Shown piece by piece: positions 1 to 64,000 of a DNA stretch of 64,000 nucleotides; the stretch's first letter is position 1; each line of letters starts with the position of its first letter. The DNA is from a bacterium (lineage in GTDB: Bacteria > Electryoneota > RPQS01), in contig DASXUQ010000002.1 in the NCBI GenBank assembly GCA_036504735.1, positions 1-64,000 on the forward strand, given 5' to 3'. Position numbers and translations under genes: made by a program. Below the pieces are notes generated by a model, which made no database searches, was not told the origin of the DNA, and saw nothing but the letters and a program-made list of their open reading frames with translations.

Positions 1-38
1 ACGGCGAGGGCAGCGATGACAGCAACTGTGCGTTTCAT
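1..38 (-). CDS. Start of a secreted or membrane protein (partial)
   Basis: An ATG at 38 opens a minus-strand reading frame that leaves the window. The visible residues, MKRTVAVIAALA, look like the basic and hydrophobic start of a signal peptide. A strong purine-rich Shine-Dalgarno (GGGAGGAG) lies just upstream, which supports the start. Nothing can be said about function. Confidence 0.6.
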   Translation of the reverse strand, partial: MKRTVAVIAALA

Positions 39-175
39 GGAGCGAATCTCCTCCCTGGAGAAAATATGGAAAAAGAGAGTTTCACCTGCCTAACTGTCTC
101 GCAGCGCGACATCGGGGCAGGTTTCCGGTGTGCTTTGCTAAAGGAACATGTTCTGGTCAGTGCGAGCTAACCGAA

Positions 176-796
176 CTATTTCTTCTTATTTGCTTGTTTT
201 TGTTCCGCGTCGCGGATCTTAGCCAGCATGTCACTGGCTTCCTTGGACGACTCCGTACCCGGGTACTTCTTCAAGAATTCTTCGAGGCCCTGAGCCTTGT
301 CCTTCTTGGGAAGTTTTTGAACTTTGGCGAATTCGACCTTGGCCTGTTCTTCCTTGAGTTGCTTGGCCTGAGGCGTCTCGGGATACCAAGCCAACACTTT
401 GTCTGACTGACCGGCCGCGATCAGCGAATCGGCGAGCTTGCCCTTAGCCGTCACCGCCAAGGGTGAAGAGGGGAAGGAATCGAGCAGCGCCTGATACTTG
501 CCTTCGTCAAACATCTTCTGCGCCATTTCGAGGCGGGCCTTGTAAGCGGCAGGGGTGTCGCTGTATTCCCGCATAATCGCAGTATAATCCTTCTTTTGCA
601 GCAGTTGTTCGGCCAGTTTCGCGTGAGCCCGGAGGGCCACTTCCAAATCCGGATACCGTTCAACAACTTTCTGATACTCACCGCTGTCGAACAGCTTCTG
701 AGCAGATGCGGCCCGGCTGGAGCAGCCCGTCGAGAAAACGAGGAGCGTACTTAGAGCCAGAACGAGCGCGAGAGGGAAGAACCGAGTAGTAAACAT
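176..796 (-). CDS. TPR-like probable lipoprotein
   Basis: A 206-residue envelope protein. The ATG at 796 gives a typical signal peptide (MFTTRFFPLALVLALSTLL) followed by FSTGCSS, a plausible but weak lipobox. The rest consists of short helical repeats of roughly 35 residues with the recurrent pattern A-K-x-LFDxGxYQ, as in YfiO/TPR-like proteins, and it ends in a lysine-rich tail. The frame extends upstream to a TTG at 832. That codon lies at the expected transcription start of a good minus-strand promoter (839-867), so I prefer the ATG. It may be an outer-membrane scaffold, but this is inferred from the repeat type only. Confidence 0.7.
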   Translation of the reverse strand: MFTTRFFPLALVLALSTLLVFSTGCSSRAASAQKLFDSGEYQKVVERYPDLEVALRAHAKLAEQLLQKKDYTAIMREYSDTPAAYKARLEMAQKMFDEGKYQALLDSFPSSPLAVTAKGKLADSLIAAGQSDKVLAWYPETPQAKQLKEEQAKVEFAKVQKLPKKDKAQGLEEFLKKYPGTESSKEASDMLAKIRDAEQKQANKKK

Positions 797-1393
797 AGGG
801 GGTAGAGACGTCACTTGTGCCACACTTAACAAGCTCTTAAATTAACCACTTTTTCTGAAAAAGTCAAGCCTGACATCCTGCCGTTTTACGCCACGTCCAT
901 CATAAAATTTGCTCTCAGATCACCAATTCTGCTTACACAATCTAAATCTATGTATGCCATAGAATGAGATATTCTTTGCAAATATCTAATTATGGTAAGC
1001 TTAGAGACAAACTTTGTTTCACTCGGAATCAGGACGTTCGAGGCGCAGGAAGGGGTAAGGAATGCGAAACGGGCAAGTCTTTGAGAAGCTTGGTACTCCC
1101 GCCAACCCGGAGCTATGTTCTATGACCCATAATATACGAAGAAAATGAATATATAAAAATAGGCAATTCTGACCACAGAAGAAGGATGCATGCCTCCGAA
1201 ATCTTTCGGAAGCTCCGGAAAAACAGGCTTTGCAGGGTCAGAGCCATTTGACTCATTCCGCTCAGCGCGCAAGATTTACTCTCAGTGCGCCTCAACTTGT
1301 CTCGAATCTGTGCGGTCGGTTGTCCTCTGCGGCGGACGTTCCGTTCAAGACAGAGCTAATGGCGGCCAGACGGCAGCAAAAAGAGAGGAGTGG
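797..1393. other. Intergenic region with no supported gene
   Basis: About 600 bases between the lipoprotein start and the end of pgl. Part of it (about 836-1010) is clearly AT-rich and carries the promoter at 839-867. The reading frames present are short, lack ribosome-binding sites and resemble no family I know. I see no tRNA-like or repeat structure. Confidence 0.5.
839..867 (-). promoter_or_regulatory. Sigma70-like promoter of the TPR lipoprotein gene
   Basis: On the minus strand TTGACT (862-867) and TAATTT (839-844) are separated by exactly 17 bases. The expected start of transcription is near 832, giving a leader of about 36 bases before the ATG at 796. Confidence 0.45.
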
Positions 1394-2113
1394 TCACGAG
1401 CGAATCAAATAGGAGGCAGCCTCATCGAGCAGCCACGTACACTGACCCTCCTCGGGGCGAACCAAAGCGGCAGGATAGGTGGCATCCTTCCCTCCGAGGA
1501 TCTCCCGCACCTTTTCGGCCTTGTCCTCTCCAGTGACCAGGAAAATCGCGTGGCGGGCGCGGTTCAGGACGGGGAGCGTCAGCGTCAGCCTCTTGGGAAC
1601 GGGTGCTTTAACCTCCACCACCTCCACCAAGGCCTTTGACTGCAAGGCCGGGTGGCCGGGAAACAGCGAGGCGGTATGGCCGTCCGGCCCCATCCCCAAA
1701 AGGAGGGTTTCGAAAGCCGGGATACCGAACCCGAAGCGCGCACGGAGCGTCCGCGCGTAGTCCTCCGCCGCCTCCTGCAGGTTGGGCAGCTCGGCCTGCA
1801 TCCGAAAGACTCCTCCCACCTCCACCCTATTTAATAATGTGGTCTGCGCCAGATGGAAATTGGACTCCGGATTGTCCGGCGGCACAGCCCGTTCATCCCC
1901 CCAGAAAATCTCCCAGCTTGCCCACGCCATGGTCTTCTCCCACTCCTCGGAGGCCAACTGCTCATAGAGCAGTCTGGGAGTGCGCCCGCCGGAAAGGGCA
2001 ATATGATAGATACCGGAGTCCTCGACCGCCGCGGCCTGATCCTCAAAAATCAGAGCCGCCGCCGCATCGGCAACATCCTCGGGAGTTTCGCAAAACACAA
2101 TTTCTGGGGGCAT
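1394..2113 (-). CDS. pgl: 6-phosphogluconolactonase
   Basis: A 239-residue DevB/SOL-type 6-phosphogluconolactonase, which hydrolyses 6-phosphogluconolactone to 6-phosphogluconate in the cytoplasm (second step of the oxidative pentose-phosphate pathway). Family motifs are visible: the early ALSGGRTP phosphate-binding loop, FWGDERAVPPDNPESN in the middle, and LLLGMGPDGHTASLFPG. The length is normal. It is the last gene of a minus-strand run pip-zwf-opcA-pgl, so the enzyme sits beside the dehydrogenase that makes its substrate. The ATG at 2113 has no clear Shine-Dalgarno, and the 50-base spacer before it carries a CTGAAA-type tandem repeat. Confidence 0.95.
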   Translation of the reverse strand: MPPEIVFCETPEDVADAAAALIFEDQAAAVEDSGIYHIALSGGRTPRLLYEQLASEEWEKTMAWASWEIFWGDERAVPPDNPESNFHLAQTTLLNRVEVGGVFRMQAELPNLQEAAEDYARTLRARFGFGIPAFETLLLGMGPDGHTASLFPGHPALQSKALVEVVEVKAPVPKRLTLTLPVLNRARHAIFLVTGEDKAEKVREILGGKDATYPAALVRPEEGQCTWLLDEAASYLIRS

Positions 2114-2126
2114 GGGAAGAAGAAAA

Positions 2127-2160
2127 CGCTGAAAATCTGAAAGGCTGAAACGCTGAAAGG
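2127..2160. repeat. Short tandem CTGAAA-type repeat
   Basis: Four near-identical 7-9 base units of GCTGAAA type fill most of the opcA-pgl spacer. A similar array occurs at 53170-53201, also in a spacer on the same strand. Confidence 0.6.
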
Positions 2161-2163
2161 AAA

Positions 2164-3207
2164 TCAGGAGAACAACAATTCCTTCAGCCAGAGGCGGGCA
2201 CGATGGAGGGATTCATCACGCAGCGGATCCCGGCCCCAGATCTGGAGCTGAAGGTGCAGCAGTTCGGTCAGGCGGTTCTCGCCGCTGGGCTCCTCACAGC
2301 GCAGCGTGGTTTCCTCCCCGTTGGCAGACTTCATATAGAAGTCCACCGCCTCTTTGGCCTCGGGACCGGACTGAGTGGCAAAGGAAATGATGTGATCACC
2401 GGCAAAAACAATGGCAGGAGAGTGGCCGTGCAGGGTAATACGCTGGGTCTTCCAGCCGAGGATCACCGACATCCACGCCGCCAGCAGCAGCATCTCGGCG
2501 GGGATTTTCGATCCGCTATAGGATAACTGAATATGGCTGATCCGCTGCGCGGCGGAAGGATCGGCGTCGAAGAGCCCGGCCACCGCCATCTGCCACGGGC
2601 GCACAAAGGACTCGGCAAGATCGGTGACGATCGGCTTCCCGCCGAGAGCATCCGTCAGCGCAAACAGAGTCGCGAGCTTCGATGCCGGAGCGCAGGGGGA
2701 AATCGCGGAGACGATCACCCGCTCCAGTTCCGAACCGAGCTTCAACAGCACGGGATGATCGGACGGCAGAGAACTGTCCCATGCCAGGACCGTCGGCATT
2801 CCGGAGCGGAAGAGAGAAAGCAGCGTGGAGACAACGGCGGAAGGTTCCTGCTTGCAGGCTTCAAGGGTTACAAAGTCGCTGCACACCGGCGCGGCTCCGG
2901 GCGCGGGGCGGTGACAATAGGCCGTCACCCAGGCGCGGAAGGCCTTCTCCCCGGCTTCATCATTCAGGTGCAGCAGAATGGCTCGCGACGGATGCCGCAG
3001 GGTCAATTCCACCAGCATATCATTGATCATCCCGCCGTCCGCCGCACCGCGTACCGCATAAATCAGCGTAAAGGCGGCGGCGCGCATGACCGCCTGCCCA
3101 CCCTCCGCCTCGGCGCAGCACCGCCAGATCTCCTCCAACTCGCGCTCGATGGCCGAGACATCCACGTCCCGCGGTTCAACCAGCGGATAGGCCGAATCCT
3201 GCGCCAT
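2164..3207 (-). CDS. opcA: OpcA-like glucose-6-phosphate dehydrogenase assembly protein
   Basis: A 347-residue protein that I assign to the OpcA family, known from cyanobacteria and actinobacteria as an allosteric partner or assembly factor of glucose-6-phosphate dehydrogenase. Supporting signs are its length, the central segment around MPTVLAWDSSLPSDHPVLLK and its position between zwf and pgl. The ATG at 3207 overlaps the zwf stop as TGATG, which implies translational coupling. An ATG 15 bases further upstream is possible but less attractive. I see no membrane segment or signal peptide. The family call is good; that it activates this particular Zwf is inferred. Confidence 0.85.
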   Translation of the reverse strand: MAQDSAYPLVEPRDVDVSAIERELEEIWRCCAEAEGGQAVMRAAAFTLIYAVRGAADGGMINDMLVELTLRHPSRAILLHLNDEAGEKAFRAWVTAYCHRPAPGAAPVCSDFVTLEACKQEPSAVVSTLLSLFRSGMPTVLAWDSSLPSDHPVLLKLGSELERVIVSAISPCAPASKLATLFALTDALGGKPIVTDLAESFVRPWQMAVAGLFDADPSAAQRISHIQLSYSGSKIPAEMLLLAAWMSVILGWKTQRITLHGHSPAIVFAGDHIISFATQSGPEAKEAVDFYMKSANGEETTLRCEEPSGENRLTELLHLQLQIWGRDPLRDESLHRARLWLKELLFS

Positions 3208-4766
3208 CAGAGAATCCTCCACTCGCGGCCATCCTGCTCAATCAACTGATCCGCCTCAGAAGGTCCCCAGGATCCCGCCGGATAGTGCGGCAGCGGTCCA
3301 TCCTGCTCGGCCTGCCACGTGTTCAGAAGCGGCATGGCGAACTTCCAGCCTTCTTCCACCGCATCGAAGCGGGCAAAGAGCGTCGGATCACCGAGCATGG
3401 CATCCAGCAACAGGCGTTCATAGGCATCGGAGATCCTTCCGCCGAAGGACGCGCCGTAGCGGAATTCCATGCTCACACTGCGCAACCGCACCGCATGACC
3501 GGGAAGCTTGACGATGAACTTGAGAATAATTCCCTCGCCGGGCTGAATGCGGATCGAGAGCACATTGGGCTCAACAAGATCCACCGGAGACACCGGGAAG
3601 ATCATGTGCGGTACGGGCTTGAACTGAATGGCCACTTCGGTAATCCGCTTGGGCAATCGCTTGCCGGTGCGCAGATAAAAGGGCACACCGTGCCAGCGCC
3701 AGTTGTCCACCCACAACCGCAGCGCACAGAAGGTTTCGGTGCGGGACTTGGGATCGACGCCCTTCTCTTCCCGATAACCCGGCACGTTCTTGCCGCCGAC
3801 AGTCCCCGCCGCGTATTGCCCGCGAATGACCGACGACTTCACATCATCCGGCGTGTAGCGGCGAATGGCCTGCAGCACCTTGGTCTTCTCGTTGCGCACA
3901 GCTTCGGGATCGAGCGACGCCGGCGGTTCGAGGGCAATCATCGAGAGGATCTGCAGCAGATGATTCTGCATCATGTCCCGCAGCGCGCCGGTCTCTTCAT
4001 AGTAGGCCGCGCGGTCTTCGACGCCGAGGGCTTCCGCCGCGGTAATCTGCACGTGATCGATGTAATGATTATTCCACAGCGGTTCGAGAATCGTGTTGGC
4101 CAGCCGTAGCACAAGAATATTCTGCACCGCCTCTTTGCCCATGTAATGGTCAATGCGGTACACCTGCTCCTCGGGAAAGACCTCCTGCAGCGTATGTGCC
4201 AGCTTGCGCGCGGAATCCAAATCATGCCCGAACGGTTTTTCGACGATGATCCGCGCCCATGCGCCATCGGTCGGCTTGTTCAGGCCGCCTTTGCCGAGTT
4301 CGGTGACAATCGGTTCGAAAGCAGACGGCGGCACTGCCAGATAAAAGAGCACATTGCCCCGGGTGCCGCGCTTTTCGGACAGGTCCTTGAGCATGTCCTG
4401 AAGCTGCGCGAAACCTTCGCCCGTGCCCGGATCGTCGGTGCAGGGAAAGATCCGCGCGGCAAACTGCTCGCGGAACCGCTCATCCTGCACCACATCGGGC
4501 GCGAACTCCTGCGCGGAATCGAAGATGGTTTTGCACATCTCCTCTTTGGACATCTCCCGCCGCGTCACCCCGATCATGAAGGTGCTCTCGGGCAGTTTGC
4601 CTTCCTGCATCAGGCTCATCAGCGCGGGAAACAACTTGCGCCGCGCCAGGTCGCCCACCGCGCCGAAGATCACCAGTCCACAGGGATCCGGCGGCCTTTC
4701 GGCAATCAATCCGCTGCGAAAGGGATTGGCGGCCAGTTCCATTAAGGATTCGGAAACGTCGGTCAT
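3207..4766 (-). CDS. zwf: Glucose-6-phosphate 1-dehydrogenase
   Basis: A 519-residue G6PD that oxidises glucose-6-phosphate to 6-phosphogluconolactone and makes NADPH in the cytoplasm. The N-terminal Rossmann motif reads FGAVGDLARRKL at about residues 33-44 (Val where most members have Ser). The substrate-binding and catalytic signature RIDHYMGKEAVQN lies near residue 205. The length is normal. Its start overlaps the pip stop (ATGA) and its stop overlaps the opcA start, so all are probably one transcript. Confidence 0.97.
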   Translation of the reverse strand: MTDVSESLMELAANPFRSGLIAERPPDPCGLVIFGAVGDLARRKLFPALMSLMQEGKLPESTFMIGVTRREMSKEEMCKTIFDSAQEFAPDVVQDERFREQFAARIFPCTDDPGTGEGFAQLQDMLKDLSEKRGTRGNVLFYLAVPPSAFEPIVTELGKGGLNKPTDGAWARIIVEKPFGHDLDSARKLAHTLQEVFPEEQVYRIDHYMGKEAVQNILVLRLANTILEPLWNNHYIDHVQITAAEALGVEDRAAYYEETGALRDMMQNHLLQILSMIALEPPASLDPEAVRNEKTKVLQAIRRYTPDDVKSSVIRGQYAAGTVGGKNVPGYREEKGVDPKSRTETFCALRLWVDNWRWHGVPFYLRTGKRLPKRITEVAIQFKPVPHMIFPVSPVDLVEPNVLSIRIQPGEGIILKFIVKLPGHAVRLRSVSMEFRYGASFGGRISDAYERLLLDAMLGDPTLFARFDAVEEGWKFAMPLLNTWQAEQDGPLPHYPAGSWGPSEADQLIEQDGREWRIL

Positions 4767-5716
4767 AGGGTTTGGAAGTCGATGGTGGCTTGCACGAGCT
4801 GATCAATCATTCCGTCATCGAGAGGCGAGTGCGATCCATCGGGAATGATCCGCAAATCGGAGTTGGGCAATACCTGATGCAGATCCCACGCCGCGCGCAC
4901 CGGGCAGATAACGTCATAGCGGCCCTGCACCATGCGCAGCGGTATGTTGCGCATGGCGGAAGCATTTTCCAGAATCCAGTTGTCGGACTTCATGAAGAAA
5001 TCATGATAGGTGTAGGCGCACTCGATGCGGCCCACAGACAGTGCCCGCTGCGGCTCTTCGAAGACCTCGAGAGTCGCGGGATCGGGAAAAAGGCACATGG
5101 TGGCCGACTCCCAGCGGTCCCACGCCTGTGCCGCTTTCAATTGCAGTTCCTTGTCTTCACCTGTCAGGCGCACATAGTAGGCTTTGACCATGTCGTCGCG
5201 CTCAGCTTCGGGAATCAGGCTCTGGAAACGCACCCATTCATCGGGATAGATTTCCGACATGCCGAACTTGTGCGTCCACACCGTCTCGGAAGGCCGCGCG
5301 AGAAATACGCCGCGGATAATTACACCCTTGACATGAGCGGGATGGGAGATGGCATAGCAGAGCGCGAGTGTGCTGCCCCAACTGCCGCCGAGCACCACCC
5401 AGCGGTCAATGCCCAGATGGCGGCGCACCTTCTCCAGATCTTCTACCAGGTCCCACGTGGTATTCTCCCGCAGTTCCGCATGGGGAGTGCTGCGGCCTGA
5501 GCCGCGCTGGTCCACCAGCACCACGCGGTATTTCTGCGGATCGAAGAAGCGGCGGTAATCGGGAATGATGCCGACTCCCGGCCCGCCGTGCAGAAACACC
5601 GCCGGCTGCCCGTTGGGATTGCCGACCTCTTCATAGAAGATTTCATGCAGATCGGAGACCTTGAGCCGGCCAGTGGCATAGGGCTCAATGGGCGGATAGA
5701 GAATATGGCGGGACAT
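4763..5716 (-). CDS. pip: Proline iminopeptidase
   Basis: A 317-residue alpha/beta hydrolase of peptidase family S33 that removes N-terminal proline from peptides. It shows the oxyanion motif FLHGGPG near residue 42, DQRGSGRSTPHA near residue 70 and the nucleophile elbow GGSWGSTLAL near residue 110, all typical of proline iminopeptidases. The catalytic Asp and His lie in RYDVICPV and DGSHSPLD near the C terminus. There is no signal peptide, so it is cytoplasmic. It is the first gene of the zwf-opcA-pgl run and overlaps zwf by four bases. The metabolic link is not obvious. Confidence 0.93.
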   Translation of the reverse strand: MSRHILYPPIEPYATGRLKVSDLHEIFYEEVGNPNGQPAVFLHGGPGVGIIPDYRRFFDPQKYRVVLVDQRGSGRSTPHAELRENTTWDLVEDLEKVRRHLGIDRWVVLGGSWGSTLALCYAISHPAHVKGVIIRGVFLARPSETVWTHKFGMSEIYPDEWVRFQSLIPEAERDDMVKAYYVRLTGEDKELQLKAAQAWDRWESATMCLFPDPATLEVFEEPQRALSVGRIECAYTYHDFFMKSDNWILENASAMRNIPLRMVQGRYDVICPVRAAWDLHQVLPNSDLRIIPDGSHSPLDDGMIDQLVQATIDFQTL

Positions 5717-5824
5717 ATGCAGTTCTCACAATTTAGAAAATGTGTGATGGCAAGCCGTCGTGATTCTTCTGCCGGTGGCGGGCAGAACCCCCTCTTATTC
5801 CTCAAACCCACCGCCTATCCAGCT

Positions 5825-5868
5825 CGCTCCCGCGTGCTGAATTCGCAAGGTTGCACCACGCGGGAGCG
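5825..5868. repeat. Hairpin repeat, 12-bp perfect stem
   Basis: CGCTCCCGCGTG at 5825-5836 pairs perfectly with 5857-5868 around a 20-base loop. It is the first of three hairpins in the 309-base space between pip and gnd, which otherwise holds no gene. Confidence 0.65.
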
Positions 5869-5906
5869 TGGCGCCTAGTGGATATGGAAGGAACCCCCTT
5901 CTGATT

Positions 5907-5959
5907 CCCCCTTTTTCAAAGGGGGAAGGATCGGAGTTTCCCCCCTTAGCATAAGGGGG
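5907..5959. repeat. Two CCCCCTT/AAGGGGG hairpins
   Basis: CCCCCTTT/AAAGGGGG (5907-5925) and CCCCCTTA/TAAGGGGG (5941-5959) form two 8-bp hairpins with 3-base loops. They resemble dispersed intergenic repeats of environmental genomes, and the protein frames crossing them are artefacts. Confidence 0.6.
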
Positions 5960-6025
5960 GATAAAAGGGGGGTATCGGGTCGCTGACGAGCAGCAGAGCA
6001 ATCCGCGTTTCATGATCCCCGACTG

Positions 6026-6925
6026 TCAGGAATCTATCGTCTTCATCGCGTGGCCGCCGAACTGGTTGCGCAGGGCGGAGAGCAGGCGGAGGCCGAATGC
6101 ATTGTCGTGACGCGAGGCAAAACGGGCAAACAGTGAGGCGGCAATGGCATAGGCGGGGACTCCGGTTTCGATGGCCTGCTCCACGGTCCAGCGGCCCTCG
6201 CCGGAATCATCCACCCAGGCTTTGACGTGATCGAGGCCGGGGTCGGCGCGCAACGCGTCCGTGGCCAGTTCCAGCAGCCAGGAGCGCACCACGCTGCCGT
6301 GTTGCCAGAGTTCCGAGACCTCGGTCAGATTGAGCGGGAACGGGCCTTCCTTGAGGATCTCAAAACCCTCGGCATAAGCTTGCATCATCCCGTACTCGAC
6401 TCCATTATGGACCATCTTCACAAAATGTCCCGAACCCACCGGGCCGGTATGCAGATAGCCTTTGACCGGAGCAAGGCTCTTGAAAACCGGTTCCACATAG
6501 GAGAAAGGCTCGGGATCGCCGCCGATCATCAGGCAGTAGCCCTCCTTCAGACCCCACACCCCGCCCGAAGTTCCGGAATCGAGGAAGTGGATCCCCTTCT
6601 CCTTCAGCAGTCCGGCGCGGCGCACGGAATCCCTATAAAAGGAGTTGCCACCGTCAATCACAATATCCCCGGGGCTCAAGAGGCCTGACAGTTCCAGCAC
6701 GGCCTGCTCCACCGGATCTCCGGAAGGGATCATCAGCCAGATTACCCGGCGGCCCTTCAGCGTACTGACGATCCCCGCGAGGTTCGCCGCTCCGATAGCT
6801 CCCTTTTTGACGGCCGCCGCAACCGCCTCTGCCGTGCGGTTTGCCGCCACTACCGAGTGACCATCGCGCAGCAGTCTCTCCGTCATATTGCCGCCCATGC
6901 GGCCCAAGCCCAACATTCCAATTTG
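6026..6925 (-). CDS. gnd: 6-phosphogluconate dehydrogenase, short form
   Basis: A 299-residue enzyme of the 6-phosphogluconate dehydrogenase family, which oxidatively decarboxylates 6-phosphogluconate to ribulose-5-phosphate. It begins with the Rossmann motif MLGLGRMGGNM, has IDGGNSFYRDS and SGTSGGVWGLKEGYCLMIGGD-type motifs, and contains the catalytic-region VKMVHNGVEYGMMQAYAEG. It is the roughly 300-residue form, lacking the long C-terminal tail of the 470-residue enzymes; short forms are often NAD-preferring, which I infer here. The ATG at 6925 has a GAGG 8 bases upstream; a TTG at 6943 is an alternative. It completes the oxidative branch with zwf and pgl. Confidence 0.93.
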   Translation of the reverse strand, partial: QIGMLGLGRMGGNMTERLLRDGHSVVAANRTAEAVAAAVKKGAIGAANLAGIVSTLKGRRVIWLMIPSGDPVEQAVLELSGLLSPGDIVIDGGNSFYRDSVRRAGLLKEKGIHFLDSGTSGGVWGLKEGYCLMIGGDPEPFSYVEPVFKSLAPVKGYLHTGPVGSGHFVKMVHNGVEYGMMQAYAEGFEILKEGPFPLNLTEVSELWQHGSVVRSWLLELATDALRADPGLDHVKAWVDDSGEGRWTVEQAIETGVPAYAIAASLFARFASRHDNAFGLRLLSALRNQFGGHAMKTIDS

Positions 6926-7114
6926 CATGGCAAACCTCAGCAAGCCCTTGGTAAGGTTGTATCTGTCGAAAAATTAACACTTTTTTGTGTGATCTGCAAC
7001 TGCTCCGCTACAGGTCGTTATCATTTGGATCTTACCGGAAAATTTGACTTATTTAGATACACCTTGACATGACAATTCCAGATTATTCCGGTGGAATAGA
7101 AAGGACATTTTTGC

Positions 7115-8056
7115 ATGAAATGGCTGTTGATTTTGCTGGTGTGCGTGACAGCGGCAAATGCCGATGTGACTCGCAAACAAACGGTTAGCTCTCAGTTTAT
7201 GGGGGCAAATGAGGGAACGACGATTGAGTACTACTCCGCGGACCGTCACGCGACGGAATCCACGCTGAAGTGGACGCGGGGAATGATGAAGACTGCCACT
7301 GGCGGCAAGACGGTAGAATCGGGCAGCATCGTCCGGCTGGATAAGCAGCTTGTGTGGTCGATCAACCCCAAGGATAAAACCTATACCGAGATGACCTTCG
7401 AGCAGTTCCGCGAGATGCTCAAAAAGGGCAATGCCGAAGTGGAAAAGGCCGAAGGCGAGCGCCCGGATACCGCGCGGGAGGAAATGTACACGTGGACCGT
7501 GGTGGACAAATCCGAGGCCCAGCCGAAGATGATCGGCGGCTGGAATTGCCGCAATGTCCGCATCGAGGCCACAGGGGTCAGCAAGGCCGATTCGATGGAC
7601 AAGGTTATCATGACCATCGATACCTGGAACAGCCCCGATGTGCCCGGAGCCAAGGAGATTACCGAATTCGGTGAGCGCTATGTCAAGGCTCTCGGATTGG
7701 ACAAAGAGGCCCTGACGCCCGGCTTGATGCAGGCCTCGGCCATGTACCAGAAACAGTTCAAGGAGCTGATTGAAGCCGCGCGCAAGGCACCGGGGGAACC
7801 CGTACAGAGCCTGATGGAGATCAAACGCAACCAGCTTAAGGGGCCGGATATCGGCAAGGCCATTGCCGAAGGCGCCAAGAATGAGCTGATGGGCAAGCTG
7901 CCCTTCGGGCGGAAGAAGGAAGCTCCCAAGGAGCAGAAGCCCGAATACGAAGTGAAGGTCAAGTTCAGCGTGACAAGCACGTTGACCGAAGCTTCGACCA
8001 GCGCAACCGATGCGGCCAAGTACGAAATTCCGGCGGGCTACAAGCTGAAGAAGTAG
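7115..8056 (+). CDS. Secreted DUF4412-like protein
   Basis: A 313-residue exported protein with a signal peptide (MKWLLILLVCVTAANA). The N-terminal half has short beta-strand segments such as LDKQLVWSINPKDKTYTEMTF, in the style of DUF4412 / LolA-like periplasmic proteins. The C-terminal half is helical and charged with a lysine-rich linker. AAAGGA lies just before the ATG. It stands alone on the plus strand, divergent from gnd, and is followed by a strong terminator. The biochemical role is unknown. Confidence 0.7.
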   Translation: MKWLLILLVCVTAANADVTRKQTVSSQFMGANEGTTIEYYSADRHATESTLKWTRGMMKTATGGKTVESGSIVRLDKQLVWSINPKDKTYTEMTFEQFREMLKKGNAEVEKAEGERPDTAREEMYTWTVVDKSEAQPKMIGGWNCRNVRIEATGVSKADSMDKVIMTIDTWNSPDVPGAKEITEFGERYVKALGLDKEALTPGLMQASAMYQKQFKELIEAARKAPGEPVQSLMEIKRNQLKGPDIGKAIAEGAKNELMGKLPFGRKKEAPKEQKPEYEVKVKFSVTSTLTEASTSATDAAKYEIPAGYKLKK

Positions 8057-8083
8057 TTCCTGCGCCGAAGGATATGAGATGAA

Positions 8084-8116
8084 GAAGGCTCCCGCCGTGG
8101 CGGGAGCCTTCTTTTT
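8084..8116 (+). terminator. Rho-independent terminator
   Basis: A perfect 13-bp stem (8084-8096 with 8099-8111) is followed by TTTTT at 8112-8116. It closes the gene at 7115-8056. The facing gene ending at 8143 may also use the hairpin, although its T-run is weak. Confidence 0.85.
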
Positions 8117-8142
8117 GTAAGCAGAATCCTGTGCGGAAGCGA

Positions 8143-9378
8143 TTACTTCAGCAGCATCATCTTGCGCATGTCGGTGAACGAGCCGGACTCGAGGCGGTAG
8201 AAGTACACGCCGCTCGAAAGGCCGGTGCCGTCGAAGCTGACCGAATGCACACCCGAGGTCTGGGCGCTGCGAGCCAGCGTGGCGACCGTGCGGCCCATAA
8301 CATCAAACACCGTGATGTTGACCATTCCGGCTTCCTTCAGCGTATAGGAAATGGTCGTGGTCGGGTTGAAGGGATTCGGATAGTTCTGCGCCAGTTCGTA
8401 CGAAGCGGCCTGATGGGCGGCATTCGGCGTGGCGGACGCGATATGGCTGAACTGAACCGTCGAGCCGTCCAGTTCGTGGATGGCCAGGCGATAGCTGTAC
8501 GGCGTACCCGCGATGACGCTGGCATCGGTGTAACGATAGGAGAAGCCGCTGGGGCTGCTGCCCTGGCTGTTAACCGTCACCAGAGACTGCCAGTCGCTGC
8601 CGTTGACGCTGCGGCTGATTTCGAAGGAGGAGACCTGCGATTCGGATGCCGTGCGCCATTCCACCACGACCGCGCCATCGGACACAGACGCTTCAAAGGA
8701 CGCCATTTCAACGGGCAGAATCTGATCGCAGCCTTCGATCATGAGGTAGCCCTCGCTGACCGTGCCGTTATCGAAATTCTGGTTGATCGAGGTCAGAACG
8801 TTGTTCAGATCGGAGACGCTGATGCCCGCGGGCAGTGCGCCGACATTTCCGCCCAGCACCTGATTGGCCAGCGCGAAAATCGAACTGACCGACCAGCCGG
8901 CAAACGCACCCGTGGGATTATGCACGCCGCTCTGAACCACCAGGCTGCCGAACGCGGGGTTGAAGCCCGGCACGCCGGCGTTGGAGAATTCCAGAGTCAG
9001 AGCTAAGGCGACCAACTGCCCGGCAAACACACCCGCCGGGGAAGACGTCGGATTCACGAGGTTTGCGGTAAGGACGCCGGGCGTGCCGCCCGCCGGGATA
9101 AAGGCGTTCGCGGCCGCTGACGTGGTCAATTGGATCGTATAGGTGCCGCCCACAATCAAGCCGTTCGGAAGCGGAAAGATCGCAGACCAGTTGTCATCGC
9201 GAATACATCCCGGGTTGCCACCGTGGCAACTGGCGCCCCACCCGCCTTGGGTGTAGGTGCGGAAACCGCCGGGAGGAATCAAACAGGGATCCGTCTGCGC
9301 GTAAGCACTCTGTAAGGTTGTTAGTGACGTGAGAACCAATAAGCACGTGACCAGGATAAATCTCATACCTTTTGCCAT
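8143..9378 (-). CDS. Secreted protein with type IX-like sorting domain
   Basis: A 411-residue exported protein. The ATG at 9378 is preceded by GGAG at good spacing and gives a signal peptide ending in AYA/QT. The middle contains a cysteine-bearing region starting TYTQGGWG, then a fibronectin-like segment starting LPVEMASFEASV. The last 80 residues form a FlgD-like sorting domain: NYPNPFNPTTTISY, FDVMGRTVATL, SSGVYFYRL and a final KMMLLK. In FCB bacteria such tails direct export across the outer membrane by the type IX system. Surface attachment or release is inferred, and no type IX machinery is in the window. Confidence 0.85.
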   Translation of the reverse strand: MAKGMRFILVTCLLVLTSLTTLQSAYAQTDPCLIPPGGFRTYTQGGWGASCHGGNPGCIRDDNWSAIFPLPNGLIVGGTYTIQLTTSAAANAFIPAGGTPGVLTANLVNPTSSPAGVFAGQLVALALTLEFSNAGVPGFNPAFGSLVVQSGVHNPTGAFAGWSVSSIFALANQVLGGNVGALPAGISVSDLNNVLTSINQNFDNGTVSEGYLMIEGCDQILPVEMASFEASVSDGAVVVEWRTASESQVSSFEISRSVNGSDWQSLVTVNSQGSSPSGFSYRYTDASVIAGTPYSYRLAIHELDGSTVQFSHIASATPNAAHQAASYELAQNYPNPFNPTTTISYTLKEAGMVNITVFDVMGRTVATLARSAQTSGVHSVSFDGTGLSSGVYFYRLESGSFTDMRKMMLLK

Positions 9379-9444
9379 GACCAAACTCCACAAGTTAATA
9401 TCGGGCTGACAAGCTGCAGTTGCGTACTTGATAAAACACATCCA

Positions 9445-9473
9445 AATATACGCGGGATGTCGCCGAATAGCAA
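9445..9473 (-). promoter_or_regulatory. Promoter candidate for the sorting-domain protein
   Basis: On the minus strand TTGCTA (9468-9473) and TATATT (9445-9450) are 17 bases apart. TATATTTG also fits the TAnnTTTG -7 element described for Bacteroidetes. The rest of the 342-base gap 9379-9720 holds only this and the terminator at 9665-9699. Confidence 0.45.
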
Positions 9474-9664
9474 CTATGGATGTAAATGTCTGCTTTCGCG
9501 AGTCTGTTTAATCGCGGCACGGAACTATGGCTTTCGTTTTTTTGAATATAGCCGCAGTTATTAAATATTGAATATCATAACAACTTCTCCCAGATACTTG
9601 GCGGGACAGTACAAATTGAGAGGCATATTTAGCTGGGTCACTCTGGTTGCCACGGAAGTCCACC

Positions 9665-9699
9665 AAAAAAGAAGCGTTAGCCTTCATGGCCAACGCTTC
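9665..9699 (-). terminator. Terminator of the sorting-domain gene cluster
   Basis: On the minus strand a stem of 8 plus 3 bp with one mismatch (9671-9682 with 9688-9699) is followed by six T (9665-9670). It lies 20 bases after the stop at 9721. Confidence 0.8.
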
Positions 9700-9720
9700 T
9701 CATATGCTATAGAATGGCGC

Positions 9721-11334
9721 TTACCTTATCAGAAGCACTTTGCGGGTTTGCGATGCACCCTGCGCAGAAAGTCGGGCGAGATAAACTCCCGAGGCTAAAC
9801 CGGAGGCATCGTACGCCACGTCGTAACTGCCAGCCTGTAGAACGCGATCGATGACCTTCGCCGTCTGTTGTCCGAGCAGATTGTAAAGCGTCAAGTCCAC
9901 CCGCCCCGGCGCCGCGAGACTGAATTTGAAATGGGTTTCCGAATTGAAGGGATTGGGATAATTCCCTGCAAAGGAGAACGTCTGCGGCAAAGCCACGGGA
10001 TGATCCGGCGCCGATTGCGGCAACTGCCAGACCACGTCCATGCTGACACCGATCAGCGAGCCTTCGTCAATCGCGGCAGCGTCATGCACATACAAAAACC
10101 ACTCGCGGCCATGCACGTCCGCTCCCCGGCGGCGAATCAGGCTGTCTCCATTGAAGCGGCTGAGGGGCTCGACGGGTCGGAAATGACCTGTGTAGGGAGC
10201 CTGCCCCGCGGTGAAGGGCAGATCCGCCTGATCATCGAATTGGCAATAGGTCATGTTCTGGCCAACGATCAGCGAGTCATGCGCCGCGAGCAGCACGCGG
10301 GTGGAATCCGGTCCGCGCAGCCAGATATCCAGATCTCCCACAGAGGAATGGGTCAGGTTCACGGTCACATCAAGATCCCAGATCACCACGGTATCCCGCA
10401 TGTCCAGACGCATCACGGTGGTATCGAAATCGGTGATGGGCCTCGGAGAATAGGTCGTCGCGTAATGCCGCATGCCAAGTGCCAGAGGCGTCAGGACAGG
10501 CTGCAGCCGTGTGGTATCGGTGGCGGCAACGGTCACACCGGGGATGACGCGGCCATTGAAGAATTCGTGGCTGACCCGGACCGTATAGCTTGCCGGAGGA
10601 AGTCCGGCAAGAAGAAACGCTCCCATGCTGTCCGTACGCACCGAACGCCCCAGCGAGTTGATCTGCACCGCCGCGTAGGAAATCACCCGCGCGGAATCGT
10701 CCACCACCGTGCCCGCAATGGCGCCAGAAACCAGGCCGGAGGCGGCAATCTGTACGTCGTCAAGCTTTAGAGCAAAGCGGTCAACCGATACATAATGGAA
10801 GGCAATGCGAAACGACGAACCGGAAAGGCCGGACAGATCCTGAGTGAAGTGCGTCCACTCGGAGGAGATGCCGGTCTCCGTGGCAAGCACGGTGGTGAAA
10901 TCCTCCGGCTGAGTGCCGCCCGTGGAGGCGCGGACTTCGAAGGATTCGGGGTAGCCTGCATCTTGCGCGGCCGCCCAGTAATCCAGAGTAATCTCACCGG
11001 TTGCCGTGATCACCGGCAGCACCAGCCAGTCGTCATTGGGAAGCTGCTGATCATTGTAATGACACATGGCGAAGCGCGTGCCGCTGTGCGCCGGGAACTC
11101 AGGCCGGGAGTAAACTTCCCACGTGGAGCGGCGGTCGAACCATGAACAGTAGCCGCTGTCCCGGTCCACCTCAGTCCAACCTACAGGCAACTGTCCCGGC
11201 GCAGTGGATTCGAAGGTCTCGAAGAGCACCACGTCATCTAAAGCAGACCGGGTGCGGGGAGCCGCCTGCGCGCGCAGGCCATAGCCCGCCATCACGGCCA
11301 AGGCTGCACAAAGTATGATTCGGCAAAGACGCAT
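9721..11334 (-). CDS. Secreted anchor-J / P-domain protein with sorting domain
   Basis: A 537-residue exported protein with a signal peptide. Residues about 35-200 form a cleaved-adhesin-like 'choice-of-anchor J' jelly roll (ETFESTAPGQLPVGW, NDDWLVLPVI, DRFALKLDDVQI). Residues about 205-290 form a carboxypeptidase-regulatory beta sandwich (GAIAGTVVDDS). Residues about 300-440 form a proprotein-convertase P domain (LDVTVNLTHSSVGDLDIWL). The C terminus is a sorting domain (NYPNPFNSETHFKFS, SGVYLARL, RKVLLIR). It is the last of four related genes in tandem. It is probably a surface or secreted binding protein; no catalytic domain is visible. Confidence 0.85.
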   Translation of the reverse strand: MRLCRIILCAALAVMAGYGLRAQAAPRTRSALDDVVLFETFESTAPGQLPVGWTEVDRDSGYCSWFDRRSTWEVYSRPEFPAHSGTRFAMCHYNDQQLPNDDWLVLPVITATGEITLDYWAAAQDAGYPESFEVRASTGGTQPEDFTTVLATETGISSEWTHFTQDLSGLSGSSFRIAFHYVSVDRFALKLDDVQIAASGLVSGAIAGTVVDDSARVISYAAVQINSLGRSVRTDSMGAFLLAGLPPASYTVRVSHEFFNGRVIPGVTVAATDTTRLQPVLTPLALGMRHYATTYSPRPITDFDTTVMRLDMRDTVVIWDLDVTVNLTHSSVGDLDIWLRGPDSTRVLLAAHDSLIVGQNMTYCQFDDQADLPFTAGQAPYTGHFRPVEPLSRFNGDSLIRRRGADVHGREWFLYVHDAAAIDEGSLIGVSMDVVWQLPQSAPDHPVALPQTFSFAGNYPNPFNSETHFKFSLAAPGRVDLTLYNLLGQQTAKVIDRVLQAGSYDVAYDASGLASGVYLARLSAQGASQTRKVLLIR

Positions 11335-11377
11335 GGTTTGGCGCTCATGTGACAGGGTGAAAACGAAAGACCTCTAT

Positions 11378-11422
11378 CCCCTTCTCCCTTTCCCCATAAT
11401 GGAATGAGGAAAGGGAGAGGGG
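11378..11422. repeat. Pyrimidine/purine hairpin repeat
   Basis: A 16-base CCCCTT-rich arm (11378-11393) pairs with its purine complement (11408-11422) with one bulged base. It lies just after the stop of the gene at 11430-13130 and could also slow transcription. It looks like a dispersed intergenic repeat. Confidence 0.5.
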
Positions 11423-11429
11423 AGACGGA

Positions 11430-13130
11430 CTATTTCAGCAGCATCATCTTGTGCGTGGCGGTCACACCGGAGGCGGACAGACGCGCAAAGTACACGCCCG
11501 AGGTCAGACCGGAGGCATTGAAGGCCACCGTATGCGTGCCCGCCGACAGCGTGCCGTTCACCAACCGCGCCACTTCCTGGCCGACCAGATTATACAGCGT
11601 GAGCTGCACGGGGCTGGTGCCCGGCAGCGAGAAGCGGAACTCGGTCTGGCTGTTGAATGGATTCGGATAGTTGCCGTCGAACACAAAGCTCTGCGGCAGG
11701 ATGCGCGGAGCATCCGCCGCTTCCGAGCCGAGGGTCTTGACATGCAGCGTGACGGTGCCAATGTGCCCCGTATCATCCGCCGCACCGTCATAGGCGAGGA
11801 GGGTCCAGGTTCCGGCGGCCATTTCACCATCGAGGACGCTGAGCGGCTCTTCGGGAATGAAGCTGCCGGTAAAGGGAGCCACCCCTTCGCCGATGGGCGT
11901 GGTGGCTTCGTCATCGAAGCGGCAATCCACGAAATTCTCCGCGGCGTTGCCTCCGACATTCGCTGCCAACCGAATCCGATGGCCGCCCGGTGAGGTCAGC
12001 CACAGGGTTAAGTCGGCGTCCCACGTGTGCGTGATATTGACCGTGACATCCAAATCGGCAATGGATAGGTTTTCCGTCGAAACCATAATGGTCTGCCGGG
12101 CGGTGTCAAGGTCGGCAATATGCACATTGCCGCCGGTGGATGCAAAATCGGTGGTGTAAAATTCCGGGGAGTGTAATTCCACATCCAGCACGGTGGTGTC
12201 TGTGCCGGCGACGATGACGTCATTCTGCGTGAACAACGGATAGTAATCGTAGCGGACAGTCACCGCATAGGTGTCAGCGGGAACGGAGGAGATCAGATAG
12301 TGCCCGGCAGCATCGGTGAACGCCGTGAAGCCGAGGCCGGTCACTGTGACGGCGGCATTGGCCAGCGGAGCGTGGGACTGGTCATCCGTAATGGTTCCGG
12401 CGATGGTGCCGTGGGGCGAGGTAAAGGTGCCTTCCAGCAGCACATCGTCCAGCTTGATTATGAACCTGTCCGTCGCGTTGTAGTGGAACGCAACGTAGAA
12501 CGGCGCACCCGCATACGCGGTCAGATCGTGGCGATGCGAGATGAATGCCGTGTCGATGTTGGTGGCCGTGTAAATCAGGTGGGTGAAGTCCGCCGGCTGC
12601 GCACCGGTGGTCGACACGCGCACTTCGTAATTCTCGCGCCAGGCCGGATCCTGCGAGGCGATCCAGTAGCTCAGGAAGATGGAATCCGTCAGAGTCTGCT
12701 GCGGGAGAATCAGCCAGTCGTTATTGGCCAGTTGATTGTCGTTGTAGTGGTTGCCGACGAAATGCGTTCCGCTGTGCGCCGCAATCCGGCTCGGTGCGCC
12801 CGGATCAACGATCACTTTCCATTCGGACAATCCGGGGCAGGCCTGGTTTGTGGTCGAGCCGTGATCCACGTCTACCTGCGTCCAGCCTGCCGGGAGTTGC
12901 CCGGCGGGAATCGCTTCGAAATCTTCCGAGATAATGACGTCATCGAGCGTATTCGGATCGCGCGTGCCCACACGCGGCAGCCCGGAGGGTGCGGCGGCAA
13001 TCACGTGAGCGGCCAGCGGGCCACGGTGTTTCTGGGCAGGCGCGAACGAATCGTGCTTGGTGGCAATGGTCCCGGCAAACAGCACCGAGGCCGTCAACAG
13101 GAAGGTAAACAGAGTCAACAACCTTTTCAT
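11430..13130 (-). CDS. Secreted anchor-J / P-domain protein with sorting domain
   Basis: A 566-residue paralogue of the gene at 9721 with the same order: signal peptide, anchor-J jelly roll (SEDFEAIPAGQLPAGW, NNDWLILPQ, DRFIIKLDDVLL), regulatory beta sandwich (GTIAGTITDDQS), P domain (LDVTVNITHTWDADLTLWL) and sorting domain (NYPNPFNSQTEFRFSL, SGVYFARL, HKMMLLK). The ATG follows TAGGAGAAGTTT. The conserved P domain ending TGHIGTVTLHV is complete. Function beyond surface display is not deducible. Confidence 0.85.
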   Translation of the reverse strand: MKRLLTLFTFLLTASVLFAGTIATKHDSFAPAQKHRGPLAAHVIAAAPSGLPRVGTRDPNTLDDVIISEDFEAIPAGQLPAGWTQVDVDHGSTTNQACPGLSEWKVIVDPGAPSRIAAHSGTHFVGNHYNDNQLANNDWLILPQQTLTDSIFLSYWIASQDPAWRENYEVRVSTTGAQPADFTHLIYTATNIDTAFISHRHDLTAYAGAPFYVAFHYNATDRFIIKLDDVLLEGTFTSPHGTIAGTITDDQSHAPLANAAVTVTGLGFTAFTDAAGHYLISSVPADTYAVTVRYDYYPLFTQNDVIVAGTDTTVLDVELHSPEFYTTDFASTGGNVHIADLDTARQTIMVSTENLSIADLDVTVNITHTWDADLTLWLTSPGGHRIRLAANVGGNAAENFVDCRFDDEATTPIGEGVAPFTGSFIPEEPLSVLDGEMAAGTWTLLAYDGAADDTGHIGTVTLHVKTLGSEAADAPRILPQSFVFDGNYPNPFNSQTEFRFSLPGTSPVQLTLYNLVGQEVARLVNGTLSAGTHTVAFNASGLTSGVYFARLSASGVTATHKMMLLK

Positions 13131-13201
13131 AAACTTCTCCTAAAAGACAGGTTATTGGAAGTGGGGTGTTCTGTAGAGAAACGGGTAACAAGCTGTCCGG
13201 G

Positions 13202-14329
13202 CTATCGCAACAGCGCCAGCTTGGAGCTTTGGGCGAGACGGTGATTGAAGGTCAGGCGGGCAATGTACACTCCGGATGCAAGATCGCGCGCATCATAGGG
13301 AATAGCATGAGACCCCGGCGCAAACGCTCCGTTTGTCACCTGCGCCACCTTGCGGCCCAGCAGGTCGAACAGATTCAGTTCCACGTGGCCGGCGCGGGCG
13401 AGGTCGAAACTGAATTCGGTCTGAGCATTGAAGGGATTCGGATAGTTGCCTTTGAACATGAAATCTTCGGCAACGTCCGGGCGCAGGGCCACGGCATTGG
13501 CGGGGGTCAGCGACACATACAGCGGGGCCGTATCATTGCGCGCCACTCCGATGTTGCTGCGGATCAAGGTGTCAAAATGCGCCTTGGTAAACCGCACATT
13601 GTAAATACCGGCGGGAATGGAGTCGATCAAATAGCTACCATCCGCGGCGGTCGCACCTGCGCGGGTGGTGCCGAGAATGGTTACGGCGGCATTGCCGAGC
13701 GGCAACTGGGTAGAGCCATTCAGCACCGTTCCGCCCAACGCGCCATACGGAATATGGGCGGTGAGTTGCACATCATCGATCTTGATGGCGAAGTCATCCC
13801 GCGAGGTGTGATGGAATGCCAGAAAGAAGGGCGCGCCGGCATAGGCGGAGATGTCGTCGGTGTACTGGGTCCACAAGTGAGGCGTGCGCGTGACGCTGCG
13901 AACAAGATGCGTAAAATGGGCCGGCAGCGAATCGGTGGTGGAGATCCGCACCTCGAAATTCTCGAGATACGGGCTCTGGTGGGACGACACCCAGTAGCTG
14001 AAGACAATGGGAACCAGCAGGGTGTCGAATCGCGGCAGGATCATCCAGTCATCGTTCGCCGCGCCGTTCGAATTGTAGGCATTGATGCTGGTGCCTTCGC
14101 CGGTGTGAGTGGAGATCCCCACGCGGCTGATGGCCTGCCAGATCGTGGGCCCGCCGCGAAAGATCTCATCATTGTGGCCGTTGTCGAGACTGATCTGTGA
14201 CCAGCCCATCGGCAGCAGGCCATCCGCCGTGTAGTCGAAACTTTCCGAGAGCACCACGCTTTGGGCGAATGGGCTCTGCGCTGTGGCGGCAAGAACAATC
14301 AGCAGTCCCGCCACATACCACCTGTTCAT
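13202..14329 (-). CDS. Secreted anchor-J protein with sorting domain
   Basis: A 375-residue member of the same tandem family that lacks the P domain: signal peptide, anchor-J jelly roll (SESFDYTADGLLPMGW, NDDWMILPRF, DDFAIKIDDVQL), a carboxypeptidase-regulatory repeat (GALGGTVLNGS) and the sorting domain (NYPNPFNAQTEFSFDL, SGVYIARL, final KLALLR). The ATG at 14329 has GGAGG 7 bases upstream. The frame is open further upstream but without a better start. It may have lost the P domain after duplication. Confidence 0.83.
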   Translation of the reverse strand: MNRWYVAGLLIVLAATAQSPFAQSVVLSESFDYTADGLLPMGWSQISLDNGHNDEIFRGGPTIWQAISRVGISTHTGEGTSINAYNSNGAANDDWMILPRFDTLLVPIVFSYWVSSHQSPYLENFEVRISTTDSLPAHFTHLVRSVTRTPHLWTQYTDDISAYAGAPFFLAFHHTSRDDFAIKIDDVQLTAHIPYGALGGTVLNGSTQLPLGNAAVTILGTTRAGATAADGSYLIDSIPAGIYNVRFTKAHFDTLIRSNIGVARNDTAPLYVSLTPANAVALRPDVAEDFMFKGNYPNPFNAQTEFSFDLARAGHVELNLFDLLGRKVAQVTNGAFAPGSHAIPYDARDLASGVYIARLTFNHRLAQSSKLALLR

Positions 14330-14363
14330 GTGCATCCCTCCCGAAAAATGTACTGAGTGCAGT

Positions 14364-16031
14364 TTATCGAAGCAGCAGAATCTTTTTACTCTGAGACGTA
14401 CTGCCATTCACCGTCATGCGCGCCACATAGAGACCGGACGCCAGACCGTGAGCATCAAAACCGATGGTGTGCGGTCCGGCCTCCACGGTTTCCTGCAGGA
14501 TATCCGCCACGCGCTGGCCAAGGGTGTTGTAGAGCACCAGATCCACGCGGCTGCGGGCGGGCAGTTCAAACCGGAACTCCGTCCGGCTGTTAAAGGGATT
14601 GGGAAAATTCCCTTCAAAGGCGAAGGACTGCGGAAGCGTCCGGCGACTTGGCGGAGTTACCGGCAGATCACCGGTGCGAACCTCGAGGGCGAAACTAATC
14701 AAGACGCCCTTGTCGTGGTACGAGCCATCCGCCACGGTGAGCACCCAAGCTCCCTGGGTCGAGGTCCCGTTTAACGTGTCAAGCCTCGCCGCCGGACGGT
14801 ACGTGCCCGTGAACGGGCCGGTTCCTTCACTGACCGGAGTCGACGCCTGATCACTGAGGCGGCAGTTGACGAAATTCCGCGTGTGGGCGCCGGCATTTTC
14901 CACCAGCGGGATAATAACGGCGCCGGGACTTTCCAGAAAGATGCTGAGATCGCCGTCATAGGGGTGAGTGATGTTCAGCACCACATCGAGATCACTGATG
15001 GAAATATCCTGCGCGACGTCGAGGGTCTTCGTAAGGACGCCCGCCACGACGGAGTCGGGGCTAAGCGAGTCCGCATCCGGAATCGAGTCCGGAGCGAACG
15101 CGGAGGCGAATTCATAGAAGTTGGCCACGGTGGTCATGGCGGTGTCGAGCTGCATATTTCCGCCCGGCGGCACCGAGACTCCGCTCACCGTCAGCGTGTC
15201 CCATTCCTGAAATGAAAGTGTGTCCGCCGGATGGGGACGATAGCTGGGCTTGGAGAACTGAAGGGAAAAAGTATCGGTGGGAACCTGCAAAAAGGAATAG
15301 TGGCCGTTGACGTCGATGAGGCTGGAATAGCAGAACCCCGGCATCTGCACGGTGCCATTGCGCACCGGAGCGCGCGTCAGGCTGTTCACCACATTCCCTT
15401 GCAGCGCCGTGCTGGGATTGACGTCGATTCCCCAGCCATCCAGCGCGCCGCTGTCCCCCGCGAACTGATCCAGAATCCGCAGCATCCACACTCCCTGCGC
15501 GGAGAGGCCGGTGAAGCGGCTCAGCGAATCGATGGGCCGCCAGGAGCAAACGTACGGCGTATCGGCCTCTAAGATTCCCGTGCCGGAGGCGTCATTGAAC
15601 CAGCCGTCCATGTGTTGAATAGAATCGAACGGCAGAAGATCGAAGAGCACGATTTCCCGGGCATCGGGAGTCCCCGGCGCATGCAGTGCCACGCGCAGAT
15701 CGCGCATCCACGTGTGAGAGATCACGAGATGAATGTCGAGCTGGCTGATCGTGACGTCGTCGGGGATATTGATGGTCGAGGTCACCCGGCCCACTTCGGG
15801 AATGGACACGGTATCGGTGCTGGTGTAGAGAGCATCCAGAGACTGCCCACCGCGGCGCAAGGACACATCCTGTCTCCACGGCGGCGCATCGTGATATGGA
15901 GAATTCGTGGCATATTTTTGCGGAGCCGGTTGCGGCACGAACGGCGGCGGCGCTTGCTTTGCCGGCTTTGTGGCGAAGATCGCCGCGGAGAGCAGCAGCA
16001 GGGCGGCCAGCGCGAAAGGTACTTTTCTCAT
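14364..16031 (-). CDS. Secreted double P-domain protein with sorting domain
   Basis: A 555-residue exported protein. It differs from its neighbours in having two P domains (about residues 75-205, LDIHLVISHTWMRDLRVAL; and about 320-450, LDVVLNITHPYDGDLSIFL) separated by a carboxypeptidase-regulatory sandwich, and no anchor-J domain. The sorting domain is intact (GNFPNPFNSRTEFRFEL, SGLYVARM, KKILLLR). The start has GGAGACTCC before the ATG. It is the first of the four tandem genes and probably cotranscribed with them to the terminator at 9665. Confidence 0.83.
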   Translation of the reverse strand: MRKVPFALAALLLLSAAIFATKPAKQAPPPFVPQPAPQKYATNSPYHDAPPWRQDVSLRRGGQSLDALYTSTDTVSIPEVGRVTSTINIPDDVTISQLDIHLVISHTWMRDLRVALHAPGTPDAREIVLFDLLPFDSIQHMDGWFNDASGTGILEADTPYVCSWRPIDSLSRFTGLSAQGVWMLRILDQFAGDSGALDGWGIDVNPSTALQGNVVNSLTRAPVRNGTVQMPGFCYSSLIDVNGHYSFLQVPTDTFSLQFSKPSYRPHPADTLSFQEWDTLTVSGVSVPPGGNMQLDTAMTTVANFYEFASAFAPDSIPDADSLSPDSVVAGVLTKTLDVAQDISISDLDVVLNITHPYDGDLSIFLESPGAVIIPLVENAGAHTRNFVNCRLSDQASTPVSEGTGPFTGTYRPAARLDTLNGTSTQGAWVLTVADGSYHDKGVLISFALEVRTGDLPVTPPSRRTLPQSFAFEGNFPNPFNSRTEFRFELPARSRVDLVLYNTLGQRVADILQETVEAGPHTIGFDAHGLASGLYVARMTVNGSTSQSKKILLLR

Positions 16032-16096
16032 GGAGTCTCCACGGTAGTCATAGAATACACGGATGCGTGCATGGCGGGAGGAAAAGGAAACAGGGC

Positions 16097-16573
16097 TTAG
16101 AGTCCGTCCTTGTGGCCGGACAGAAGCAGCGAATAGCCGAGCCAGCCCGTCTGGGCGGCGCCGGCGACACGGTCGAACATATACTGCGCTTCGAGGTTCA
16201 GGTTCTCTACGAACCAGACGACGCGCGGATGTTTCTGCGAGCGCGCCCAGCGCAAGGCGTGGTCGAACAGTTGGCGTCCGAAGCCCTGCCTGCGGTAGTC
16301 GGGATGAATAAACAGATCGGTGATGCGCACCACGCGGCAGGAATCCAGCGCGGAAGGCACACAGTAAATGTGGACGAAGCCGATCAGTTCGCCGCTTGAC
16401 GTCCGTCCGATGAACAGGGCGCTGTGCCCGTCGCCGGTGAGGAGTTTCCGCAGAAACTCCCGGGTGGTTTCGTCATCAGGAATAGTCTCCGAAGTTTCGT
16501 CGAGGTTCTGATATTCTGCGATCAGTTCTGCCAGATCCGCAAGATCCTCGGTCCGCGCCGGTGTGATATTCAT
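16097..16573 (-). CDS. GNAT-family N-acetyltransferase
   Basis: A 158-residue cytoplasmic acetyltransferase of the GNAT superfamily. The acetyl-CoA loop RRQGFGRQLFDHAL lies after the ITDLFIHPDYR strand at about residues 85-110, as in family members, and the whole fold length is present. The acceptor cannot be told. There is no clear Shine-Dalgarno before the ATG. It lies 65 bases upstream of the secreted-protein cluster in transcription order and need not be related to it. Confidence 0.88.
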   Translation of the reverse strand: MNITPARTEDLADLAELIAEYQNLDETSETIPDDETTREFLRKLLTGDGHSALFIGRTSSGELIGFVHIYCVPSALDSCRVVRITDLFIHPDYRRQGFGRQLFDHALRWARSQKHPRVVWFVENLNLEAQYMFDRVAGAAQTGWLGYSLLLSGHKDGL

Positions 16574-16630
16574 AGCGAATGCGTACGGTTGACCCTTCTC
16601 TTCGCGTATAGTGTGAAAAAGGAAAAGCGG

Positions 16631-17833
16631 TTATTCGGCCCATTCGAGCAGTATGGCCTGTCCCTGGCCGACGCCGACGCACAGGGCGGCGACGCCATAC
16701 TTGACGGTGAAGCGGTGCATCTGGTGGGCCAGCGTGCCGACCAGCCGGGCGCCGCTCATACCGAGGGGATGACCGATGGCAATCGCGCCGCCCCACGGAT
16801 TGACGCGGTCGAAGGGCAGATCCAGTTCGGCGATGACCGCCAGCATCTGCGCGGCAAAGGCTTCGTTGATTTCCCACAGGCCGACTTCGAACTTGGAGAC
16901 TCCCGTGCGCGCCAGCAATCTCTCGACCGCAAACACCGGGCCGATGCCCATGTAGCGCGGATCCACGCCCACGGACGCGGTGCCGAGGATTTTGGCCAGC
17001 GGTTTGAGATTGTGTTCGCGGGCAAACTCCGCCGAACAGATCAGCACCGCCGCCGCACCGTCATTCAAGCCCGAAGAATTGCCGGCGGTGACCGTGCCGC
17101 CCTTGCGGAAGACCGGCTTCAGAGAGGCCAGCGATTCGAGGTTGGCGTCGGCGCGGGGGTTTTCATCGCGGTCCACGAACACCGAGCCTTCGCGCGCGTC
17201 GGGGATCTCCACCGGAATGACTTCGTCCTGCAGGAATTTGGCTTCGTACGCCATCACAGCTTTTTGATGAGACTCCAGCGCGAACTGGTCCTGCATCTCG
17301 CGCTTGATCTTCCACTTCTCGGCGATATTTTCCGCGGTCTCGCCCATGGACTCCAGCGGGAAGAGTTCTTTCAGCCTGGGATTGGGATAACGCCAGCCAA
17401 GCGTCGTATCATAGGCGGTGAGATTGCCGAAGGCGAACGGCTTCTCCTGCTTAGGCACGGAGAACGGTGCGCGGGTCATGGATTCGACGCCGCCCGCGAT
17501 GTAGCAGCGGCCCTCGCCGGACTTGATGGCCCGGTAGGCGCAGGCGGCGGCTTCGAGGCCGGAAGCGCAGAGGCGGTTGACCGTGACCGCGGGCACGCTG
17601 TTCGGATAGCCCGCCAGCAGCGTGGCCATGCGCGCGATGTTGCGGTTGTCCTCGCCCGCCTGATTGGCGCAGCCGAGATAGACTTCGTCCACAAAGGCCG
17701 GATCGATGTGATTACGCTGCACAATCTTCTCCAGCACCAACGCCGCCATGTCATCGGGGCGGATGGTCTTCAGAATGCCGCCGTGTTTGCCGACCGGCGT
17801 GCGCAGCGCATCGCAGATAAAAACGTCAGCCAT
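16631..17833 (-). CDS. Thiolase (acetyl-CoA acyltransferase)
   Basis: A 400-residue thiolase that condenses or cleaves acyl-CoA with acetyl-CoA. The nucleophilic cysteine is at about residue 89 in [22 protein letters not shown] follows. The C-terminal catalytic His and Cys lie in [20 protein letters not shown] and [12 protein letters not shown]. Whether it works in beta-oxidation or acetoacetyl-CoA synthesis is not decidable; a hydroxybutyryl-CoA dehydrogenase is encoded about 9 kb away. It follows the unknown gene at 17846 by 12 bases, probably in one transcript. Confidence 0.93.
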
Positions 17834-17845
17834 ATAGCCTTGTGA

Positions 17846-18448
17846 TTAGAAGATGGGAGGTAACGGTTTGATATCGGAAGCCAGAATCTGTTCATCCTCG
17901 GTGATCCCCGGCGGCACGCGGCGCAGACTGATGCCGCTGCGGGGACCGCGCAGAAAGCCGCGCTTGGTGCTCATCTCGCTCTCGCGCAGCCGCAGATCGT
18001 CGAGGGCTTCGCAGGTGAACCAGATGTCGCCGGGAGTGACGCGCTTGCCTTCGCGCGGGTTTTCGGTCTCCTTGGCGCGGTAGACCATCACGCGGGTGAC
18101 GCCTTCGGCCATGAGTTTGCGGCAGAGGCCGCGCATGTAATACGCGTTGAATTCCGTTTCGGCGATCAGGCTGGCCGCGGCCGGATGGCTGACCTTGCGC
18201 TGCGCCACTTTGCCGCCGCGCGAGTAAGGCTCGGAACTGATAAAGAATTCGGGCTGCGCCAGGCTTTCGGTCAGCGTCTGCTCATCGCCCGCCTCCAGCG
18301 CCCGCAGCAGCAGCTTGCGATAGGCCGCGCGGCCCTCTTCGGTCAGCCGTTTGTAGAGCACGAAATGGTCCCGGGCCATATCCCGCTGGCATTCGAGCAC
18401 CATGTAGCGCCGCGTATCGGCGTCGAGTTCTTCGAAAAAATAAGGCAT
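17846..18448 (-). CDS. Conserved-looking protein of unknown function
   Basis: A 200-residue soluble protein with an acidic, helical N-terminal third (MPYFFEELDADTRRYMVLEC) and a basic C-terminal region. I do not recognise the family. No signal peptide, membrane segment or cysteine motif is seen. Codon use matches its neighbours and it lies 12 bases upstream of the thiolase gene, so it is likely a real gene cotranscribed with it. The ATG is in AT-rich sequence without a clear Shine-Dalgarno. Confidence 0.7.
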   Translation of the reverse strand: MPYFFEELDADTRRYMVLECQRDMARDHFVLYKRLTEEGRAAYRKLLLRALEAGDEQTLTESLAQPEFFISSEPYSRGGKVAQRKVSHPAAASLIAETEFNAYYMRGLCRKLMAEGVTRVMVYRAKETENPREGKRVTPGDIWFTCEALDDLRLRESEMSTKRGFLRGPRSGISLRRVPPGITEDEQILASDIKPLPPIF

Positions 18449-18570
18449 GTGAATAAAATTTAAAATAGGAAATTAGAAATAGGAAACCACAGGTGCGTGG
18501 TTCAGGTCCGCTATGGGCGGGCGGTGCGCCGGATGTACTTTCGACGCCGTTTTTCATAGGGAAACGGGCT

Positions 18571-18604
18571 GCCGGACGGGGTGTGCCGCCGGCAGGCGTC
18601 CGGC
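18571..18604. repeat. GC-rich hairpin
   Basis: GCCGGACG (18571-18578) pairs with CGTCCGGC (18597-18604) around an 18-base GC-rich loop. It lies upstream of the gene starting at 18448, in a 559-base stretch (18449-19007) that holds repeats but no supported gene. Confidence 0.5.
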
Positions 18605-18625
18605 ACATTCTTAGAATATTCTTTC

Positions 18626-18674
18626 TTGAATAATATATTATTCAAAGAGAATTCTTAGAATAAACTCTTTGAAT
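18626..18674. repeat. Nested AT-rich palindromes upstream of the unknown gene
   Basis: TTGAATAATATATTATTCAA (18626-18645) is a perfect 20-base palindrome. ATTCAAAGAG (18640-18649) is repeated inverted at 18665-18674, and the word ATTCTTAGAAT occurs on both sides. It could be an operator or promoter for the unknown gene-thiolase transcript; no regulator is evident. Confidence 0.6.
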
Positions 18675-18870
18675 CTCTCCCCCCTACCCCCCACGCCAAC
18701 CGACGAACTTTGGCTTTGAACGGACGTACCCAAATATACATTCCGGAGGTGCGTTTGTCAAGCCGAGTTTGAACAAATAGTCAAGCCATTGTGTTTGCAG
18801 CATTCCTCCCGCTGCGAAACAGCAAGCGCAGTTCTATGTTTACAGCACTTGCCCACGTCCGGACAGATCC

Positions 18871-18925
18871 CGCCGCATGTGGATAACTCGGATTTGGGGG
18901 GGGAAGAGGCATGCCTCTCGAGGCA
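18871..18925. repeat. Direct repeat copy A beside the DUF5131 gene
   Basis: Starts with CGCCGCATGTGGATAACTCG (18871-18890) and continues to a GAGGCATGCCTC palindrome and a CCTC/GAGG mini-hairpin. A diverged copy is at 19816-19869 in the same orientation, so the DUF5131 gene lies between two direct repeats. Confidence 0.6.
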
Positions 18926-18930
18926 GTCCC

Positions 18931-18992
18931 GCACAGCAAGCTGTGCAACTACGGCCATGCATAGACCGGGGTAGTTGCGCAGCTTGCTGCGC
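18931..18992. repeat. Inverted REP pair with GTAG heads
   Basis: Two 16-base hairpins, GCACAGC-AA-GCTGTGC (18931-18946) and GCGCAGC-TT-GCTGCGC (18977-18992), face each other with AACTAC and GTAGTT between. This is the arrangement of bacterial REP doublets (BIME/REPIN) carrying the GTAG tetranucleotide. It lies 15 bases after the DUF5131 stop. Confidence 0.75.
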
Positions 18993-19007
18993 TCGCGAAC
19001 AATGTCC

Positions 19008-19736
19008 TTAACGCATGCGAAGGCCCTGGATGCTGACAGGAAGCTCATCATGGGTGCGGCCTTGAAGCCGCCGACCGGCTCGCTTCTTAAACACTCCACC
19101 CCATTGTTTGAAGAAGAATGGCACACCGGCACTCTGGCACTGGTCACGTATGTCCAGCACCCACTCCTCCTCCATCGGTCGCGCACCGGGGCCGGATTCA
19201 CCGCCGACGATCACCCAGTTTATCCCCTTCAAATTCAATTTACGAAGCGGTCCAAGCAGCGGTTCACAGGAAAGAAACTTGATCTTGGCAGCCGAATTCC
19301 GAAGATGATCTATACGGGAAACCACATCCTCATTCTCGACGCTGACACCCATCCAGATGTGATCGGCCCAATCGAGCTGCGGGCTAAGCTCTTCCAGCCG
19401 CTGCGCGCGCTTGGTGAGAATCTGATACTGATGCCAGTCCGCTGTGTTCATCGTATCGAAGATGCGTTGAATGAACTCCAGCGGCACCTTTTCGTGGAAG
19501 AGGTCGCTCATGGAGTTGACGAACACTCTTTGCGGACGCCGCCACGTGATCGGCTTGTCCAGCGCATCTTCATGCAGCGCCACGCAGAATCCGCCGGTAT
19601 AGTGCGGCTGTCCCATAGCCTTCAGCCGTTTGGACATCCGCTCGGCATAACAGTTCTTGCAACCCGGACTGATCTTCGTACAACCGGTGACTGGGTTCCA
19701 CGTCGAGTTCGTCCATTCAATATCCGACTTCGCCAT
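19008..19736 (-). CDS. Gp37/Gp68-family three-cysteine protein (DUF5131)
   Basis: A 242-residue protein of the phage Gp37/Gp68 family. The start ISDIEWTNSTWNPVTGC-like segment (here KSDIEWTNSTWNPVTGC) and the CTKISPGCKNCYAERM cysteine cluster are diagnostic; later blocks such as FVNSMSDLFHEKVP and VIVGGESGPGARPM also fit. The cluster resembles, but does not match, the radical-SAM motif, so an Fe-S function is a guess. Such genes are common on phages and islands. I chose the ATG at 19736; a GTG one codon earlier is equally possible. It is flanked by direct repeats and a REP doublet. Confidence 0.9.
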   Translation of the reverse strand: MAKSDIEWTNSTWNPVTGCTKISPGCKNCYAERMSKRLKAMGQPHYTGGFCVALHEDALDKPITWRRPQRVFVNSMSDLFHEKVPLEFIQRIFDTMNTADWHQYQILTKRAQRLEELSPQLDWADHIWMGVSVENEDVVSRIDHLRNSAAKIKFLSCEPLLGPLRKLNLKGINWVIVGGESGPGARPMEEEWVLDIRDQCQSAGVPFFFKQWGGVFKKRAGRRLQGRTHDELPVSIQGLRMR

Positions 19737-19815
19737 CACACCATCCCGCTCGTTTCATAGTCATCAGCCCATCGGTACGTCTTCATGTGCGGTGATCTGT
19801 GCGCTGCACACATCA

Positions 19816-19869
19816 CGCCGCATGTGGATGACTCAGAAAGAAGGCGCGGGAGGTGTGCCTCGCTGAGGA
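19816..19869. repeat. Direct repeat copy B between DUF5131 and DUF4062 genes
   Basis: CGCCGCATGTGGATGACTCA (19816-19835) matches copy A at 18 of 20 positions, and the following GAGG..TGCCTC..GAGG segment is also conserved. It lies after the DUF4062 stop, as copy A lies after the DUF5131 stop. Confidence 0.6.
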
Positions 19870-19923
19870 CCTAGGTCTACAAGGGTCTCAGAGACCAGGT
19901 CGTTGAAAGGGGTCACACGCCGA

Positions 19924-21201
19924 TTACTTCGAAATTCGCCGTGGCTTCTTTACAGTTTCCTTTGTCAAAGCAATTGACGATTTACCTTGACGGTTCACCA
20001 AGGCGGTCTGAATGGCCTCGAGAAGGTCTCGGTTGATACATTGCATGGCGGCATACTCCAGCCGCATTCGGCTAAAGTGGTCAACTAGAGAATTAAAGGT
20101 AACAGGACGAAGTTGACGCAGAAAGTCCATCGAGCCATACATTCCTTCGAGACTATGACTCTCGGCTTCACGCTCTGCGAGCTGGGTAATGTACCCAGCG
20201 ACATCGTGTCCGAAAGCGGCGAGCACCTTCGTCATCTCCTCTGACTGATCGTCTACTGATAAGAGCACTATCTGAGCAGTGCTCTCGATAGCTTTGGACA
20301 TAGCGCGACGAAAGGCAGGCATTTCGACATTTTGTATCTCAATTGCCTTATTAACCTCAGAACAAAACCGGTCAAATTTGACAAGGGCCGTTTTTCGCAA
20401 ACGGACTGGATCTTTATCAAACTTATTTCTCATTCGCTTCAATCCATCCGCCAGACGTTTCGCTGCACCGAACATCTTCAGACGAGCGTCATGCACCTTT
20501 GTCCCCGCCTGAGTGGCCAATGAGAAGTTCGGATCTCCTTCGTTAATAAGTCGAGCGATTTCCGCGTTCAAGTCCTTATCGCGATTGACTTGACGCTGTA
20601 AGGCCTGTCTCGCCTGTTTTGCCGAAGCAGGCGCGGATGCGATGCAACCAGCCGTAGCGGCAGTTACGGCACTACGCCAATGTTGAATTTCCTTGCTAAG
20701 GTGAATTCTCACGTATTGCGCGAACCAGTCCAGATCATTATAGGAGTAGTATAGACCACCCTTCTTACTGACAGAAGCCCGAAAGGCGTTTACCTTTCGA
20801 ATCTGCGATGGGTCAATTTGGTCTCTCGGGATATCTGCGCTCTTGAAATACATGAGTAGGCGCACAGAGGAAGCATCACCTTTGAACCTCTTGTATGCGC
20901 GAGAAAATTCCTCTTCCGTCCCCGAGCCGAATTGCCCCGTTGGTATGCCGAATCGCGACCACATGATGCCGATAAAGATGTCATAGTCGTCGCCGATTTG
21001 GGAATTGATAACATCTTGAGGATAGTCGCCAAATCCTGGGCGCACATCCGTTTCCCATCGCAACAACTCCAGACGAAGCCCGAGGAACTTACTCCACGAA
21101 ATGTTTAGCTCCCGGATCACTGCCTCGAGACACTCACGTTCTGGCGCGACGTCGCTGGGAGAAGCGACGAAGACTCGAATGACATGTTCTTTTGCTGGCA
21201 T
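19924..21201 (-). CDS. DUF4062-domain protein with helical C-terminal region
   Basis: A 425-residue protein. Residues 1-160 match the DUF4062 pattern (IRVFVASPSDVAPERECLEAVIRELN, then YDIFIGIMWSRFG and TEEEFSRAY), a TIR-like fold often found at the head of signalling or defence proteins. Residues 180-425 are helical with no NTPase or nuclease motif that I can see. Hand-counted GC at 19981-20160 is about 49%, against 65% at 22021-22080, and there is no Shine-Dalgarno, so it is probably a recent arrival. A role in phage defence or signalling is inferred only from the family and setting. Confidence 0.8.
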   Translation of the reverse strand: MPAKEHVIRVFVASPSDVAPERECLEAVIRELNISWSKFLGLRLELLRWETDVRPGFGDYPQDVINSQIGDDYDIFIGIMWSRFGIPTGQFGSGTEEEFSRAYKRFKGDASSVRLLMYFKSADIPRDQIDPSQIRKVNAFRASVSKKGGLYYSYNDLDWFAQYVRIHLSKEIQHWRSAVTAATAGCIASAPASAKQARQALQRQVNRDKDLNAEIARLINEGDPNFSLATQAGTKVHDARLKMFGAAKRLADGLKRMRNKFDKDPVRLRKTALVKFDRFCSEVNKAIEIQNVEMPAFRRAMSKAIESTAQIVLLSVDDQSEEMTKVLAAFGHDVAGYITQLAEREAESHSLEGMYGSMDFLRQLRPVTFNSLVDHFSRMRLEYAAMQCINRDLLEAIQTALVNRQGKSSIALTKETVKKPRRISK

Positions 21202-21292
21202 AGGATTATGTCAAAATAAATTCGTAGGAATCCACGGCAAACCATACTTTGGACTCACGTCGTATTCGCTCGTGTTGTGTGTGAAGGCGTCC

Positions 21293-21859
21293 CTACTTCT
21301 TCACCCAGGACCGGTAGTGTTCGAGCATGCTGCGGGAGTTGGAGGTGTCTTCCATCAGGGTGGTTTTCAGGGCGAAGTCGCGGGTTTTGGGCTCCCACTC
21401 GATGAAGGGGGACGGGGCGACGCCGGTGATCACCTTGCCGCTGCTCTCGCTGACCGTTTCCGTGCTCTTTTCGGTGTTGATGAAATAGATTACCGGGCAG
21501 CAGTCGCACTTGGCGCTCTGCAAAAAGCCCGCGCTGTCCAGCGAAGTAAAGGTGAAGGTGACTTCTCCTACCAACTGGCCGCGCTCTTCGAGCAGCTTTT
21601 TGCCCGTCACATGGAAGGCGGGATAGTCCTCCTCGAACTTGGTGCCGTTCAGATAGTCGGTCACCAACTCGGCAAAGTCCTTGAAGGAGACATCCTTGCC
21701 GTCGTTGTCCGTCGAAAGAATGTTGACGAAGCGGATGGTGCCCGTGCCGGTGCCGTCACCGTTCAGCTTGAAGTGGTACTCTTTTTTCTCGACCGAAATG
21801 CAGCCGGCGAGCAGCAGACACAAGCCAAGCAACAGGCTAACGCGCAGAAGGTGCGCCAT
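21293..21859 (-). CDS. Lipoprotein of unknown function
   Basis: A 188-residue lipoprotein. The ATG at 21859 has GGAG 6 bases upstream and gives a signal peptide with the lipobox LLLAGC. The mature part is beta-rich at the start (EYHFKLNGDGTGTGTIRFVN) and has a CDCC cysteine cluster in the middle that could bind metal or form disulphides. I do not recognise the family. Confidence 0.75.
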   Translation of the reverse strand: MAHLLRVSLLLGLCLLLAGCISVEKKEYHFKLNGDGTGTGTIRFVNILSTDNDGKDVSFKDFAELVTDYLNGTKFEEDYPAFHVTGKKLLEERGQLVGEVTFTFTSLDSAGFLQSAKCDCCPVIYFINTEKSTETVSESSGKVITGVAPSPFIEWEPKTRDFALKTTLMEDTSNSRSMLEHYRSWVKK

Positions 21860-21925
21860 GACATTCTCCCTAAGATTCATGAAAGATCGTGCGACACAGA
21901 CGGACGGTCATCGAGATTGCAGGAC

Positions 21926-21949
21926 GGACACGGCAAGCCGTGTCCCTAC
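21926..21949 (-). repeat. REP hairpin with GTAG head abutting the S9 peptidase stop
   Basis: On the minus strand GTAG is followed by GGACACGGC-TT-GCCGTGTCC, a perfect 9-bp hairpin. The TAG of the head is the stop codon of the S9 peptidase (21946-21948). Confidence 0.75.
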
Positions 21950-23877
21950 CGGGGCTTTAAGAAGCGGTCGAAGAACTCGACGTGCTTGCGGTATTCCTTG
22001 ATGGAGTTGACGCGCTTGCCGCTGCCGTGGCCTTCATCGGCAAAGATCAGCGAGTCCACCACCGTGCCGTTCTGCGCCACGGCGGCCAGCATCTGCCGGG
22101 CTTCACCCACAGGCACGCGAGGGTCATTGGCGCCGTGCACGATGAGCAGCGGTGTCTTGACCAGATTGGCCTTGTGGATCGGCGAGATCTGATCCAAAAA
22201 CGTGCTGTCGGCGAGCGGGCCGTATTCGGCTTCGCGGATCGCGCGGCGGTAAGCGGCGGTATTTTTCAGGAACGTTTTGAAATTGGCGATGCCCACGATG
22301 TCGATGGCCGCGCTGAAGAGGTCGGGATATTCGGTGATCATGCCCAGCACCACGTAGCCGCCGTAGGAGCCGCCGCGAATGCCCATCATGCCGGGTTTGG
22401 TGTAGCCCTGCGCCACCAGCCAGTCCGCCGCGGCTTTGTAATCCTTCAGCGAATCTTTGCGCTTCTTGTAATTGTCAAGGCTCATAAAGGTGCGGCCATA
22501 GCCCGAGGAGCCGCGCGGATTGGGCGCGAGAATGCCGTAGCCGTTGAGCATCAGGTACTGGAAGTTGCGGATGAATGCCGGCTGGAACTGGCCTTCCGGG
22601 CCGCCGTGCGCGTCAATGATAAACGGCACCGCCTGGCCTTCCTTGTAGTCGGGCGGCAGATAGAGGAACGCGGGGATTTCCAAACCGTCAAAACTCTTGA
22701 AGCGGACCAGCTTGGGCTCGCGGAACAGGCCGCGGTCGATGCCCGCATAAATCGAATGGGTGAGCTGCTTCAGGTCTTTGGTCTGCGGATTCCACTTCCA
22801 AACGTCCGGCGCGCGGGTCGGGCTGGAGAAGGAGATCAGACACTCGCCGTTCTGATCGAAGGAGCCGCCGCCCAGCAGGCCGTCGAGCGGCGGATTGGGC
22901 AACTCCTTCTTCGAGTCCGCGTCGCGCATCTTCAGACGGTTGTAACCGTCTTCATTGGTGATGGCCACCTGATATTTGAAATCGCGGGAGAAACCGTAAC
23001 TTTCGGTGTCCCACTTGGGATCGAGCCAGCCGTCCTTGATCCACTCCACCACCTTCTTCGGATCCGGCTTCTTCTTCAGATCGGCCACCATTTTGGCCGG
23101 GCGGGAGATGCCTTCGGAATTGTCGTTAGAGGTAAGGTAGACCGTCTTGTTGTCGGGCATCAGCGTGACATTGCCGAACTGCACGTCGCCCTTGTGCGGC
23201 GTCATCAGTGCATACTTGCCCGTGGCCAGATCCACAAAATAAAGGTCGTTGTTGACGTTGGAGGAGTAGTTGGCAACAATCATCTTCGTGCCGTCTACGG
23301 ACAGATCGGCAATGGCATTGGAGCCGCGCACGTGCGCCGTATCGCCGAACACCTTGCTGTACTTGCCGTCGGCAATGGACATGCGGTAGATGAAGAAGTC
23401 CTTGCCGTTCTCTTCGTTGGAGCGGAAGTAGATGCTCTTGTCATCGCGCGTCCAGACCACGGAGCCGAACTGCACCTTGCCATTGTCGGTCAGGCGGCAG
23501 GTGCGGCCCGTCTTCGTATCCAGCAGATAGAGCTGCGCGTTTTCATCGCCGCCCACCGATGCGCCGACCACCGCCATGTTGCCGCCATAGGACAACGTGA
23601 AGAACTCCACGCCGTCATCGAAGGTAGTCAACTGATAGGGCCAGCCCTCTTCGGTAATGCGGTAGACCTGCGAGGCCCCGGACATGGTCGAGGAGAAATA
23701 GACATCCTTGCCGTCCCACGACAGCCCGTCGGGCATGCAGCCGCCGATGTTCAGAAAGGTGGCAATGTCGGGAATGTACTTGCCCTGATTGAGCAGGCTC
23801 GGCGCGTCCTTGCCGCTCTGGGCGAAGGCCGTTGCCGACAGGATCAGCAGTGCGACAAAAACAGTTCGAATACGCAT
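21946..23877 (-). CDS. Secreted prolyl oligopeptidase-family (S9) peptidase
   Basis: A 643-residue serine peptidase. The ATG at 23877, preceded by GAGAGAACC, gives a signal peptide (MRIRTVFVALLILSATAFAQ). Residues about 40-380 contain WD40-like or beta-propeller repeats (VYFSSTMSGASQVYRI and similar). The C-terminal third is an alpha/beta hydrolase with the nucleophile GGSYGGYVVLG, the Asp in HGANDPRVPVGEARQ and the His in DEGHGSGKR. It probably acts in the periplasm on oligopeptides, either as dipeptidyl-peptidase or acylaminoacyl-peptidase type. Confidence 0.92.
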   Translation of the reverse strand: MRIRTVFVALLILSATAFAQSGKDAPSLLNQGKYIPDIATFLNIGGCMPDGLSWDGKDVYFSSTMSGASQVYRITEEGWPYQLTTFDDGVEFFTLSYGGNMAVVGASVGGDENAQLYLLDTKTGRTCRLTDNGKVQFGSVVWTRDDKSIYFRSNEENGKDFFIYRMSIADGKYSKVFGDTAHVRGSNAIADLSVDGTKMIVANYSSNVNNDLYFVDLATGKYALMTPHKGDVQFGNVTLMPDNKTVYLTSNDNSEGISRPAKMVADLKKKPDPKKVVEWIKDGWLDPKWDTESYGFSRDFKYQVAITNEDGYNRLKMRDADSKKELPNPPLDGLLGGGSFDQNGECLISFSSPTRAPDVWKWNPQTKDLKQLTHSIYAGIDRGLFREPKLVRFKSFDGLEIPAFLYLPPDYKEGQAVPFIIDAHGGPEGQFQPAFIRNFQYLMLNGYGILAPNPRGSSGYGRTFMSLDNYKKRKDSLKDYKAAADWLVAQGYTKPGMMGIRGGSYGGYVVLGMITEYPDLFSAAIDIVGIANFKTFLKNTAAYRRAIREAEYGPLADSTFLDQISPIHKANLVKTPLLIVHGANDPRVPVGEARQMLAAVAQNGTVVDSLIFADEGHGSGKRVNSIKEYRKHVEFFDRFLKPR

Positions 23878-23938
23878 GAAAGGTTCTCTCTGCAAATTGA
23901 CGACGAAATATTCTATCGGGTGCAAAGCGTGTTGGTGC

Positions 23939-24679
23939 TCACTCCTCGACGCCCATTAATTCCACGAACAGATCTTCGAGATGCTTGCCACTGGCGGCGG
24001 CTTCGGCTTCGAGTTCTTCCTGAGTCCAGTGGCGGTAGATGCGGCCCTCGCGGATCATGGAGATGCGCGTGCAATAACGCTCCAGAGACTCCAGCATGTG
24101 CGAGGCCAGCAGGATTCCGGTCCTGCCCTCCGCGGCCAGATCCTTCAGATGATTCTTGACGCGGTAGCCCACCACCGGATCGAGGCCGTTCAGCGATTCA
24201 TCCAGCACCACAAACGGCGGATGGCCGAGCAGCGCCAGCATGATCGCCAGCTTCTGCTTCATGCCAAAAGAATACGCACCCAGTTCGGTGTCGAGGCTCT
24301 CGCCAAGGTCCACCAGTTCGGCCAGCATGTAAATTTCTTCTGCGGGAGACTTCAAATTGCGGATGCCCGCCATGAAATCGAGGTGCTGCCGCCCGGTGAG
24401 GCGCTCGATGAAGTCACCGGGCTCGAAGGCGCAGCTTAAGACGCGCTTGGCCGCAAGCGGATCGGTGGCGACGTCGATGCCGTCAATGGTAACGCTGCCC
24501 GCGGGCGCGGTCCACTGGCCGGTAATGCAATGCAGCAGCGTGGTTTTGCCCGCGCCGTTGGGGCCGATGAGGCCAAGGAATTCGCCGCGCTGGAGTTCCA
24601 GAGAAATCTGATGCAGCACCGGCTTGCCGCCGAGTGCCTTGGAAAGTTCGTGGACGCGCAACAGGTGTATGTCAGACAT
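23939..24679 (-). CDS. ABC transporter ATP-binding protein
   Basis: A 246-residue ABC ATPase. It has Walker A GPNGAGKTTLLHC near residue 38, a signature region YSFGMKQKLAIMLALLG (SFGMKQ replacing the usual LSGGQ), Walker B VVLDESLNGLDP and the switch SHMLES. This variant is typical of ABC-2-type exporters. It overlaps the 3' end of the permease gene by eight bases, so the two form one exporter. The substrate is unknown. Confidence 0.93.
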   Translation of the reverse strand: MSDIHLLRVHELSKALGGKPVLHQISLELQRGEFLGLIGPNGAGKTTLLHCITGQWTAPAGSVTIDGIDVATDPLAAKRVLSCAFEPGDFIERLTGRQHLDFMAGIRNLKSPAEEIYMLAELVDLGESLDTELGAYSFGMKQKLAIMLALLGHPPFVVLDESLNGLDPVVGYRVKNHLKDLAAEGRTGILLASHMLESLERYCTRISMIREGRIYRHWTQEELEAEAAASGKHLEDLFVELMGVEE

Positions 24680-26135
24680 GCAGCCCCTCTTCGCGGTAGC
24701 GCCACATGTGCGACGCCCTGCGGAATAGATAAATATCAGCGGCCAGCACCAACGGCACCGCCGCTACCCAACTCACCGTGTAAACCAGCAGCCCTCCGGC
24801 GCCGACCACTCCCATGTAGACGAATTCCGTGGTCTGCTGCGCATCCGGAAAAGCCGACACGACCAGCAGGCGCACCGGCACCACTCCGGCATAAATCCCC
24901 AGCAGGATGGCGCACGACCGCAAGGCAGCGGACGGCTCCACCGACACGATCAGCACGCCACTGGCAAGCAGCATGGTTCCGGTAATCGCCAGCGGCAAAG
25001 CGGAAATTGCCCGCAGCCAGGCGCCGAAAGTGACCGGCATCTGGCGCAGCAGGCGGTACACGGGAAACACGGGCTGGAGCATGACATTCAGGATCAACGC
25101 CGACCAGCTGCCGAAAAACACCACCATCAGAACCGGCGCATTCTCCTCGTGCGTGGCTAAAGCGGTGAGGGCCAGCAACGCGGAGATGGCGACGAGAAAC
25201 GCAATCATCATGTAGAGACGGCGGCCGCCGATATTCCGTGCCTGACCCCAGCTTGACATTTGAATGCCGGCGCGCAGGTTGTCGAGGGTGACAAACCGCG
25301 TCACCGGCGAGCGCATGCGGTCGGCGATGAAGGTGGCCAGCGGCACCGTTTCTTTGGCGCGGTGCTGCGTCTGCTGAATTTCGAAGGACGCAGCAATGGC
25401 GCTCCATTTGCGCACCAGCAGATGCCGCGCCAGCAGCACCAGCGCGGCCACGGAGAGTGCGATGACCACCAGCGCGGCGACGGTCATAGAGAGCACATCG
25501 TTTTGCCGCGCATATTCGGCCAGCAGCCAGAAGCCCACCAGCGGCTGCACGAAGAGCATCGTGAGCAGCGCACCCAGCCACTTCAGGATCCAGTTCTGCC
25601 ATTGCAGCATGCGGGCACTGCCCAGCCGCAGCACGAGCGTCGAGAAGGTTTTGGCGATGCTCGCCGCCGCTATCAGCAGCACTGTGCCCAGCAGCAGAAA
25701 CGGAAACTCCTTCCACCAGACCAGCCCGGAGACAAAGGACAGTCCGATGCTGATCACCAGCGCGACGGCCACCCACACGCTGTCCATGAGAAACATGGAG
25801 CCGAGCAGCGATTGGGCGATGCTGCGGGGTTCGACCGGCAGCACACTCCACGAGCCGCTGGACCAGCGGGCCAGCAGGCGGTTCATGCGGTCAAAGGATC
25901 CGAGCATGGCCGCGAGAAGTGTCAGCAGCAGCGGAAAGGCATAGCGGATAAAATGCCACTGTTCGAGAAAACGCGCCTGATGCGCGGCCACATGGCGGAA
26001 GATGTTGAACCAGAGATAGAAGCCGAAGAAGAGCACGAACCAGGCCGCGCGCCGCATTTGTTGCCGGTTGGTCCACAGACGGACCACGCTGCTCCGCAGC
26101 CGCTGCATCTCGAGGAGAAGAATCGGATCGGTCAT
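24672..26135 (-). CDS. ABC transporter permease, multi-spanning
   Basis: A 487-residue inner-membrane protein with roughly eleven hydrophobic spans, the first at about residues 30-50 and the last near 450. It has no soluble domain of note. It overlaps the ATPase gene downstream and shares an ATGA with the dehydrogenase-like gene upstream, so it is part of the hbd operon. It is inferred to be the membrane half of the exporter. Confidence 0.85.
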   Translation of the reverse strand: MTDPILLLEMQRLRSSVVRLWTNRQQMRRAAWFVLFFGFYLWFNIFRHVAAHQARFLEQWHFIRYAFPLLLTLLAAMLGSFDRMNRLLARWSSGSWSVLPVEPRSIAQSLLGSMFLMDSVWVAVALVISIGLSFVSGLVWWKEFPFLLLGTVLLIAAASIAKTFSTLVLRLGSARMLQWQNWILKWLGALLTMLFVQPLVGFWLLAEYARQNDVLSMTVAALVVIALSVAALVLLARHLLVRKWSAIAASFEIQQTQHRAKETVPLATFIADRMRSPVTRFVTLDNLRAGIQMSSWGQARNIGGRRLYMMIAFLVAISALLALTALATHEENAPVLMVVFFGSWSALILNVMLQPVFPVYRLLRQMPVTFGAWLRAISALPLAITGTMLLASGVLIVSVEPSAALRSCAILLGIYAGVVPVRLLVVSAFPDAQQTTEFVYMGVVGAGGLLVYTVSWVAAVPLVLAADIYLFRRASHMWRYREEGLHV

Positions 26136-26956
26136 GCGTGGCGATGGGTAAAGAATCCGGTGCCGGCGCGCACACCGATGTGGCCCGCGCGTACCAGACG
26201 CTTGAGCAGCGGCGCGGGACGGTAGCGTTCTTCTTTGAATTCGGCATAGAGGCCATCCATCACGGCGAGCACACGGTCGAGACCGATGCGGTCACCCCAC
26301 GCCAGAGGACCGAAGGGATAGTTGACGCCGAGCTTCATCGCCTGATCGATCTCTTCGGCGGAGGCAATGCGCTCCTGCAGCGCCATGGCGGCCTCATTGA
26401 CCAGACAGCAGACGGTGCGGCCCAGCACGCCGCCGGGGCTGTCGGTCACCTGCGCCGAGCCCAAACCCATGCCTTTGAAGAACTCCCCGGCCCTGCTCAG
26501 CGCTTCGGCGGAGGTGTGCGGCGTGACCATGAGTTCGACGAACTTCGTTTCGCTGATGGGCGGCAGAATGGAGATTCCCACCACGCGCTCGGGCATCATC
26601 ATTTCCCGCGCAAGTTCGCCTGTGGAAATGGCCAGCGTGTAGGTCAGAATCAGCGTGTCTTCATTCAAGGAATCGTCGAGGTAGAAGAGCACATCGGCCT
26701 TGGCTTCGAGACTGGCGCAATGCAATTCGATGGCCATGCTGTATTCTGCGGGATCGATGGCTTCTTCGGGAGCCAGCACCTTGTGGGCCTTGCCGGCGAA
26801 TTCGATGTCCTCCTCGGGCACCAGCAGCGTGACGCTGTGTCCGGCGGCGGCAACCTTGTCGGCAAAGGGGCGGGCGTCGGCCACGGGTCCGGCGATAAGG
26901 ATTCGGCCCAGCGCGTACAGTTCGGGCTGGTCGAGGGGGAGCTGATTATCCGGCAT
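26132..26956 (-). CDS. Degenerate 3-hydroxyacyl-CoA dehydrogenase-like protein
   Basis: A 274-residue relative of 3-hydroxybutyryl-CoA dehydrogenase. The C-terminal domain is well kept (GVNYPFGPLAWGDRIGL, HIGVRAGTGFF). In the N-terminal domain the GxGxxG loop is replaced by ILIAGPVADA, and the catalytic HFFNP segment reads GISILPP, so the histidine is gone. The ATG at 26956 overlaps the hbd stop. It likely serves as a non-catalytic partner or binding subunit of the intact enzyme next door. Confidence 0.8.
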   Translation of the reverse strand: MPDNQLPLDQPELYALGRILIAGPVADARPFADKVAAAGHSVTLLVPEEDIEFAGKAHKVLAPEEAIDPAEYSMAIELHCASLEAKADVLFYLDDSLNEDTLILTYTLAISTGELAREMMMPERVVGISILPPISETKFVELMVTPHTSAEALSRAGEFFKGMGLGSAQVTDSPGGVLGRTVCCLVNEAAMALQERIASAEEIDQAMKLGVNYPFGPLAWGDRIGLDRVLAVMDGLYAEFKEERYRPAPLLKRLVRAGHIGVRAGTGFFTHRHA

Positions 26957-27815
26957 TGGGGTACTCGTAGAAACCGCGTCCCGACTTGCGGCCAAGACGC
27001 CCGGCCTCCACCATTTTCTTTTGAATGAGATGCGGACGGAAGCGCAAATCGTGGAAGTAACCTTCCCAGATCGAGCGCGTCGTCGCATAGTTGATATCCA
27101 CACCGATCATGTCAATCAGTTCGAACGCGCCCATTTTGAAACCGCCGCCTTCACGCAGAATCTGATCGATGGTCTTGATATCGGCAACACCTTCACCGAG
27201 GCAGCGCAACGCTTCGCCATAGAAAGGCCGCGCGCAGCGGTTGACGATGAATCCCGGCGTGTCCTGCACCTTGGCGGGTTCCTTGCCGATCTCCTTGATG
27301 AAGCTTACGCAACGGGAGATCACTTCGGTAGAGGTCTGCTGTGCGGCCACCACTTCCACGAGCTTCATGCGCGTGGGAGGATTGAAGAAGTGCAGCCCGC
27401 ACACGCGGTCGGAAAAGCGCGTCTTGGCGGCGATGGAGGTCACCGAAAGCGAACTGGTGTTGGTGGCCAGCACGGTGGGCGGCTTGAGCTGCGCATCGAG
27501 CCGAACAAACAGTTCCTGCTTGACGTCGAGCCGTTCGAACACCGCTTCGATCACCAGATCGGCGTCGCCGCAGTCGCCCATGCCGCTGACGTAGCGGATG
27601 CGCGCGCGGATCTCGCTTTCCTGCTCGCGGCTGAGGCGCTTGGCCTCGACGCCGGCGCGCAGGTCGGCGTCAATCTGCTTCTGCGCGCGCTTGGCCGCTT
27701 CGGGCGACGGATCGCAGACAGTGACATGGATGCCCGCGGTGGCGCACACCTGCGCAATCCCCGCGCCCATCGTGCCCGCGCCGAAAACGGTAATTTTGTT
27801 GAACGTTAAGGCCAT
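26946..27815 (-). CDS. hbd: 3-hydroxybutyryl-CoA dehydrogenase
   Basis: A 289-residue NAD(P)-dependent 3-hydroxyacyl-CoA dehydrogenase that interconverts acetoacetyl-CoA and 3-hydroxybutyryl-CoA. The Rossmann motif VFGAGTMGAGIAQVCA is at residues 10-25, the catalytic histidine lies in GLHFFNPPTRMKLVEVV near residue 140, and PGFIVNR begins the C-terminal domain. The length is typical. It heads an overlapping operon with a degenerate paralogue and an ABC exporter. Confidence 0.93.
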   Translation of the reverse strand: MALTFNKITVFGAGTMGAGIAQVCATAGIHVTVCDPSPEAAKRAQKQIDADLRAGVEAKRLSREQESEIRARIRYVSGMGDCGDADLVIEAVFERLDVKQELFVRLDAQLKPPTVLATNTSSLSVTSIAAKTRFSDRVCGLHFFNPPTRMKLVEVVAAQQTSTEVISRCVSFIKEIGKEPAKVQDTPGFIVNRCARPFYGEALRCLGEGVADIKTIDQILREGGGFKMGAFELIDMIGVDINYATTRSIWEGYFHDLRFRPHLIQKKMVEAGRLGRKSGRGFYEYPNAG

Positions 27816-27858
27816 GAACCGTGATATCCTGTAGGGTGAGTGCGACGCGCGCGAAAAC

Positions 27859-29364
27859 TTATTTCAGCAACGACTTGGTTTGCTGTTTCAACATATCCTG
27901 CAAAGACGGGCTGTAGCCGACGTGACGGTAGGCAATTTTGCCGTCCTTGTCGATTACCACCAGCGTGGGGATGCTGTTCACACCATAGTCCGTCGCCATG
28001 TCATTGGTGCCAAGCAGCACGGGGAAATGCACATTCTGCTGGGTGAGGAACGGCTTGAGCTTGTCGGTGCCGCTGCGCTCGAAGACATTCACGCCGTACA
28101 CCACCACATCCTTGGGCTTGGATGCATCGGTGTAGAACTTGTCCAGCAGCGGCATGCTCATGCGGCACGGCCCGCACCACGTCGCCCAGAAATCGAGAAT
28201 CACCACCTTGCCGCGCAGACTGGCCAGCGAGATTTTCTTGTTGCTGGCCAGATCATTGAGGGTAAAATCCGGCGCGGGGAGATTCAGCCGCTGCTCGGCG
28301 GACGGCGCCGCCGACGGATCGGCATTGCGCTGCGGCGCCGAGGCCTGCGCCTGTTTGGACATGGCCATGAGCCGCGCGCGATCCGCCATCTGCACCTTGG
28401 CCAGCAGATCATTCCAGCGGGAATCATCCCGCAGCGGAATCAGGTCTTCATCTTTTTTGTACTGTTCGATGTCACAGAAGCCCAGATCCGCCGCGGTGAA
28501 GAGCCACGTGAAGGCAGAATCTTTTTCACCGGCCAGAGCATAGCCGCATCCCAGGTCATAGGCATGATCACCGGTATGCGAGACCGATACCAGCTTGCGC
28601 ATGGTGGCAATATGGCCCTGCCAGTCGGACTGCTCCCGCTGCGCGCGCGCCTTGGTGTAGAGCGCGTCCACATTGTTCGGATTGCGAGCCAGAAAATCGT
28701 CGAGCAACTTCACGGCCTGAGCCTGATCACCGGCCAGACGGATGCGGTAAATCAGCGGCACGAAATTGTCGGGCTGCATTTCGGCCAGCTTGGCAAAGAC
28801 CTCATCGGCGGCTTGACGGTCGCCGCGCCGGGCCAGAACATTGCCCAGCGATTCCACCGCCCACGGCAGGGAATTATCTTTGGCGATGGCTTTGCGCAGA
28901 GCAACTTCCGCCTTGCCCAGTCCCGAATCTCCCGCAGCGGCATAAGCGCCTGCGATGAGCAGATTGCCCCAGTAACTGTCGGGATCCTTTTTCAACAGCA
29001 GGTCGGCATACTTGCGCTGATCATCGGGACTCTGCGACAGACGCCCCGTAATGAAGACGGCCACCACGTTGCTCGGGCCCTGCTCGGCGCGAGACCGATA
29101 ATAGTTCCGCGCGGAATCCAGATTGTCCACCGCCAGCACCGTCGCCACCCGTAGCTGCACCCCCATGTCCGTGGGGTACTTCGCCTGATAGTCGCGCAGA
29201 ATAGCCTTTTGCTGGTCGTAGGCTTTGGCCGAATCGGTCGCAGCCTGCAACGACAATTCCGCGGCGCTGGGTTTGTAGACGCGCACCGAAAAATCCGCCG
29301 CGCACGCCGGCGCGACGCACATTCCCATCAGTGCCAACGCGATCCATCCCGAAAGTCTCTTCAT
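27859..29364 (-). CDS. Periplasmic TPR protein with C-terminal thioredoxin domain
   Basis: A 501-residue exported protein. After a signal peptide (MKRLSGWIALALMGMCVAPACA) come several TPR-like helical repeats (about residues 40-330), then a TlpA/ResA-type thioredoxin domain with FWATWCGPCRMSMPLLDKF near residue 395 and the cis-proline loop SIPTLVVIDKDG. It probably reduces or exchanges disulphides of envelope proteins, with the TPR part choosing partners. The start has AAGGTAAAG before the ATG. It lies 43 bases downstream of the hbd start. Confidence 0.9.
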   Translation of the reverse strand: MKRLSGWIALALMGMCVAPACAADFSVRVYKPSAAELSLQAATDSAKAYDQQKAILRDYQAKYPTDMGVQLRVATVLAVDNLDSARNYYRSRAEQGPSNVVAVFITGRLSQSPDDQRKYADLLLKKDPDSYWGNLLIAGAYAAAGDSGLGKAEVALRKAIAKDNSLPWAVESLGNVLARRGDRQAADEVFAKLAEMQPDNFVPLIYRIRLAGDQAQAVKLLDDFLARNPNNVDALYTKARAQREQSDWQGHIATMRKLVSVSHTGDHAYDLGCGYALAGEKDSAFTWLFTAADLGFCDIEQYKKDEDLIPLRDDSRWNDLLAKVQMADRARLMAMSKQAQASAPQRNADPSAAPSAEQRLNLPAPDFTLNDLASNKKISLASLRGKVVILDFWATWCGPCRMSMPLLDKFYTDASKPKDVVVYGVNVFERSGTDKLKPFLTQQNVHFPVLLGTNDMATDYGVNSIPTLVVIDKDGKIAYRHVGYSPSLQDMLKQQTKSLLK

Positions 29365-29382
29365 CTTTACCTTGCTGTTTGT

Positions 29383-30093
29383 CTAATCTGTCTGCGTCGT
29401 ATCTGCATTCACCCGCCCCGTGCCGGGCTTGACAACCTCTTCCAGTTCCCGCACATGATCCGAACCGTTGATCTGCTCTTTGACGAGCCCCACGCCCGGT
29501 GCAAACCAGCGCACCACGCGGTCATTCGCGCCTGCCGACCAGTCATTATACTCTTCGGGCGTAAACTCACCGCGCTCGCGCCAGGCATTCAGAGAATCCA
29601 TGAACGTGGGCAGCACGATGGTGGTGGTCTTGTAGCAGTTGTCAAAGGTGCCTGCCGGTACGGTCACAGTTTCGAAACCCTCGAACAGCGTCTTTGTACC
29701 GGTGTCCATATCTTCCCACTCTTCCCCCGGCTTGGCGGTTTCATCCACCCACAACTGGCGGTATTCGGGAAGAGCAGATAGCGCAGTGCGGGGATTGTTT
29801 GTGCCGAAATAGACCAAGTCGCCCTTGCTGCGAAACATGCATTGCCCGAGGTCAATCCCTTTGACCACCACAGGGTAGACACGGATAGCCCGGCCCCCTG
29901 CGTAGTACATATGCATGGTGTACGTGTGCTCTTCGGTACCGACCGTCTCCCGGTAACGCATCACACGGTCATCGAGCAGGGGCAAATGCTCTGTGCCGCC
30001 CCGCAGAATGATGCGTTCCGGTCCGCCACCGCAGCCGGCGATGATCAGGAACAGACCGATGAAGAAGGCGTGGTTCAGGCGTTCTCGGTGCAT
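29383..30093 (-). CDS. Lipoprotein of unknown function
   Basis: A 236-residue lipoprotein with the lipobox LIIAGC at residues 16-21. The mature part is beta-rich; the segments VTVPAGTFDNCYKTTTIV and RWFAPGVGLVKEQI resemble a recurrent envelope-protein module whose C-terminal strand carries the APGVGLVK pattern. The role is unknown. It lies 18 bases upstream of the TPR-thioredoxin gene and is probably cotranscribed with it. Confidence 0.75.
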   Translation of the reverse strand: MHRERLNHAFFIGLFLIIAGCGGGPERIILRGGTEHLPLLDDRVMRYRETVGTEEHTYTMHMYYAGGRAIRVYPVVVKGIDLGQCMFRSKGDLVYFGTNNPRTALSALPEYRQLWVDETAKPGEEWEDMDTGTKTLFEGFETVTVPAGTFDNCYKTTTIVLPTFMDSLNAWRERGEFTPEEYNDWSAGANDRVVRWFAPGVGLVKEQINGSDHVRELEEVVKPGTGRVNADTTQTD

Positions 30094-30192
30094 GGTTGAA
30101 CATATGTTTAATTACTATGGAAAATCCTGAAACACAAGAATGTAAGATACATCCCCCAAAAAGTCAAGGCAAGAGCAGGAATTCCAAATTTG

Positions 30193-31104
30193 TCACGATG
30201 AACCTGATTTCCCCAGCAAACTCTTCAGTCCTGCTTCAAGCTCGGGGTATTCAAATGAGTAGCCTGCGTCCAGCAGTTTACGCGGCGCCACGCGCTGACT
30301 CCAGAGCAGCGATTCGGCCAGTTCCTTCCCCAGCCGCAGATGCAGCGCAGCGCGCGGCACATCCACCCACGAGGGCCGGTGCAACACCCTGCCCAGCACC
30401 CGCGCGAAATCCCGCTGCCGGACCGGATTCGGTGCGACGGTATTCACCGGGCCGGATAGCGCGTCCGTCGTCAGGGCAAACTGAAGCACCCGCACCACAT
30501 CCTGAATCGTCACCCAACTGAAATACTGCCGTCCTCCAGCCAGCGGCCCTCCGATGCCGATGCGGAACAGGGGCAGCAACTCCGCCAGAGAGCCGCCCTT
30601 GGGGCTGAGTACAATCCCGAATCGCAAATTCACCACCCGGATCCCCTGCCTTGATGCCGGCAGAGTAGCCAATTCCCACTCCCGCACGACCTCGCAGAGG
30701 AATCCCTTGCCGGCGGGCTGGCTTTCATCCAGCAGATCATCGCCGCGCTCACCATAAATGCCGATGGCCGAGGCCGAGACGACCACCTGGGGCGGCACCG
30801 TGAGTGCGGCCAGAGTCTCGCACAAAAGCCGCGTGCCTTGCGCGCGGCTATTCATAATTCGCTGCTTTTCCGCCGTAGTCCAACGGTGGGCCGCGATATT
30901 TTCCCCGGCCAAATGGATGGCAGCATCGGCTCCCTCCAGCGCGGCGGAGTCCAGCTTCCCGGAGGCGGGGTCCCACACCACCGCATCGGCTCCGGCCCGG
31001 CTGCCCGGGCGCACGAGGCGGATCACGCCGTGGCCGCCCGCACGGAGCGCAGGCATCAGCGCCGAGCCGATCAGACCTGTGGATCCGGAGACCAGAACGC
31101 GCAT
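30193..31104 (-). CDS. NAD-dependent epimerase-like protein, TIGR01777/YfcH type
   Basis: A 303-residue short-chain dehydrogenase-like protein of the TIGR01777 (YfcH/SDR39U1) family. The cofactor loop VSGSTGLIGSAL is at the N terminus, ASAIGIYGERGDDLLDE includes the YxxxK-region tyrosine, and GPVNTVAPNPVRQRDFARVL plus the C-terminal YSFEYPELEAGLKSLL block are family hallmarks. The biological substrate of this family is not settled. The ATG at 31104 follows GGGAGACGCC. Confidence 0.93.
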   Translation of the reverse strand: MRVLVSGSTGLIGSALMPALRAGGHGVIRLVRPGSRAGADAVVWDPASGKLDSAALEGADAAIHLAGENIAAHRWTTAEKQRIMNSRAQGTRLLCETLAALTVPPQVVVSASAIGIYGERGDDLLDESQPAGKGFLCEVVREWELATLPASRQGIRVVNLRFGIVLSPKGGSLAELLPLFRIGIGGPLAGGRQYFSWVTIQDVVRVLQFALTTDALSGPVNTVAPNPVRQRDFARVLGRVLHRPSWVDVPRAALHLRLGKELAESLLWSQRVAPRKLLDAGYSFEYPELEAGLKSLLGKSGSS

Positions 31105-31114
31105 GGCGTCTCCC

Positions 31115-31525
31115 TCAGGATGAACGCTCCGTAGAGCGCATCGCCTGTTTTGCTTCCCGCCCTTTGACAATTACAAACGCGATCAAGGCCACAAGGAAGA
31201 ACACCAGCAGCATCCACGCCACGGCCTGAAGCGTTCCGATGACCGTCCGGTAAATCTCCAGCACCCAGCGTTCGGACGTCAATTCGAGAATCTTCTGGTC
31301 CGGAGCCTCGGCGGAGATGTAACGCTCCAGTTTCCAGACCTGAACGCCGCCGGAAATCCCCACCACATAGATCGCGAAGCGGAGATACTTCACCCATTCG
31401 GAGTGAATCTGTTCGCCGATCAGGCGCTCGAGAATGCGATCTACCGGACGGCGAAAGATGCGCGCCAGAATGAAGCACACCACCAGCGAGATGGCCAGGC
31501 TGGCCACCAATAGGGCAAAGAACAC
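31115..31525 (-). CDS. Small membrane protein with two spans
   Basis: A 136-residue protein with one hydrophobic span at residues 2-22 and another at about 100-120, separated by a charged middle region. The start is GTG with AGGGAGACGCT upstream. I do not recognise the family. It lies ten bases before the epimerase start. Confidence 0.65.
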   Translation of the reverse strand: MFFALLVASLAISLVVCFILARIFRRPVDRILERLIGEQIHSEWVKYLRFAIYVVGISGGVQVWKLERYISAEAPDQKILELTSERWVLEIYRTVIGTLQAVAWMLLVFFLVALIAFVIVKGREAKQAMRSTERSS

Positions 31526-31541
31526 AGCGTCTCCCTGCGGC

Positions 31542-31766
31542 TTAGGATTGGCCCGGAATTACGGTAATAAACTCGGCGAACGCGCGGGACTCGGGAATCG
31601 GCTGGTTATCCTCGATCAGCCCCTGCACATGACGCCGCAATGCGACGCGGATATTTTCCTCCAACTCCTCGCGGGTCGCTCCGGTTGCAATGCAGCCGGG
31701 CAAGTCCGGAAAGTAGGCCGAGAAATTTCCGTCCTCCGGCTCAACGACTGCCAGATAATGAGCCAT
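31542..31766 (-). CDS. hicB: HicB-family antitoxin
   Basis: A 74-residue HicB protein: EPEDGNFSAYFPDLPGCIATGATREELEENI is the partial RNase-H-like fold that binds HicA. The ATG at 31766 has AAAAGG upstream and lies inside the 3' end of hicA (26-base overlap). There is no C-terminal DNA-binding extension, so autoregulation may be weak or rely on the complex. Confidence 0.9.
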   Translation of the reverse strand: MAHYLAVVEPEDGNFSAYFPDLPGCIATGATREELEENIRVALRRHVQGLIEDNQPIPESRAFAEFITVIPGQS

Positions 31767-31971
31767 CGTGCCTTTTCTCCTTGAACGTAAGCTGGGCCTG
31801 CCGCGCAATGCTGCGCGCGGTTCCGCTTCCTACCAGATGGTTTAGCTGCCCGGAAATGGTCACTCGCCCCGGTTTGGAGGAGTGGACATACTGCCAGTGC
31901 GCGCCGCGCAGCGAGATGAGTTGCCAGCCGTCGCTCGTGATGAGCTTAATAATGTCTTTCATGAATGGCAT
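31741..31971 (-). CDS. hicA: HicA-family mRNA interferase toxin
   Basis: A 76-residue double-stranded RNA-binding-like toxin. It shows the family pattern GWQLISLRGAHWQYVH with the catalytic histidine (GAH where most have GSH), then SKPGRVTISG and GSGTARSIARQAQL. AAGG precedes the ATG at 31971; an ATG at 31962 is possible. Toxin precedes antitoxin, the usual hicAB order. Confidence 0.88.
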   Translation of the reverse strand: MPFMKDIIKLITSDGWQLISLRGAHWQYVHSSKPGRVTISGQLNHLVGSGTARSIARQAQLTFKEKRHDGSLSGSR

Positions 31972-32036
31972 CGGGTGCCTTTCCAAGGTTCGCTTCCGCC
32001 GACCACATCAGACGGGGCCTTTTTCAAGGTCATCAG

Positions 32037-32672
32037 TTACGTGCACAGAATCCTGTCGATTCCTGTGCGAAATTCCCGCATCCCTCCGTGCGACGGATGA
32101 CGGACATAGACGGGAGTCTGTCCGACATCCTGAACCGCGCGCTGGGCAATGCGTCCCACCGCAATGATTTGTGCAGGCGCCAGCCGTTCGACCAGTCCGT
32201 TCAGCAATTCCGCAAAGGCCTTGACGTCACTCCGGCTGGGCCGCCGCAGGGAAAACGGCTCTCCTGCCGGATGCGGATGCAGCGGCACGGCATTCCAGAT
32301 GAAGCAGCGCGGATGATGCCTTGCCATCACATCCCAGAAGATGCCCGCGGTGCGCTCGTGGTGCGGCTCGTCATGGGTGCTGGATTGCCGCCCGGCAAAG
32401 GGCAGTTCGCCCGAGCACAGTTGCCGTTCACTGGTAAAAGGCACTCCCGAAAAGCGGCAGCCCCACGGCCCGGAAGCTTCGCCCACCAGCAGAATCCCCG
32501 GCGGTTCGGGAAAGCTGCTCAGATAACCGCGCAGATTTTTCCGGCGGATGGCGCAGGCGTCGGCGCGGTCCGCCCCGGCATGGCATGCGGCGTACGGGTT
32601 GAACAGCGTCGCGCTCGAAGGATACGCGAAGACGTGCCGCGTGATCAGCCGCCACAGATCCTGCGGAATCAT
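32037..32672 (-). CDS. Uracil-DNA glycosylase superfamily protein
   Basis: A 211-residue protein of the uracil-DNA glycosylase superfamily, which removes uracil or related bases from DNA. Motif 1 reads LLVGEASGPWGCRFSGVPF near residue 60, FIWNAVPLHPH gives the central strand, and VRHPSHGG the C-terminal loop with the conserved histidine. The cysteines of family-4 enzymes are not clearly present, so the subfamily is uncertain. The ATG at 32672 overlaps the stop of the VOC gene. Confidence 0.85.
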   Translation of the reverse strand: MIPQDLWRLITRHVFAYPSSATLFNPYAACHAGADRADACAIRRKNLRGYLSSFPEPPGILLVGEASGPWGCRFSGVPFTSERQLCSGELPFAGRQSSTHDEPHHERTAGIFWDVMARHHPRCFIWNAVPLHPHPAGEPFSLRRPSRSDVKAFAELLNGLVERLAPAQIIAVGRIAQRAVQDVGQTPVYVRHPSHGGMREFRTGIDRILCT

Positions 32673-33061
32673 GCGCCCCAGTCGATCACGAATTGCAGGA
32701 TGCACAGCGGATGGCCGTCGGGATCATACAGCCAGAACAGGCGCACCCCGGGCTGATCCTGCACCTCGCTGACCTTCTCGCCCATCTCGGTCAGCCGTGC
32801 GTGGGACTCGTCAGCGCTCGGCGTCATAAAGACCACATAAACGCTGTGCAAGCCGGACGTCGTGACGGCCTGACCACCCGCCGCTTCGCGCAGCGTAATC
32901 CGCTGTCCTTTGACACCCGACAAAACGGCCAGACGGTAGCGCGCATCGTAGTGCTCCGGCGACAAATCAAACACCCTGCGATACCACGCGACGGACTCTT
33001 CGACATTGCGGACACGGAGAATCGTGGTATACAGTTCCGGCCTTGGAAAAGGTTCGTTCAT
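32669..33061 (-). CDS. VOC (glyoxalase/dioxygenase) family protein
   Basis: A 130-residue single-module pair of beta-alpha-beta-beta-beta units of the vicinal-oxygen-chelate superfamily (LYTTILRVRNVEESVAWYRRVF at the start, RLFWLYDPDGHPLCILQF at the end). Metal-ligand positions are only partly conserved, so the reaction is unknown. It shares ATGA junctions with rsmI and the glycosylase gene and is thus in the nadE operon. Confidence 0.88.
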   Translation of the reverse strand: MNEPFPRPELYTTILRVRNVEESVAWYRRVFDLSPEHYDARYRLAVLSGVKGQRITLREAAGGQAVTTSGLHSVYVVFMTPSADESHARLTEMGEKVSEVQDQPGVRLFWLYDPDGHPLCILQFVIDWGA

Positions 33062-33792
33062 GGCAGGTCATCCATCCCGGTTGGGTTCTCGTCTCCTTTG
33101 CGTTGGCGATAATCCGTCCCCGCAACGATGAGTACGAATTCTCCCCGAACGGCGTGCGAGGTAAAGTGGGCAAGTAACTCGGACAGCGTGCCGCGCCGCA
33201 CCTCTTCGTAGACCTTGGTGAGTTCGCGGGCAATGGCCGCCTGACGGTCGCCGAGATACTCCTGCAATTCCGCCAGTGTTTTCAAAATCCGGTGCGGACT
33301 TTCATAAAGCACAATGGTCCGCGGCTCTACCGCCAGTTCCTTCAAGCGCGTCTGGCGGCCCTTCTTGTGCGGCAGAAAGCCGTCGAACACAAAGCGGTCG
33401 GTAGGCAGTCCGGACAGCACCAGAGCCATCACAATCGCGCTGGCTCCGGGGATAGCTTCCACCTTGAAGCCTTCATCCATAGCCTGGCGCGCCAGCACCG
33501 AACCGGGATCGGAGATCCCCGGTGTGCCGGCATCACAGACCAATGCGACGCGATGTCCGAGGCGCAACTGTTCGAGAATCCAGGGAATCTTGCCGCGAAT
33601 ATTGTGACTGCCGTAGGACGTCGTCGGTGTGGAAATATCGTAGTGCCGGAAGAGCGTGGCCGAATGCCGCGTATCCTCACACAGAATCAGGTTCGCACGC
33701 TTGAGTTCTTCCACTGCGCGCATGCTCAAATCCGCCAGATTGCCGATGGGCGTAGCCACCAGCACTAAGGTCCCCGTGCGCTCTTCGCTCAC
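33058..33792 (-). CDS. rsmI: 16S rRNA 2'-O-methyltransferase RsmI
   Basis: A 244-residue tetrapyrrole-methylase-fold enzyme that methylates the 2'-OH of C1402 in 16S rRNA. Signature blocks: VATPIGNLADLSMRA, CEDTRHSATLF, CDAGTPGISDPG and ESPHRILKTL. I chose the GTG at 33792 because it overlaps the nadE stop as GTGA and starts just before the conserved domain; an upstream ATG at 33840 would overlap nadE by 52 bases. Confidence 0.95.
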   Translation of the reverse strand: MSEERTGTLVLVATPIGNLADLSMRAVEELKRANLILCEDTRHSATLFRHYDISTPTTSYGSHNIRGKIPWILEQLRLGHRVALVCDAGTPGISDPGSVLARQAMDEGFKVEAIPGASAIVMALVLSGLPTDRFVFDGFLPHKKGRQTRLKELAVEPRTIVLYESPHRILKTLAELQEYLGDRQAAIARELTKVYEEVRRGTLSELLAHFTSHAVRGEFVLIVAGTDYRQRKGDENPTGMDDLP

Positions 33793-34595
33793 CAGCGCGG
33801 GTCCTCCACGTGGGACGCGCTGAACGGCGGCGAGAGCCACGCGATGGGCGCGGGCTGCCGTTTGAATGCCGAACCGCGCATCAGCGACACCACGCGGTCT
33901 ACAAGCTTGGGGTCTGTGCCATCGGCTAAAATTTCCGCGCGCGATTTCTTCTCATCCACCATCTTCACCAGCAGCGCGTCGATCTCGGCATAGCTGTGGC
34001 CCAGTTCACCTTCGTCGGTCTGGCCCTTCCACAGGTCGGCGCTGGGAATCTTGTCCTGAATCGCCTGCGGAACGCCGTAATACTTCGACAGCAGGCGCAC
34101 ATCGGTTTTGTACAGATCGCCGAGCGGATTCAAAGACCAGGCCGCATCGCCGAAGAGCGTGCCGTAGCCGAGCAGCGTTTCCGTCTTGTTGGATGTGCCG
34201 AGCACCAGTCCCTTGGAGTGGGACTGATCGAAGAGCGTGATCATCCGCAGCCGCGCGCACAGGTTCCCGCGCCGCACGGGCGACAACTCTTCCGCTTGCG
34301 ACTCAAAGGCGTCGGCCATGGCGCTGATGTCCACCACGCGGCTCTGCACGCCCAGGTCTCTCACCACATGCTCGGCATCGCTTAAGGATTCGGGAGAACT
34401 GGTGCGGTAGGGCAGCAGCACGCAGTAGAGCCCCTCCGCGCCCACGGCATCCACCGCCATATAGGCCGCAAGGGCCGAGTCAATGCCGCCCGACAGACCG
34501 AGAATATACTCCTGCCGCCCGGTCTCCTGCAACCGTGTCTTCAACCAGTTCCGGATGCGCTGCGCGGCCTCTGCCGCATTACTGACAAAACCCAT
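33789..34595 (-). CDS. nadE: NAD+ synthetase, ammonia-dependent type
   Basis: A 268-residue PP-loop enzyme converting deamido-NAD to NAD. The ATP pyrophosphatase loop LGLSGGIDSALAA is near residue 33, VLGTSNKTETLLGYGTLFGD and WKGQTDEGELG are the substrate segments. There is no glutaminase domain, so ammonia is the likely nitrogen source. The frame extends 25 codons upstream to an ATG at 34670, but that part is basic and unlike the family. First gene of the rsmI-VOC-glycosylase chain. Confidence 0.93.
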   Translation of the reverse strand: MGFVSNAAEAAQRIRNWLKTRLQETGRQEYILGLSGGIDSALAAYMAVDAVGAEGLYCVLLPYRTSSPESLSDAEHVVRDLGVQSRVVDISAMADAFESQAEELSPVRRGNLCARLRMITLFDQSHSKGLVLGTSNKTETLLGYGTLFGDAAWSLNPLGDLYKTDVRLLSKYYGVPQAIQDKIPSADLWKGQTDEGELGHSYAEIDALLVKMVDEKKSRAEILADGTDPKLVDRVVSLMRGSAFKRQPAPIAWLSPPFSASHVEDPRW

Positions 34596-34722
34596 AAGTT
34601 TACGTGCGGTCCGCCGTGGACCGCTTCTCCAAGATTTACTCTGTTCGAAAAGTGGGTTGAGGCGGGGCATTCGATGACGCCTCGCCTCAACCGTATTTGT
34701 CCATCCTGACCGAAGCGAGCCG

Positions 34723-36075
34723 TTACAGCACTAACTGTGCTTCCGCTTGCGCCGCCAGCTTTTCCAGCGACTTGCGCATGACGTCCAGGCCTTCGGCGAT
34801 CTCCGAAGCGGAGATGGTGAGCGGCGGACGGAAGCGCACCGAATGCGTGCCGCTGCCCAGCATGACTACGCCGTTTTCATACAGGTCGCAGCGCAAGGCA
34901 TCGCGCAACGCGCCGTTCGGCAGATCAATCGCGCACATCAGGCCACGGCCACGCACGTTGGACACGAGCTGCGGGAAGTCGTCGCCGAGCTGCTTCAAGC
35001 CGGAGAGCAGAACTTCGCCCATCTTCGCGGCCTGATCTACCAGCTTCTCTTCGGCGATGATGTCCAGATAGAGCTTGAAGCGGAACATGTCGATCAAGTT
35101 GCCGCCCCAGGTGGAGTTCAAGCGGCTCGGTACATGGAAGACGTTGTCTTCGACGTCATCGATCCGCGAACCGCAGAGGAAGCCGCAGACCTGCGTCTTC
35201 TTGCCGAAGCAGATCATATCCGGTTCGATGCCGTAGTGCTGGTGCGCCCACATCTTGCCGGACAGGGCAATGCCCGACTGCACTTCATCGACGATCAGCA
35301 TGGCTTCATGTTCCGTCGCCAGCGCCCGCAGTTCATGCATGAATTCGGAACGGAAATGATTGTCGCCGCCTTCGCCCTGAATGGGCTCAATGATGATGGC
35401 GCAGATTTCGTCGCGGTTTTCCATGAACGCGGTCTTCATCTGGGCGATGGCCAGGCGCTCCACCTTCTCCACGGCTTCGAGGTTGCCCTCGGTGAGCGGG
35501 AAGGTGACCTTGGGATTCACAATGCGCGGCCAGTCGAACTTGGCGAAGAACTTGTACTTGTTCGGATCGGCGGTGTTGGTCAGGGACATCGTATAGCCAG
35601 TGCGGCCATGGAAGGCTTCCTGAAAGTGCATGACCTTATTGCCGATTTCGCGGCGGTAGCCCTTGGCGAAGTTCTTGCGGACTTTCCAGTCCATCGCGGC
35701 CTTAATGGCATTTTCCACGGCCAGCGCGCCGCCGGCTACGTAGAAGGAGTACTTCATGTAAGACGGCACGGCCACGCGGAAGAAAGTATCCACGAACTCG
35801 GCCATCTCGATGGTATAGAGATCCGAGTTGGTGATGTTATTGACGGCCAGCTTGCCCAGGCGCTCGATCATGGCCGGCGTGGTCAGCTTCGGATGATTGA
35901 AGCCTACCGGAGATGAGGCGAAGAAGCTGAAGAAGTCAAGGTATTTTTTGCCCGTACGCAGATCGTAGAAATAGGATCCGCGGGAATTTTCGAGGTCGAA
36001 GACCAGATCGAAGCCGTCCGCGAGCATGTGCTTGCCGAGAGTCTCGTGGACATTATCCGGAGTGATTTTCGTCAT
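34723..36075 (-). CDS. lat: L-lysine 6-transaminase
   Basis: A 450-residue class-III PLP aminotransferase that I assign to lysine epsilon-aminotransferase, giving 2-aminoadipate semialdehyde. Evidence: the family-specific N-terminal YFYDLRTGKKYLDFFSFFASSPVGFNHP, the cofactor Asp in LIVDEVQSGI, and the PLP lysine in CFGKKTQVCGF. The ATG at 36075 has GGAG nearby; an ATG at 36090 is an alternative. It could start lysine catabolism; the aldehyde dehydrogenase at 44165 is a candidate for the next step, by inference only. Confidence 0.9.
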   Translation of the reverse strand: MTKITPDNVHETLGKHMLADGFDLVFDLENSRGSYFYDLRTGKKYLDFFSFFASSPVGFNHPKLTTPAMIERLGKLAVNNITNSDLYTIEMAEFVDTFFRVAVPSYMKYSFYVAGGALAVENAIKAAMDWKVRKNFAKGYRREIGNKVMHFQEAFHGRTGYTMSLTNTADPNKYKFFAKFDWPRIVNPKVTFPLTEGNLEAVEKVERLAIAQMKTAFMENRDEICAIIIEPIQGEGGDNHFRSEFMHELRALATEHEAMLIVDEVQSGIALSGKMWAHQHYGIEPDMICFGKKTQVCGFLCGSRIDDVEDNVFHVPSRLNSTWGGNLIDMFRFKLYLDIIAEEKLVDQAAKMGEVLLSGLKQLGDDFPQLVSNVRGRGLMCAIDLPNGALRDALRCDLYENGVVMLGSGTHSVRFRPPLTISASEIAEGLDVMRKSLEKLAAQAEAQLVL

Positions 36076-36291
36076 GGCTGCTGTCTCCATAGGTTGCCAG
36101 ATAAACAAACGGGTACCAGACTGTAGGAATAGGCCGGGCGGGCGCAGAGCGACCGCCGCCGCGAACCACAACTACAGGCGTGGCGGGTCCTGCGATCCCG
36201 TTTGCCGCTGGGCAAACTCATGGAGGTTTTGCATCACAAGCATGGTGTCCTTTTCAGATTTCTATCGTCGTGCAAGGTAGTCCAGACAAAC

Positions 36292-37140
36292 TCACTCCCC
36301 CAGAAACTCTTTCTCCAACGTGGCCACTTCATCCGGCGCATCCAGCATCGGAAAGTGTCCGGCATTATCGATGCGCTGAATGTCCGCATCTTCCACTTCA
36401 GCCTGAAGCTCCGCAATGTTCTTTTCCGCCGCGCGGGGATCATTCCGCCCCCAGATCAGCAGCTTGGCACCTTGGTACTCTTTCAGCGCGGCACGGTAAC
36501 GGCGAATACGGTCGGCAGTCCCCGCTTCGGCCAGCGTGGGCGACGTGCGCGTGCCCTGTTCCGTACCGAGAAGCTGGGCAAACTGCAGTTGCGATTCGGT
36601 TTTGGCACTCTCACTCAGCGCGGCATTCTGCTGCACCCAGCGGGAGATCGTCTTCGGCGACCACTTGGCTTTGCCGAAGAGCTTCGACCTCACTCCGCCA
36701 CGTGCCGGGCTTTCCCACAAGGGAGCACTGATGAGACTCAGACGGCGGACACGTGCCGGATCGGTAAGCAAGAGATCAAGTGCGGGCCATGAACTGTCGC
36801 CGTGCGCCACCAGATCGAACCGCTGAATCGATTGGGCGGCAAGCAAGCCTTTCAGCCAGCGCTGCATGCCTTCCGCAGACAGATCCGGCGGGGCTTTAGC
36901 AAAGCGCGAGAAGGATTTTCCCCAGCCGGGAAGATCGGGCGCAATGGCCAGCCGTGAACGGCCCAATGCTTTAATGACCGACGTCCAAATAAATGCTCCG
37001 CCCGGCAGTCCATGCAGGAAGATCACAGGAAAACTATCCGGCTTCCCTTCTACCACGGCGAAGGTGCGCACACCCGCCGCGGAGAACTCCTGAATGTCCA
37101 GATTGGCGCGCTCATACCACGGTAACTGCTCAAGGCTCAT
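36292..37140 (-). CDS. Alpha/beta hydrolase with altered nucleophile elbow
   Basis: A 282-residue alpha/beta-hydrolase-fold protein: VIFLHGLPGGAFIW oxyanion loop, DLPGWGKSF, the acid in LIWGRNDPRAAEKN and the His in NAGHFPMLDAPDEV are all in place. The elbow, normally G-H-S-x-G, reads VAHGDSSWPALDLLL, which puts Gly at the nucleophile position in the simplest alignment. It may be inactive or use the next residues. It lies 20 bases after the outer-membrane-protein gene. Confidence 0.85.
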   Translation of the reverse strand: MSLEQLPWYERANLDIQEFSAAGVRTFAVVEGKPDSFPVIFLHGLPGGAFIWTSVIKALGRSRLAIAPDLPGWGKSFSRFAKAPPDLSAEGMQRWLKGLLAAQSIQRFDLVAHGDSSWPALDLLLTDPARVRRLSLISAPLWESPARGGVRSKLFGKAKWSPKTISRWVQQNAALSESAKTESQLQFAQLLGTEQGTRTSPTLAEAGTADRIRRYRAALKEYQGAKLLIWGRNDPRAAEKNIAELQAEVEDADIQRIDNAGHFPMLDAPDEVATLEKEFLGE

Positions 37141-37160
37141 CGCGCGCCGGATTCCTTCTG

Positions 37161-37898
37161 TCAGTGCCGCACAAAACTGTAGCGGACGCTCACCTGCCCG
37201 ATCCACTCATTCAGCCATTTGGTGTATTCGTGCGCACCCGTGTCGGCGAAGCGATCCACATCTGCCTTGATTCCCTCGAACCGCGCGTCCAGCAGCAAAT
37301 CCCAATTCCGGGCCAGATAGATCGCCAGCAACGATTCCACAAAGTAACCCGGTTTCGGACCGCTGCGCATGCGGGTGTGATAGGACGGCACGGCATCAGG
37401 ATAATGTGTCGAGTAGTCCTTCTGTTCGATCTCCTGCGTGAACCATCCCAGCGATGCTCCCGCTCCAATGGCAGGACGCACCCGGTAACGTTCGATGTAT
37501 AGAAGATCAAACCGCGCACCGAGGGAGATCCGGTCATCCGTCCAGTGCGATTCGGCCCGCTCATTGTCGGCGGAGGTCATGCCACTTGGCTTATAGGACA
37601 CGCCATCCGAGCGCATGGCATTGCTGTGCCGGTAAGCAAGGTGCGCACTGAGCCGTCCGTGCTCTACACCGACTTCGGCTATGCCGCCCGGTCCCACATG
37701 CCGCCGCAAAGACTGCAGGGTTTCATGGCCGGTGTAGGAACTGGCCGTGGCAAGACGCGGAGAATCACCTTGCCACCAGGGCTTGGCATGCCCGGCGCCC
37801 ACCACCATCACGCCACCGGCCACATATGGAACGTAGTCCGACGCTATGGCCGGAAGACTCACAAAGAACACAAGTAGCGCTGCACATGTCCACACCAT
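37161..37898 (-). CDS. Outer-membrane beta-barrel protein
   Basis: A 245-residue exported protein with a signal peptide (to AIASDY) and alternating hydrophobic strands such as RISLGARFDLLYIE and LLLDARFEGIKAD, ending in an aromatic-containing strand (VSVRYSFVRH), as in OmpA/OmpW-like 8-stranded barrels. GGGAGGGACCC precedes the ATG. The role is unknown. Confidence 0.75.
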   Translation of the reverse strand: MVWTCAALLVFFVSLPAIASDYVPYVAGGVMVVGAGHAKPWWQGDSPRLATASSYTGHETLQSLRRHVGPGGIAEVGVEHGRLSAHLAYRHSNAMRSDGVSYKPSGMTSADNERAESHWTDDRISLGARFDLLYIERYRVRPAIGAGASLGWFTQEIEQKDYSTHYPDAVPSYHTRMRSGPKPGYFVESLLAIYLARNWDLLLDARFEGIKADVDRFADTGAHEYTKWLNEWIGQVSVRYSFVRH

Positions 37899-37943
37899 GG
37901 GTCCCTCCCGTGTTTGTGTGCTGCAAGAAAAGTTTTTAGCCGG

Positions 37944-38423
37944 TCAGGCCGTCGCGCCTTCGGATTGCTTGGCGAGGTAGTTCTGGATGCCCATCTGCTC
38001 GATCTGATCCAGTTGCGCTTCGCCCCAGTCGCGGTGGCGCTCTTCGTCCTTCAAAATCTTCATCAGCAGTTCCACTGTGCCCTGGTCCTTGACCTCATGG
38101 GCCAGCGTGATCACATTGTTGTAGGAGCCAATCGCGTCCAGTTCGGACTGGTTGTTATTCACGATCATTTCCTGCACCGTGCGGCCGATCTTGATGGCAT
38201 TCAGATTCGAGACAATCGGCATTCCCTCGAGGAAGATGATCCGCCCGATGTGCCACTCGGCATGATGCATCTCGTCGATGGCGTGCTTTTCGAGCTGCTT
38301 GTGCAACTTGGTGTAGCCCCAGTTGTCACACATCTCGGACTGAACCATGTACTGATTGATGGCGGTGAGTTCATCCGCCAGCAGCCGGTTCAGCGCTTCA
38401 ATAATTTTGTCGTTACCCTTCAT
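37944..38423 (-). CDS. bfr: Bacterioferritin
   Basis: A 159-residue ferritin-like four-helix protein that stores iron as ferric mineral. Ferroxidase ligands E18, E51 and H54 and the haem-ligand M52 are in place (ADELTAINQY; DEMHHAEWH), and DEERHRDW carries the second-site Glu and His. It assembles as a 24-mer in the family. AAGGGACGTAC precedes the ATG. Confidence 0.95.
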   Translation of the reverse strand: MKGNDKIIEALNRLLADELTAINQYMVQSEMCDNWGYTKLHKQLEKHAIDEMHHAEWHIGRIIFLEGMPIVSNLNAIKIGRTVQEMIVNNNQSELDAIGSYNNVITLAHEVKDQGTVELLMKILKDEERHRDWGEAQLDQIEQMGIQNYLAKQSEGATA

Positions 38424-38476
38424 GTACGTCCCTTTCTTTAGTGATTGGGTGCAAAGACTTGCGCGTCCGCAGGGAT

Positions 38477-38920
38477 CTATGCAAATAATGTTTCGAACGG
38501 GTTTTCGATGCCGATTTCGCGGAGGGCGGCAAAGGCGTTGCGGTCGGGAGTGACCAGCGTCTTGACGCCGTGGGCGAGCATGGTGGCCGCGAGGTGCGCG
38601 GCGCCGAACGTGATGCGGGCAGGGTTCTTTTCCATCAGCTTGAAGGCGCGGCGCAGAATGGCGTCGTCCGAATAGAGCACCACCGGCTGCGGATAGCGCG
38701 TCAGCCGCTCGATCATCTTCTCTACCGTAACCGGAGCGAGGGGACGGCGCGCAAAGCGCTCGCTTGTCGTCAGCGCGGCAAATTCATGCAAGCTCTGTTC
38801 ACACACGCAGGCCGCCCACTTGCCGCTCACCGACTGTTCGAGAAATTCCACCGCCCGCCCATGATGCGGCGAAGCCGTGTCCGCCGCGTAGATCAGCACA
38901 CTGGTATCGAGGCACTTCAT
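38477..38920 (-). CDS. PIN-domain toxin-like protein
   Basis: A 147-residue PIN-domain protein of VapC type (MKCLDTSVLIYAAD; EQSLHEFAAL; TPDRNAF), normally a Mg-dependent RNase. The position of the third acidic residue, usually F-D-A-x-L-A-A, reads FGAAHLAATML, so one metal ligand may be missing. It overlaps the upstream HTH gene by four bases (ATGA), the usual arrangement of an antitoxin-toxin pair. Confidence 0.85.
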   Translation of the reverse strand: MKCLDTSVLIYAADTASPHHGRAVEFLEQSVSGKWAACVCEQSLHEFAALTTSERFARRPLAPVTVEKMIERLTRYPQPVVLYSDDAILRRAFKLMEKNPARITFGAAHLAATMLAHGVKTLVTPDRNAFAALREIGIENPFETLFA

Positions 38921-39228
38921 CGGCGGCCTCCGGTCAACGTCTCGCGGTCCACATGATCCATGAAGCCGATCTCGCAGGCCAGCTTCAAAAAGCCTTTCAG
39001 GCCGTTGCGCGGGTCGGCATCCATCGCCGCATCCGTGGGCGGCTGGCGCGTGATCTTCTGCTGCTCCTTGTAGAGCAGAATGCCGGGACTCTGCGCGGGA
39101 AAGCGCCAGAGTTTGCCCACTTTCAGGGCGCTGATCCGTCCCTCGCGGGCCATGCGCTGCGCCGTTGAGGCACTGATCTTGAGCAGTTTCGCCACGTCCG
39201 CCGTGGTGATATAGTCGCTTTGAACCAT
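38917..39228 (-). CDS. Excisionase-type HTH antitoxin-like protein
   Basis: A 103-residue protein with a MerR/excisionase-like helix-turn-helix at residues 5-50 (YITTADVAKLLKISASTAQ, GRISALKVGKLWRFP). The C-terminal half is free to bind the PIN partner. It probably represses its own promoter and neutralises the toxin; this is inferred from the gene pair. Confidence 0.82.
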   Translation of the reverse strand: MVQSDYITTADVAKLLKISASTAQRMAREGRISALKVGKLWRFPAQSPGILLYKEQQKITRQPPTDAAMDADPRNGLKGFLKLACEIGFMDHVDRETLTGGRR

Positions 39229-39264
39229 CGCACTCTCACTTTGGTTCGACAGGCATCCGGTATA

Positions 39265-40407
39265 TCAGGCTGGTGACTTGGGGGTGACCGGCGGGGCCTG
39301 CAGCGCGATCAGACGCGCTTCAACCTCCGCGGCTTCTTCGAACTTGCCCGTAGCAGTGTAGAGCTGGCCGAGTTCCTTCAGACACGGGGCCGCGCCGGCG
39401 TGAGAATGGGATTCGAAGATGGCCAGCGCGCGCAGGTAGAGGTCTTCGGCCTCGGTGTAGGTTCCGGGCACACAGAGAACAGCGGCGAGTTTCTGCAGAC
39501 TCGCGGCAACATCGGGGTGATCCTTGCCGAGACGCTGTTCGTCCCGGGCAATAATCTGGCGGTAGAGATCGGCCGCTTCCGTGTCCCGCCGCAGAATCTG
39601 GCAGAGCCCGGCGACTTTCTTCCAAGCCGCCACGGACTCGTCGTGATTCTCGCCGTGCACTTCCTGCAGAATCATCGCGGCGCGGCGCAAGGGAGCTTCG
39701 GCGCTCTCAAAAGCCTGGTGGGCCATGTAGAAGTCCGCCAGCCGCGCCAGGTCTTCGGCGATGACCGGATCCTTGGGACCCAGCGCCTTTTCATGCAGGG
39801 CCATGGCTTCCGTGGCGATGCGCTCGGCTTTGGTGTATTTGCCGCGGGCCGCAAGGACGGACGCCTGCGCAAGCATGGTCTCGGCCATGTCGGGATGTTC
39901 TTTGCCCAGCGCCTGCTCCCGGATGGTCATTACCCGAATCAGGAGCTGATCGGCATCATCGAACCGCTTCTGCTCGATCTGCAATTCGGCCAGATTTTGC
40001 AGCGCCTTGCCGACGTCCACATGCCATGATCCCAGCGCGCGTTCCTGCATGGAGAGCGCGCGGGAAAGCATCAACTCCGCCTGTGAGATGCGGCCGCGGT
40101 CCCTATAGAACTGGGCCAGCCGGTTAATAGTTTGAATCACGAACGGATGAGTCGCGCCAAGGGTACGTTCGAGAATGGTCAGGGCGCGTTTGAAATTCTT
40201 CTCCGCCTCCAGCCATTTCTCCTGCATGCGCAGCACTTCGCCAAGATTATTCAGACTGGCCGCAGTGCGCGGGTCCTGCGGTCCGAAGTCCTTCTCCGCA
40301 TACAGGGACGCCAGCGAGAAGAGCCGGTGAGCTTCCTCGTAGCGGCCATCGTGAAAGGCCTTCTGTCCGGTCTCGGTTGTCTCTTGCCAGCGGGAAGTTT
40401 CCGCCAT
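39265..40407 (-). CDS. Kinesin-light-chain-type TPR protein
   Basis: A 380-residue cytoplasmic protein made of about seven 42-residue TPR units with the pattern A-L-x-I-x-E-x-x-LG-x-x-HP-D-V (for example RALTILERTLGATHPFVIQT). Such proteins are protein-binding scaffolds; no enzymatic domain is seen. GGAGACGTACTT precedes the ATG. Confidence 0.88.
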   Translation of the reverse strand: MAETSRWQETTETGQKAFHDGRYEEAHRLFSLASLYAEKDFGPQDPRTAASLNNLGEVLRMQEKWLEAEKNFKRALTILERTLGATHPFVIQTINRLAQFYRDRGRISQAELMLSRALSMQERALGSWHVDVGKALQNLAELQIEQKRFDDADQLLIRVMTIREQALGKEHPDMAETMLAQASVLAARGKYTKAERIATEAMALHEKALGPKDPVIAEDLARLADFYMAHQAFESAEAPLRRAAMILQEVHGENHDESVAAWKKVAGLCQILRRDTEAADLYRQIIARDEQRLGKDHPDVAASLQKLAAVLCVPGTYTEAEDLYLRALAIFESHSHAGAAPCLKELGQLYTATGKFEEAAEVEARLIALQAPPVTPKSPA

Positions 40408-40448
40408 AAGTACGTCTCCCTATTCGGAGCCAAATTGCATACATACTG

Positions 40449-40796
40449 TCAGAGCAATATTATGGAAATCCCCGCATTGCCGCGGTTCAGATCCGAATCC
40501 CGCCGCAGTTCAGGGCATTGATCCAGCACGTCGCGCGCCACTTCTTCAAAACTGTTCCATTTCTCGCCGAACACGCACGCCCGGATCTTGCCCTGATTGC
40601 GCCGGTTGGCCAGCGATTTTTGGACCCGCTGGCGGAGGACTCCGCCCGTTCCGCTTGATCCGTATCCGTGGATCACCTTCAATGCTTTCACACGGTCCCG
40701 CTTCGCCGCTTCAATCGCTTCCGAAAGCCGCCGCAGAGCTTCCTCGCCCGTAGGCAGTCCGGTTTCTAAATTGACGATGCGAAGAATTTCGGGCAT
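40449..40796 (-). CDS. Smr-like domain protein
   Basis: A 115-residue protein with the Smr core ALKVIHGYGSSGTGGVLRQ near residues 38-56, a fold of nicking endonucleases related to MutS2. The C-terminal half is less typical. It is probably a nucleic-acid-binding or nuclease protein. There is no clear Shine-Dalgarno. Confidence 0.75.
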   Translation of the reverse strand: MPEILRIVNLETGLPTGEEALRRLSEAIEAAKRDRVKALKVIHGYGSSGTGGVLRQRVQKSLANRRNQGKIRACVFGEKWNSFEEVARDVLDQCPELRRDSDLNRGNAGISIILL

Positions 40797-40835
40797 AGAA
40801 GGAACGTTGGAGCGCAGTCTCTGTTGTTGTAATCG

Positions 40836-41528
40836 TTATCCTTGGCCGCGTTTGCTGCTCGTGCCGCCGGTGGCGCTGCTGCCGCCCCGGCCATACATGG
40901 CCAGCAGATGCCCCTGGGACAGAATGTGCCCCTGCATGGCGCTTTCCAGCGCCGTGCGGCTGGCGTTGTCGGAAAGATTCAGCATGTTGTCGAGCGCATA
41001 CACCGTGAAGTAATAGCGGTGCGCCTTTCCCGGAGGGGGACAGGGACCGCCGTAACCGGTCTTGGGCCAGCTATTCTGTCCCTGCTTGACACCGGCAACG
41101 GTGGCATTCTTGGCCAGTCCTTCATCCAGTGAGGTAATGCTCGGCGGAATGTTCCACACGACCCAGTGCGTCCATGTTCCGTTCGGCGCGTCAGGATCGT
41201 CCATGATCAGCGCCAGGCTCTTGGTGTTCGCCGGTGCGCCGCTCCACGCGATGGGCGGCGACATATCCTTGCCTTCACAGGTGTACTGCTTAGGGATCAT
41301 GGAACTGTCGGTGAAGGCGGTACTGGTCACCATGATAGTCATGGTATTGGTTCCGCTTCTCATGTTGGTTCCTGACGTCGTATCCGTCGTGCCCATCGGC
41401 GCCGGAGTATTCACTCCGGTGGTATTGGTATTCATAGTGCCTGCGGTGTTCTGTTTGGCCCGGTTACAGGAAACAAGGGTGACCGCAGCCAGCGCGCACA
41501 CCGCGAGAATAAGCATTACTCTACGCAT
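40836..41528 (-). CDS. PEBP/YbhB-family lipoprotein
   Basis: A 230-residue protein with a lipoprotein signal (lipobox LVSC, imperfect), a Thr/Asn-rich linker of about 45 residues and a phosphatidylethanolamine-binding domain: MDDPDAPNGTWTHWVVWNIP and TGYGGPCPPPGKAHRYYFTVYAL are diagnostic. The family binds small anionic ligands; the bacterial role is unclear. The ATG at 41528 has GGAG 7 bases before it. Confidence 0.9.
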   Translation of the reverse strand: MRRVMLILAVCALAAVTLVSCNRAKQNTAGTMNTNTTGVNTPAPMGTTDTTSGTNMRSGTNTMTIMVTSTAFTDSSMIPKQYTCEGKDMSPPIAWSGAPANTKSLALIMDDPDAPNGTWTHWVVWNIPPSITSLDEGLAKNATVAGVKQGQNSWPKTGYGGPCPPPGKAHRYYFTVYALDNMLNLSDNASRTALESAMQGHILSQGHLLAMYGRGGSSATGGTSSKRGQG

Positions 41529-41627
41529 GTTCAATCTCCACCATAAGGTTTACTGTAAGTCTTTTGCTGATGCCCCTCTGATGCATACTTTACATCCGGT
41601 TCATCAACCGGCTCGAGCGTCGGCTCG

Positions 41628-42032
41628 CTACTTCCGAAGGCTGTTCTTAAGGAAATTGATTCCCTGCTGAAGAATGTTCGGTGGCGGGACCTCGCCGTGC
41701 GGCGTCAACTTGTCCACCACGTTGGGCAGAACATGCGGCAAACCTTCCACGGTTTCCTGCGGTGACAGGCCGCTCTGCTGGGCGATCTGCTCGATGTCCT
41801 GACGCCCCAGCGCCTGCTGAACCGCTTGCGGGTGAATCGGGGCATTGGGTCCGTTTCCTACCCAGGAGTGGGCGGCGTCACCTTCGCCTGCGTTATGGAA
41901 CTTATCCAGCAGGCCGCGCAGCGCATTGGGATGGCTGGCCATGTAGGTCAATACGCCCGTCGCCAGCATGGTATACAACGCGGGACCGGTGCGTCCGCGA
42001 GTACCTGTTTGGGATCCACCGAAGAGTGTCAT
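41628..42032 (-). CDS. YidB/DUF937-family protein
   Basis: A 134-residue protein of the YidB family: Gly-rich start, then GEGDAAHSWVGNGPNAPIHP, the QQALG helix and PNVVDKLTPHGEVPP, all typical blocks. The function of the family is unknown. The ATG at 42032 follows AAGGAGACTCTCATC. Confidence 0.88.
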   Translation of the reverse strand: MTLFGGSQTGTRGRTGPALYTMLATGVLTYMASHPNALRGLLDKFHNAGEGDAAHSWVGNGPNAPIHPQAVQQALGRQDIEQIAQQSGLSPQETVEGLPHVLPNVVDKLTPHGEVPPPNILQQGINFLKNSLRK

Positions 42033-42108
42033 GATGAGAGTCTCCTTAACTTCACGATTGCCGTAACGGATTCTTTGCATTCGGTAAAGGTGCGTTTAAT
42101 CACTTTCT

Positions 42109-42381
42109 CTATTCACTCCAGATCGGTTCTCCATTCTCCGTAAAGGAGAGCATGGCGCGGCGATGACCCTGTTTGTCGCGTAAGATCAAGCTTGGCGCAT
42201 CGGCCAAATTGATTTGAAAACTGGCCCGCTCTGTGCCGCTCTCGTCCACGAGGTGAAGTTCGCGGGCGGCAAGGGATTTCTGCGGCGATGAGCTTTGCAG
42301 CCACCGCACCGAAAACGCGCCACCGGCAAAGGCGGCAATCGCCACCACCAGCACCAGGATCAAAAACTGTCTGCCGGACAT
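42109..42381 (-). CDS. Small membrane-anchored beta-repeat protein
   Basis: A 90-residue protein with an N-terminal membrane anchor (residues about 5-25) and two copies of an L-x-D-x-x-G-x-x-R-A-x-x repeat (LVDESGTERASFQ and LRDKQGHRRAMLSF). Proteins with this repeat are common but uncharacterised. The start has GGAGAGACC before the ATG. Confidence 0.7.
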   Translation of the reverse strand: MSGRQFLILVLVVAIAAFAGGAFSVRWLQSSSPQKSLAARELHLVDESGTERASFQINLADAPSLILRDKQGHRRAMLSFTENGEPIWSE

Positions 42382-42523
42382 GGTCTCTCCTTTTCCCACT
42401 TGTCAATTGTCAAAGAACACAGAATGTGCGTATCAACCAGATTGAGCACCGAACTATTATGCGCCGCCACCCCGCGCATAAATTTCTCTGTGCTGCCGGT
42501 GGTCTTAGGGCCGCCGCGCGTCC

Positions 42524-42868
42524 TCAGCCGCGCAGGGCGGCCATGGCACCGAGACGTTTGGTTTCGTTATGTTCCGCGCCCCAGCCGGCATTGGCCAGGC
42601 GGTACGCCATTTCGATGGCCATTCCCACTTCTTCGGCGGATTCCGAACCGGTGCCGGAGCCGGCAAAAGACATGATCTTCGAGATCTGGCCGCGAATGTC
42701 CTTTTCCAGGTCTTCCACAAATACGATCATCGAATTAAGCTGTGGATTGGACTCGCGCCGCTCGCCGGCCTTTTTCAGCGAGATGATCTCTTCGCGGAAC
42801 AGATCCGCATGCGTCCGCCGCTTCTGAAACTCTGCCAATTTTTCATCTATCGTCACGGGCTTTTCCAC
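42524..42868 (-). CDS. Small soluble protein of unknown function
   Basis: A 114-residue helical, charged protein. The GTG at 42868 is preceded by an excellent AAGGAGATAC. I recognise no family and no motif beyond a Gly/Ser-rich turn (AGSGTGSESAEE). Confidence 0.65.
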   Translation of the reverse strand: MEKPVTIDEKLAEFQKRRTHADLFREEIISLKKAGERRESNPQLNSMIVFVEDLEKDIRGQISKIMSFAGSGTGSESAEEVGMAIEMAYRLANAGWGAEHNETKRLGAMAALRG

Positions 42869-42922
42869 GTATCTCCTTTGTTAAGAATGTGCCGAAAAGT
42901 AAGATTACAAGGTGCGGTGGCT

Positions 42923-42939
42923 GCGGACTCTTCGTCCGC
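42923..42939. repeat. Small hairpin GCGGAC-TCTTC-GTCCGC
   Basis: A 6-bp GC-rich stem with a 5-base loop in the short spacer between two minus-strand genes. It resembles other dispersed hairpins of the window. Confidence 0.45.
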
Positions 42940-42956
42940 CGCCGGCGGTTACGTTC

Positions 42957-43421
42957 TTAAAGTACCGTAAACTTTTTGAGCAGGGCAATCTGTCCCGCGT
43001 GATACACGTTATGCTGAACCACTCCGTGCAGGAGAAAGTAGGGCGCCATTTCGAGGCCCGCATCGTCGTTGTCCAGTTCCGTACCGCCCAGACTCGCGGC
43101 GGCCTCTTTCAGAGCGGTGTGTGACGCGCGCAGTGCCGCGAGCATCTGCTGCCATGCGGCGTCGGAGGTGTCCGTTATGAGCGACCAGTTCTCTTCGGCG
43201 GTAGGATTGAACCGCTCGCCGCCGATCCGCCGCCGCGCCACATCCTGCCAGGCTGCCATGTGCCGCACGATTTCCCAGATCGAGTGGGCCTCGGCCATCG
43301 GATGCGCCGCCGCCTGCTGCGCCGTCACGCCCTGCAGGATTTCCATAACGGAATCGCCATGCCACGCCGGGCCGTCAAAGCAGCGATTCAACTGATCGAC
43401 AATCCGCTCCGCTTCGCGCAT
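42957..43421 (-). CDS. DinB-like four-helix metal protein
   Basis: A 154-residue DinB-superfamily protein. The three metal-ligand histidines are likely in EIVRHMAAWQ, LLHGVVQHN and VYHAGQIALLKK. The superfamily includes thiol-dependent transferases and damage-inducible proteins; no specific function can be assigned. The ATG at 43421 follows AAGGGCGACCAC. Confidence 0.88.
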   Translation of the reverse strand: MREAERIVDQLNRCFDGPAWHGDSVMEILQGVTAQQAAAHPMAEAHSIWEIVRHMAAWQDVARRRIGGERFNPTAEENWSLITDTSDAAWQQMLAALRASHTALKEAAASLGGTELDNDDAGLEMAPYFLLHGVVQHNVYHAGQIALLKKFTVL

Positions 43422-43468
43422 GTGGTCGCCCTTTTCGAATTCTTCTGATTGCGCTCGCCACCTTTCGC

Positions 43469-43494
43469 CGCGCGGGGTGTCCTTACCCCGCGCG
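43469..43494. repeat. REP copy 1 at the transposase 3' end
   Basis: CGCGCGGGG (43469-43477) and CCCCGCGCG (43486-43494) form a perfect stem around TGTCCTTA. The transposase stop codon lies in its loop region. Confidence 0.85.
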
Positions 43495-43991
43495 TCCAAA
43501 CAAGGGAAAAGGGGGATCGGAGAGCTGAATAATCCCCGGCTTTTGAAGCCAATACCATCGCGCACTTGACCATTGGTACTGCTCCGGCGAAGTACACAGT
43601 CCCTTGTGACACGGATTCCAGTGCAGATAGTTCAGCTTAGTCCAGATAGCATTCGGTCCGGGAACCGGCACATCATCGAAAAGGTCCCGCCAACCTTCCG
43701 CCTGCGGGCAATGAAGGTGCAGCAATCTGCGGCTCGTGAACCGTTTGAAATGCTCCATCATCCGCGATGGCGTTCCTTCCTCCGTCGTCTGGATCAGGAC
43801 CGTGTGCAAATGGTCGGGCATCAACACGTAACCGAGACACGCGAGCCCAGTTCGATCCCGATAGCTTTCGAATATCGACAGCAACTCGGTACACAGTTGC
43901 GCGTCGCGAAACCAAATCCCCGCCGCCGGGTGACCGTGGTCACGAAATGCACGCTGCCGATCCCTTGATAGAGTTGGTGCCGTCGTAGCAT
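43483..43991 (-). pseudogene. Frameshifted REP-associated HUH transposase (RAYT)
   Basis: A Y1/TnpA_REP-type transposase in two frames. From an ATG at 43991 the first frame reads SVHFVTTVTRRRG, the family's N-terminal block. After a CCCC run at 43918-43921 (plus strand) the rest continues in another frame as WFRDAQLC, then the HUH motif LMPDHLHTVLI and the C-terminal NYLHWNPCHKGLC and QYQWSSARWY. One extra base would join them. RAYTs nick and mobilise REP hairpins; this copy is bracketed by inverted REPs and looks inactive, unless the base is a sequencing error. The stop is supplied by REP copy 1. Confidence 0.85.
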
Positions 43992-44001
43992 GTGCGTGTG
44001 G

Positions 44002-44027
44002 CGCGCGGGGTAAGGACACCCCGCGCG
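44002..44027. repeat. REP copy 2, inverted, at the transposase 5' end
   Basis: The same 9-bp stem as copy 1 but with loop TAAGGACA, so in inverted orientation. It ends 10 bases before the transposase start. Confidence 0.85.
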
Positions 44028-44070
44028 GCGAGGTTAGTGCCGTTCGTCCTCCGAAGAACATGCCGTGCTT

Positions 44071-44104
44071 GCGCCGGGCGGATCGCTGGGTATCCGCCCG
44101 GCGC
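44071..44104. repeat. 13-bp perfect hairpin
   Basis: GCGCCGGGCGGAT (44071-44083) pairs perfectly with 44092-44104, loop 8 bases. It is a different sequence family from the REPs on either side but has the same loop length. Confidence 0.75.
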
Positions 44105-44116
44105 AATACTCTTCGC

Positions 44117-44142
44117 TGCGCGGGGTGTCCTTACCCCGCGCG
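44117..44142. repeat. REP copy 3
   Basis: Same sequence and orientation as copy 1 with one G-T wobble at the stem base. It lies 22 bases past the aldehyde dehydrogenase stop and may also act as its terminator-like end. Confidence 0.8.
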
Positions 44143-44164
44143 AATGTGGCCTCTTACGCCGAAA

Positions 44165-45748
44165 CTACTTCTTCTTGGCGGTTTCGTCGGTGTCGATCTG
44201 CGCCTTCTGCAGCGTGCCGCTGTAGTCGACGTAGCAGGTCTTAACTTCCGAGAAGAATTCGTACGCACCCCAGCCGCCTTCGCGGTGGCCGTTGCCCGTA
44301 CCCTTCATGCCGCCGAAGGGCAGATGGGCTTCCGCACCGATGGTGGCGGAATTGATATAGGTGATGCCGGTTTCCAGTTCGCGGAAGGCGCGATAGGCGC
44401 GGTTCACGTCCTGCGTGAACACGGCGCTGGACAGGCCGTACTCGATGTCGTTGCCGACCTTCAGAGCTTCGTCGTAGTTCTTAACCCTGATCACGGACAC
44501 CACCGGGCCGAAGATCTCTTCCTGCGCAATCCGCATCTTCGGCGTGACGCCCGTAAAGATCGTGGGCTCCACGAACCAGCCGTTCTTGTATTCGATGCCG
44601 GTCTTGCGCTTGCCGCCCAGAACCAGCGTGGCGCCGTCTTCCTTCTTGCCGATCTCGATGTACTCGAGGTCGGTGTTCATCTGCGACTCGGACACTGCCG
44701 GGCCCATCAACACGCCGGGATCGTTGCCGTAGCCAATTTTCAGCTTCTTGGCGGCCTTGATGAACTTCTCCACGAATTCGTCATGGATGCCTTCTTCAAC
44801 GATCACGCGCGAGGTGGCGGTGCAGCGCTGTCCGGTGGTGCCGAAACCGGCCCACACGCAGGCGTCCACGGCCAGATCGAGGTTGGCATCATTGCAGATG
44901 ATCGTGCAGTTCTTGCCGCCCAGTTCCATCGAAATCCGCTTGAGCTGCGGCGCGGCCATTTCCATGATCTTGCGGCCCACACCGTTGGATCCGGTGAAGG
45001 AGATCGCCTTGACGTCCGGATGGGACACGATGGCATTGCCGACCTTGGTGCCCGATCCGAAGACCACGTTGATGACTTCCGGCGGGAAGCCGGCGTCGAG
45101 AATCGCATTGACCAGATTCCACACCGACAGCGGCGTGATTTCCGCCGGCTTGATGACGACCGTGTTGCCGCACATCAGCGCCGGGAACGACTTCCACGTG
45201 GGAATGGCCATGGGGAAATTCCACGGCGTCACCAGACCGGCCACGCCCATGGGCATGCGCACGGTCATGTTAAACTTGCTGGGAAGTTCGGACGGCACGG
45301 TCTTGCCGAACATGCGATAGCCTTCGCCGCAGGCATAGAAGGCGGTGTCGATGCCTTCCTGCACGTCGCCGCGGGTTTCGAAAATGGGTTTGCCCATTTC
45401 GCGGGTCATGTCGAACGCAAATTTCTCTTTGCGCTCTTTCATGATTTCCACCAGCCGGAAGAAGAGCTGCGCCTTCTGCGGCGGGGGAACAAGACGCCAC
45501 CATTCAAACGCCTTCTTAGCCGACTTAACCGCGCGGTCCACGTCAGCCGGACCACTGCGGGGGAAGGTACCGATAAGATCTTCGATGTTAGCCGGGTTGC
45601 GATTCTCGGAGACTTCTCCGCTGGACGCATCGCACCACTTGCCCGCGATGAAATTCTGGTACTTTTTGGTTTCGTGCTTGAACTTGTAGGTCACTGCCTG
45701 GCCGTTAGTCTTCGCTTTCGGAGCCTTGGCCTTGGTTTCAGGACTCAT
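44165..45748 (-). CDS. Aldehyde dehydrogenase
   Basis: A 527-residue NAD(P)-dependent aldehyde dehydrogenase. Motifs: VTPWNFPMAIPTWK, FTGSNGVGRKIM, the general base in MELGGKN, the catalytic Cys in GTTGQRCTATSR and EEIFGPVVSV. The C-terminal ending LPFGGMKGTGNGHREGG resembles dehydrogenases acting on amino-acid semialdehydes, so 2-aminoadipate semialdehyde from the lysine aminotransferase is a candidate substrate. A 30-residue Lys/Ala-rich extension precedes the domain. The ATG at 45748 follows AAGGAGCAGGAT. Confidence 0.93.
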   Translation of the reverse strand: MSPETKAKAPKAKTNGQAVTYKFKHETKKYQNFIAGKWCDASSGEVSENRNPANIEDLIGTFPRSGPADVDRAVKSAKKAFEWWRLVPPPQKAQLFFRLVEIMKERKEKFAFDMTREMGKPIFETRGDVQEGIDTAFYACGEGYRMFGKTVPSELPSKFNMTVRMPMGVAGLVTPWNFPMAIPTWKSFPALMCGNTVVIKPAEITPLSVWNLVNAILDAGFPPEVINVVFGSGTKVGNAIVSHPDVKAISFTGSNGVGRKIMEMAAPQLKRISMELGGKNCTIICNDANLDLAVDACVWAGFGTTGQRCTATSRVIVEEGIHDEFVEKFIKAAKKLKIGYGNDPGVLMGPAVSESQMNTDLEYIEIGKKEDGATLVLGGKRKTGIEYKNGWFVEPTIFTGVTPKMRIAQEEIFGPVVSVIRVKNYDEALKVGNDIEYGLSSAVFTQDVNRAYRAFRELETGITYINSATIGAEAHLPFGGMKGTGNGHREGGWGAYEFFSEVKTCYVDYSGTLQKAQIDTDETAKKK

Positions 45749-45840
45749 ATCCTGCTCCTTCAAAGGTTGAAATATCCAGCATGTGGCTGGGACTGAGATG
45801 AAATTACCGAGGGGGTATGTTTGGGTCTTCTAAACCTTGT

Positions 45841-45869
45841 AATTTACGAAAATCCGCTGTGACTTTCAA
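45841..45869 (-). promoter_or_regulatory. Sigma70-like promoter of the aldehyde dehydrogenase
   Basis: On the minus strand TTGAAA (45864-45869) and TAAATT (45841-45846) are 17 bases apart, about 95 bases before the start codon. Confidence 0.5.
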
Positions 45870-45983
45870 CTCACGGTGCCGCACCTCTTTTGCTGAATTT
45901 ACCAAGGCCTTCCCCCGCTTGCAACCCCCTTACTATGTTAGAGTCCGAATGGCCCGGAATTGCTCAGCGTTGGGCAGGCAAAG

Positions 45984-46014
45984 AAAAAGCCGCATGGCGA
46001 CTGCCACGCGGCTT
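45984..46014 (-). terminator. Terminator of the RRM-protein gene
   Basis: On the minus strand AAGCCGC and GCGGCTT (45987-46014) with inner TGGC/GCCA pairing form a long stem followed by a T-rich tail (TTTCTTT). It lies 27 bases after the stop at 46041. Confidence 0.75.
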
Positions 46015-46040
46015 GGTAACCGAATACGGGAACCTCGCGA

Positions 46041-46343
46041 CTACCAGTCGTTGCCACCACGGCGGGAGGATGACGATGACGTGCGGCGGGGACGATCCGT
46101 CTGCGGACGGGCTTCATTCACAACGATATTGCGGCCCTTCAACTCGGTCTCGTTCATCTTGGTGATGGCAGCGCGCGCTTCCGCTTCGTTGCCCATTTCC
46201 ACGAAACCGAATCCCTTGGAGCGGCCCGTCATGCGGTCGGTGATCACGCTGGCGCGATCCACTGCACCGTACTGCTCAAAAGCAGCGCGAAGGTCGTCTT
46301 CCGTCACTGAGTAGGCAAGGTTGCCAACGTAAATGTTTACCAT
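46041..46343 (-). CDS. RRM-type RNA-binding protein
   Basis: A 100-residue single RNA-recognition-motif protein like cyanobacterial Rbp and FCB cold-associated RNA-binding proteins. RNP2 is NIYVGNLAY at the start and RNP1 is KGFGFVEM near residue 40. A Ser/Arg/Gly-rich tail ends RRGGNDW. It probably acts on mRNA stability or as an RNA chaperone. The ATG at 46343 has AAAGGA upstream; longer frames upstream are not credible. Confidence 0.95.
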   Translation of the reverse strand: MVNIYVGNLAYSVTEDDLRAAFEQYGAVDRASVITDRMTGRSKGFGFVEMGNEAEARAAITKMNETELKGRNIVVNEARPQTDRPRRTSSSSSRRGGNDW

Positions 46344-46859
46344 TTTTGATCCTTTCCGGACTTGGGGATGGTGCCCCCTGTTCTTGCCACCTTTACTGTA
46401 CCATCGCGAAGCCGAAAGGGATTTGACAAACCAAGTTCCCCCGTGACAACGGGCCTGCGAGAAGGCCTTAGGGCCTGTTACCAATCCGATTGCTTGGATA
46501 AACTCCAATCAACCAAAGTCTAATATAATCACTCGAACGCGTAAAAGCAACCCCCTCTGTCTTATCTTCTGTTGCAATTCAGAGGCCAAGAAAGCCCTTC
46601 TCTTAGCCTTAAGTGCCTCAAAACATGCCAGAAAAATCCCGGAAAAAGGCAAGACTCGGCAACTGTCCACAATCGGCATGTCTCTGCTTCAGCCGTACCC
46701 CAACCGGTTGTGCCTAAGTGCGAGCTAAATTACGGGCAATCAAGAGGGCCCCGAGTCCATGCCTCTCCATTTTTCACTATGGACGAGGCAGTCCAGATGG
46801 AAAATTTGACCGCATGCCTCTCCCGCCTACGGCACATTCCGCGTCCCATCACCACCGTT
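46344..46859. other. Intergenic region without a supported gene
   Basis: About 516 bases upstream of the RRM gene. It probably contains the RRM promoter and leader, but I could not find a well-spaced pair of promoter boxes. Near 46760-46790 there is a TGCCTC...GAGGCA inverted repeat similar to the one at 18912-18925. The plus-strand frames here lack start signals and resemble no protein. Confidence 0.4.
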
Positions 46860-47273
46860 TTATGGCCGATTCCGCCGCGTTGTCCGCCAAACCAGACTGT
46901 TCATGCCCGTTTCGTACACGTTCTGCTGCATCGAGTTCCGCAAAATCAGCGTCTCCCGCCCGCCGGGGAAAGGCGGCATCAGCCGAATCCAACGGCTTCC
47001 CGGGACCATGCCCGGCCAGGGGTAGCAAACGTCACTCTCGCTGCGGGGAAATGGATCGCGGGTGATCTCCCGGATCTTGACACCGAACAGATTGTACAAA
47101 GTCAGTTCCGACGGCGGAGTTTTCGGCAGAACAACGGCAGGGCGCGCAGCGCTCTGGTGTGTGGCACGCATCAGCGCCGGTTGTCCGGCCTGACGGACCT
47201 TCGCACTGTCCTGTGCCGCAAGGCTTGCCGTCAGCAACAGAACGGCTATGGCACTCCCAAAGAATCGTAGCAT
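46860..47273 (-). CDS. Small secreted protein with a truncated sorting-domain segment
   Basis: A 137-residue exported protein with a signal peptide (to SLAAQDS) and a clear GGAG 6 bases before the ATG. The segment SELTLYNLFGVKIREI matches the second strand of the type IX-like sorting domain, but the NPFN strand before it and the GVY tail after it are missing. It may be a diverged or eroded sorting-domain protein. Function unknown. Confidence 0.65.
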   Translation of the reverse strand: MLRFFGSAIAVLLLTASLAAQDSAKVRQAGQPALMRATHQSAARPAVVLPKTPPSELTLYNLFGVKIREITRDPFPRSESDVCYPWPGMVPGSRWIRLMPPFPGGRETLILRNSMQQNVYETGMNSLVWRTTRRNRP

Positions 47274-47359
47274 CGACGTCTCCGGTATAGATACCCTTCA
47301 GCTTAGTCCTTAGGTCTGTCGCTCTGCGTGCGGCCATCGCTGGGCGCGGTCCATGCGCC

Positions 47360-48379
47360 CTACTGTGAGCCTGCGACCGGATGGAAGGTGTAGGTCCAGT
47401 TGTGGCGGGGGTGTTTGTTTTGGATCCAGTAGGCATTACCGGGAGATACCGCCGTGAGGCTGCCGCGCCAGGAATTTGTACCCGTGTGGTAGACCGCCGC
47501 CAGTCCACCGATCTGCGACAGAACCTTGTCCGATGTTTTACTGTCCCCTCCCGTGAAGCCCTGCTCCAGCAACTGAAGGCGGTCGATGGGAATCGCCCGC
47601 GGATACCGCCAGGAATAGGGCGTGGGAATCAGCAGTTGCGTGCTCGGGCCGGTAATCATCACGGTGGGAACACCCACAGCCGTGGTATCGGCTTCACCCA
47701 CCAGAATAAGCGTCCGATTCGCACCGGAATTGTTGCGGTACCAGTAGGCGCGTCCCGGTTCCACGTCTGCCGGGTTCGCCTCTAACTGGCCCGCCCAGCC
47801 GCAGTCAAACGCGACGTTGCGGTAAGCAAAACGTCCCACGTCCTGCCGCACGATGCGGTCGGATGGATTCACGTCTCCGCATGTGGTCTGTGTGCCGATG
47901 ATGCTCGACGGCTTGCGGGATTCGGTGCCATACACAGGCGAATTCGCCGGCTGCACAGTCCAGAACTTGAACGGCAGACCGAACGCCGTATACACCGCAG
48001 ACGTGCCGCCGTTGCACCGAATCTTCACGTAGCCAACTTCGTTGGAGGGCGGAGAATCTGTCTGCCCGCAGGCGGCGGTAATGCGGTAGCATTTGTAAGG
48101 CACCAGCGCCTCCGGGTCGGTCCATCCCGCGTTGCCCGCAGGCAAGTTCAGTTCGGTAGCGACCAGCCACGTGCCCGGAAATGGGCGGTTTATGCTCTGA
48201 TCGGTGGTGGTCCAGACACGGTATCTGCCCGCGGCGGGCGCTGAAAAATGCAACCAGATATTGGTGTTGCCCGGAGCCAGATAAGCTGTCAGGCTCGTTG
48301 CCGGAAGGCACTGCCCAAAAACCGAAATCGAGATTGCGGCAATACCCATGATTACAGCCAGAAATCTCTTGCAGCTCAT
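47360..48379 (-). CDS. Secreted protein of unknown function
   Basis: A 339-residue exported protein (signal peptide to SVFGQC). It has beta-rich segments with repeated Trp/Tyr-rich patterns such as GRAYWYRNNSGANRTL and GNAYWIQNKHPRHNWTYTF, which look like two copies of a carbohydrate-binding-like or fibronectin-like module. No sorting domain is present. AGGAGATCCC precedes the ATG at 48379. It is followed by the small sorting-domain remnant gene and preceded by another sorting-domain protein. Confidence 0.7.
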   Translation of the reverse strand: MSCKRFLAVIMGIAAISISVFGQCLPATSLTAYLAPGNTNIWLHFSAPAAGRYRVWTTTDQSINRPFPGTWLVATELNLPAGNAGWTDPEALVPYKCYRITAACGQTDSPPSNEVGYVKIRCNGGTSAVYTAFGLPFKFWTVQPANSPVYGTESRKPSSIIGTQTTCGDVNPSDRIVRQDVGRFAYRNVAFDCGWAGQLEANPADVEPGRAYWYRNNSGANRTLILVGEADTTAVGVPTVMITGPSTQLLIPTPYSWRYPRAIPIDRLQLLEQGFTGGDSKTSDKVLSQIGGLAAVYHTGTNSWRGSLTAVSPGNAYWIQNKHPRHNWTYTFHPVAGSQ

Positions 48380-48395
48380 GGGATCTCCTGTCAAA

Positions 48396-49406
48396 TTATT
48401 TCAGCAGAATCACAGCCTTGGTCGCCGAGGTGTGGGCGCTGTTCAGGTGCACATAGTACGCGCCGCTGGAGAAGCGGCTGCCGTCCAGAGTTAAACGGTG
48501 CTCTCCGGGTGAGAAACTTCCCTGCGCGAGTACGGCCACCTGCCGGCCCAGCAGATCATAGAGCGTCAACTCGATGCGTTCCGCCGTCGCAACCCGGAAG
48601 GTAATGGTCGCCGAATTGTTGAAGGGATTCGGATAGACCGAACTCAGTTCCGCATCCGCCGGAACCACCGCCGCAGGCTTGTCCACCGTGTTCGCCCGGT
48701 CGACCAGTACAATGTTCACGCTGTCAGGGAAATTCGACTGCAGCACATGAATGGGCGCGGGAGTCGCACCGCCGTAGATGCCGAAGGGTTCATCGGCATC
48801 GGGCGTGAAATTGCCGTTGAGGTCGATAAACGCGCGGGCGTAGTACGTGCCGAAGGTGTCCGTCACGGCAACGTAATCGCCGCTGCCCGTCTGCGCGGTA
48901 TCGAGAATGATTCCCCAGCCCCGGATGGAATCGAACGTCGCCGTGTTGAATGCCTGAATGTAGGTAATGCCGGCGCGGTTGCCCGCGTAACTGATCCGTC
49001 CCGAGAAACCGCCGGTGTTGGGCGGATCGAGCACCAGATCGATGTTCGCGGTATCGGACCGCAGCGTGAACAGAGAAGGGATGCCGTTTTCGCCGTAGAA
49101 GCCGCGGGGATCATCCGGTTGCGGCATCGGCGGAATGGTCTGATGGATGTCCTGAAAGGCAATAATGAAATAGCCGCCAGAATCCAGATTACTCAGCGTG
49201 TAACGGCTGTTGAAAGGGTTGGCAAAGGTGATATTTTGCAGCAGAGAGGCTGCCGAGTCCAAAGCCAGCGGAACCGCCGCGACGTACTTGAGCATCAACA
49301 GATTCGACTGCCCTCCGGTCACCCGCCCGGAAATCGAATAGGACTGAGCCATCAGAGGCAGCAAAAGCGCCCCGATGAGGCATACAATGGTGATCCAGCG
49401 TTTCAT
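48396..49406 (-). CDS. Secreted protein with type IX-like sorting domain
   Basis: A 336-residue exported protein: signal peptide (to LMAQSY), a short beta sandwich (SISGRVTGGQSNLLML), a segment carrying the Ca-binding-like DLNGNFTPDADEPFG, and a C-terminal sorting domain (SVYPNPFNNSATITFRV, LYDLLGRQVAVLAQG, SSGAYYVHL, KAVILLK). No enzymatic motif is visible. It lies 16 bases from the next secreted-protein gene, so they probably share a transcript. Confidence 0.85.
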   Translation of the reverse strand: MKRWITIVCLIGALLLPLMAQSYSISGRVTGGQSNLLMLKYVAAVPLALDSAASLLQNITFANPFNSRYTLSNLDSGGYFIIAFQDIHQTIPPMPQPDDPRGFYGENGIPSLFTLRSDTANIDLVLDPPNTGGFSGRISYAGNRAGITYIQAFNTATFDSIRGWGIILDTAQTGSGDYVAVTDTFGTYYARAFIDLNGNFTPDADEPFGIYGGATPAPIHVLQSNFPDSVNIVLVDRANTVDKPAAVVPADAELSSVYPNPFNNSATITFRVATAERIELTLYDLLGRQVAVLAQGSFSPGEHRLTLDGSRFSSGAYYVHLNSAHTSATKAVILLK

Positions 49407-49569
49407 GGCTCATACCCTTCAGGTTAAACAAAAACAATATTTTTCAGCAACACATCCGCCGTATTCGGCTCTATGCACATATGTTAAGCACGAATTGTGG
49501 CAAAAGCAATGGGAGAACCCCGAAAAAGCGAAAAAGTCCTCAGCCCGATTTGCCGGCATGACCATGCCA

Positions 49570-50940
49570 TTACGGGGCAGCCCGCACGGTCTCGTAGGCC
49601 ACGGTCTGCAGATAGGCGCGCTGTGGATCGCTGATGCGCGGATCATTCACGTAGCTGATGCCGACGGGGCTTTCGTGGAACAGCGCCGCATAGAACACGC
49701 AGCACACAAGATAGGTGCCCCATACCGTGGGATGGCTGCCATCCGACTCATACAGATGGATCGTGGTATCTTCGGTGGCCACGCGCTGAAAAGCCCGTCC
49801 GCAGGGTGCGACCTGTGCACCGAGTTCACGGCCCATGGAATCGTATGCCGCTGCCAAAGGTTCGATCATCGGCGGATCAAACTGCCGGGCCCAGGTCATG
49901 TAGAAGGCGGTCTCGGCACGGACATTCAGGATCGCGCCGTTCATCAGCCGCGCAAAGTAATAGAAGGAATCGGGTTCGAGCTGAGGCCGCTGACTCTGCT
50001 CCTGTAACACCACCATCTCCCAGTGTCCGGAGGCAATGGCGGCGCGAGTGGCGTCGTAGTTCCAATGATCGCCCAGCGTATAGCCGCCCACCGTGACGCT
50101 CGAGGTTTCCGGAGCGGAGTCGGGATGCGCGGCGAGCAACAGATTGCGCAGATGCACGTCCACGCCGCCGTTGAAATAGGTGTAGCTGTTGCCCACAAAC
50201 AGAATGCTGTGCGGCACCGCCGAGAATACCGTGTCCACCACCTCGCCGTTGTCGCCGTCGTGCAGGTCGCGCGCCAACGTGCGCGGCGCAAAGCGGCCAC
50301 CGAAAGAATCGGCAGTAAGGGTTACGGTAAAGGCATCGTCCAGCGTCCGCCGAGCACGCGAACGTCGTTCGCCGCCCGCGCCAAGAGCTTGCAGAATGCT
50401 GCCAGTCACCAGGGGCGGCGGACCTTCGGAGCCGCTGCGCAGGTGGATGAACTTGAGGGCGCGCTGTTCCGGATCACCGAGCACCACGGCAAAGTAGATG
50501 CCGTTCGCCGCCGGGACACCCGCTGCACTGACGCCATTCCAGAACCCGGTGTTGATCCAGCTATCTGCGGCTTGCTGCGGCCGCAAGGTGAGGGAAGCCA
50601 CATTCCTGCCGAGGATGTCGAAGATCTGTGCGCGGCCCTGCGGCTTGTCCGAGACAAAATAGAAACCGCGCGAGGCCCCGACACTGTTGGTCACCTTAGA
50701 AACAAAGCCGCCCCTGCGCGGACGGCTTTGTTCGGGAACAGATAAAGGAATCGCTTCAATCCGGTAAAAGCCCGCGCTGTCCGTCACGGTTTCATAGACG
50801 GTGTTTCCCGGTCCGGTATACCGGACGTGCGCCTGTGCCATCGGCACCACTCCGCGCCGCAGCACGCGGCCCGAGATGGTGGCTTCCTGGGCAAACAGCG
50901 TGGACGTGAAGAGGAGCAGACAAAGACCTAACCATTGCAT
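49570..50940 (-). CDS. Secreted SGNH-hydrolase-like protein with internal sorting-like module
   Basis: A 456-residue exported protein. After the signal peptide comes a carboxypeptidase-regulatory beta sandwich (ATISGRVLRRGVVPM), then a FlgD-like segment (AQIFDILGRNVASLTL, NGIYFAVVL) in the middle rather than at the end, then an SGNH-type domain: ILFVGNSYTYFNGG, VLQEQSQRP and the Asp/His pair in SDGSHPTVWGTYL. The latter resembles DUF4886-type hydrolases. The ATG at 50940 gives the best signal peptide. Confidence 0.8.
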   Translation of the reverse strand: MQWLGLCLLLFTSTLFAQEATISGRVLRRGVVPMAQAHVRYTGPGNTVYETVTDSAGFYRIEAIPLSVPEQSRPRRGGFVSKVTNSVGASRGFYFVSDKPQGRAQIFDILGRNVASLTLRPQQAADSWINTGFWNGVSAAGVPAANGIYFAVVLGDPEQRALKFIHLRSGSEGPPPLVTGSILQALGAGGERRSRARRTLDDAFTVTLTADSFGGRFAPRTLARDLHDGDNGEVVDTVFSAVPHSILFVGNSYTYFNGGVDVHLRNLLLAAHPDSAPETSSVTVGGYTLGDHWNYDATRAAIASGHWEMVVLQEQSQRPQLEPDSFYYFARLMNGAILNVRAETAFYMTWARQFDPPMIEPLAAAYDSMGRELGAQVAPCGRAFQRVATEDTTIHLYESDGSHPTVWGTYLVCCVFYAALFHESPVGISYVNDPRISDPQRAYLQTVAYETVRAAP

Positions 50941-51003
50941 ATGGATACGCACTTTGTTATGGTGTGGATTCGAATGACCGTTGGTGCCTTCGTCCTTCCA
51001 CCT

Positions 51004-51096
51004 TGTCATCCTGCATTTGTCTTCAAATGCAGGATCTCTCTTCTCCGCCGCTTCCCGAGAGATCCTGCATCCCGAAGACGGGATGCAGGATGACAA
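51004..51096. repeat. Nested hairpin repeat of ATCCTGCAT type
   Basis: Two perfect hairpins, 51008-51035 (12-bp stem) and 51062-51091 (13-bp stem), share the arm ATCCTGCAT. An outer TTGTCATCCTGCAT/ATGCAGGATGACAA pair spans 51004-51096. It is a dispersed-repeat-like element between two genes. Confidence 0.75.
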
Positions 51097-51155
51097 GGGG
51101 GGCACGGGTTGCAGGATGACCATCTCAGGGCAGTTCAATGTCACGGGCTGCGGCT

Positions 51156-53126
51156 CTACAACCGTTCTTCCACCCACTTCTCGAGGTTTCCGGCCAGCAC
51201 CAGTTCCTGTGCGGCGGCGCCGACAGGGGGGATGGAGTAGACCTTGCCATCGGCTTCGAGGGTGGCTTTGCGGAAATCAATCCGGGCCCTGATGCCGGTG
51301 CGCACGGTGGGCAGGTCGTTGCTGAACTGGTCCTTCAACAGCCGCACCAGCTCGGGGACTTCGATCACCAAAAAGCCGTTGTTGATGGCGTTGCGCTTGT
51401 AGGTTTCACTGAATGTTCCCGCCACCACCAGGGCGATGCCGCGATATTTCAGCGCGGTCGCCGCCTGTTCGCGCGAACTTCCCGTGCCGAAGTTGAATCC
51501 GCCCACCAGAATGTCGCCCTGCTGTGCGAGGTCGCCGAAGGCCGCATCGTAGTTCTCCATCACCACCGCCGCCTGCTGCGCCGGGGTCATGTCGTCCTTG
51601 TAGGTGTACTTGCCGGGGTAGATGCCGTCGGTGTTCAGATTGTCCTGATGGCAGAACAGCAGTTCGCCTTCAATGATTTCCGAAAAGCCGGGGAGGATTT
51701 TTACCTCTCCCTGCGCCTTGGCTTTGCCTTTGCGTGGGCGGACTTCGCCGATGGGCTTGGCCGCCGCTTCCGGTTCGGGCAGATCAATGTAGCCGGAGAG
51801 CGCCGAAGCTGCCACGACAGCGGGAGACGCCAGATAGGCCAAGGCATTGGCCGAGCCCATCCGTCCTTTATAGTTGCGATTAGTGGCCGAAATGCCGACT
51901 TCGCCGTCTTCGAGCAGGCCTTCCCCCAGTCCGATGCAGGCGCCGCAACCGGGAGGCAGCACAATCGCTCCGGCATTGACCAGCACGTGCCAGTCGCCGC
52001 GCTTCTCGCTTTCCGCGCGCACTTCCGACGAGGCCGCCGAGATGTAGAACTTTACATCCTTGGCAATCTTGTGCGAGCGCAGAATATCCGCCGCTTCCGC
52101 CAGATCCTCGACGCGGCCATTCACGCAGGAGAGCAGATAGGCTTTGTGGATCTTCACCTGCTTCTCGCGCAGCTCGAAGGCAGAGGACGCGACCTTTACC
52201 GAATTCGGGCCGGACACATAGGGAGACACGCTGTCCAGATCCAGCGTGATGTCCACCGCGTACTCGGCATCAGGATCGGCCTCGATGGGATCAAATTCCA
52301 GATCGGCAATCCGGGCCTCGTTCATCCGCGGATGCACGCCGTTGCGCGCGTCCACATCCGACGGCACGCCTTCCAGTCCGCGCTTCAGCACAAAATGCGC
52401 GCGCGCATGCAGCCAGTGAATGGTCGTGTGGTCCACAGGAAAGACTCCCGCCAGCGCGCCCCATTCGGTGGACATGTTGGCAATGGACAGGCGCTCACTG
52501 ACCGACAATGCGGCTACGCCGTCGCCGGTGAATTCAATCGCATGGTTCAGCACTTCGTCGTGGTTGAACATCCCGCAGAGGGTGATAATCACATCCTTGC
52601 CCGTCACGCCCTTGCGCAGTTTGCCTTTCAGCTCCACGCGCGCGACAGGCGGAACCTGCCACCACGTGCGCGTGGTCGCCCAGATCGCCGCCGCGTCGGT
52701 GCGGACAATCGGCGTGCCCAAACAGCCGAGACCGCCATACATGTTGGAGTGGCTGTCTGACGCCACTACCAGTGTGCACGGCCAGGCATAGCCTTCCTCG
52801 ATCATGATCTGGTGGCCGATGCCCCGGCCCGCGGGATAGAAGTCAATCCCGTGCTCCGCCGCGAAGTTCTCGATCTTGGCGTACTTGGCGAGGTTTTCCG
52901 GCGTCGTGTCCTGCACATTATGGTCGAGGGCAAACACCGGCTGGCGCGGATCGGCGACGTCTTCCGCGCCGATGCTTTTGAACTTGGGAATTACCGCGCC
53001 CGTGTTGTCGTGGGTCAGCACATGGGCGGGACGGATCGACAGATAATCTCCGGCGCGCACTTCGTGCCGGTTTTCCAGCCCAACAGCAAACGCCTGGGCG
53101 ATCTTTTCGATGAGGTTTTGAGGCAT
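51156..53126 (-). CDS. Homoaconitase/aconitase-family hydratase (Lys4-like)
   Basis: A 656-residue single-chain member of the aconitase superfamily. Iron-sulphur cysteines are in YLLSCVNGR and LPPGCGACIG, and the swivel domain has NFGTGSSREQAATAL. The blocks GLLEDGEVGISATNRNYKGRMGS and NTDGIYPGKYTYKDD resemble fungal homoaconitase Lys4/LysF more than citrate aconitase, but the substrate cannot be fixed from sequence. In the 2-aminoadipate route the enzyme isomerises homocitrate. GGAGTAACACCC precedes the ATG. Confidence 0.9.
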   Translation of the reverse strand: MPQNLIEKIAQAFAVGLENRHEVRAGDYLSIRPAHVLTHDNTGAVIPKFKSIGAEDVADPRQPVFALDHNVQDTTPENLAKYAKIENFAAEHGIDFYPAGRGIGHQIMIEEGYAWPCTLVVASDSHSNMYGGLGCLGTPIVRTDAAAIWATTRTWWQVPPVARVELKGKLRKGVTGKDVIITLCGMFNHDEVLNHAIEFTGDGVAALSVSERLSIANMSTEWGALAGVFPVDHTTIHWLHARAHFVLKRGLEGVPSDVDARNGVHPRMNEARIADLEFDPIEADPDAEYAVDITLDLDSVSPYVSGPNSVKVASSAFELREKQVKIHKAYLLSCVNGRVEDLAEAADILRSHKIAKDVKFYISAASSEVRAESEKRGDWHVLVNAGAIVLPPGCGACIGLGEGLLEDGEVGISATNRNYKGRMGSANALAYLASPAVVAASALSGYIDLPEPEAAAKPIGEVRPRKGKAKAQGEVKILPGFSEIIEGELLFCHQDNLNTDGIYPGKYTYKDDMTPAQQAAVVMENYDAAFGDLAQQGDILVGGFNFGTGSSREQAATALKYRGIALVVAGTFSETYKRNAINNGFLVIEVPELVRLLKDQFSNDLPTVRTGIRARIDFRKATLEADGKVYSIPPVGAAAQELVLAGNLEKWVEERL

Positions 53127-53169
53127 GGGTGTTACTCCATGATATGAGGGAGATGCGACATTTCGAAAT

Positions 53170-53201
53170 GCTGAAAGGCTGAAATACTGAAACGCTGAGA
53201 G
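53170..53201. repeat. Short tandem CTGAAA-type repeat
   Basis: Four CTGAAA/CTGAGA units in the spacer before the homoaconitase start. It matches the array at 2127-2160. Confidence 0.6.
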
Positions 53202-53210
53202 CAGGTGCGT

Positions 53211-55853
53211 TCACATCACCTTCACCACCACCAGGGTGAAGTCGTCGTCAAAGGAGGAGGAGCCGTGGAAGGTGACCACATCCCGTTCGATGGTCTCGAC
53301 CAAACAGGCGCACTCGGCGGTGCACCGGTCACGGCAGAGTTCGGCGATGCGCTCCTCGCCGAATTCTTCCTCGGCGGCATTCATGGCTTCGCACACGCCA
53401 TCGGTGAAGGATACCAGAATATCGCCGGAGGAGACGGTTACGGTCTCTTCTTCATAGACCGCTTCAGGGATCACCGCCAGGCAGAAGCCGCCGGCGGTCA
53501 GCGGCACGATGGAACCATCCGTGCGTACCAGGCGCGGCGGGTTATGGCCCGCGTTAATGCTGACGAAGGTGTGATCGAGCGGATTGTAGATCGTAGCGAA
53601 AAAGGTGACGAACTGCGCGGGCGAGGTGTTGGCGCAGAGCACGTCATTGACGCCGGAGACAATCGCCGGCAGCGGCACACCGGCGTGAGCCATGCTGCGA
53701 AGTGCCGCCTGCACATTGGCCATGATCATCGCCGCGCCCGCGCCCTTGCCCGCCACGTCCCCCACCGCAATCAGTGTGCGCCCTTCCGCGAGCGGCACGA
53801 TGTCGTAGTAATCTCCCGCAACTTCGAGACTGGAGAGGAAACGCGCAGCCACCTGCAGCCCGGGCGTAACGGGCAGCACCTGCGGCAGAAACCGCTGCTG
53901 CACCTCGCGCGCCATGTCGAGCTGTTCCTGCAGACGGCGCTTCTCCACATTCTCTTCAAGCAGCCGCAGGTTTTCACTCTGCAAGGCGACCTGTGAGACT
54001 ACCGAGGCCAGCACGTTCAAGTCTTCCGCCGCCATGTCTTCCTGCTCGGGCGTGAAGGACAGGATCAAAAATCCGGTGAGCCGCGTGTGAATAATCATCG
54101 GCAGCAGCACCGAGGCACGCTGTTCGCGCAGCCAAGCGGCTTCCGGCACCGACAACTGCACGCGCTCGGCCACCAGAAGCTCATCGGCCAGCCACGGACG
54201 CGGCTGTTTGGACAGTGCCGCCGCAAAATCGCCATCGGGATTCACCGGCACCACGGTTCCGTCAGCCAGCCGGAAAGCGCGCACGCGTTCATCGAACAGC
54301 ACGGGGGTCACGCCCGCCATGCCCATCCCCTGCCGCAGACCATTTTGCAGCGTGCCCCACAGGGCCGCGCGGTCCGGCATCACCGTGGCGGAATCCATCA
54401 TGGTATCGAGCATGGCCCGCAGCCGCCGGCGCTCGGGGAAGATCTTCTGTTCCACCAGCCGCTGGGTGCGGCGCTGTACGGGGGCAAAGCTTAAGGCCAG
54501 CACGAGACCTGTTGCCAGCGCGGCGGTGCCGCTGTGCACCGCAAGAGTATGCAGCAGCAGGCTGGTAATTCCGTAAAGCAGGCCGAAGAACACCAGCAGC
54601 AGCCCGCCGGTGGTGACGGCAAAGCGCGTGCCGCGCCGCAGCTTCAGTTCCACTTCCATCATGCGGTACTTGCGGAAGGCATACAACAGCGAGAGCGGAA
54701 TCGGCAGAAACGCCAGACAGAGGAAGAAGAGCAGGCCGCCGATAATCACCGTTTCGGGAATATCGGTATCGCGCTGTACCACCAGCGCGTACCCAATCAT
54801 CAGGAGAACCGGCACCAGCATTACCAGCGGTCCGAGCATGGAGCCGAGGAACACCGCATTAAGCTGCCTGCGTTCCAGCGTGTTGGTGGTGCGTTTGCGC
54901 TTGCGGCGCAGAATAACAATCGCGGCGATGAACTGGACCGCCATCGCAAATCCCGCAACGCCCGCCAGCCATCCGAGCACCGTGCCTTCGGCCAGACGCG
55001 GCCCCAGCAATCTGGCGGGCAGCCCCAGAACAGGCGGCGCGTAGCACAGAATATAGGCTTTCAGCGGATGGCGGGCCAGCGTGGGCGACGCGAAGGGAAA
55101 GATGAACGCAAGATGCAGCCAGTAGGCGGTGCCGAAGGTTGCCAGCACACCCGCATAGCGGAAGAAGCCTTCACCCCAGGCCACTTCGGGAAGCTTCTCC
55201 CCGGCAATGCCGCGGATCATCGACGGCAGAATGTTCATCACCACCATGCACAGCGCCAGAGTGAGCAGCGCCAGCACCATCGCCTGCTCAGTATTCCCCT
55301 GCTTGTAGAGCGTGAACAGGCCGATGACAAAATAGAGCAGTCCCACCGATGCGCTCAGCCACAGGAACGTCCACAACACCGCCAGCCGGTCCGGGGGAAA
55401 GGCGCGCGAGACCAGCGTCGCCGACTGGATTTCACCGCCATGGCGATAGGTGACCTGCACCGCGTAGCCCACAGGATGGAGGTTATTGGTCTCGGCTTTC
55501 CACAGGGAATCGGTGGCCGGCTTGCCGGCAATGGTCAAAATGGTATCGCGGCTGGCCGGATGCGGCGGACTGTCCGCGAAGTCGAGGGCATTGACCGTGG
55601 TGAACACCAGCACAGTGTCTTTGAGGGCCGCGGCGATAGTCTCGGCATCTTCCAGGGCAGGCTTGCCGTTGACCATGATATGGACCGCCTTGTCCTTCAG
55701 CGCGGCGCGCGCAATGCCCGTATTGATCCGGCCATAGCGGGGGATGAGCGTCAGTCCCTGCGCGCCGTAGATGATCTTGGCGACGATCCAGAGAAAGGTC
55801 AGGGCGGCCACCACCCAGGCGGCTTGCCGGGCAAGTTGTTTGGTCGAAACCAT
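53211..55853 (-). CDS. Membrane PP2C/SpoIIE-type serine phosphatase, copy 1
   Basis: An 880-residue sensor phosphatase. A first span (about residues 10-28) leads to an extracytoplasmic PDZ-like segment (DTILTIAGKPATDSLWKAE), then about seven spans (residues 160-460), a GAF-like domain (480-640), a coiled coil and a C-terminal SpoIIE domain: EVAGDYYDIV, VGDVAGKGAGAAM, FTDGVCEAMN and DDDFTLVVVK carry the metal-binding Asp residues. Such proteins dephosphorylate anti-anti-sigma factors in partner-switching. Its start is three bases after the stop of its paralogue. Confidence 0.9.
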   Translation of the reverse strand: MVSTKQLARQAAWVVAALTFLWIVAKIIYGAQGLTLIPRYGRINTGIARAALKDKAVHIMVNGKPALEDAETIAAALKDTVLVFTTVNALDFADSPPHPASRDTILTIAGKPATDSLWKAETNNLHPVGYAVQVTYRHGGEIQSATLVSRAFPPDRLAVLWTFLWLSASVGLLYFVIGLFTLYKQGNTEQAMVLALLTLALCMVVMNILPSMIRGIAGEKLPEVAWGEGFFRYAGVLATFGTAYWLHLAFIFPFASPTLARHPLKAYILCYAPPVLGLPARLLGPRLAEGTVLGWLAGVAGFAMAVQFIAAIVILRRKRKRTTNTLERRQLNAVFLGSMLGPLVMLVPVLLMIGYALVVQRDTDIPETVIIGGLLFFLCLAFLPIPLSLLYAFRKYRMMEVELKLRRGTRFAVTTGGLLLVFFGLLYGITSLLLHTLAVHSGTAALATGLVLALSFAPVQRRTQRLVEQKIFPERRRLRAMLDTMMDSATVMPDRAALWGTLQNGLRQGMGMAGVTPVLFDERVRAFRLADGTVVPVNPDGDFAAALSKQPRPWLADELLVAERVQLSVPEAAWLREQRASVLLPMIIHTRLTGFLILSFTPEQEDMAAEDLNVLASVVSQVALQSENLRLLEENVEKRRLQEQLDMAREVQQRFLPQVLPVTPGLQVAARFLSSLEVAGDYYDIVPLAEGRTLIAVGDVAGKGAGAAMIMANVQAALRSMAHAGVPLPAIVSGVNDVLCANTSPAQFVTFFATIYNPLDHTFVSINAGHNPPRLVRTDGSIVPLTAGGFCLAVIPEAVYEEETVTVSSGDILVSFTDGVCEAMNAAEEEFGEERIAELCRDRCTAECACLVETIERDVVTFHGSSSFDDDFTLVVVKVM

Positions 55854-55856
55854 AGA

Positions 55857-58343
55857 CTAAATTACCTTGGCAACAAGCAGGGTTTGGTCATCTTCAATGT
55901 AGGTTTGCTGGCCGCGATGCACAACGATCTGGCCGAGGATTTCGCTGAGAATCTGCTCGGCGGAGCCCGGCGCACAGGCGCAGGCGGCGGTGCTGAGCCG
56001 CTCTTCTCCGAATTCCTCCTCGGCGGCGTTCATCGCCTCGCTGATGCCGTCCGTGTAGAGCACCAGCACATCATCCGCCGCGAGCCGGGCCGTGCCCAGT
56101 TCATAGCGCGAATCATCAAACGCGCCGAGAATCAATCCGCCGGCGGTCAAATAGTCGATGCCGCCGCCGGCGCGGATCAGGAACGGCGGATTGTGTCCGG
56201 CATTCACGTAGCGCAAGGTCTGGTCGCGGGGATCAAAGATGCCGACAAAGAAGGTGATGAACTGTTCGGGCTCGGTGTTCTGATAGATCAGCATGTTCAC
56301 GCGCCCGATCAGTTGCGTCAGCGGCAGGTCCGCTCCGGCCAGCGCGCGCAGCGACGCCTGCAAATTGGACATCAGCAGCGCCGCGCCCGCACCCTTGCCC
56401 GCCACATCCCCCACTGCAAACAGGGTGCGCTGATCATCGAAGCAGATCACGTCGTAATAGTCGCCCGCCACTTCGAGACTGAAATCGGTATGAACCGCCA
56501 GATCGAGGCCGAGCGTCGGCGGAAGCTCTTTGGGAAGCAGCCCTTTTTGCACGCGGCGCGCCATCTGCAGCTCTTCTTCCATGCGCCGCTTCACGATATT
56601 CTCTTCGATCAGCCGCATGTTGTCGCTGGCCAAGGCCACTTGCGGCGCAAGGGAATCGAGAATCCGCAGCTCCTCGGCGGCGTAATCTTCCTGCTCGGTC
56701 TTATGTCCGAGACCAATGAAGCCGATCAGGTTGCCGTGGGTAATCAGCGGCAGCACCAGCGCGACGCGGTGTTGCATCAACCATGCCGCTTCGTGCACAT
56801 CAAGAGAGACGCGGGAGCCACTCAGGATTTCATCCACCATCAGCGGACGGGGATCGCCGATCAGTTGCTTCACCAGGCTGCTGTCGATGTGGAAGGGCGT
56901 CGGTCCGGTCTCCCGCAGCAGAAAGGAGCCGTTGGTGGATCCGCGCAGCACCGGATAGACGCCGTCCACCGTCAGGCCTTCTTCCAGCCGCGCTTCAAGC
57001 TGCGACCAGAACGCCCGCTTATCGGCAATGGCCGCGGTGCCCTGCAAGAAGTCATGCAGCATGGCGCGCAGCCGCAGCCGTTCGGGATAGAGATGCTTTT
57101 CCAGCACGTGCTTGCCCATTTCGGCGAGGCGGAACATGCCGATCACCACCACACTGAGCACCACCACCGCAATGGGGCTGCCTTCGGAGAAGTGCCGGTG
57201 GATGAGCTGATTGCCCACATAGGCGATACCCAGCACGGCGGCAAACAGCACGGTCAGCAGCAGAATCCGCCGGGTGCCGCGCCGCAATTTGCCCTCGATT
57301 TCCAGCAGCCGGTACTTGCCAAAGGCATAGGCCAGCGAGAGCGGGGAAAGCAGCACAATGGCAAAGATCACGTCGGTGATGGTCATGCGCCACACCAGCG
57401 GCAGGCGCGGAAGTCCCGGAATGATGCGGTAAAAGTCGAGCAGGTAAACCACAAACACCAGCAGGGGGACGCCCGAGCCGATCAGCACCAGCCGTGTCTG
57501 GCGCTTCTCCACGTTGGATTCGGCGCGCCTGTAGTTGCGGCGCAAGACATAGAGTCCCGCCAGCGCCTGCGACGTGACAATGGCATAGAACGCGGGGCGC
57601 GTCCACAGCACTTGAGTCATCGGATACACGAAGGCCAGCACCCAGGTAAAGGCGGTGAGAATCGCGAGCGGGACAAAGATCACCCCATAGGTCCGCCACG
57701 GATGTGCGACGATCAGCCGCGCCGGGCGCGGAAACAGCAGTTGCAGCAGGAACCAGTAGGCGCCGAAGAAGACGCCGACGGTGCGCAGCACTCCTGCCAG
57801 CCACCCTTCGCCGGGAATCGTGAAGGATGCCATGGCGGCGTACATCGGCATAAACACCGTGACCGTGAAGGTGGTCATGGCAAAGCAGTAGAGCGCCAGA
57901 GCCCGCACTCCGGCACTGTCCCGGCGCTGGAGATAGGCCCAGAATCCGAGCGCAAGAAACACAAGGAAGATCAGAATCCGCAGCACCTGCATCACCACCA
58001 CGGTGGCCACCAGGACCGGCGAGTTGGCCCGGGTGCGAATCACGCTGCTCTCGACCTGGCCCTTGTGGAGGAAGGTTATGAGCACTTCACGTCCGGGCAC
58101 GTGCGGCATTTCGAGGGCGTTAACCCACCGCTTTTCCAGCGCCGCGGAGTCGCCGATCATCAGGATCGTATCCCCGCGCGCGGGATAGGGCGGTGCAGTG
58201 AAGTCAGCCTTTTCCACGCTGAAGAACGTCACCGTGCTGTCCCGCCCCTGCTGAATGGAGCACAGGGTAAAGCCGGAAGATGTCCAGTTGAACACGCGCG
58301 TCGTATCCCGCGCCATGAACAACAGTCCCAGCGTCAACGTCAC
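55857..58343 (-). CDS. Membrane PP2C/SpoIIE-type serine phosphatase, copy 2
   Basis: An 828-residue paralogue of the next gene with the same layout: span, PDZ-like segment (DTILMIGDSAALEKRW), seven spans, GAF-like domain and SpoIIE domain (EVAGDYYDVICF, VGDVAGKGAGAAL, YTDGISEAMN, DDQTLLVAKVI). The listed start is GTG at 58343, but the frame stays open upstream and encodes RFIKFFVVFIGG, which completes the first membrane span. No ATG, GTG or TTG is available there, so a CTG (near 58446) or ATT start, or a missed base, is likely. Cotranscribed with copy 1. Confidence 0.85.
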   Translation of the reverse strand: MTLTLGLLFMARDTTRVFNWTSSGFTLCSIQQGRDSTVTFFSVEKADFTAPPYPARGDTILMIGDSAALEKRWVNALEMPHVPGREVLITFLHKGQVESSVIRTRANSPVLVATVVVMQVLRILIFLVFLALGFWAYLQRRDSAGVRALALYCFAMTTFTVTVFMPMYAAMASFTIPGEGWLAGVLRTVGVFFGAYWFLLQLLFPRPARLIVAHPWRTYGVIFVPLAILTAFTWVLAFVYPMTQVLWTRPAFYAIVTSQALAGLYVLRRNYRRAESNVEKRQTRLVLIGSGVPLLVFVVYLLDFYRIIPGLPRLPLVWRMTITDVIFAIVLLSPLSLAYAFGKYRLLEIEGKLRRGTRRILLLTVLFAAVLGIAYVGNQLIHRHFSEGSPIAVVVLSVVVIGMFRLAEMGKHVLEKHLYPERLRLRAMLHDFLQGTAAIADKRAFWSQLEARLEEGLTVDGVYPVLRGSTNGSFLLRETGPTPFHIDSSLVKQLIGDPRPLMVDEILSGSRVSLDVHEAAWLMQHRVALVLPLITHGNLIGFIGLGHKTEQEDYAAEELRILDSLAPQVALASDNMRLIEENIVKRRMEEELQMARRVQKGLLPKELPPTLGLDLAVHTDFSLEVAGDYYDVICFDDQRTLFAVGDVAGKGAGAALLMSNLQASLRALAGADLPLTQLIGRVNMLIYQNTEPEQFITFFVGIFDPRDQTLRYVNAGHNPPFLIRAGGGIDYLTAGGLILGAFDDSRYELGTARLAADDVLVLYTDGISEAMNAAEEEFGEERLSTAACACAPGSAEQILSEILGQIVVHRGQQTYIEDDQTLLVAKVI

Positions 58344-58429
58344 GCCGCCTATAAAGACGACGAAGAATTTTATGAATCTGGAGGAGATGATATGTGATCC
58401 TATAATACGAAAATTAGTGACTGTCGCAA

Positions 58430-58487
58430 GGGTGGGTTCAACCGACAGTTTTTTTACGCCGATGACGGATCCCGGCGCAACCCACCC
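58430..58487. repeat. GGGTGGGTT/AACCCACCC inverted repeat
   Basis: Perfect 9-bp arms (58430-58438 and 58479-58487) on the 3' side of the transposase gene. They resemble the GGGCGGGTT/AACCCGCCC arms on its 5' side. Confidence 0.65.
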
Positions 58488-58517
58488 GCGCCAGACCCTT
58501 GGCGATAATTCATATGA

Positions 58518-59021
58518 TCAGCAATTTGTATCGTCCACGTTTCTTCGCTGCGGATTATTGCGAATATACTTCCTCGCTCCAATAAGCTCCTTGCGGTTCC
58601 GCAGCACGCGGTCAAAGAAACTTCGTTGCCAGCGGAATTCCGTTGGATGAAGACCTTCCCGATTGATGTGCTTGGTCGACTGAGTTTTGAACCAGCGGAC
58701 GAGTTCTGAAACTGGAGGACCACACGGATTGGTGGCGAAGTCCTCAGCGGGTGGTCGCATCTTGAGCAATCCGTGGACATGATCAGGCATGATGACAAAT
58801 GCATCCAACACAACATGCGGATAGTGGTGCGGCAACGCCTCCCAGCACGCGGCGACTACACACCCGATATCCGTGAGCCCTGCTACATTGTCTGCAATCT
58901 CGCTCAGACAGCAGTCCCTTCCATGAGTGCAGATGGTAACAAAATACACACCCGGAGCAGCATAATCGAACGCAGGATGACGTGGTGGCTTGCGCCTTAG
59001 TCTGGCCGCAAGGTGTTCCAT
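58518..59021 (-). CDS. REP-associated HUH transposase (RAYT), intact
   Basis: A 167-residue Y1-type transposase. PGVYFVTICTHGR is the N-terminal block, FVIMPDHVHGLL the HUH motif, LVRWFKTQSTKHIN precedes the catalytic-tyrosine region, and WQRSFFDRVLRNRKEL with ARKYIRNNP closes the family pattern. No frameshift is seen, so it may be active on the GTAG-GGGCGGGTT repeats at 59048-59231. AGGGGGCGCTC precedes the ATG at 59021. It is of a different subgroup from the broken copy at 43483. Confidence 0.92.
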   Translation of the reverse strand: MEHLAARLRRKPPRHPAFDYAAPGVYFVTICTHGRDCCLSEIADNVAGLTDIGCVVAACWEALPHHYPHVVLDAFVIMPDHVHGLLKMRPPAEDFATNPCGPPVSELVRWFKTQSTKHINREGLHPTEFRWQRSFFDRVLRNRKELIGARKYIRNNPQRRNVDDTNC

Positions 59022-59047
59022 GAGCGCCCCCTCTTCTCGGCCCGGTG

Positions 59048-59231
59048 TAGGGGCGGGTTAAGCTGAGCAATGTGACAGAACCGAGGTTGCGACAAGCGCA
59101 ACCCGCCCGCTAAGATCCCGGCAGGATGCCCGGTGGCGGCGTACAGAGTGATACACGGGAGGGTTGCGCGGGAGGGTTGCGCGGGCGGCTTTGTTCAGGA
59201 GGCTAAGATCCTGCGCTTAACCCGCCCCTAC
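59048..59231. repeat. REP-type repeat cluster with GTAG heads
   Basis: GTAGGGGCGGGTTAAGC (59048-59064) is repeated perfectly inverted at 59215-59231. Inside, AACCCGCCC (about 59110-59118) pairs with the left arm and GGGTTGCGCGGG motifs occur in tandem at 59161-59186. The GTAG head plus GGGCGGGTT stem is typical of REPs, and the cluster sits beside the intact transposase. Confidence 0.8.
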
Positions 59232-59240
59232 GCCGAGCGT

Positions 59241-60335
59241 CTATAGCTTACGTTCCTGCATGGAAGAAGACAAATTCGTTGCCATTTCTCCTGACATGGC
59301 TCGCAGGAGGCGAATGCGCTCCTGTGTGGGGGGATGGGTGCTGAACAGCGCGGTGGCGTGCTCTGTGAAGGAATGCAGGGGATTTACAATGAACAGGTGC
59401 TGAGTGGCTTTGCTGGCGGTGGCCAGCGGCTCCATAAAGGCCCTGGCTTCAATCTTATCCAAAGCGCTGGCCAGGCCCAGCGGATTGCGCGTCAATTCCA
59501 CCGCCGAGGCATCGGCCAGATATTCCCGCTTGCGGGAGACGGCCATTTGCAGCAGCAGGGCAATGAACGGAGCCAGAATTGCCAGCAGCAGCGCGACAAC
59601 CGATAACGCACCGCTCAAGGAGCGGTCCCGCCCCCGGCCAAGGCCGCGCCCGCCAAACAATGCGCCGCGGCGGAACAGATCGGAGATCAGAATGATTGCC
59701 CCCACCATGGCCGCGACGAGCATCATGTAGCGGATGTCCCAGTTGCGCACATGGCTCATCTCGTGGCCGATGACACCCTGCAACTCCTCGCGGTTCAAGG
59801 TCTCCATCAGGCCGCGTGTCACGCAAATCGTGGCATCGTCCGGATCGCGGCCAGTGGCAAAAGCATTGGCCGAATCGCTGTCGATGATGTACACCTTGGG
59901 CATGGGCAGCCCCGCCGCAATCCGCATCTCATCGACCACATTGATCAGTTGCCGGTCGCGGTCGGGATCGGCCTCCTGCGCACCGCTGACCTCGAGAATG
60001 GTCTGATCGCCGCTGAAAAACGAGGTGAACACCAGTAGCAGGCCGATCAGCAGCGCGCCGAAAACTCCCCAGATCCCCACATGGAACCAGATGCCGAAAG
60101 CCGCGCCCAGCATGGTCAGCAGAATCGGAAAGCCGATAATCAGCGCGATGGAGTTCAGCTTGTTGTCGCGGATCTCCTTGGCAAAGTCCTTGCGGTAATG
60201 GAACAGCGGCGGATGCTCACGCTCGATCTTCCGCGCCGCATCGGGAAAGACTTCGCCGCACAGGGAGCACATCTGGGCTCCCGGCGCGTTATCCTCGTTG
60301 CCGCAATGGGGACAGACGGTGGAAGGACTTGTCAT
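59241..60335 (-). CDS. htpX: HtpX-like M48 membrane metalloprotease with zinc ribbon
   Basis: A 364-residue inner-membrane protease. An N-terminal zinc ribbon (CPHCG...CSLCG, residues 8-27) is followed by two spans (about 55-100), DSANAFATG, the zinc-binding VIGHEMSHVRNWD, two more spans with a Gly/Arg-rich stretch between, and the third ligand region KREYLADASAVELTR. Such enzymes degrade misfolded membrane proteins. The ATG at 60335 overlaps the GIY-YIG stop, and the Shine-Dalgarno lies in the hairpin repeat at 60331-60376. Confidence 0.93.
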   Translation of the reverse strand: MTSPSTVCPHCGNEDNAPGAQMCSLCGEVFPDAARKIEREHPPLFHYRKDFAKEIRDNKLNSIALIIGFPILLTMLGAAFGIWFHVGIWGVFGALLIGLLLVFTSFFSGDQTILEVSGAQEADPDRDRQLINVVDEMRIAAGLPMPKVYIIDSDSANAFATGRDPDDATICVTRGLMETLNREELQGVIGHEMSHVRNWDIRYMMLVAAMVGAIILISDLFRRGALFGGRGLGRGRDRSLSGALSVVALLLAILAPFIALLLQMAVSRKREYLADASAVELTRNPLGLASALDKIEARAFMEPLATASKATQHLFIVNPLHSFTEHATALFSTHPPTQERIRLLRAMSGEMATNLSSSMQERKL

Positions 60336-60376
60336 TCCGTTCCCTTTTGTACTCGAAAGGGAACGGAATCCCTGAC
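60331..60376. repeat. 46-base hairpin repeat, copy 1
   Basis: ATTCCGTTCCCTTT (60334-60347) pairs perfectly with 60356-60369 (14 bp, 8-base loop). Copy 2 (60743-60788) is the same element in inverted orientation. It contains the stop of the GIY-YIG gene and the ribosome-binding site and ATG of htpX. Confidence 0.9.
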
Positions 60377-60697
60377 CACAGCGGCTTCTTCTTCGGCCCA
60401 ATCTGCGGCAAGATCCTTCCATTCGGGATTCGTGCTCTCGATCAATTCGATCTTCTTCTTTCGTGGCCCGTTCTTAAGCTGCTTTTCCCTGCGGATGGCG
60501 TTATGGATATATCTGTAAGCTTCATAGTACACGAGTTGGTCAATGTTGTAGCGCTTGGTGAACCCGACCAATGCCTTGGATTTATGCTCAAATACACGCC
60601 GCCGCAAGCCGCCTGTCACCCCGATGTACAGCCGGCGCGACTTGCAGGCAAGGATATACACATAGAACACGCGGTCGAACATCGAAAAGAGACCCAT
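60332..60697 (-). CDS. GIY-YIG nuclease-domain protein
   Basis: A 121-residue protein with the GIY-YIG fold: FYVYILACKSRRLYIGVTGGLRRRVFEHK, then KRYNIDQLVYYEAYRYIHNAIRREKQLKN and IESTNPEW, like the single-domain UPF0213/YhbQ-type nucleases. The ATG at 60697 has GGAGG upstream. The last 15 residues (VVRDSVPFRVQKGTE) are encoded by the flanking hairpin repeat. The gene splits the usual lemA-htpX pair and is framed by inverted repeats, so it looks like a small insertion. Confidence 0.92.
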   Translation of the reverse strand: MGLFSMFDRVFYVYILACKSRRLYIGVTGGLRRRVFEHKSKALVGFTKRYNIDQLVYYEAYRYIHNAIRREKQLKNGPRKKKIELIESTNPEWKDLAADWAEEEAAVVRDSVPFRVQKGTE

Positions 60698-60742
60698 TGT
60701 CCCTCCGCTGCCCGTTACATTCCAGGGGAAGAAGCTGGCGTT

Positions 60743-60788
60743 GTCAGGGATTCCGTTTCCCTGCGAGTACGCAGGGAAACGGAATGAC
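60743..60788. repeat. 46-base hairpin repeat, copy 2 (inverted)
   Basis: ATTCCGTTTCCCTGC (60750-60764) pairs perfectly with 60771-60785 (15 bp, loop GAGTAC). Relative to copy 1, paired changes keep the stem intact, while the GTCAGGG/GAC ends and the GAGTAC loop are shared. Confidence 0.9.
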
Positions 60789-60818
60789 AAACCAGTGGGT
60801 GATGGCGTCGCAGACGAC

Positions 60819-61370
60819 CTACCGCAGATTCACCTTCACCGGCTCCTTCTCTTCGTCCGGGACCTGATAGAACGGCTCGCGCTGGAAGTTGAAGGTATTG
60901 GCAAAGAGGGACGAGGGGAACATCTCGATCTGGTTATTGAGGCGCATCACCGAGTCATTGTAGTATTGCCGGGCAAAGGCAATCTTGTTCTCGGTGGAGG
61001 ACAGCTCCTCCTGCAATTTAAGCACGTTCTCGTTGGCCTTGAGCTGCGGATAGTTCTCCGCCACGGCAAACAGAGACTTGAGCGCGCCGGTCAGTTGGTT
61101 TTCCGCCGCGGACACCGCCGCCACCCCTTGCGCCGCGAGCGCCTTGCCACGGGCTTCGATCACGCGGGTCAAGGTCTCCTGCTCGTAGGACATATAGTCC
61201 TTGACGGTTTCCACAAGGTTCGGGATCAGATCATGCCGCCGCTTGAGCTGCACATCGATCTGTGCCCACGCGTTGCGAACCTGATTGCGGATCCGCACCA
61301 GTCCATTGTACAGGCCAATCGCCCACAGCACCAGAAACACGATCAGTGCCAGAAATATCAGGCCGAACAT
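60819..61370 (-). CDS. lemA: LemA-family membrane-anchored protein
   Basis: A 183-residue protein with an N-terminal span (residues 2-20) and a helical cytoplasmic or periplasmic domain. NGLVRIRNQVRNAWAQIDVQLKRRHDLIPNLVETVK is the family signature, and YNDSVMRLNNQIEMFPS and the C-terminal F-x-R-E-P-F-Y motif also fit. LemA genes often precede htpX-type proteases; here a GIY-YIG unit lies between. Confidence 0.95.
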   Translation of the reverse strand: MFGLIFLALIVFLVLWAIGLYNGLVRIRNQVRNAWAQIDVQLKRRHDLIPNLVETVKDYMSYEQETLTRVIEARGKALAAQGVAAVSAAENQLTGALKSLFAVAENYPQLKANENVLKLQEELSSTENKIAFARQYYNDSVMRLNNQIEMFPSSLFANTFNFQREPFYQVPDEEKEPVKVNLR

Positions 61371-61637
61371 ATCAAGCCTCCAAAGGGTAAAGACGCGAAC
61401 AGGCGAACGTCTGATACTGCTTCATCGTTCATCATTTATCGTTCAGCGTTTTCTGAAGAAATCCGGGGAAACTTAAATAGCTGAGCTTGCGTTTGTTCAT
61501 CAGTTACCCCTATCTTTAAGATAGAGCGCAGAGCGCGACTCCCAAGCGAGGTGCCCACTCCAAGATATAAAATTCACGGATTTCTGCAAAGGGTAAGCGG
61601 AGCGCAGCTCATCCAACTTTAACTCAACCTTGTTGTC

Positions 61638-62780
61638 ATGATTCCATTTTTGGTCACTGTGATCGGCATTCTCGGCCTGATTCACTGGTTTCTGTATGCC
61701 CGATTAGTTTCCGCCTTTGCCATTTCAGACCCCACCCTGTTGTGGGTCTTACGCTTTCTGGCTGTCTTTCTGGCGGTTTCCTATATCTTAGCCCGGGTTT
61801 GGGAGCGGCATCTGCCCGAGCCGCTTGTCCACGCTATGCATTGGATATCATCGGTTTGGCTGGGGCTGATGTGGGAATTACTTTGGCTGACTTTGCTTTT
61901 CTATGTCATTAAGCTGATTCTGCTGCTCACGGGCTTCTGGGGCAAGCTGGATCCAGCCACCATCCTTGCCATTGGCCGCTATTCGGCCCTCACGGTAATT
62001 GGCGTCGCGGTCCTCCTCGGCTCCTGGGGGATCAAAAATGCCTTCGGGCGGGCAAATGTGATCGAGGTTAAGGTCCCGGTCAAGCACTCCAGCCCGGAAC
62101 TGCGGCACCTGAGAATTGCCTTAGCCTCCGATTTTCACGCCGGGGTAATTATCGGCCCCAAGGAAATTGCCCGGATGTCCCGCCAGATCATGAGCCTCAA
62201 GCCGGATATTATCCTGCTTCCCGGTGACCTCGTGGACCGCAGCGCCGATGACATTATGCATCTTGTCGATTCCTTCAAGCTCATGCAGGCGCCGCTGGGA
62301 ATCTACGGCACCACCGGTAATCATGAGTACTATGCCGGGTTGGAAGGCGCACTGGCCTTCTGCAAGGCGGCGGGCATACAGATGCTGATGAATGAAAAGG
62401 TGGAACTGCCCAACGGTCTGGTGATTGCCGGCATCGAAGACCGTACGGCAATCTCGATGCACCGCTCACGTCCCAGCGTGACACAGTTCCTCGCGGATAT
62501 TCCTGCCGACAAGTCGGTGATTCTGATGAATCATCAGCCGGAAACCCATGAAGCCCTCGAAGCGGGCAAAGCGGGAGCGGACCTGGTGGTATCGGGACAT
62601 ACCCACGGTGGGCAGATTTGGCCGTTTACACTTCTGACCAAAGCTACATACCGCTTCCAGCACGGCTATTACAGCTTGGACGGCAGCGGCCATATTATTG
62701 TTTCGGACGGTATCGGGAACTGGGGTCCGCCCATGCGGTTGAAGGCCCCGCCGGAAATCGTCCTGATTACTCTGGAGTAA
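61638..62780 (+). CDS. Membrane-anchored calcineurin-like metallophosphoesterase
   Basis: A 380-residue protein with four N-terminal spans (about residues 5-25, 35-55, 70-95 and 110-130) and a YkuE/YaeI-like phosphoesterase domain: ALASDFHAG, LLPGDLVDRS, TTGNHEYYAG and VSGHTHGGQIWPF supply the two-metal ligands. It faces either side of the membrane; some relatives act on lipid or nucleotide phosphates. There is no clear Shine-Dalgarno before the ATG. Its stop is three bases before the YHS/ATPase start, so they form one transcript. Confidence 0.92.
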   Translation: MIPFLVTVIGILGLIHWFLYARLVSAFAISDPTLLWVLRFLAVFLAVSYILARVWERHLPEPLVHAMHWISSVWLGLMWELLWLTLLFYVIKLILLLTGFWGKLDPATILAIGRYSALTVIGVAVLLGSWGIKNAFGRANVIEVKVPVKHSSPELRHLRIALASDFHAGVIIGPKEIARMSRQIMSLKPDIILLPGDLVDRSADDIMHLVDSFKLMQAPLGIYGTTGNHEYYAGLEGALAFCKAAGIQMLMNEKVELPNGLVIAGIEDRTAISMHRSRPSVTQFLADIPADKSVILMNHQPETHEALEAGKAGADLVVSGHTHGGQIWPFTLLTKATYRFQHGYYSLDGSGHIIVSDGIGNWGPPMRLKAPPEIVLITLE

Positions 62781-62783
62781 CCG

Positions 62784-62960
62784 ATGGAAGCGCGCAAGAC
62801 CTTAGATCCTGTGTGCGGGATGGAGGTGGACCCCCTTTCCGCCATGTATACCGCGACTTATAAAGACGAAACCTATTACTTCTGCTCGGCGTCATGCAAG
62901 GAAAAATTTCAGGCAAACCCTGAGTCCTTCGCCGGCGGAGGCACCTTCCCAAAACTGTAG
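62784..62960 (+). CDS. YHS-domain metal-binding protein (zero-frame product)
   Basis: A 58-residue ORF with GGAG six bases before its ATG. It is a complete YHS domain (LDPVCGMEVDP at residues 7-17, TYYFCSASCKEKFQANPE near 33-50), with the cysteines that bind Cu or another soft metal. It stops at TAG one codon after CCCAAAA. Either it is a free metal chaperone or it is the N-terminal domain of the ATPase reached by a -1 shift. Confidence 0.85.
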   Translation: MEARKTLDPVCGMEVDPLSAMYTATYKDETYYFCSASCKEKFQANPESFAGGGTFPKL

Positions 62961-64000
62961 ACTCCGCCGCAGAAGAGGCAGAGGCGGCGGAGTACTTCTG
63001 CCCGATGCACCCCGAGGTGGTGTCGGATAAGCCCGGCGTCTGCCCCAAGTGCGGCATGGCGCTGGAACCGCGCGCCGCTCTCGGCGCCGAGACGGAAGGA
63101 GAATCTTCTCACACCCGCAATCTGCGGCGGCGGTTTCTGGTTTGCCTGGTCCTGACCGTGCCAGTGATGGCACTGTCCATGCTCGACATGGTTCCGGCCT
63201 TTCACGGAATGCTTGCGCCACGGCTGAATGCTCTCCTGCAGGCCGTATTGACTGCGCCGGTGGTGCTGTGGGGCGCGATTCCGTTCTATTACAGCGCGTG
63301 GGCCGGACTGAAGGCCCACTCCACGAACATGTACACGCTGATTAGCATTGGCGTGGGTGCGGCTTTTCTGTTCAGCATAGCGGTGCTGGTTGCACCGCAG
63401 ACCTTCGCGCCATCGGCTCACGGGATGCTGCCCGTGTACTTTGACACGGCGGCGGTGATCACCACCCTGATCCTGCTCGGGGAATGGCTGCAACTGGTGG
63501 CGCGGGGTAGAACCTCACAGGCCATCCGCCGTCTGGCCGGCTTGCAGGCCCACAGCGCGCATGTGGTGCGGGACGGACAGGAGATCGAGGTGCCGCTGGT
63601 AAACTTGCGGCTCGATGATCTGCTGCGAATCAAGCCCGGCGAGAAGATTCCCGCCGACGGTGTGGTGGTGGAAGGCAGCGCACTGGCCGATGAAGCGATG
63701 ATCACCGGAGAAAGCGCGCCCGTGCGCAAGACGGCGGGGGATGCGGTGATTGGCGCCACCACCATCAGCGGTGGAACGCTGTTAGTCCGGGCCACGAAAC
63801 TTGGCAAAGATACGCTGCTGGCGCAGATCATCCGGTTGGTGGGTGAGGCGCAGACCTCGCGCGCCCCGGTGCAGAAGCTGGCCGACCGTATTTCAGCGAT
63901 CTTCGTTCCGGCGGTGATGGCCGTGGCCGTTATCACGTTTGCGGCATGGTCGCTGTGGGGACCGGATCCGCGCGCGCTGCACGCCCTGGTCAATGCCGTG
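62784..64000 (+). CDS. Copper-type P-type ATPase, reached by a -1 shift (partial)
   Basis: If ribosomes slip back one base at 62954, the YHS domain continues into SAAEEAEAAE and then YFCPMHPEVV with KPGVCPKCGMALEP, the heavy-metal-binding domain that precedes many CopA-type ATPases. Spans, the A-domain signature MITGESAPVRK and the following transmembrane helix are visible; the window ends before the CPC and DKTGT motifs. No ATG with a ribosome-binding site starts the ATPase frame separately: the first ATG (63005) is inside CPMHP. It would pump Cu(I) or a similar metal out of the cytoplasm. A single-base assembly error or a pseudogene is the alternative. Confidence 0.75.
62948..62993 (+). promoter_or_regulatory. 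Putative programmed -1 ribosomal frameshift signal
   Basis: The heptamer CCCAAAA (62948-62954) is in the X-XXY-YYZ register of the YHS frame (C-CCA-AAA). A 6-base spacer containing the zero-frame TAG follows, then a perfect 10-bp stem ACTCCGCCGC (62961-62970) with 62984-62993 and a 13-base purine-rich loop. GGAGG lies at 62937-62941, six bases upstream of the heptamer, like the upstream stimulator of dnaX-type sites. The ATPase is open exactly in the -1 frame. Confidence 0.7.

Follow-up and report, generated by a model that had tools for sequence, protein, structure and literature searches.

The window, by which we mean the whole analysed stretch of 64,000 nucleotides, contains a RAYT-type Y1/HUH transposase gene on its minus strand (43483-43991) that is enclosed by two inverted 30-nt hairpins, copies of a repeat referred to here as a REP. 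The features of this region are as follows.

43465-43494, plus strand: REP copy 1, at the 3' end of the RAYT gene, made up of an outward-pointing 5' tag (TCGC) and then a hairpin whose 6-nt loop is GTCCTT
43483-43917, minus strand: C-terminal block of the RAYT gene (from the open reading frame, PF01797 and alignment), with HUH motif PDHLH and Y motif YLHWNP, stop within REP copy 1
43912-43925: stretch of the RAYT gene in which the frame changes; relatives with an intact frame exist
43917-43991, minus strand: N-terminal block of the RAYT gene (MLRRHQLYQGIGSVHFVTTVTRRRG), in another frame than the C-terminal block (from the open reading frame, alignment and dN/dS)
44002-44031, minus strand: REP copy 2, in the opposite orientation to copy 1; it lies 10 nt upstream of where the RAYT gene starts, and its tag points outward
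44113-44142, plus strand: REP copy 3, tag TCGCT, 97% identical, between the RAYT gene and the next gene
44165-45763, minus strand: neighbouring gene with orthologues in other genomes, used as synteny anchor, which from its sequence we take to be aldehyde dehydrogenase-like (ALDH)

REP copies 1 and 2 are perfect inverted copies of each other across 30 nt. Copy 2 is 10 nt away from the complement of the ATG start codon, whose last base is 43991, and the stop codon (43483-43485) falls inside copy 1. The N-terminal block (43917-43991) and the C-terminal block (43486-43917) lie in different frames, with a CCCC run (43918-43921) near the change, and an alignment with ten intact relatives leaves no gap between the two. 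A sequence-only reading of this DNA had described the tight mirrored enclosure, the places of start and stop, the displaced N-terminal block and the CCCC run, all of which we confirm; its limits for the unit (43469-44027) are a few bases too narrow to take in the conserved 5' tag, and the unit extends from 43465 to 44031. Between the unit and REP copy 3 there is also a hairpin with a perfect 15-bp stem (44069-44106), which was considered as a further repeat family and rejected, the genome having one exact site and one with 3 mismatches. The window has one more RAYT-like gene (58554-58814, minus strand; open frame of 179 aa, with Q at W+1 and R at W+10), which belongs to a distant other branch and beside which no flanking repeat was detected.

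The C-terminal block matches the Y1 transposase model PF01797 with 25.4 bits (cut-off 23) and contains both the HUH and the Y motif. Against the NCBIfam model REP_Tyr_transpos it scores 62.6 bits, below the cut-off of 80, as expected of a broken gene. An intact sister gene in G009, a genome of the same family and a different genus, reaches 80.5 bits, and all ten relatives match this model with E values of up to 0.001. A profile made from the relatives finds E. coli TnpA-REP (4er8; E 2.4e-8). The TnpA-REP fold is recovered in a structural model of the intact G009 sister, rather than of the window copy (13 aligned sequences, pLDDT 90), for which 4er8 is the best match (Z 17.2, rmsd 2.9 over 146 residues) and IS608 the second best (Z 11.6). 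The NCBIfam model transpos_IS200 gives 19 bits against a cut-off of 55, which does not place the gene in IS200/IS605, and the window has YLHWNP in place of the Y----Q motif of class 3 TnpA-Y1 enzymes.

The two blocks of the window gene retain all 37 residues that do not vary in the ten relatives, together with 18 of 25 nearly invariant ones, and over 146 codons compared with the sister, dN is ~0.28 and dS ~1.55 (near saturation). Because every invariant residue is kept, the frame break is either recent or a sequence error, and both fit equally well. The sequence-only reading had proposed a recently dead mobile element; the recent death agrees with these values, as does an error, and the mobility fits less well, given the orthologous unit beside ALDH in another genus that is described below. 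A gene that is intact in the organism, with a frame change introduced by sequencing or assembly, has in our judgement somewhat less than an even chance: it would account for the conserved residues, the low dN relative to dS and the lack of an in-frame stop in either block, whereas the rest of the window looks intact (a rough model predicts 53 genes and a coding fraction of 0.84) and the next most similar RAYTs of the host are open. One RAYT match in the host (C8:155104-155427) contains a stop, so decay of RAYT genes does occur in this genome, which also speaks against an error. Unless the break is such an error, the window copy would yield no full enzyme. An intact copy elsewhere in the genome, for which the sequence-only reading had advised a search, was not found: the host assembly (97.95% complete) contains no second copy of this transposase, and its next best matches are 40% and 43% identical.

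Further members of the repeat family, which the same reading had suggested looking for, are present in number. The host genome (4.16 Mb) was searched with a 24-nt core that excluded the 5' flank, allowing up to 3 mismatches, and this gave 26 copies, 20 of them exact, compared with 0 for a reversed-pattern control, a number well beyond chance. The search pattern omitted the tag, which is nonetheless conserved: CGC precedes the hairpin in 26/26 copies, as CGCC in 24 and CGCT in two, with a leading T in 18, giving the consensus YCGC(C). On the 3' side a single G follows in 25/26 copies, and conservation declines past the tag and this G. The GT(A/G)G head of classical REPtrons is absent 5' of the window's hairpins, a departure that the sequence-only reading had passed over, and the CGTC tag of another REP superfamily occurs in 0/26 host copies. 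Folded as single-stranded DNA, the unit has a predicted energy of -13 to -14.7 kcal/mol (z = -4.1 to -4.9).

The copies are dispersed, mostly between genes, as in REPtrons. Five of the 26 lie within predicted genes, whereas 3543 do so out of 4400 positions chosen at random in these loci; the gene model is rough, and some of the cases counted as inside, such as copy 1, come from over-long open reading frames. Where both neighbouring genes could be called (18 copies), 15 copies lie between tandem genes, 3 between convergent genes and 0 between divergent ones. A check of the 26 copies for inverted pairs (REPINs) showed only those flanking the RAYT gene within 1 kb of each other; nearly all copies are singletons. 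At one locus (L012) the end of a REP copy and its flank are partly duplicated in tandem behind the copy. The host genome also contains a second palindrome family (41 sites, L194-L208; GGGC[CG]G[AG]TC-3 nt-mirror), and most of its copies that were read are preceded by GTAG or GGAG. This family looks like a classical REP and coexists with the CGCC-tagged one.

Among 118 genomes searched, the repeat was found in five, with many copies in the host (G000) and in G009 and single matches in G002, G011 and G012. G009 has 48 copies; the count of tags there is biased, as the search pattern (up to 3 mismatches) itself contained CGCC. By eye, 7 of 33 listed G009 copies show paired stem changes. The sister RAYT of G009 has an open frame of 168 aa, is 61% identical to the C-terminal block of the window gene, and stands between the same hairpins, which again point inward, so that enclosure by two inverted REPs is seen in both genomes. 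It adjoins the same ALDH gene and shares a 22-bp stretch of the spacer with the window. In the tree the two RAYTs are sisters with support of 100/99, the window being represented by its C-terminal block only. For ALDH the identity is 82%, compared with 61% for the RAYTs. Of 12 ALDH orthologue loci, those of the host and G009 carry the RAYT; G006, assigned to the genus of G009, has none and shows a different hairpin at the same spot beside ALDH, and in G008 an unrelated-looking RAYT lies farther off. The named records that equal or closely resemble the relatives' loci are MAGs, with candidate division KSB1 and Calditrichaeota among their labels; one label (Puniceispirillum) looks wrong.

Since the same inverted-hairpin unit lies beside the same ALDH gene in another genus, we deduce that the RAYT unit is probably an old resident of this site, predating the split of the two genera, rather than a recent arrival. 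Vertical descent requires a loss in G006. Two independent insertions of related units, one per genus, into a REP-rich spacer beside ALDH are an alternative, and the lack of a RAYT and the different hairpin at the site in G006, like the frequent occurrence of REPs next to other hairpins, are compatible with such insertions. We regard them as unlikely, however, because among the sampled sequences neither RAYT has a closer relative than the other (100/99) and the divergence of both genes gives no sign of recent transfer.

The window most likely harbors a resident REPtron-like unit, that is, one RAYT (TnpA-REP) gene with inward-pointing REPs and dispersed copies, which would work by a mechanism analogous to that of studied RAYTs. 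The gene would encode a Y1 HUH single-strand DNA endonuclease, placed between two copies of its own hairpin repeat. By this analogy, the enzyme may bind the single-stranded hairpin on one strand, and the unpaired bases 5' of the hairpin foot (YCGC/C) could guide the choice of the site for nicking and rejoining. Nicking and rejoining, in turn, might spread or maintain copies between genes. If the repeats were instead plain transcription terminators or mRNA stabilisers that flank the gene by chance, the excess of tandem and convergent neighbours and the lack of divergent ones would be expected. This is quite improbable, as the repeats have no T run, carry a conserved tag on one side only, share an identical core in two genera amid unrelated flanks, and enclose sister RAYTs as mirrored pairs.

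The REPtron-like reading also differs from that of a freely mobile IS200/IS605-like element that inserted recently and died soon afterwards. The tight mirrored ends and the single frame change would suit such an element, which we nevertheless consider very unlikely in view of the corresponding unit, at 61% identity, that another genus has in this position beside ALDH, the lack of a second copy in the genome and the low score against the IS200/IS605 model. The RAYT thus looks like a resident gene whose small repeats are dispersed, in the manner of a REPtron, rather than a recently inserted transposon. Programmed frameshifting that fuses the two blocks is hardly credible, even though they tile without a gap, because the ten aligned relatives (39-61% identity) have both blocks in one frame and, by our own reading of the sequence, the site has no classical slippery heptamer.

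To place the tag in a wider context, we surveyed 80 loci, which gave 66 distinct RAYT frames; an inverted repeat flanks 26 of these. CGCCG occurs at the hairpin foot of 6/8 window-type RAYTs and 0/18 others, and GT(A/G)G at that of 0/8 and 12/18, respectively (Fisher p 1.2e-4, a value that treats related sequences as independent and uses a clade motif chosen after seeing the data). The flanking repeats of the other 2/8 clade members lack CGCCG, and no flanking repeat could be detected for 13 further clade frames or for 27/45 other frames. In a tree of the 66 frames, all rows with CGCCG fall within one clade of 22 (support 100/99), and the CGCCG tags in this survey are thus confined to a single well-supported RAYT clade from KSB1/Zixibacteria-like genomes. 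A second repeat family (B), of the form CGCCGA-GGCAGATC, is found in G009, G011 and G012; the search pattern did not include the tag, and CGCCGA is present in 25 of the 30 copies read out of 63 found.

Other members of the clade also occur near hairpins. The host has another RAYT from this clade, with an open frame (C9; L209), and near it lie hairpins tagged CGCCGA or GGCCGA (L209, 687-706, 1235-1254 and 1338-1357), one of them oppositely oriented. In G001 (L037, 1020-3179) a clade RAYT sits within an array of ~20 hairpins (GGCACTTGTCTYCAAGTGCC), mostly spaced at 47 bp.

Two published studies list Q95 and R104 of E. coli TnpA-REP among the residues that recognise GTAG (PMC6006769, PMC8266576). 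At the aligned positions, counted in 61 of the 66 frames (five were left out, having no W in the expected place), the clade has Q in 2/22 rows and R in 0/22, with P in 21/22, whereas the other 39 rows have Q in 30 and R in 23. Judging from these alignments, enzyme and tag seem to have changed together, and the clade enzyme may read the new tag. We give about an even chance to the proposal that this KSB1/Zixibacteria-like clade switched its guide, losing the GTAG-reading residues and now reading YCGCC(G), and that it represents a third kind of tagged REP with a transposase of its own and a lead to the missing transposases of CGTC REPs.

According to the account in PMC2817692, it is established that inverted REPs headed by GT(A/G)G enclose RAYTs. 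As far as that account and PMC8266576 describe them, the REPtrons of E. coli TnpA-REP and the Stenotrophomonas RAYTs resemble the window unit in having a HUH/Y RAYT between inverted REPs, many extragenic copies and the 4er8 fold, and they differ from it in the tag, which is YCGC(C) here, and in the residues at Q95/R104, which the clade has replaced. Unlike many REP/REPIN families, the window's repeat occurs mostly as singletons rather than inverted pairs. The CGTC-tagged REPs, said in PMC3733652 to have no dedicated transposase and never to flank one, share an unpaired tag starting with C and a short perfect stem, but the CGCC-tagged repeats do enclose RAYT genes and none of the 26 host copies has CGTC. 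Class 3 TnpA-Y1 enzymes, as PMC6006769 characterises them, have CnGA at the foot and the Y motif YV[VI][AENY]EQ. The related family CGCCGA-GGCAGATC likewise has CCGA at the hairpin foot, but the Y motifs here (YLHWNP and YxHxNP) are as in class 2. IS200/IS605 elements (IS608, ISDra2) share the Y1 HUH core, and differ in that the window's ends are inverted copies of one hairpin, in addition to the profile score.

A word search of open-licence PMC papers found none on KSB1/Zixibacteria RAYTs or CGCC-tagged REPs, and the RepRanger paper (PMC12306157), in the passages covered, says nothing on tags or transposases. On present comparisons the locus appears to be a RAYT/REP system with a non-classical tag, and the combination of a YCGCC(G) REP with its own RAYT clade matches none of the systems compared above exactly.

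RAYTs are studied as domesticated transposases, and in the portions of the literature covered here a guide role of the 5' tag is demonstrated only in GTAG-type systems. A YCGCC(G)-tagged clade with RAYTs of its own bears on the claim, made in PMC3733652, that C-tagged REPs have no dedicated transposase. If the switch is real, a clade with another tag and matching changes in the tag-reading residues would be a natural test of the co-evolution of guide and enzyme.
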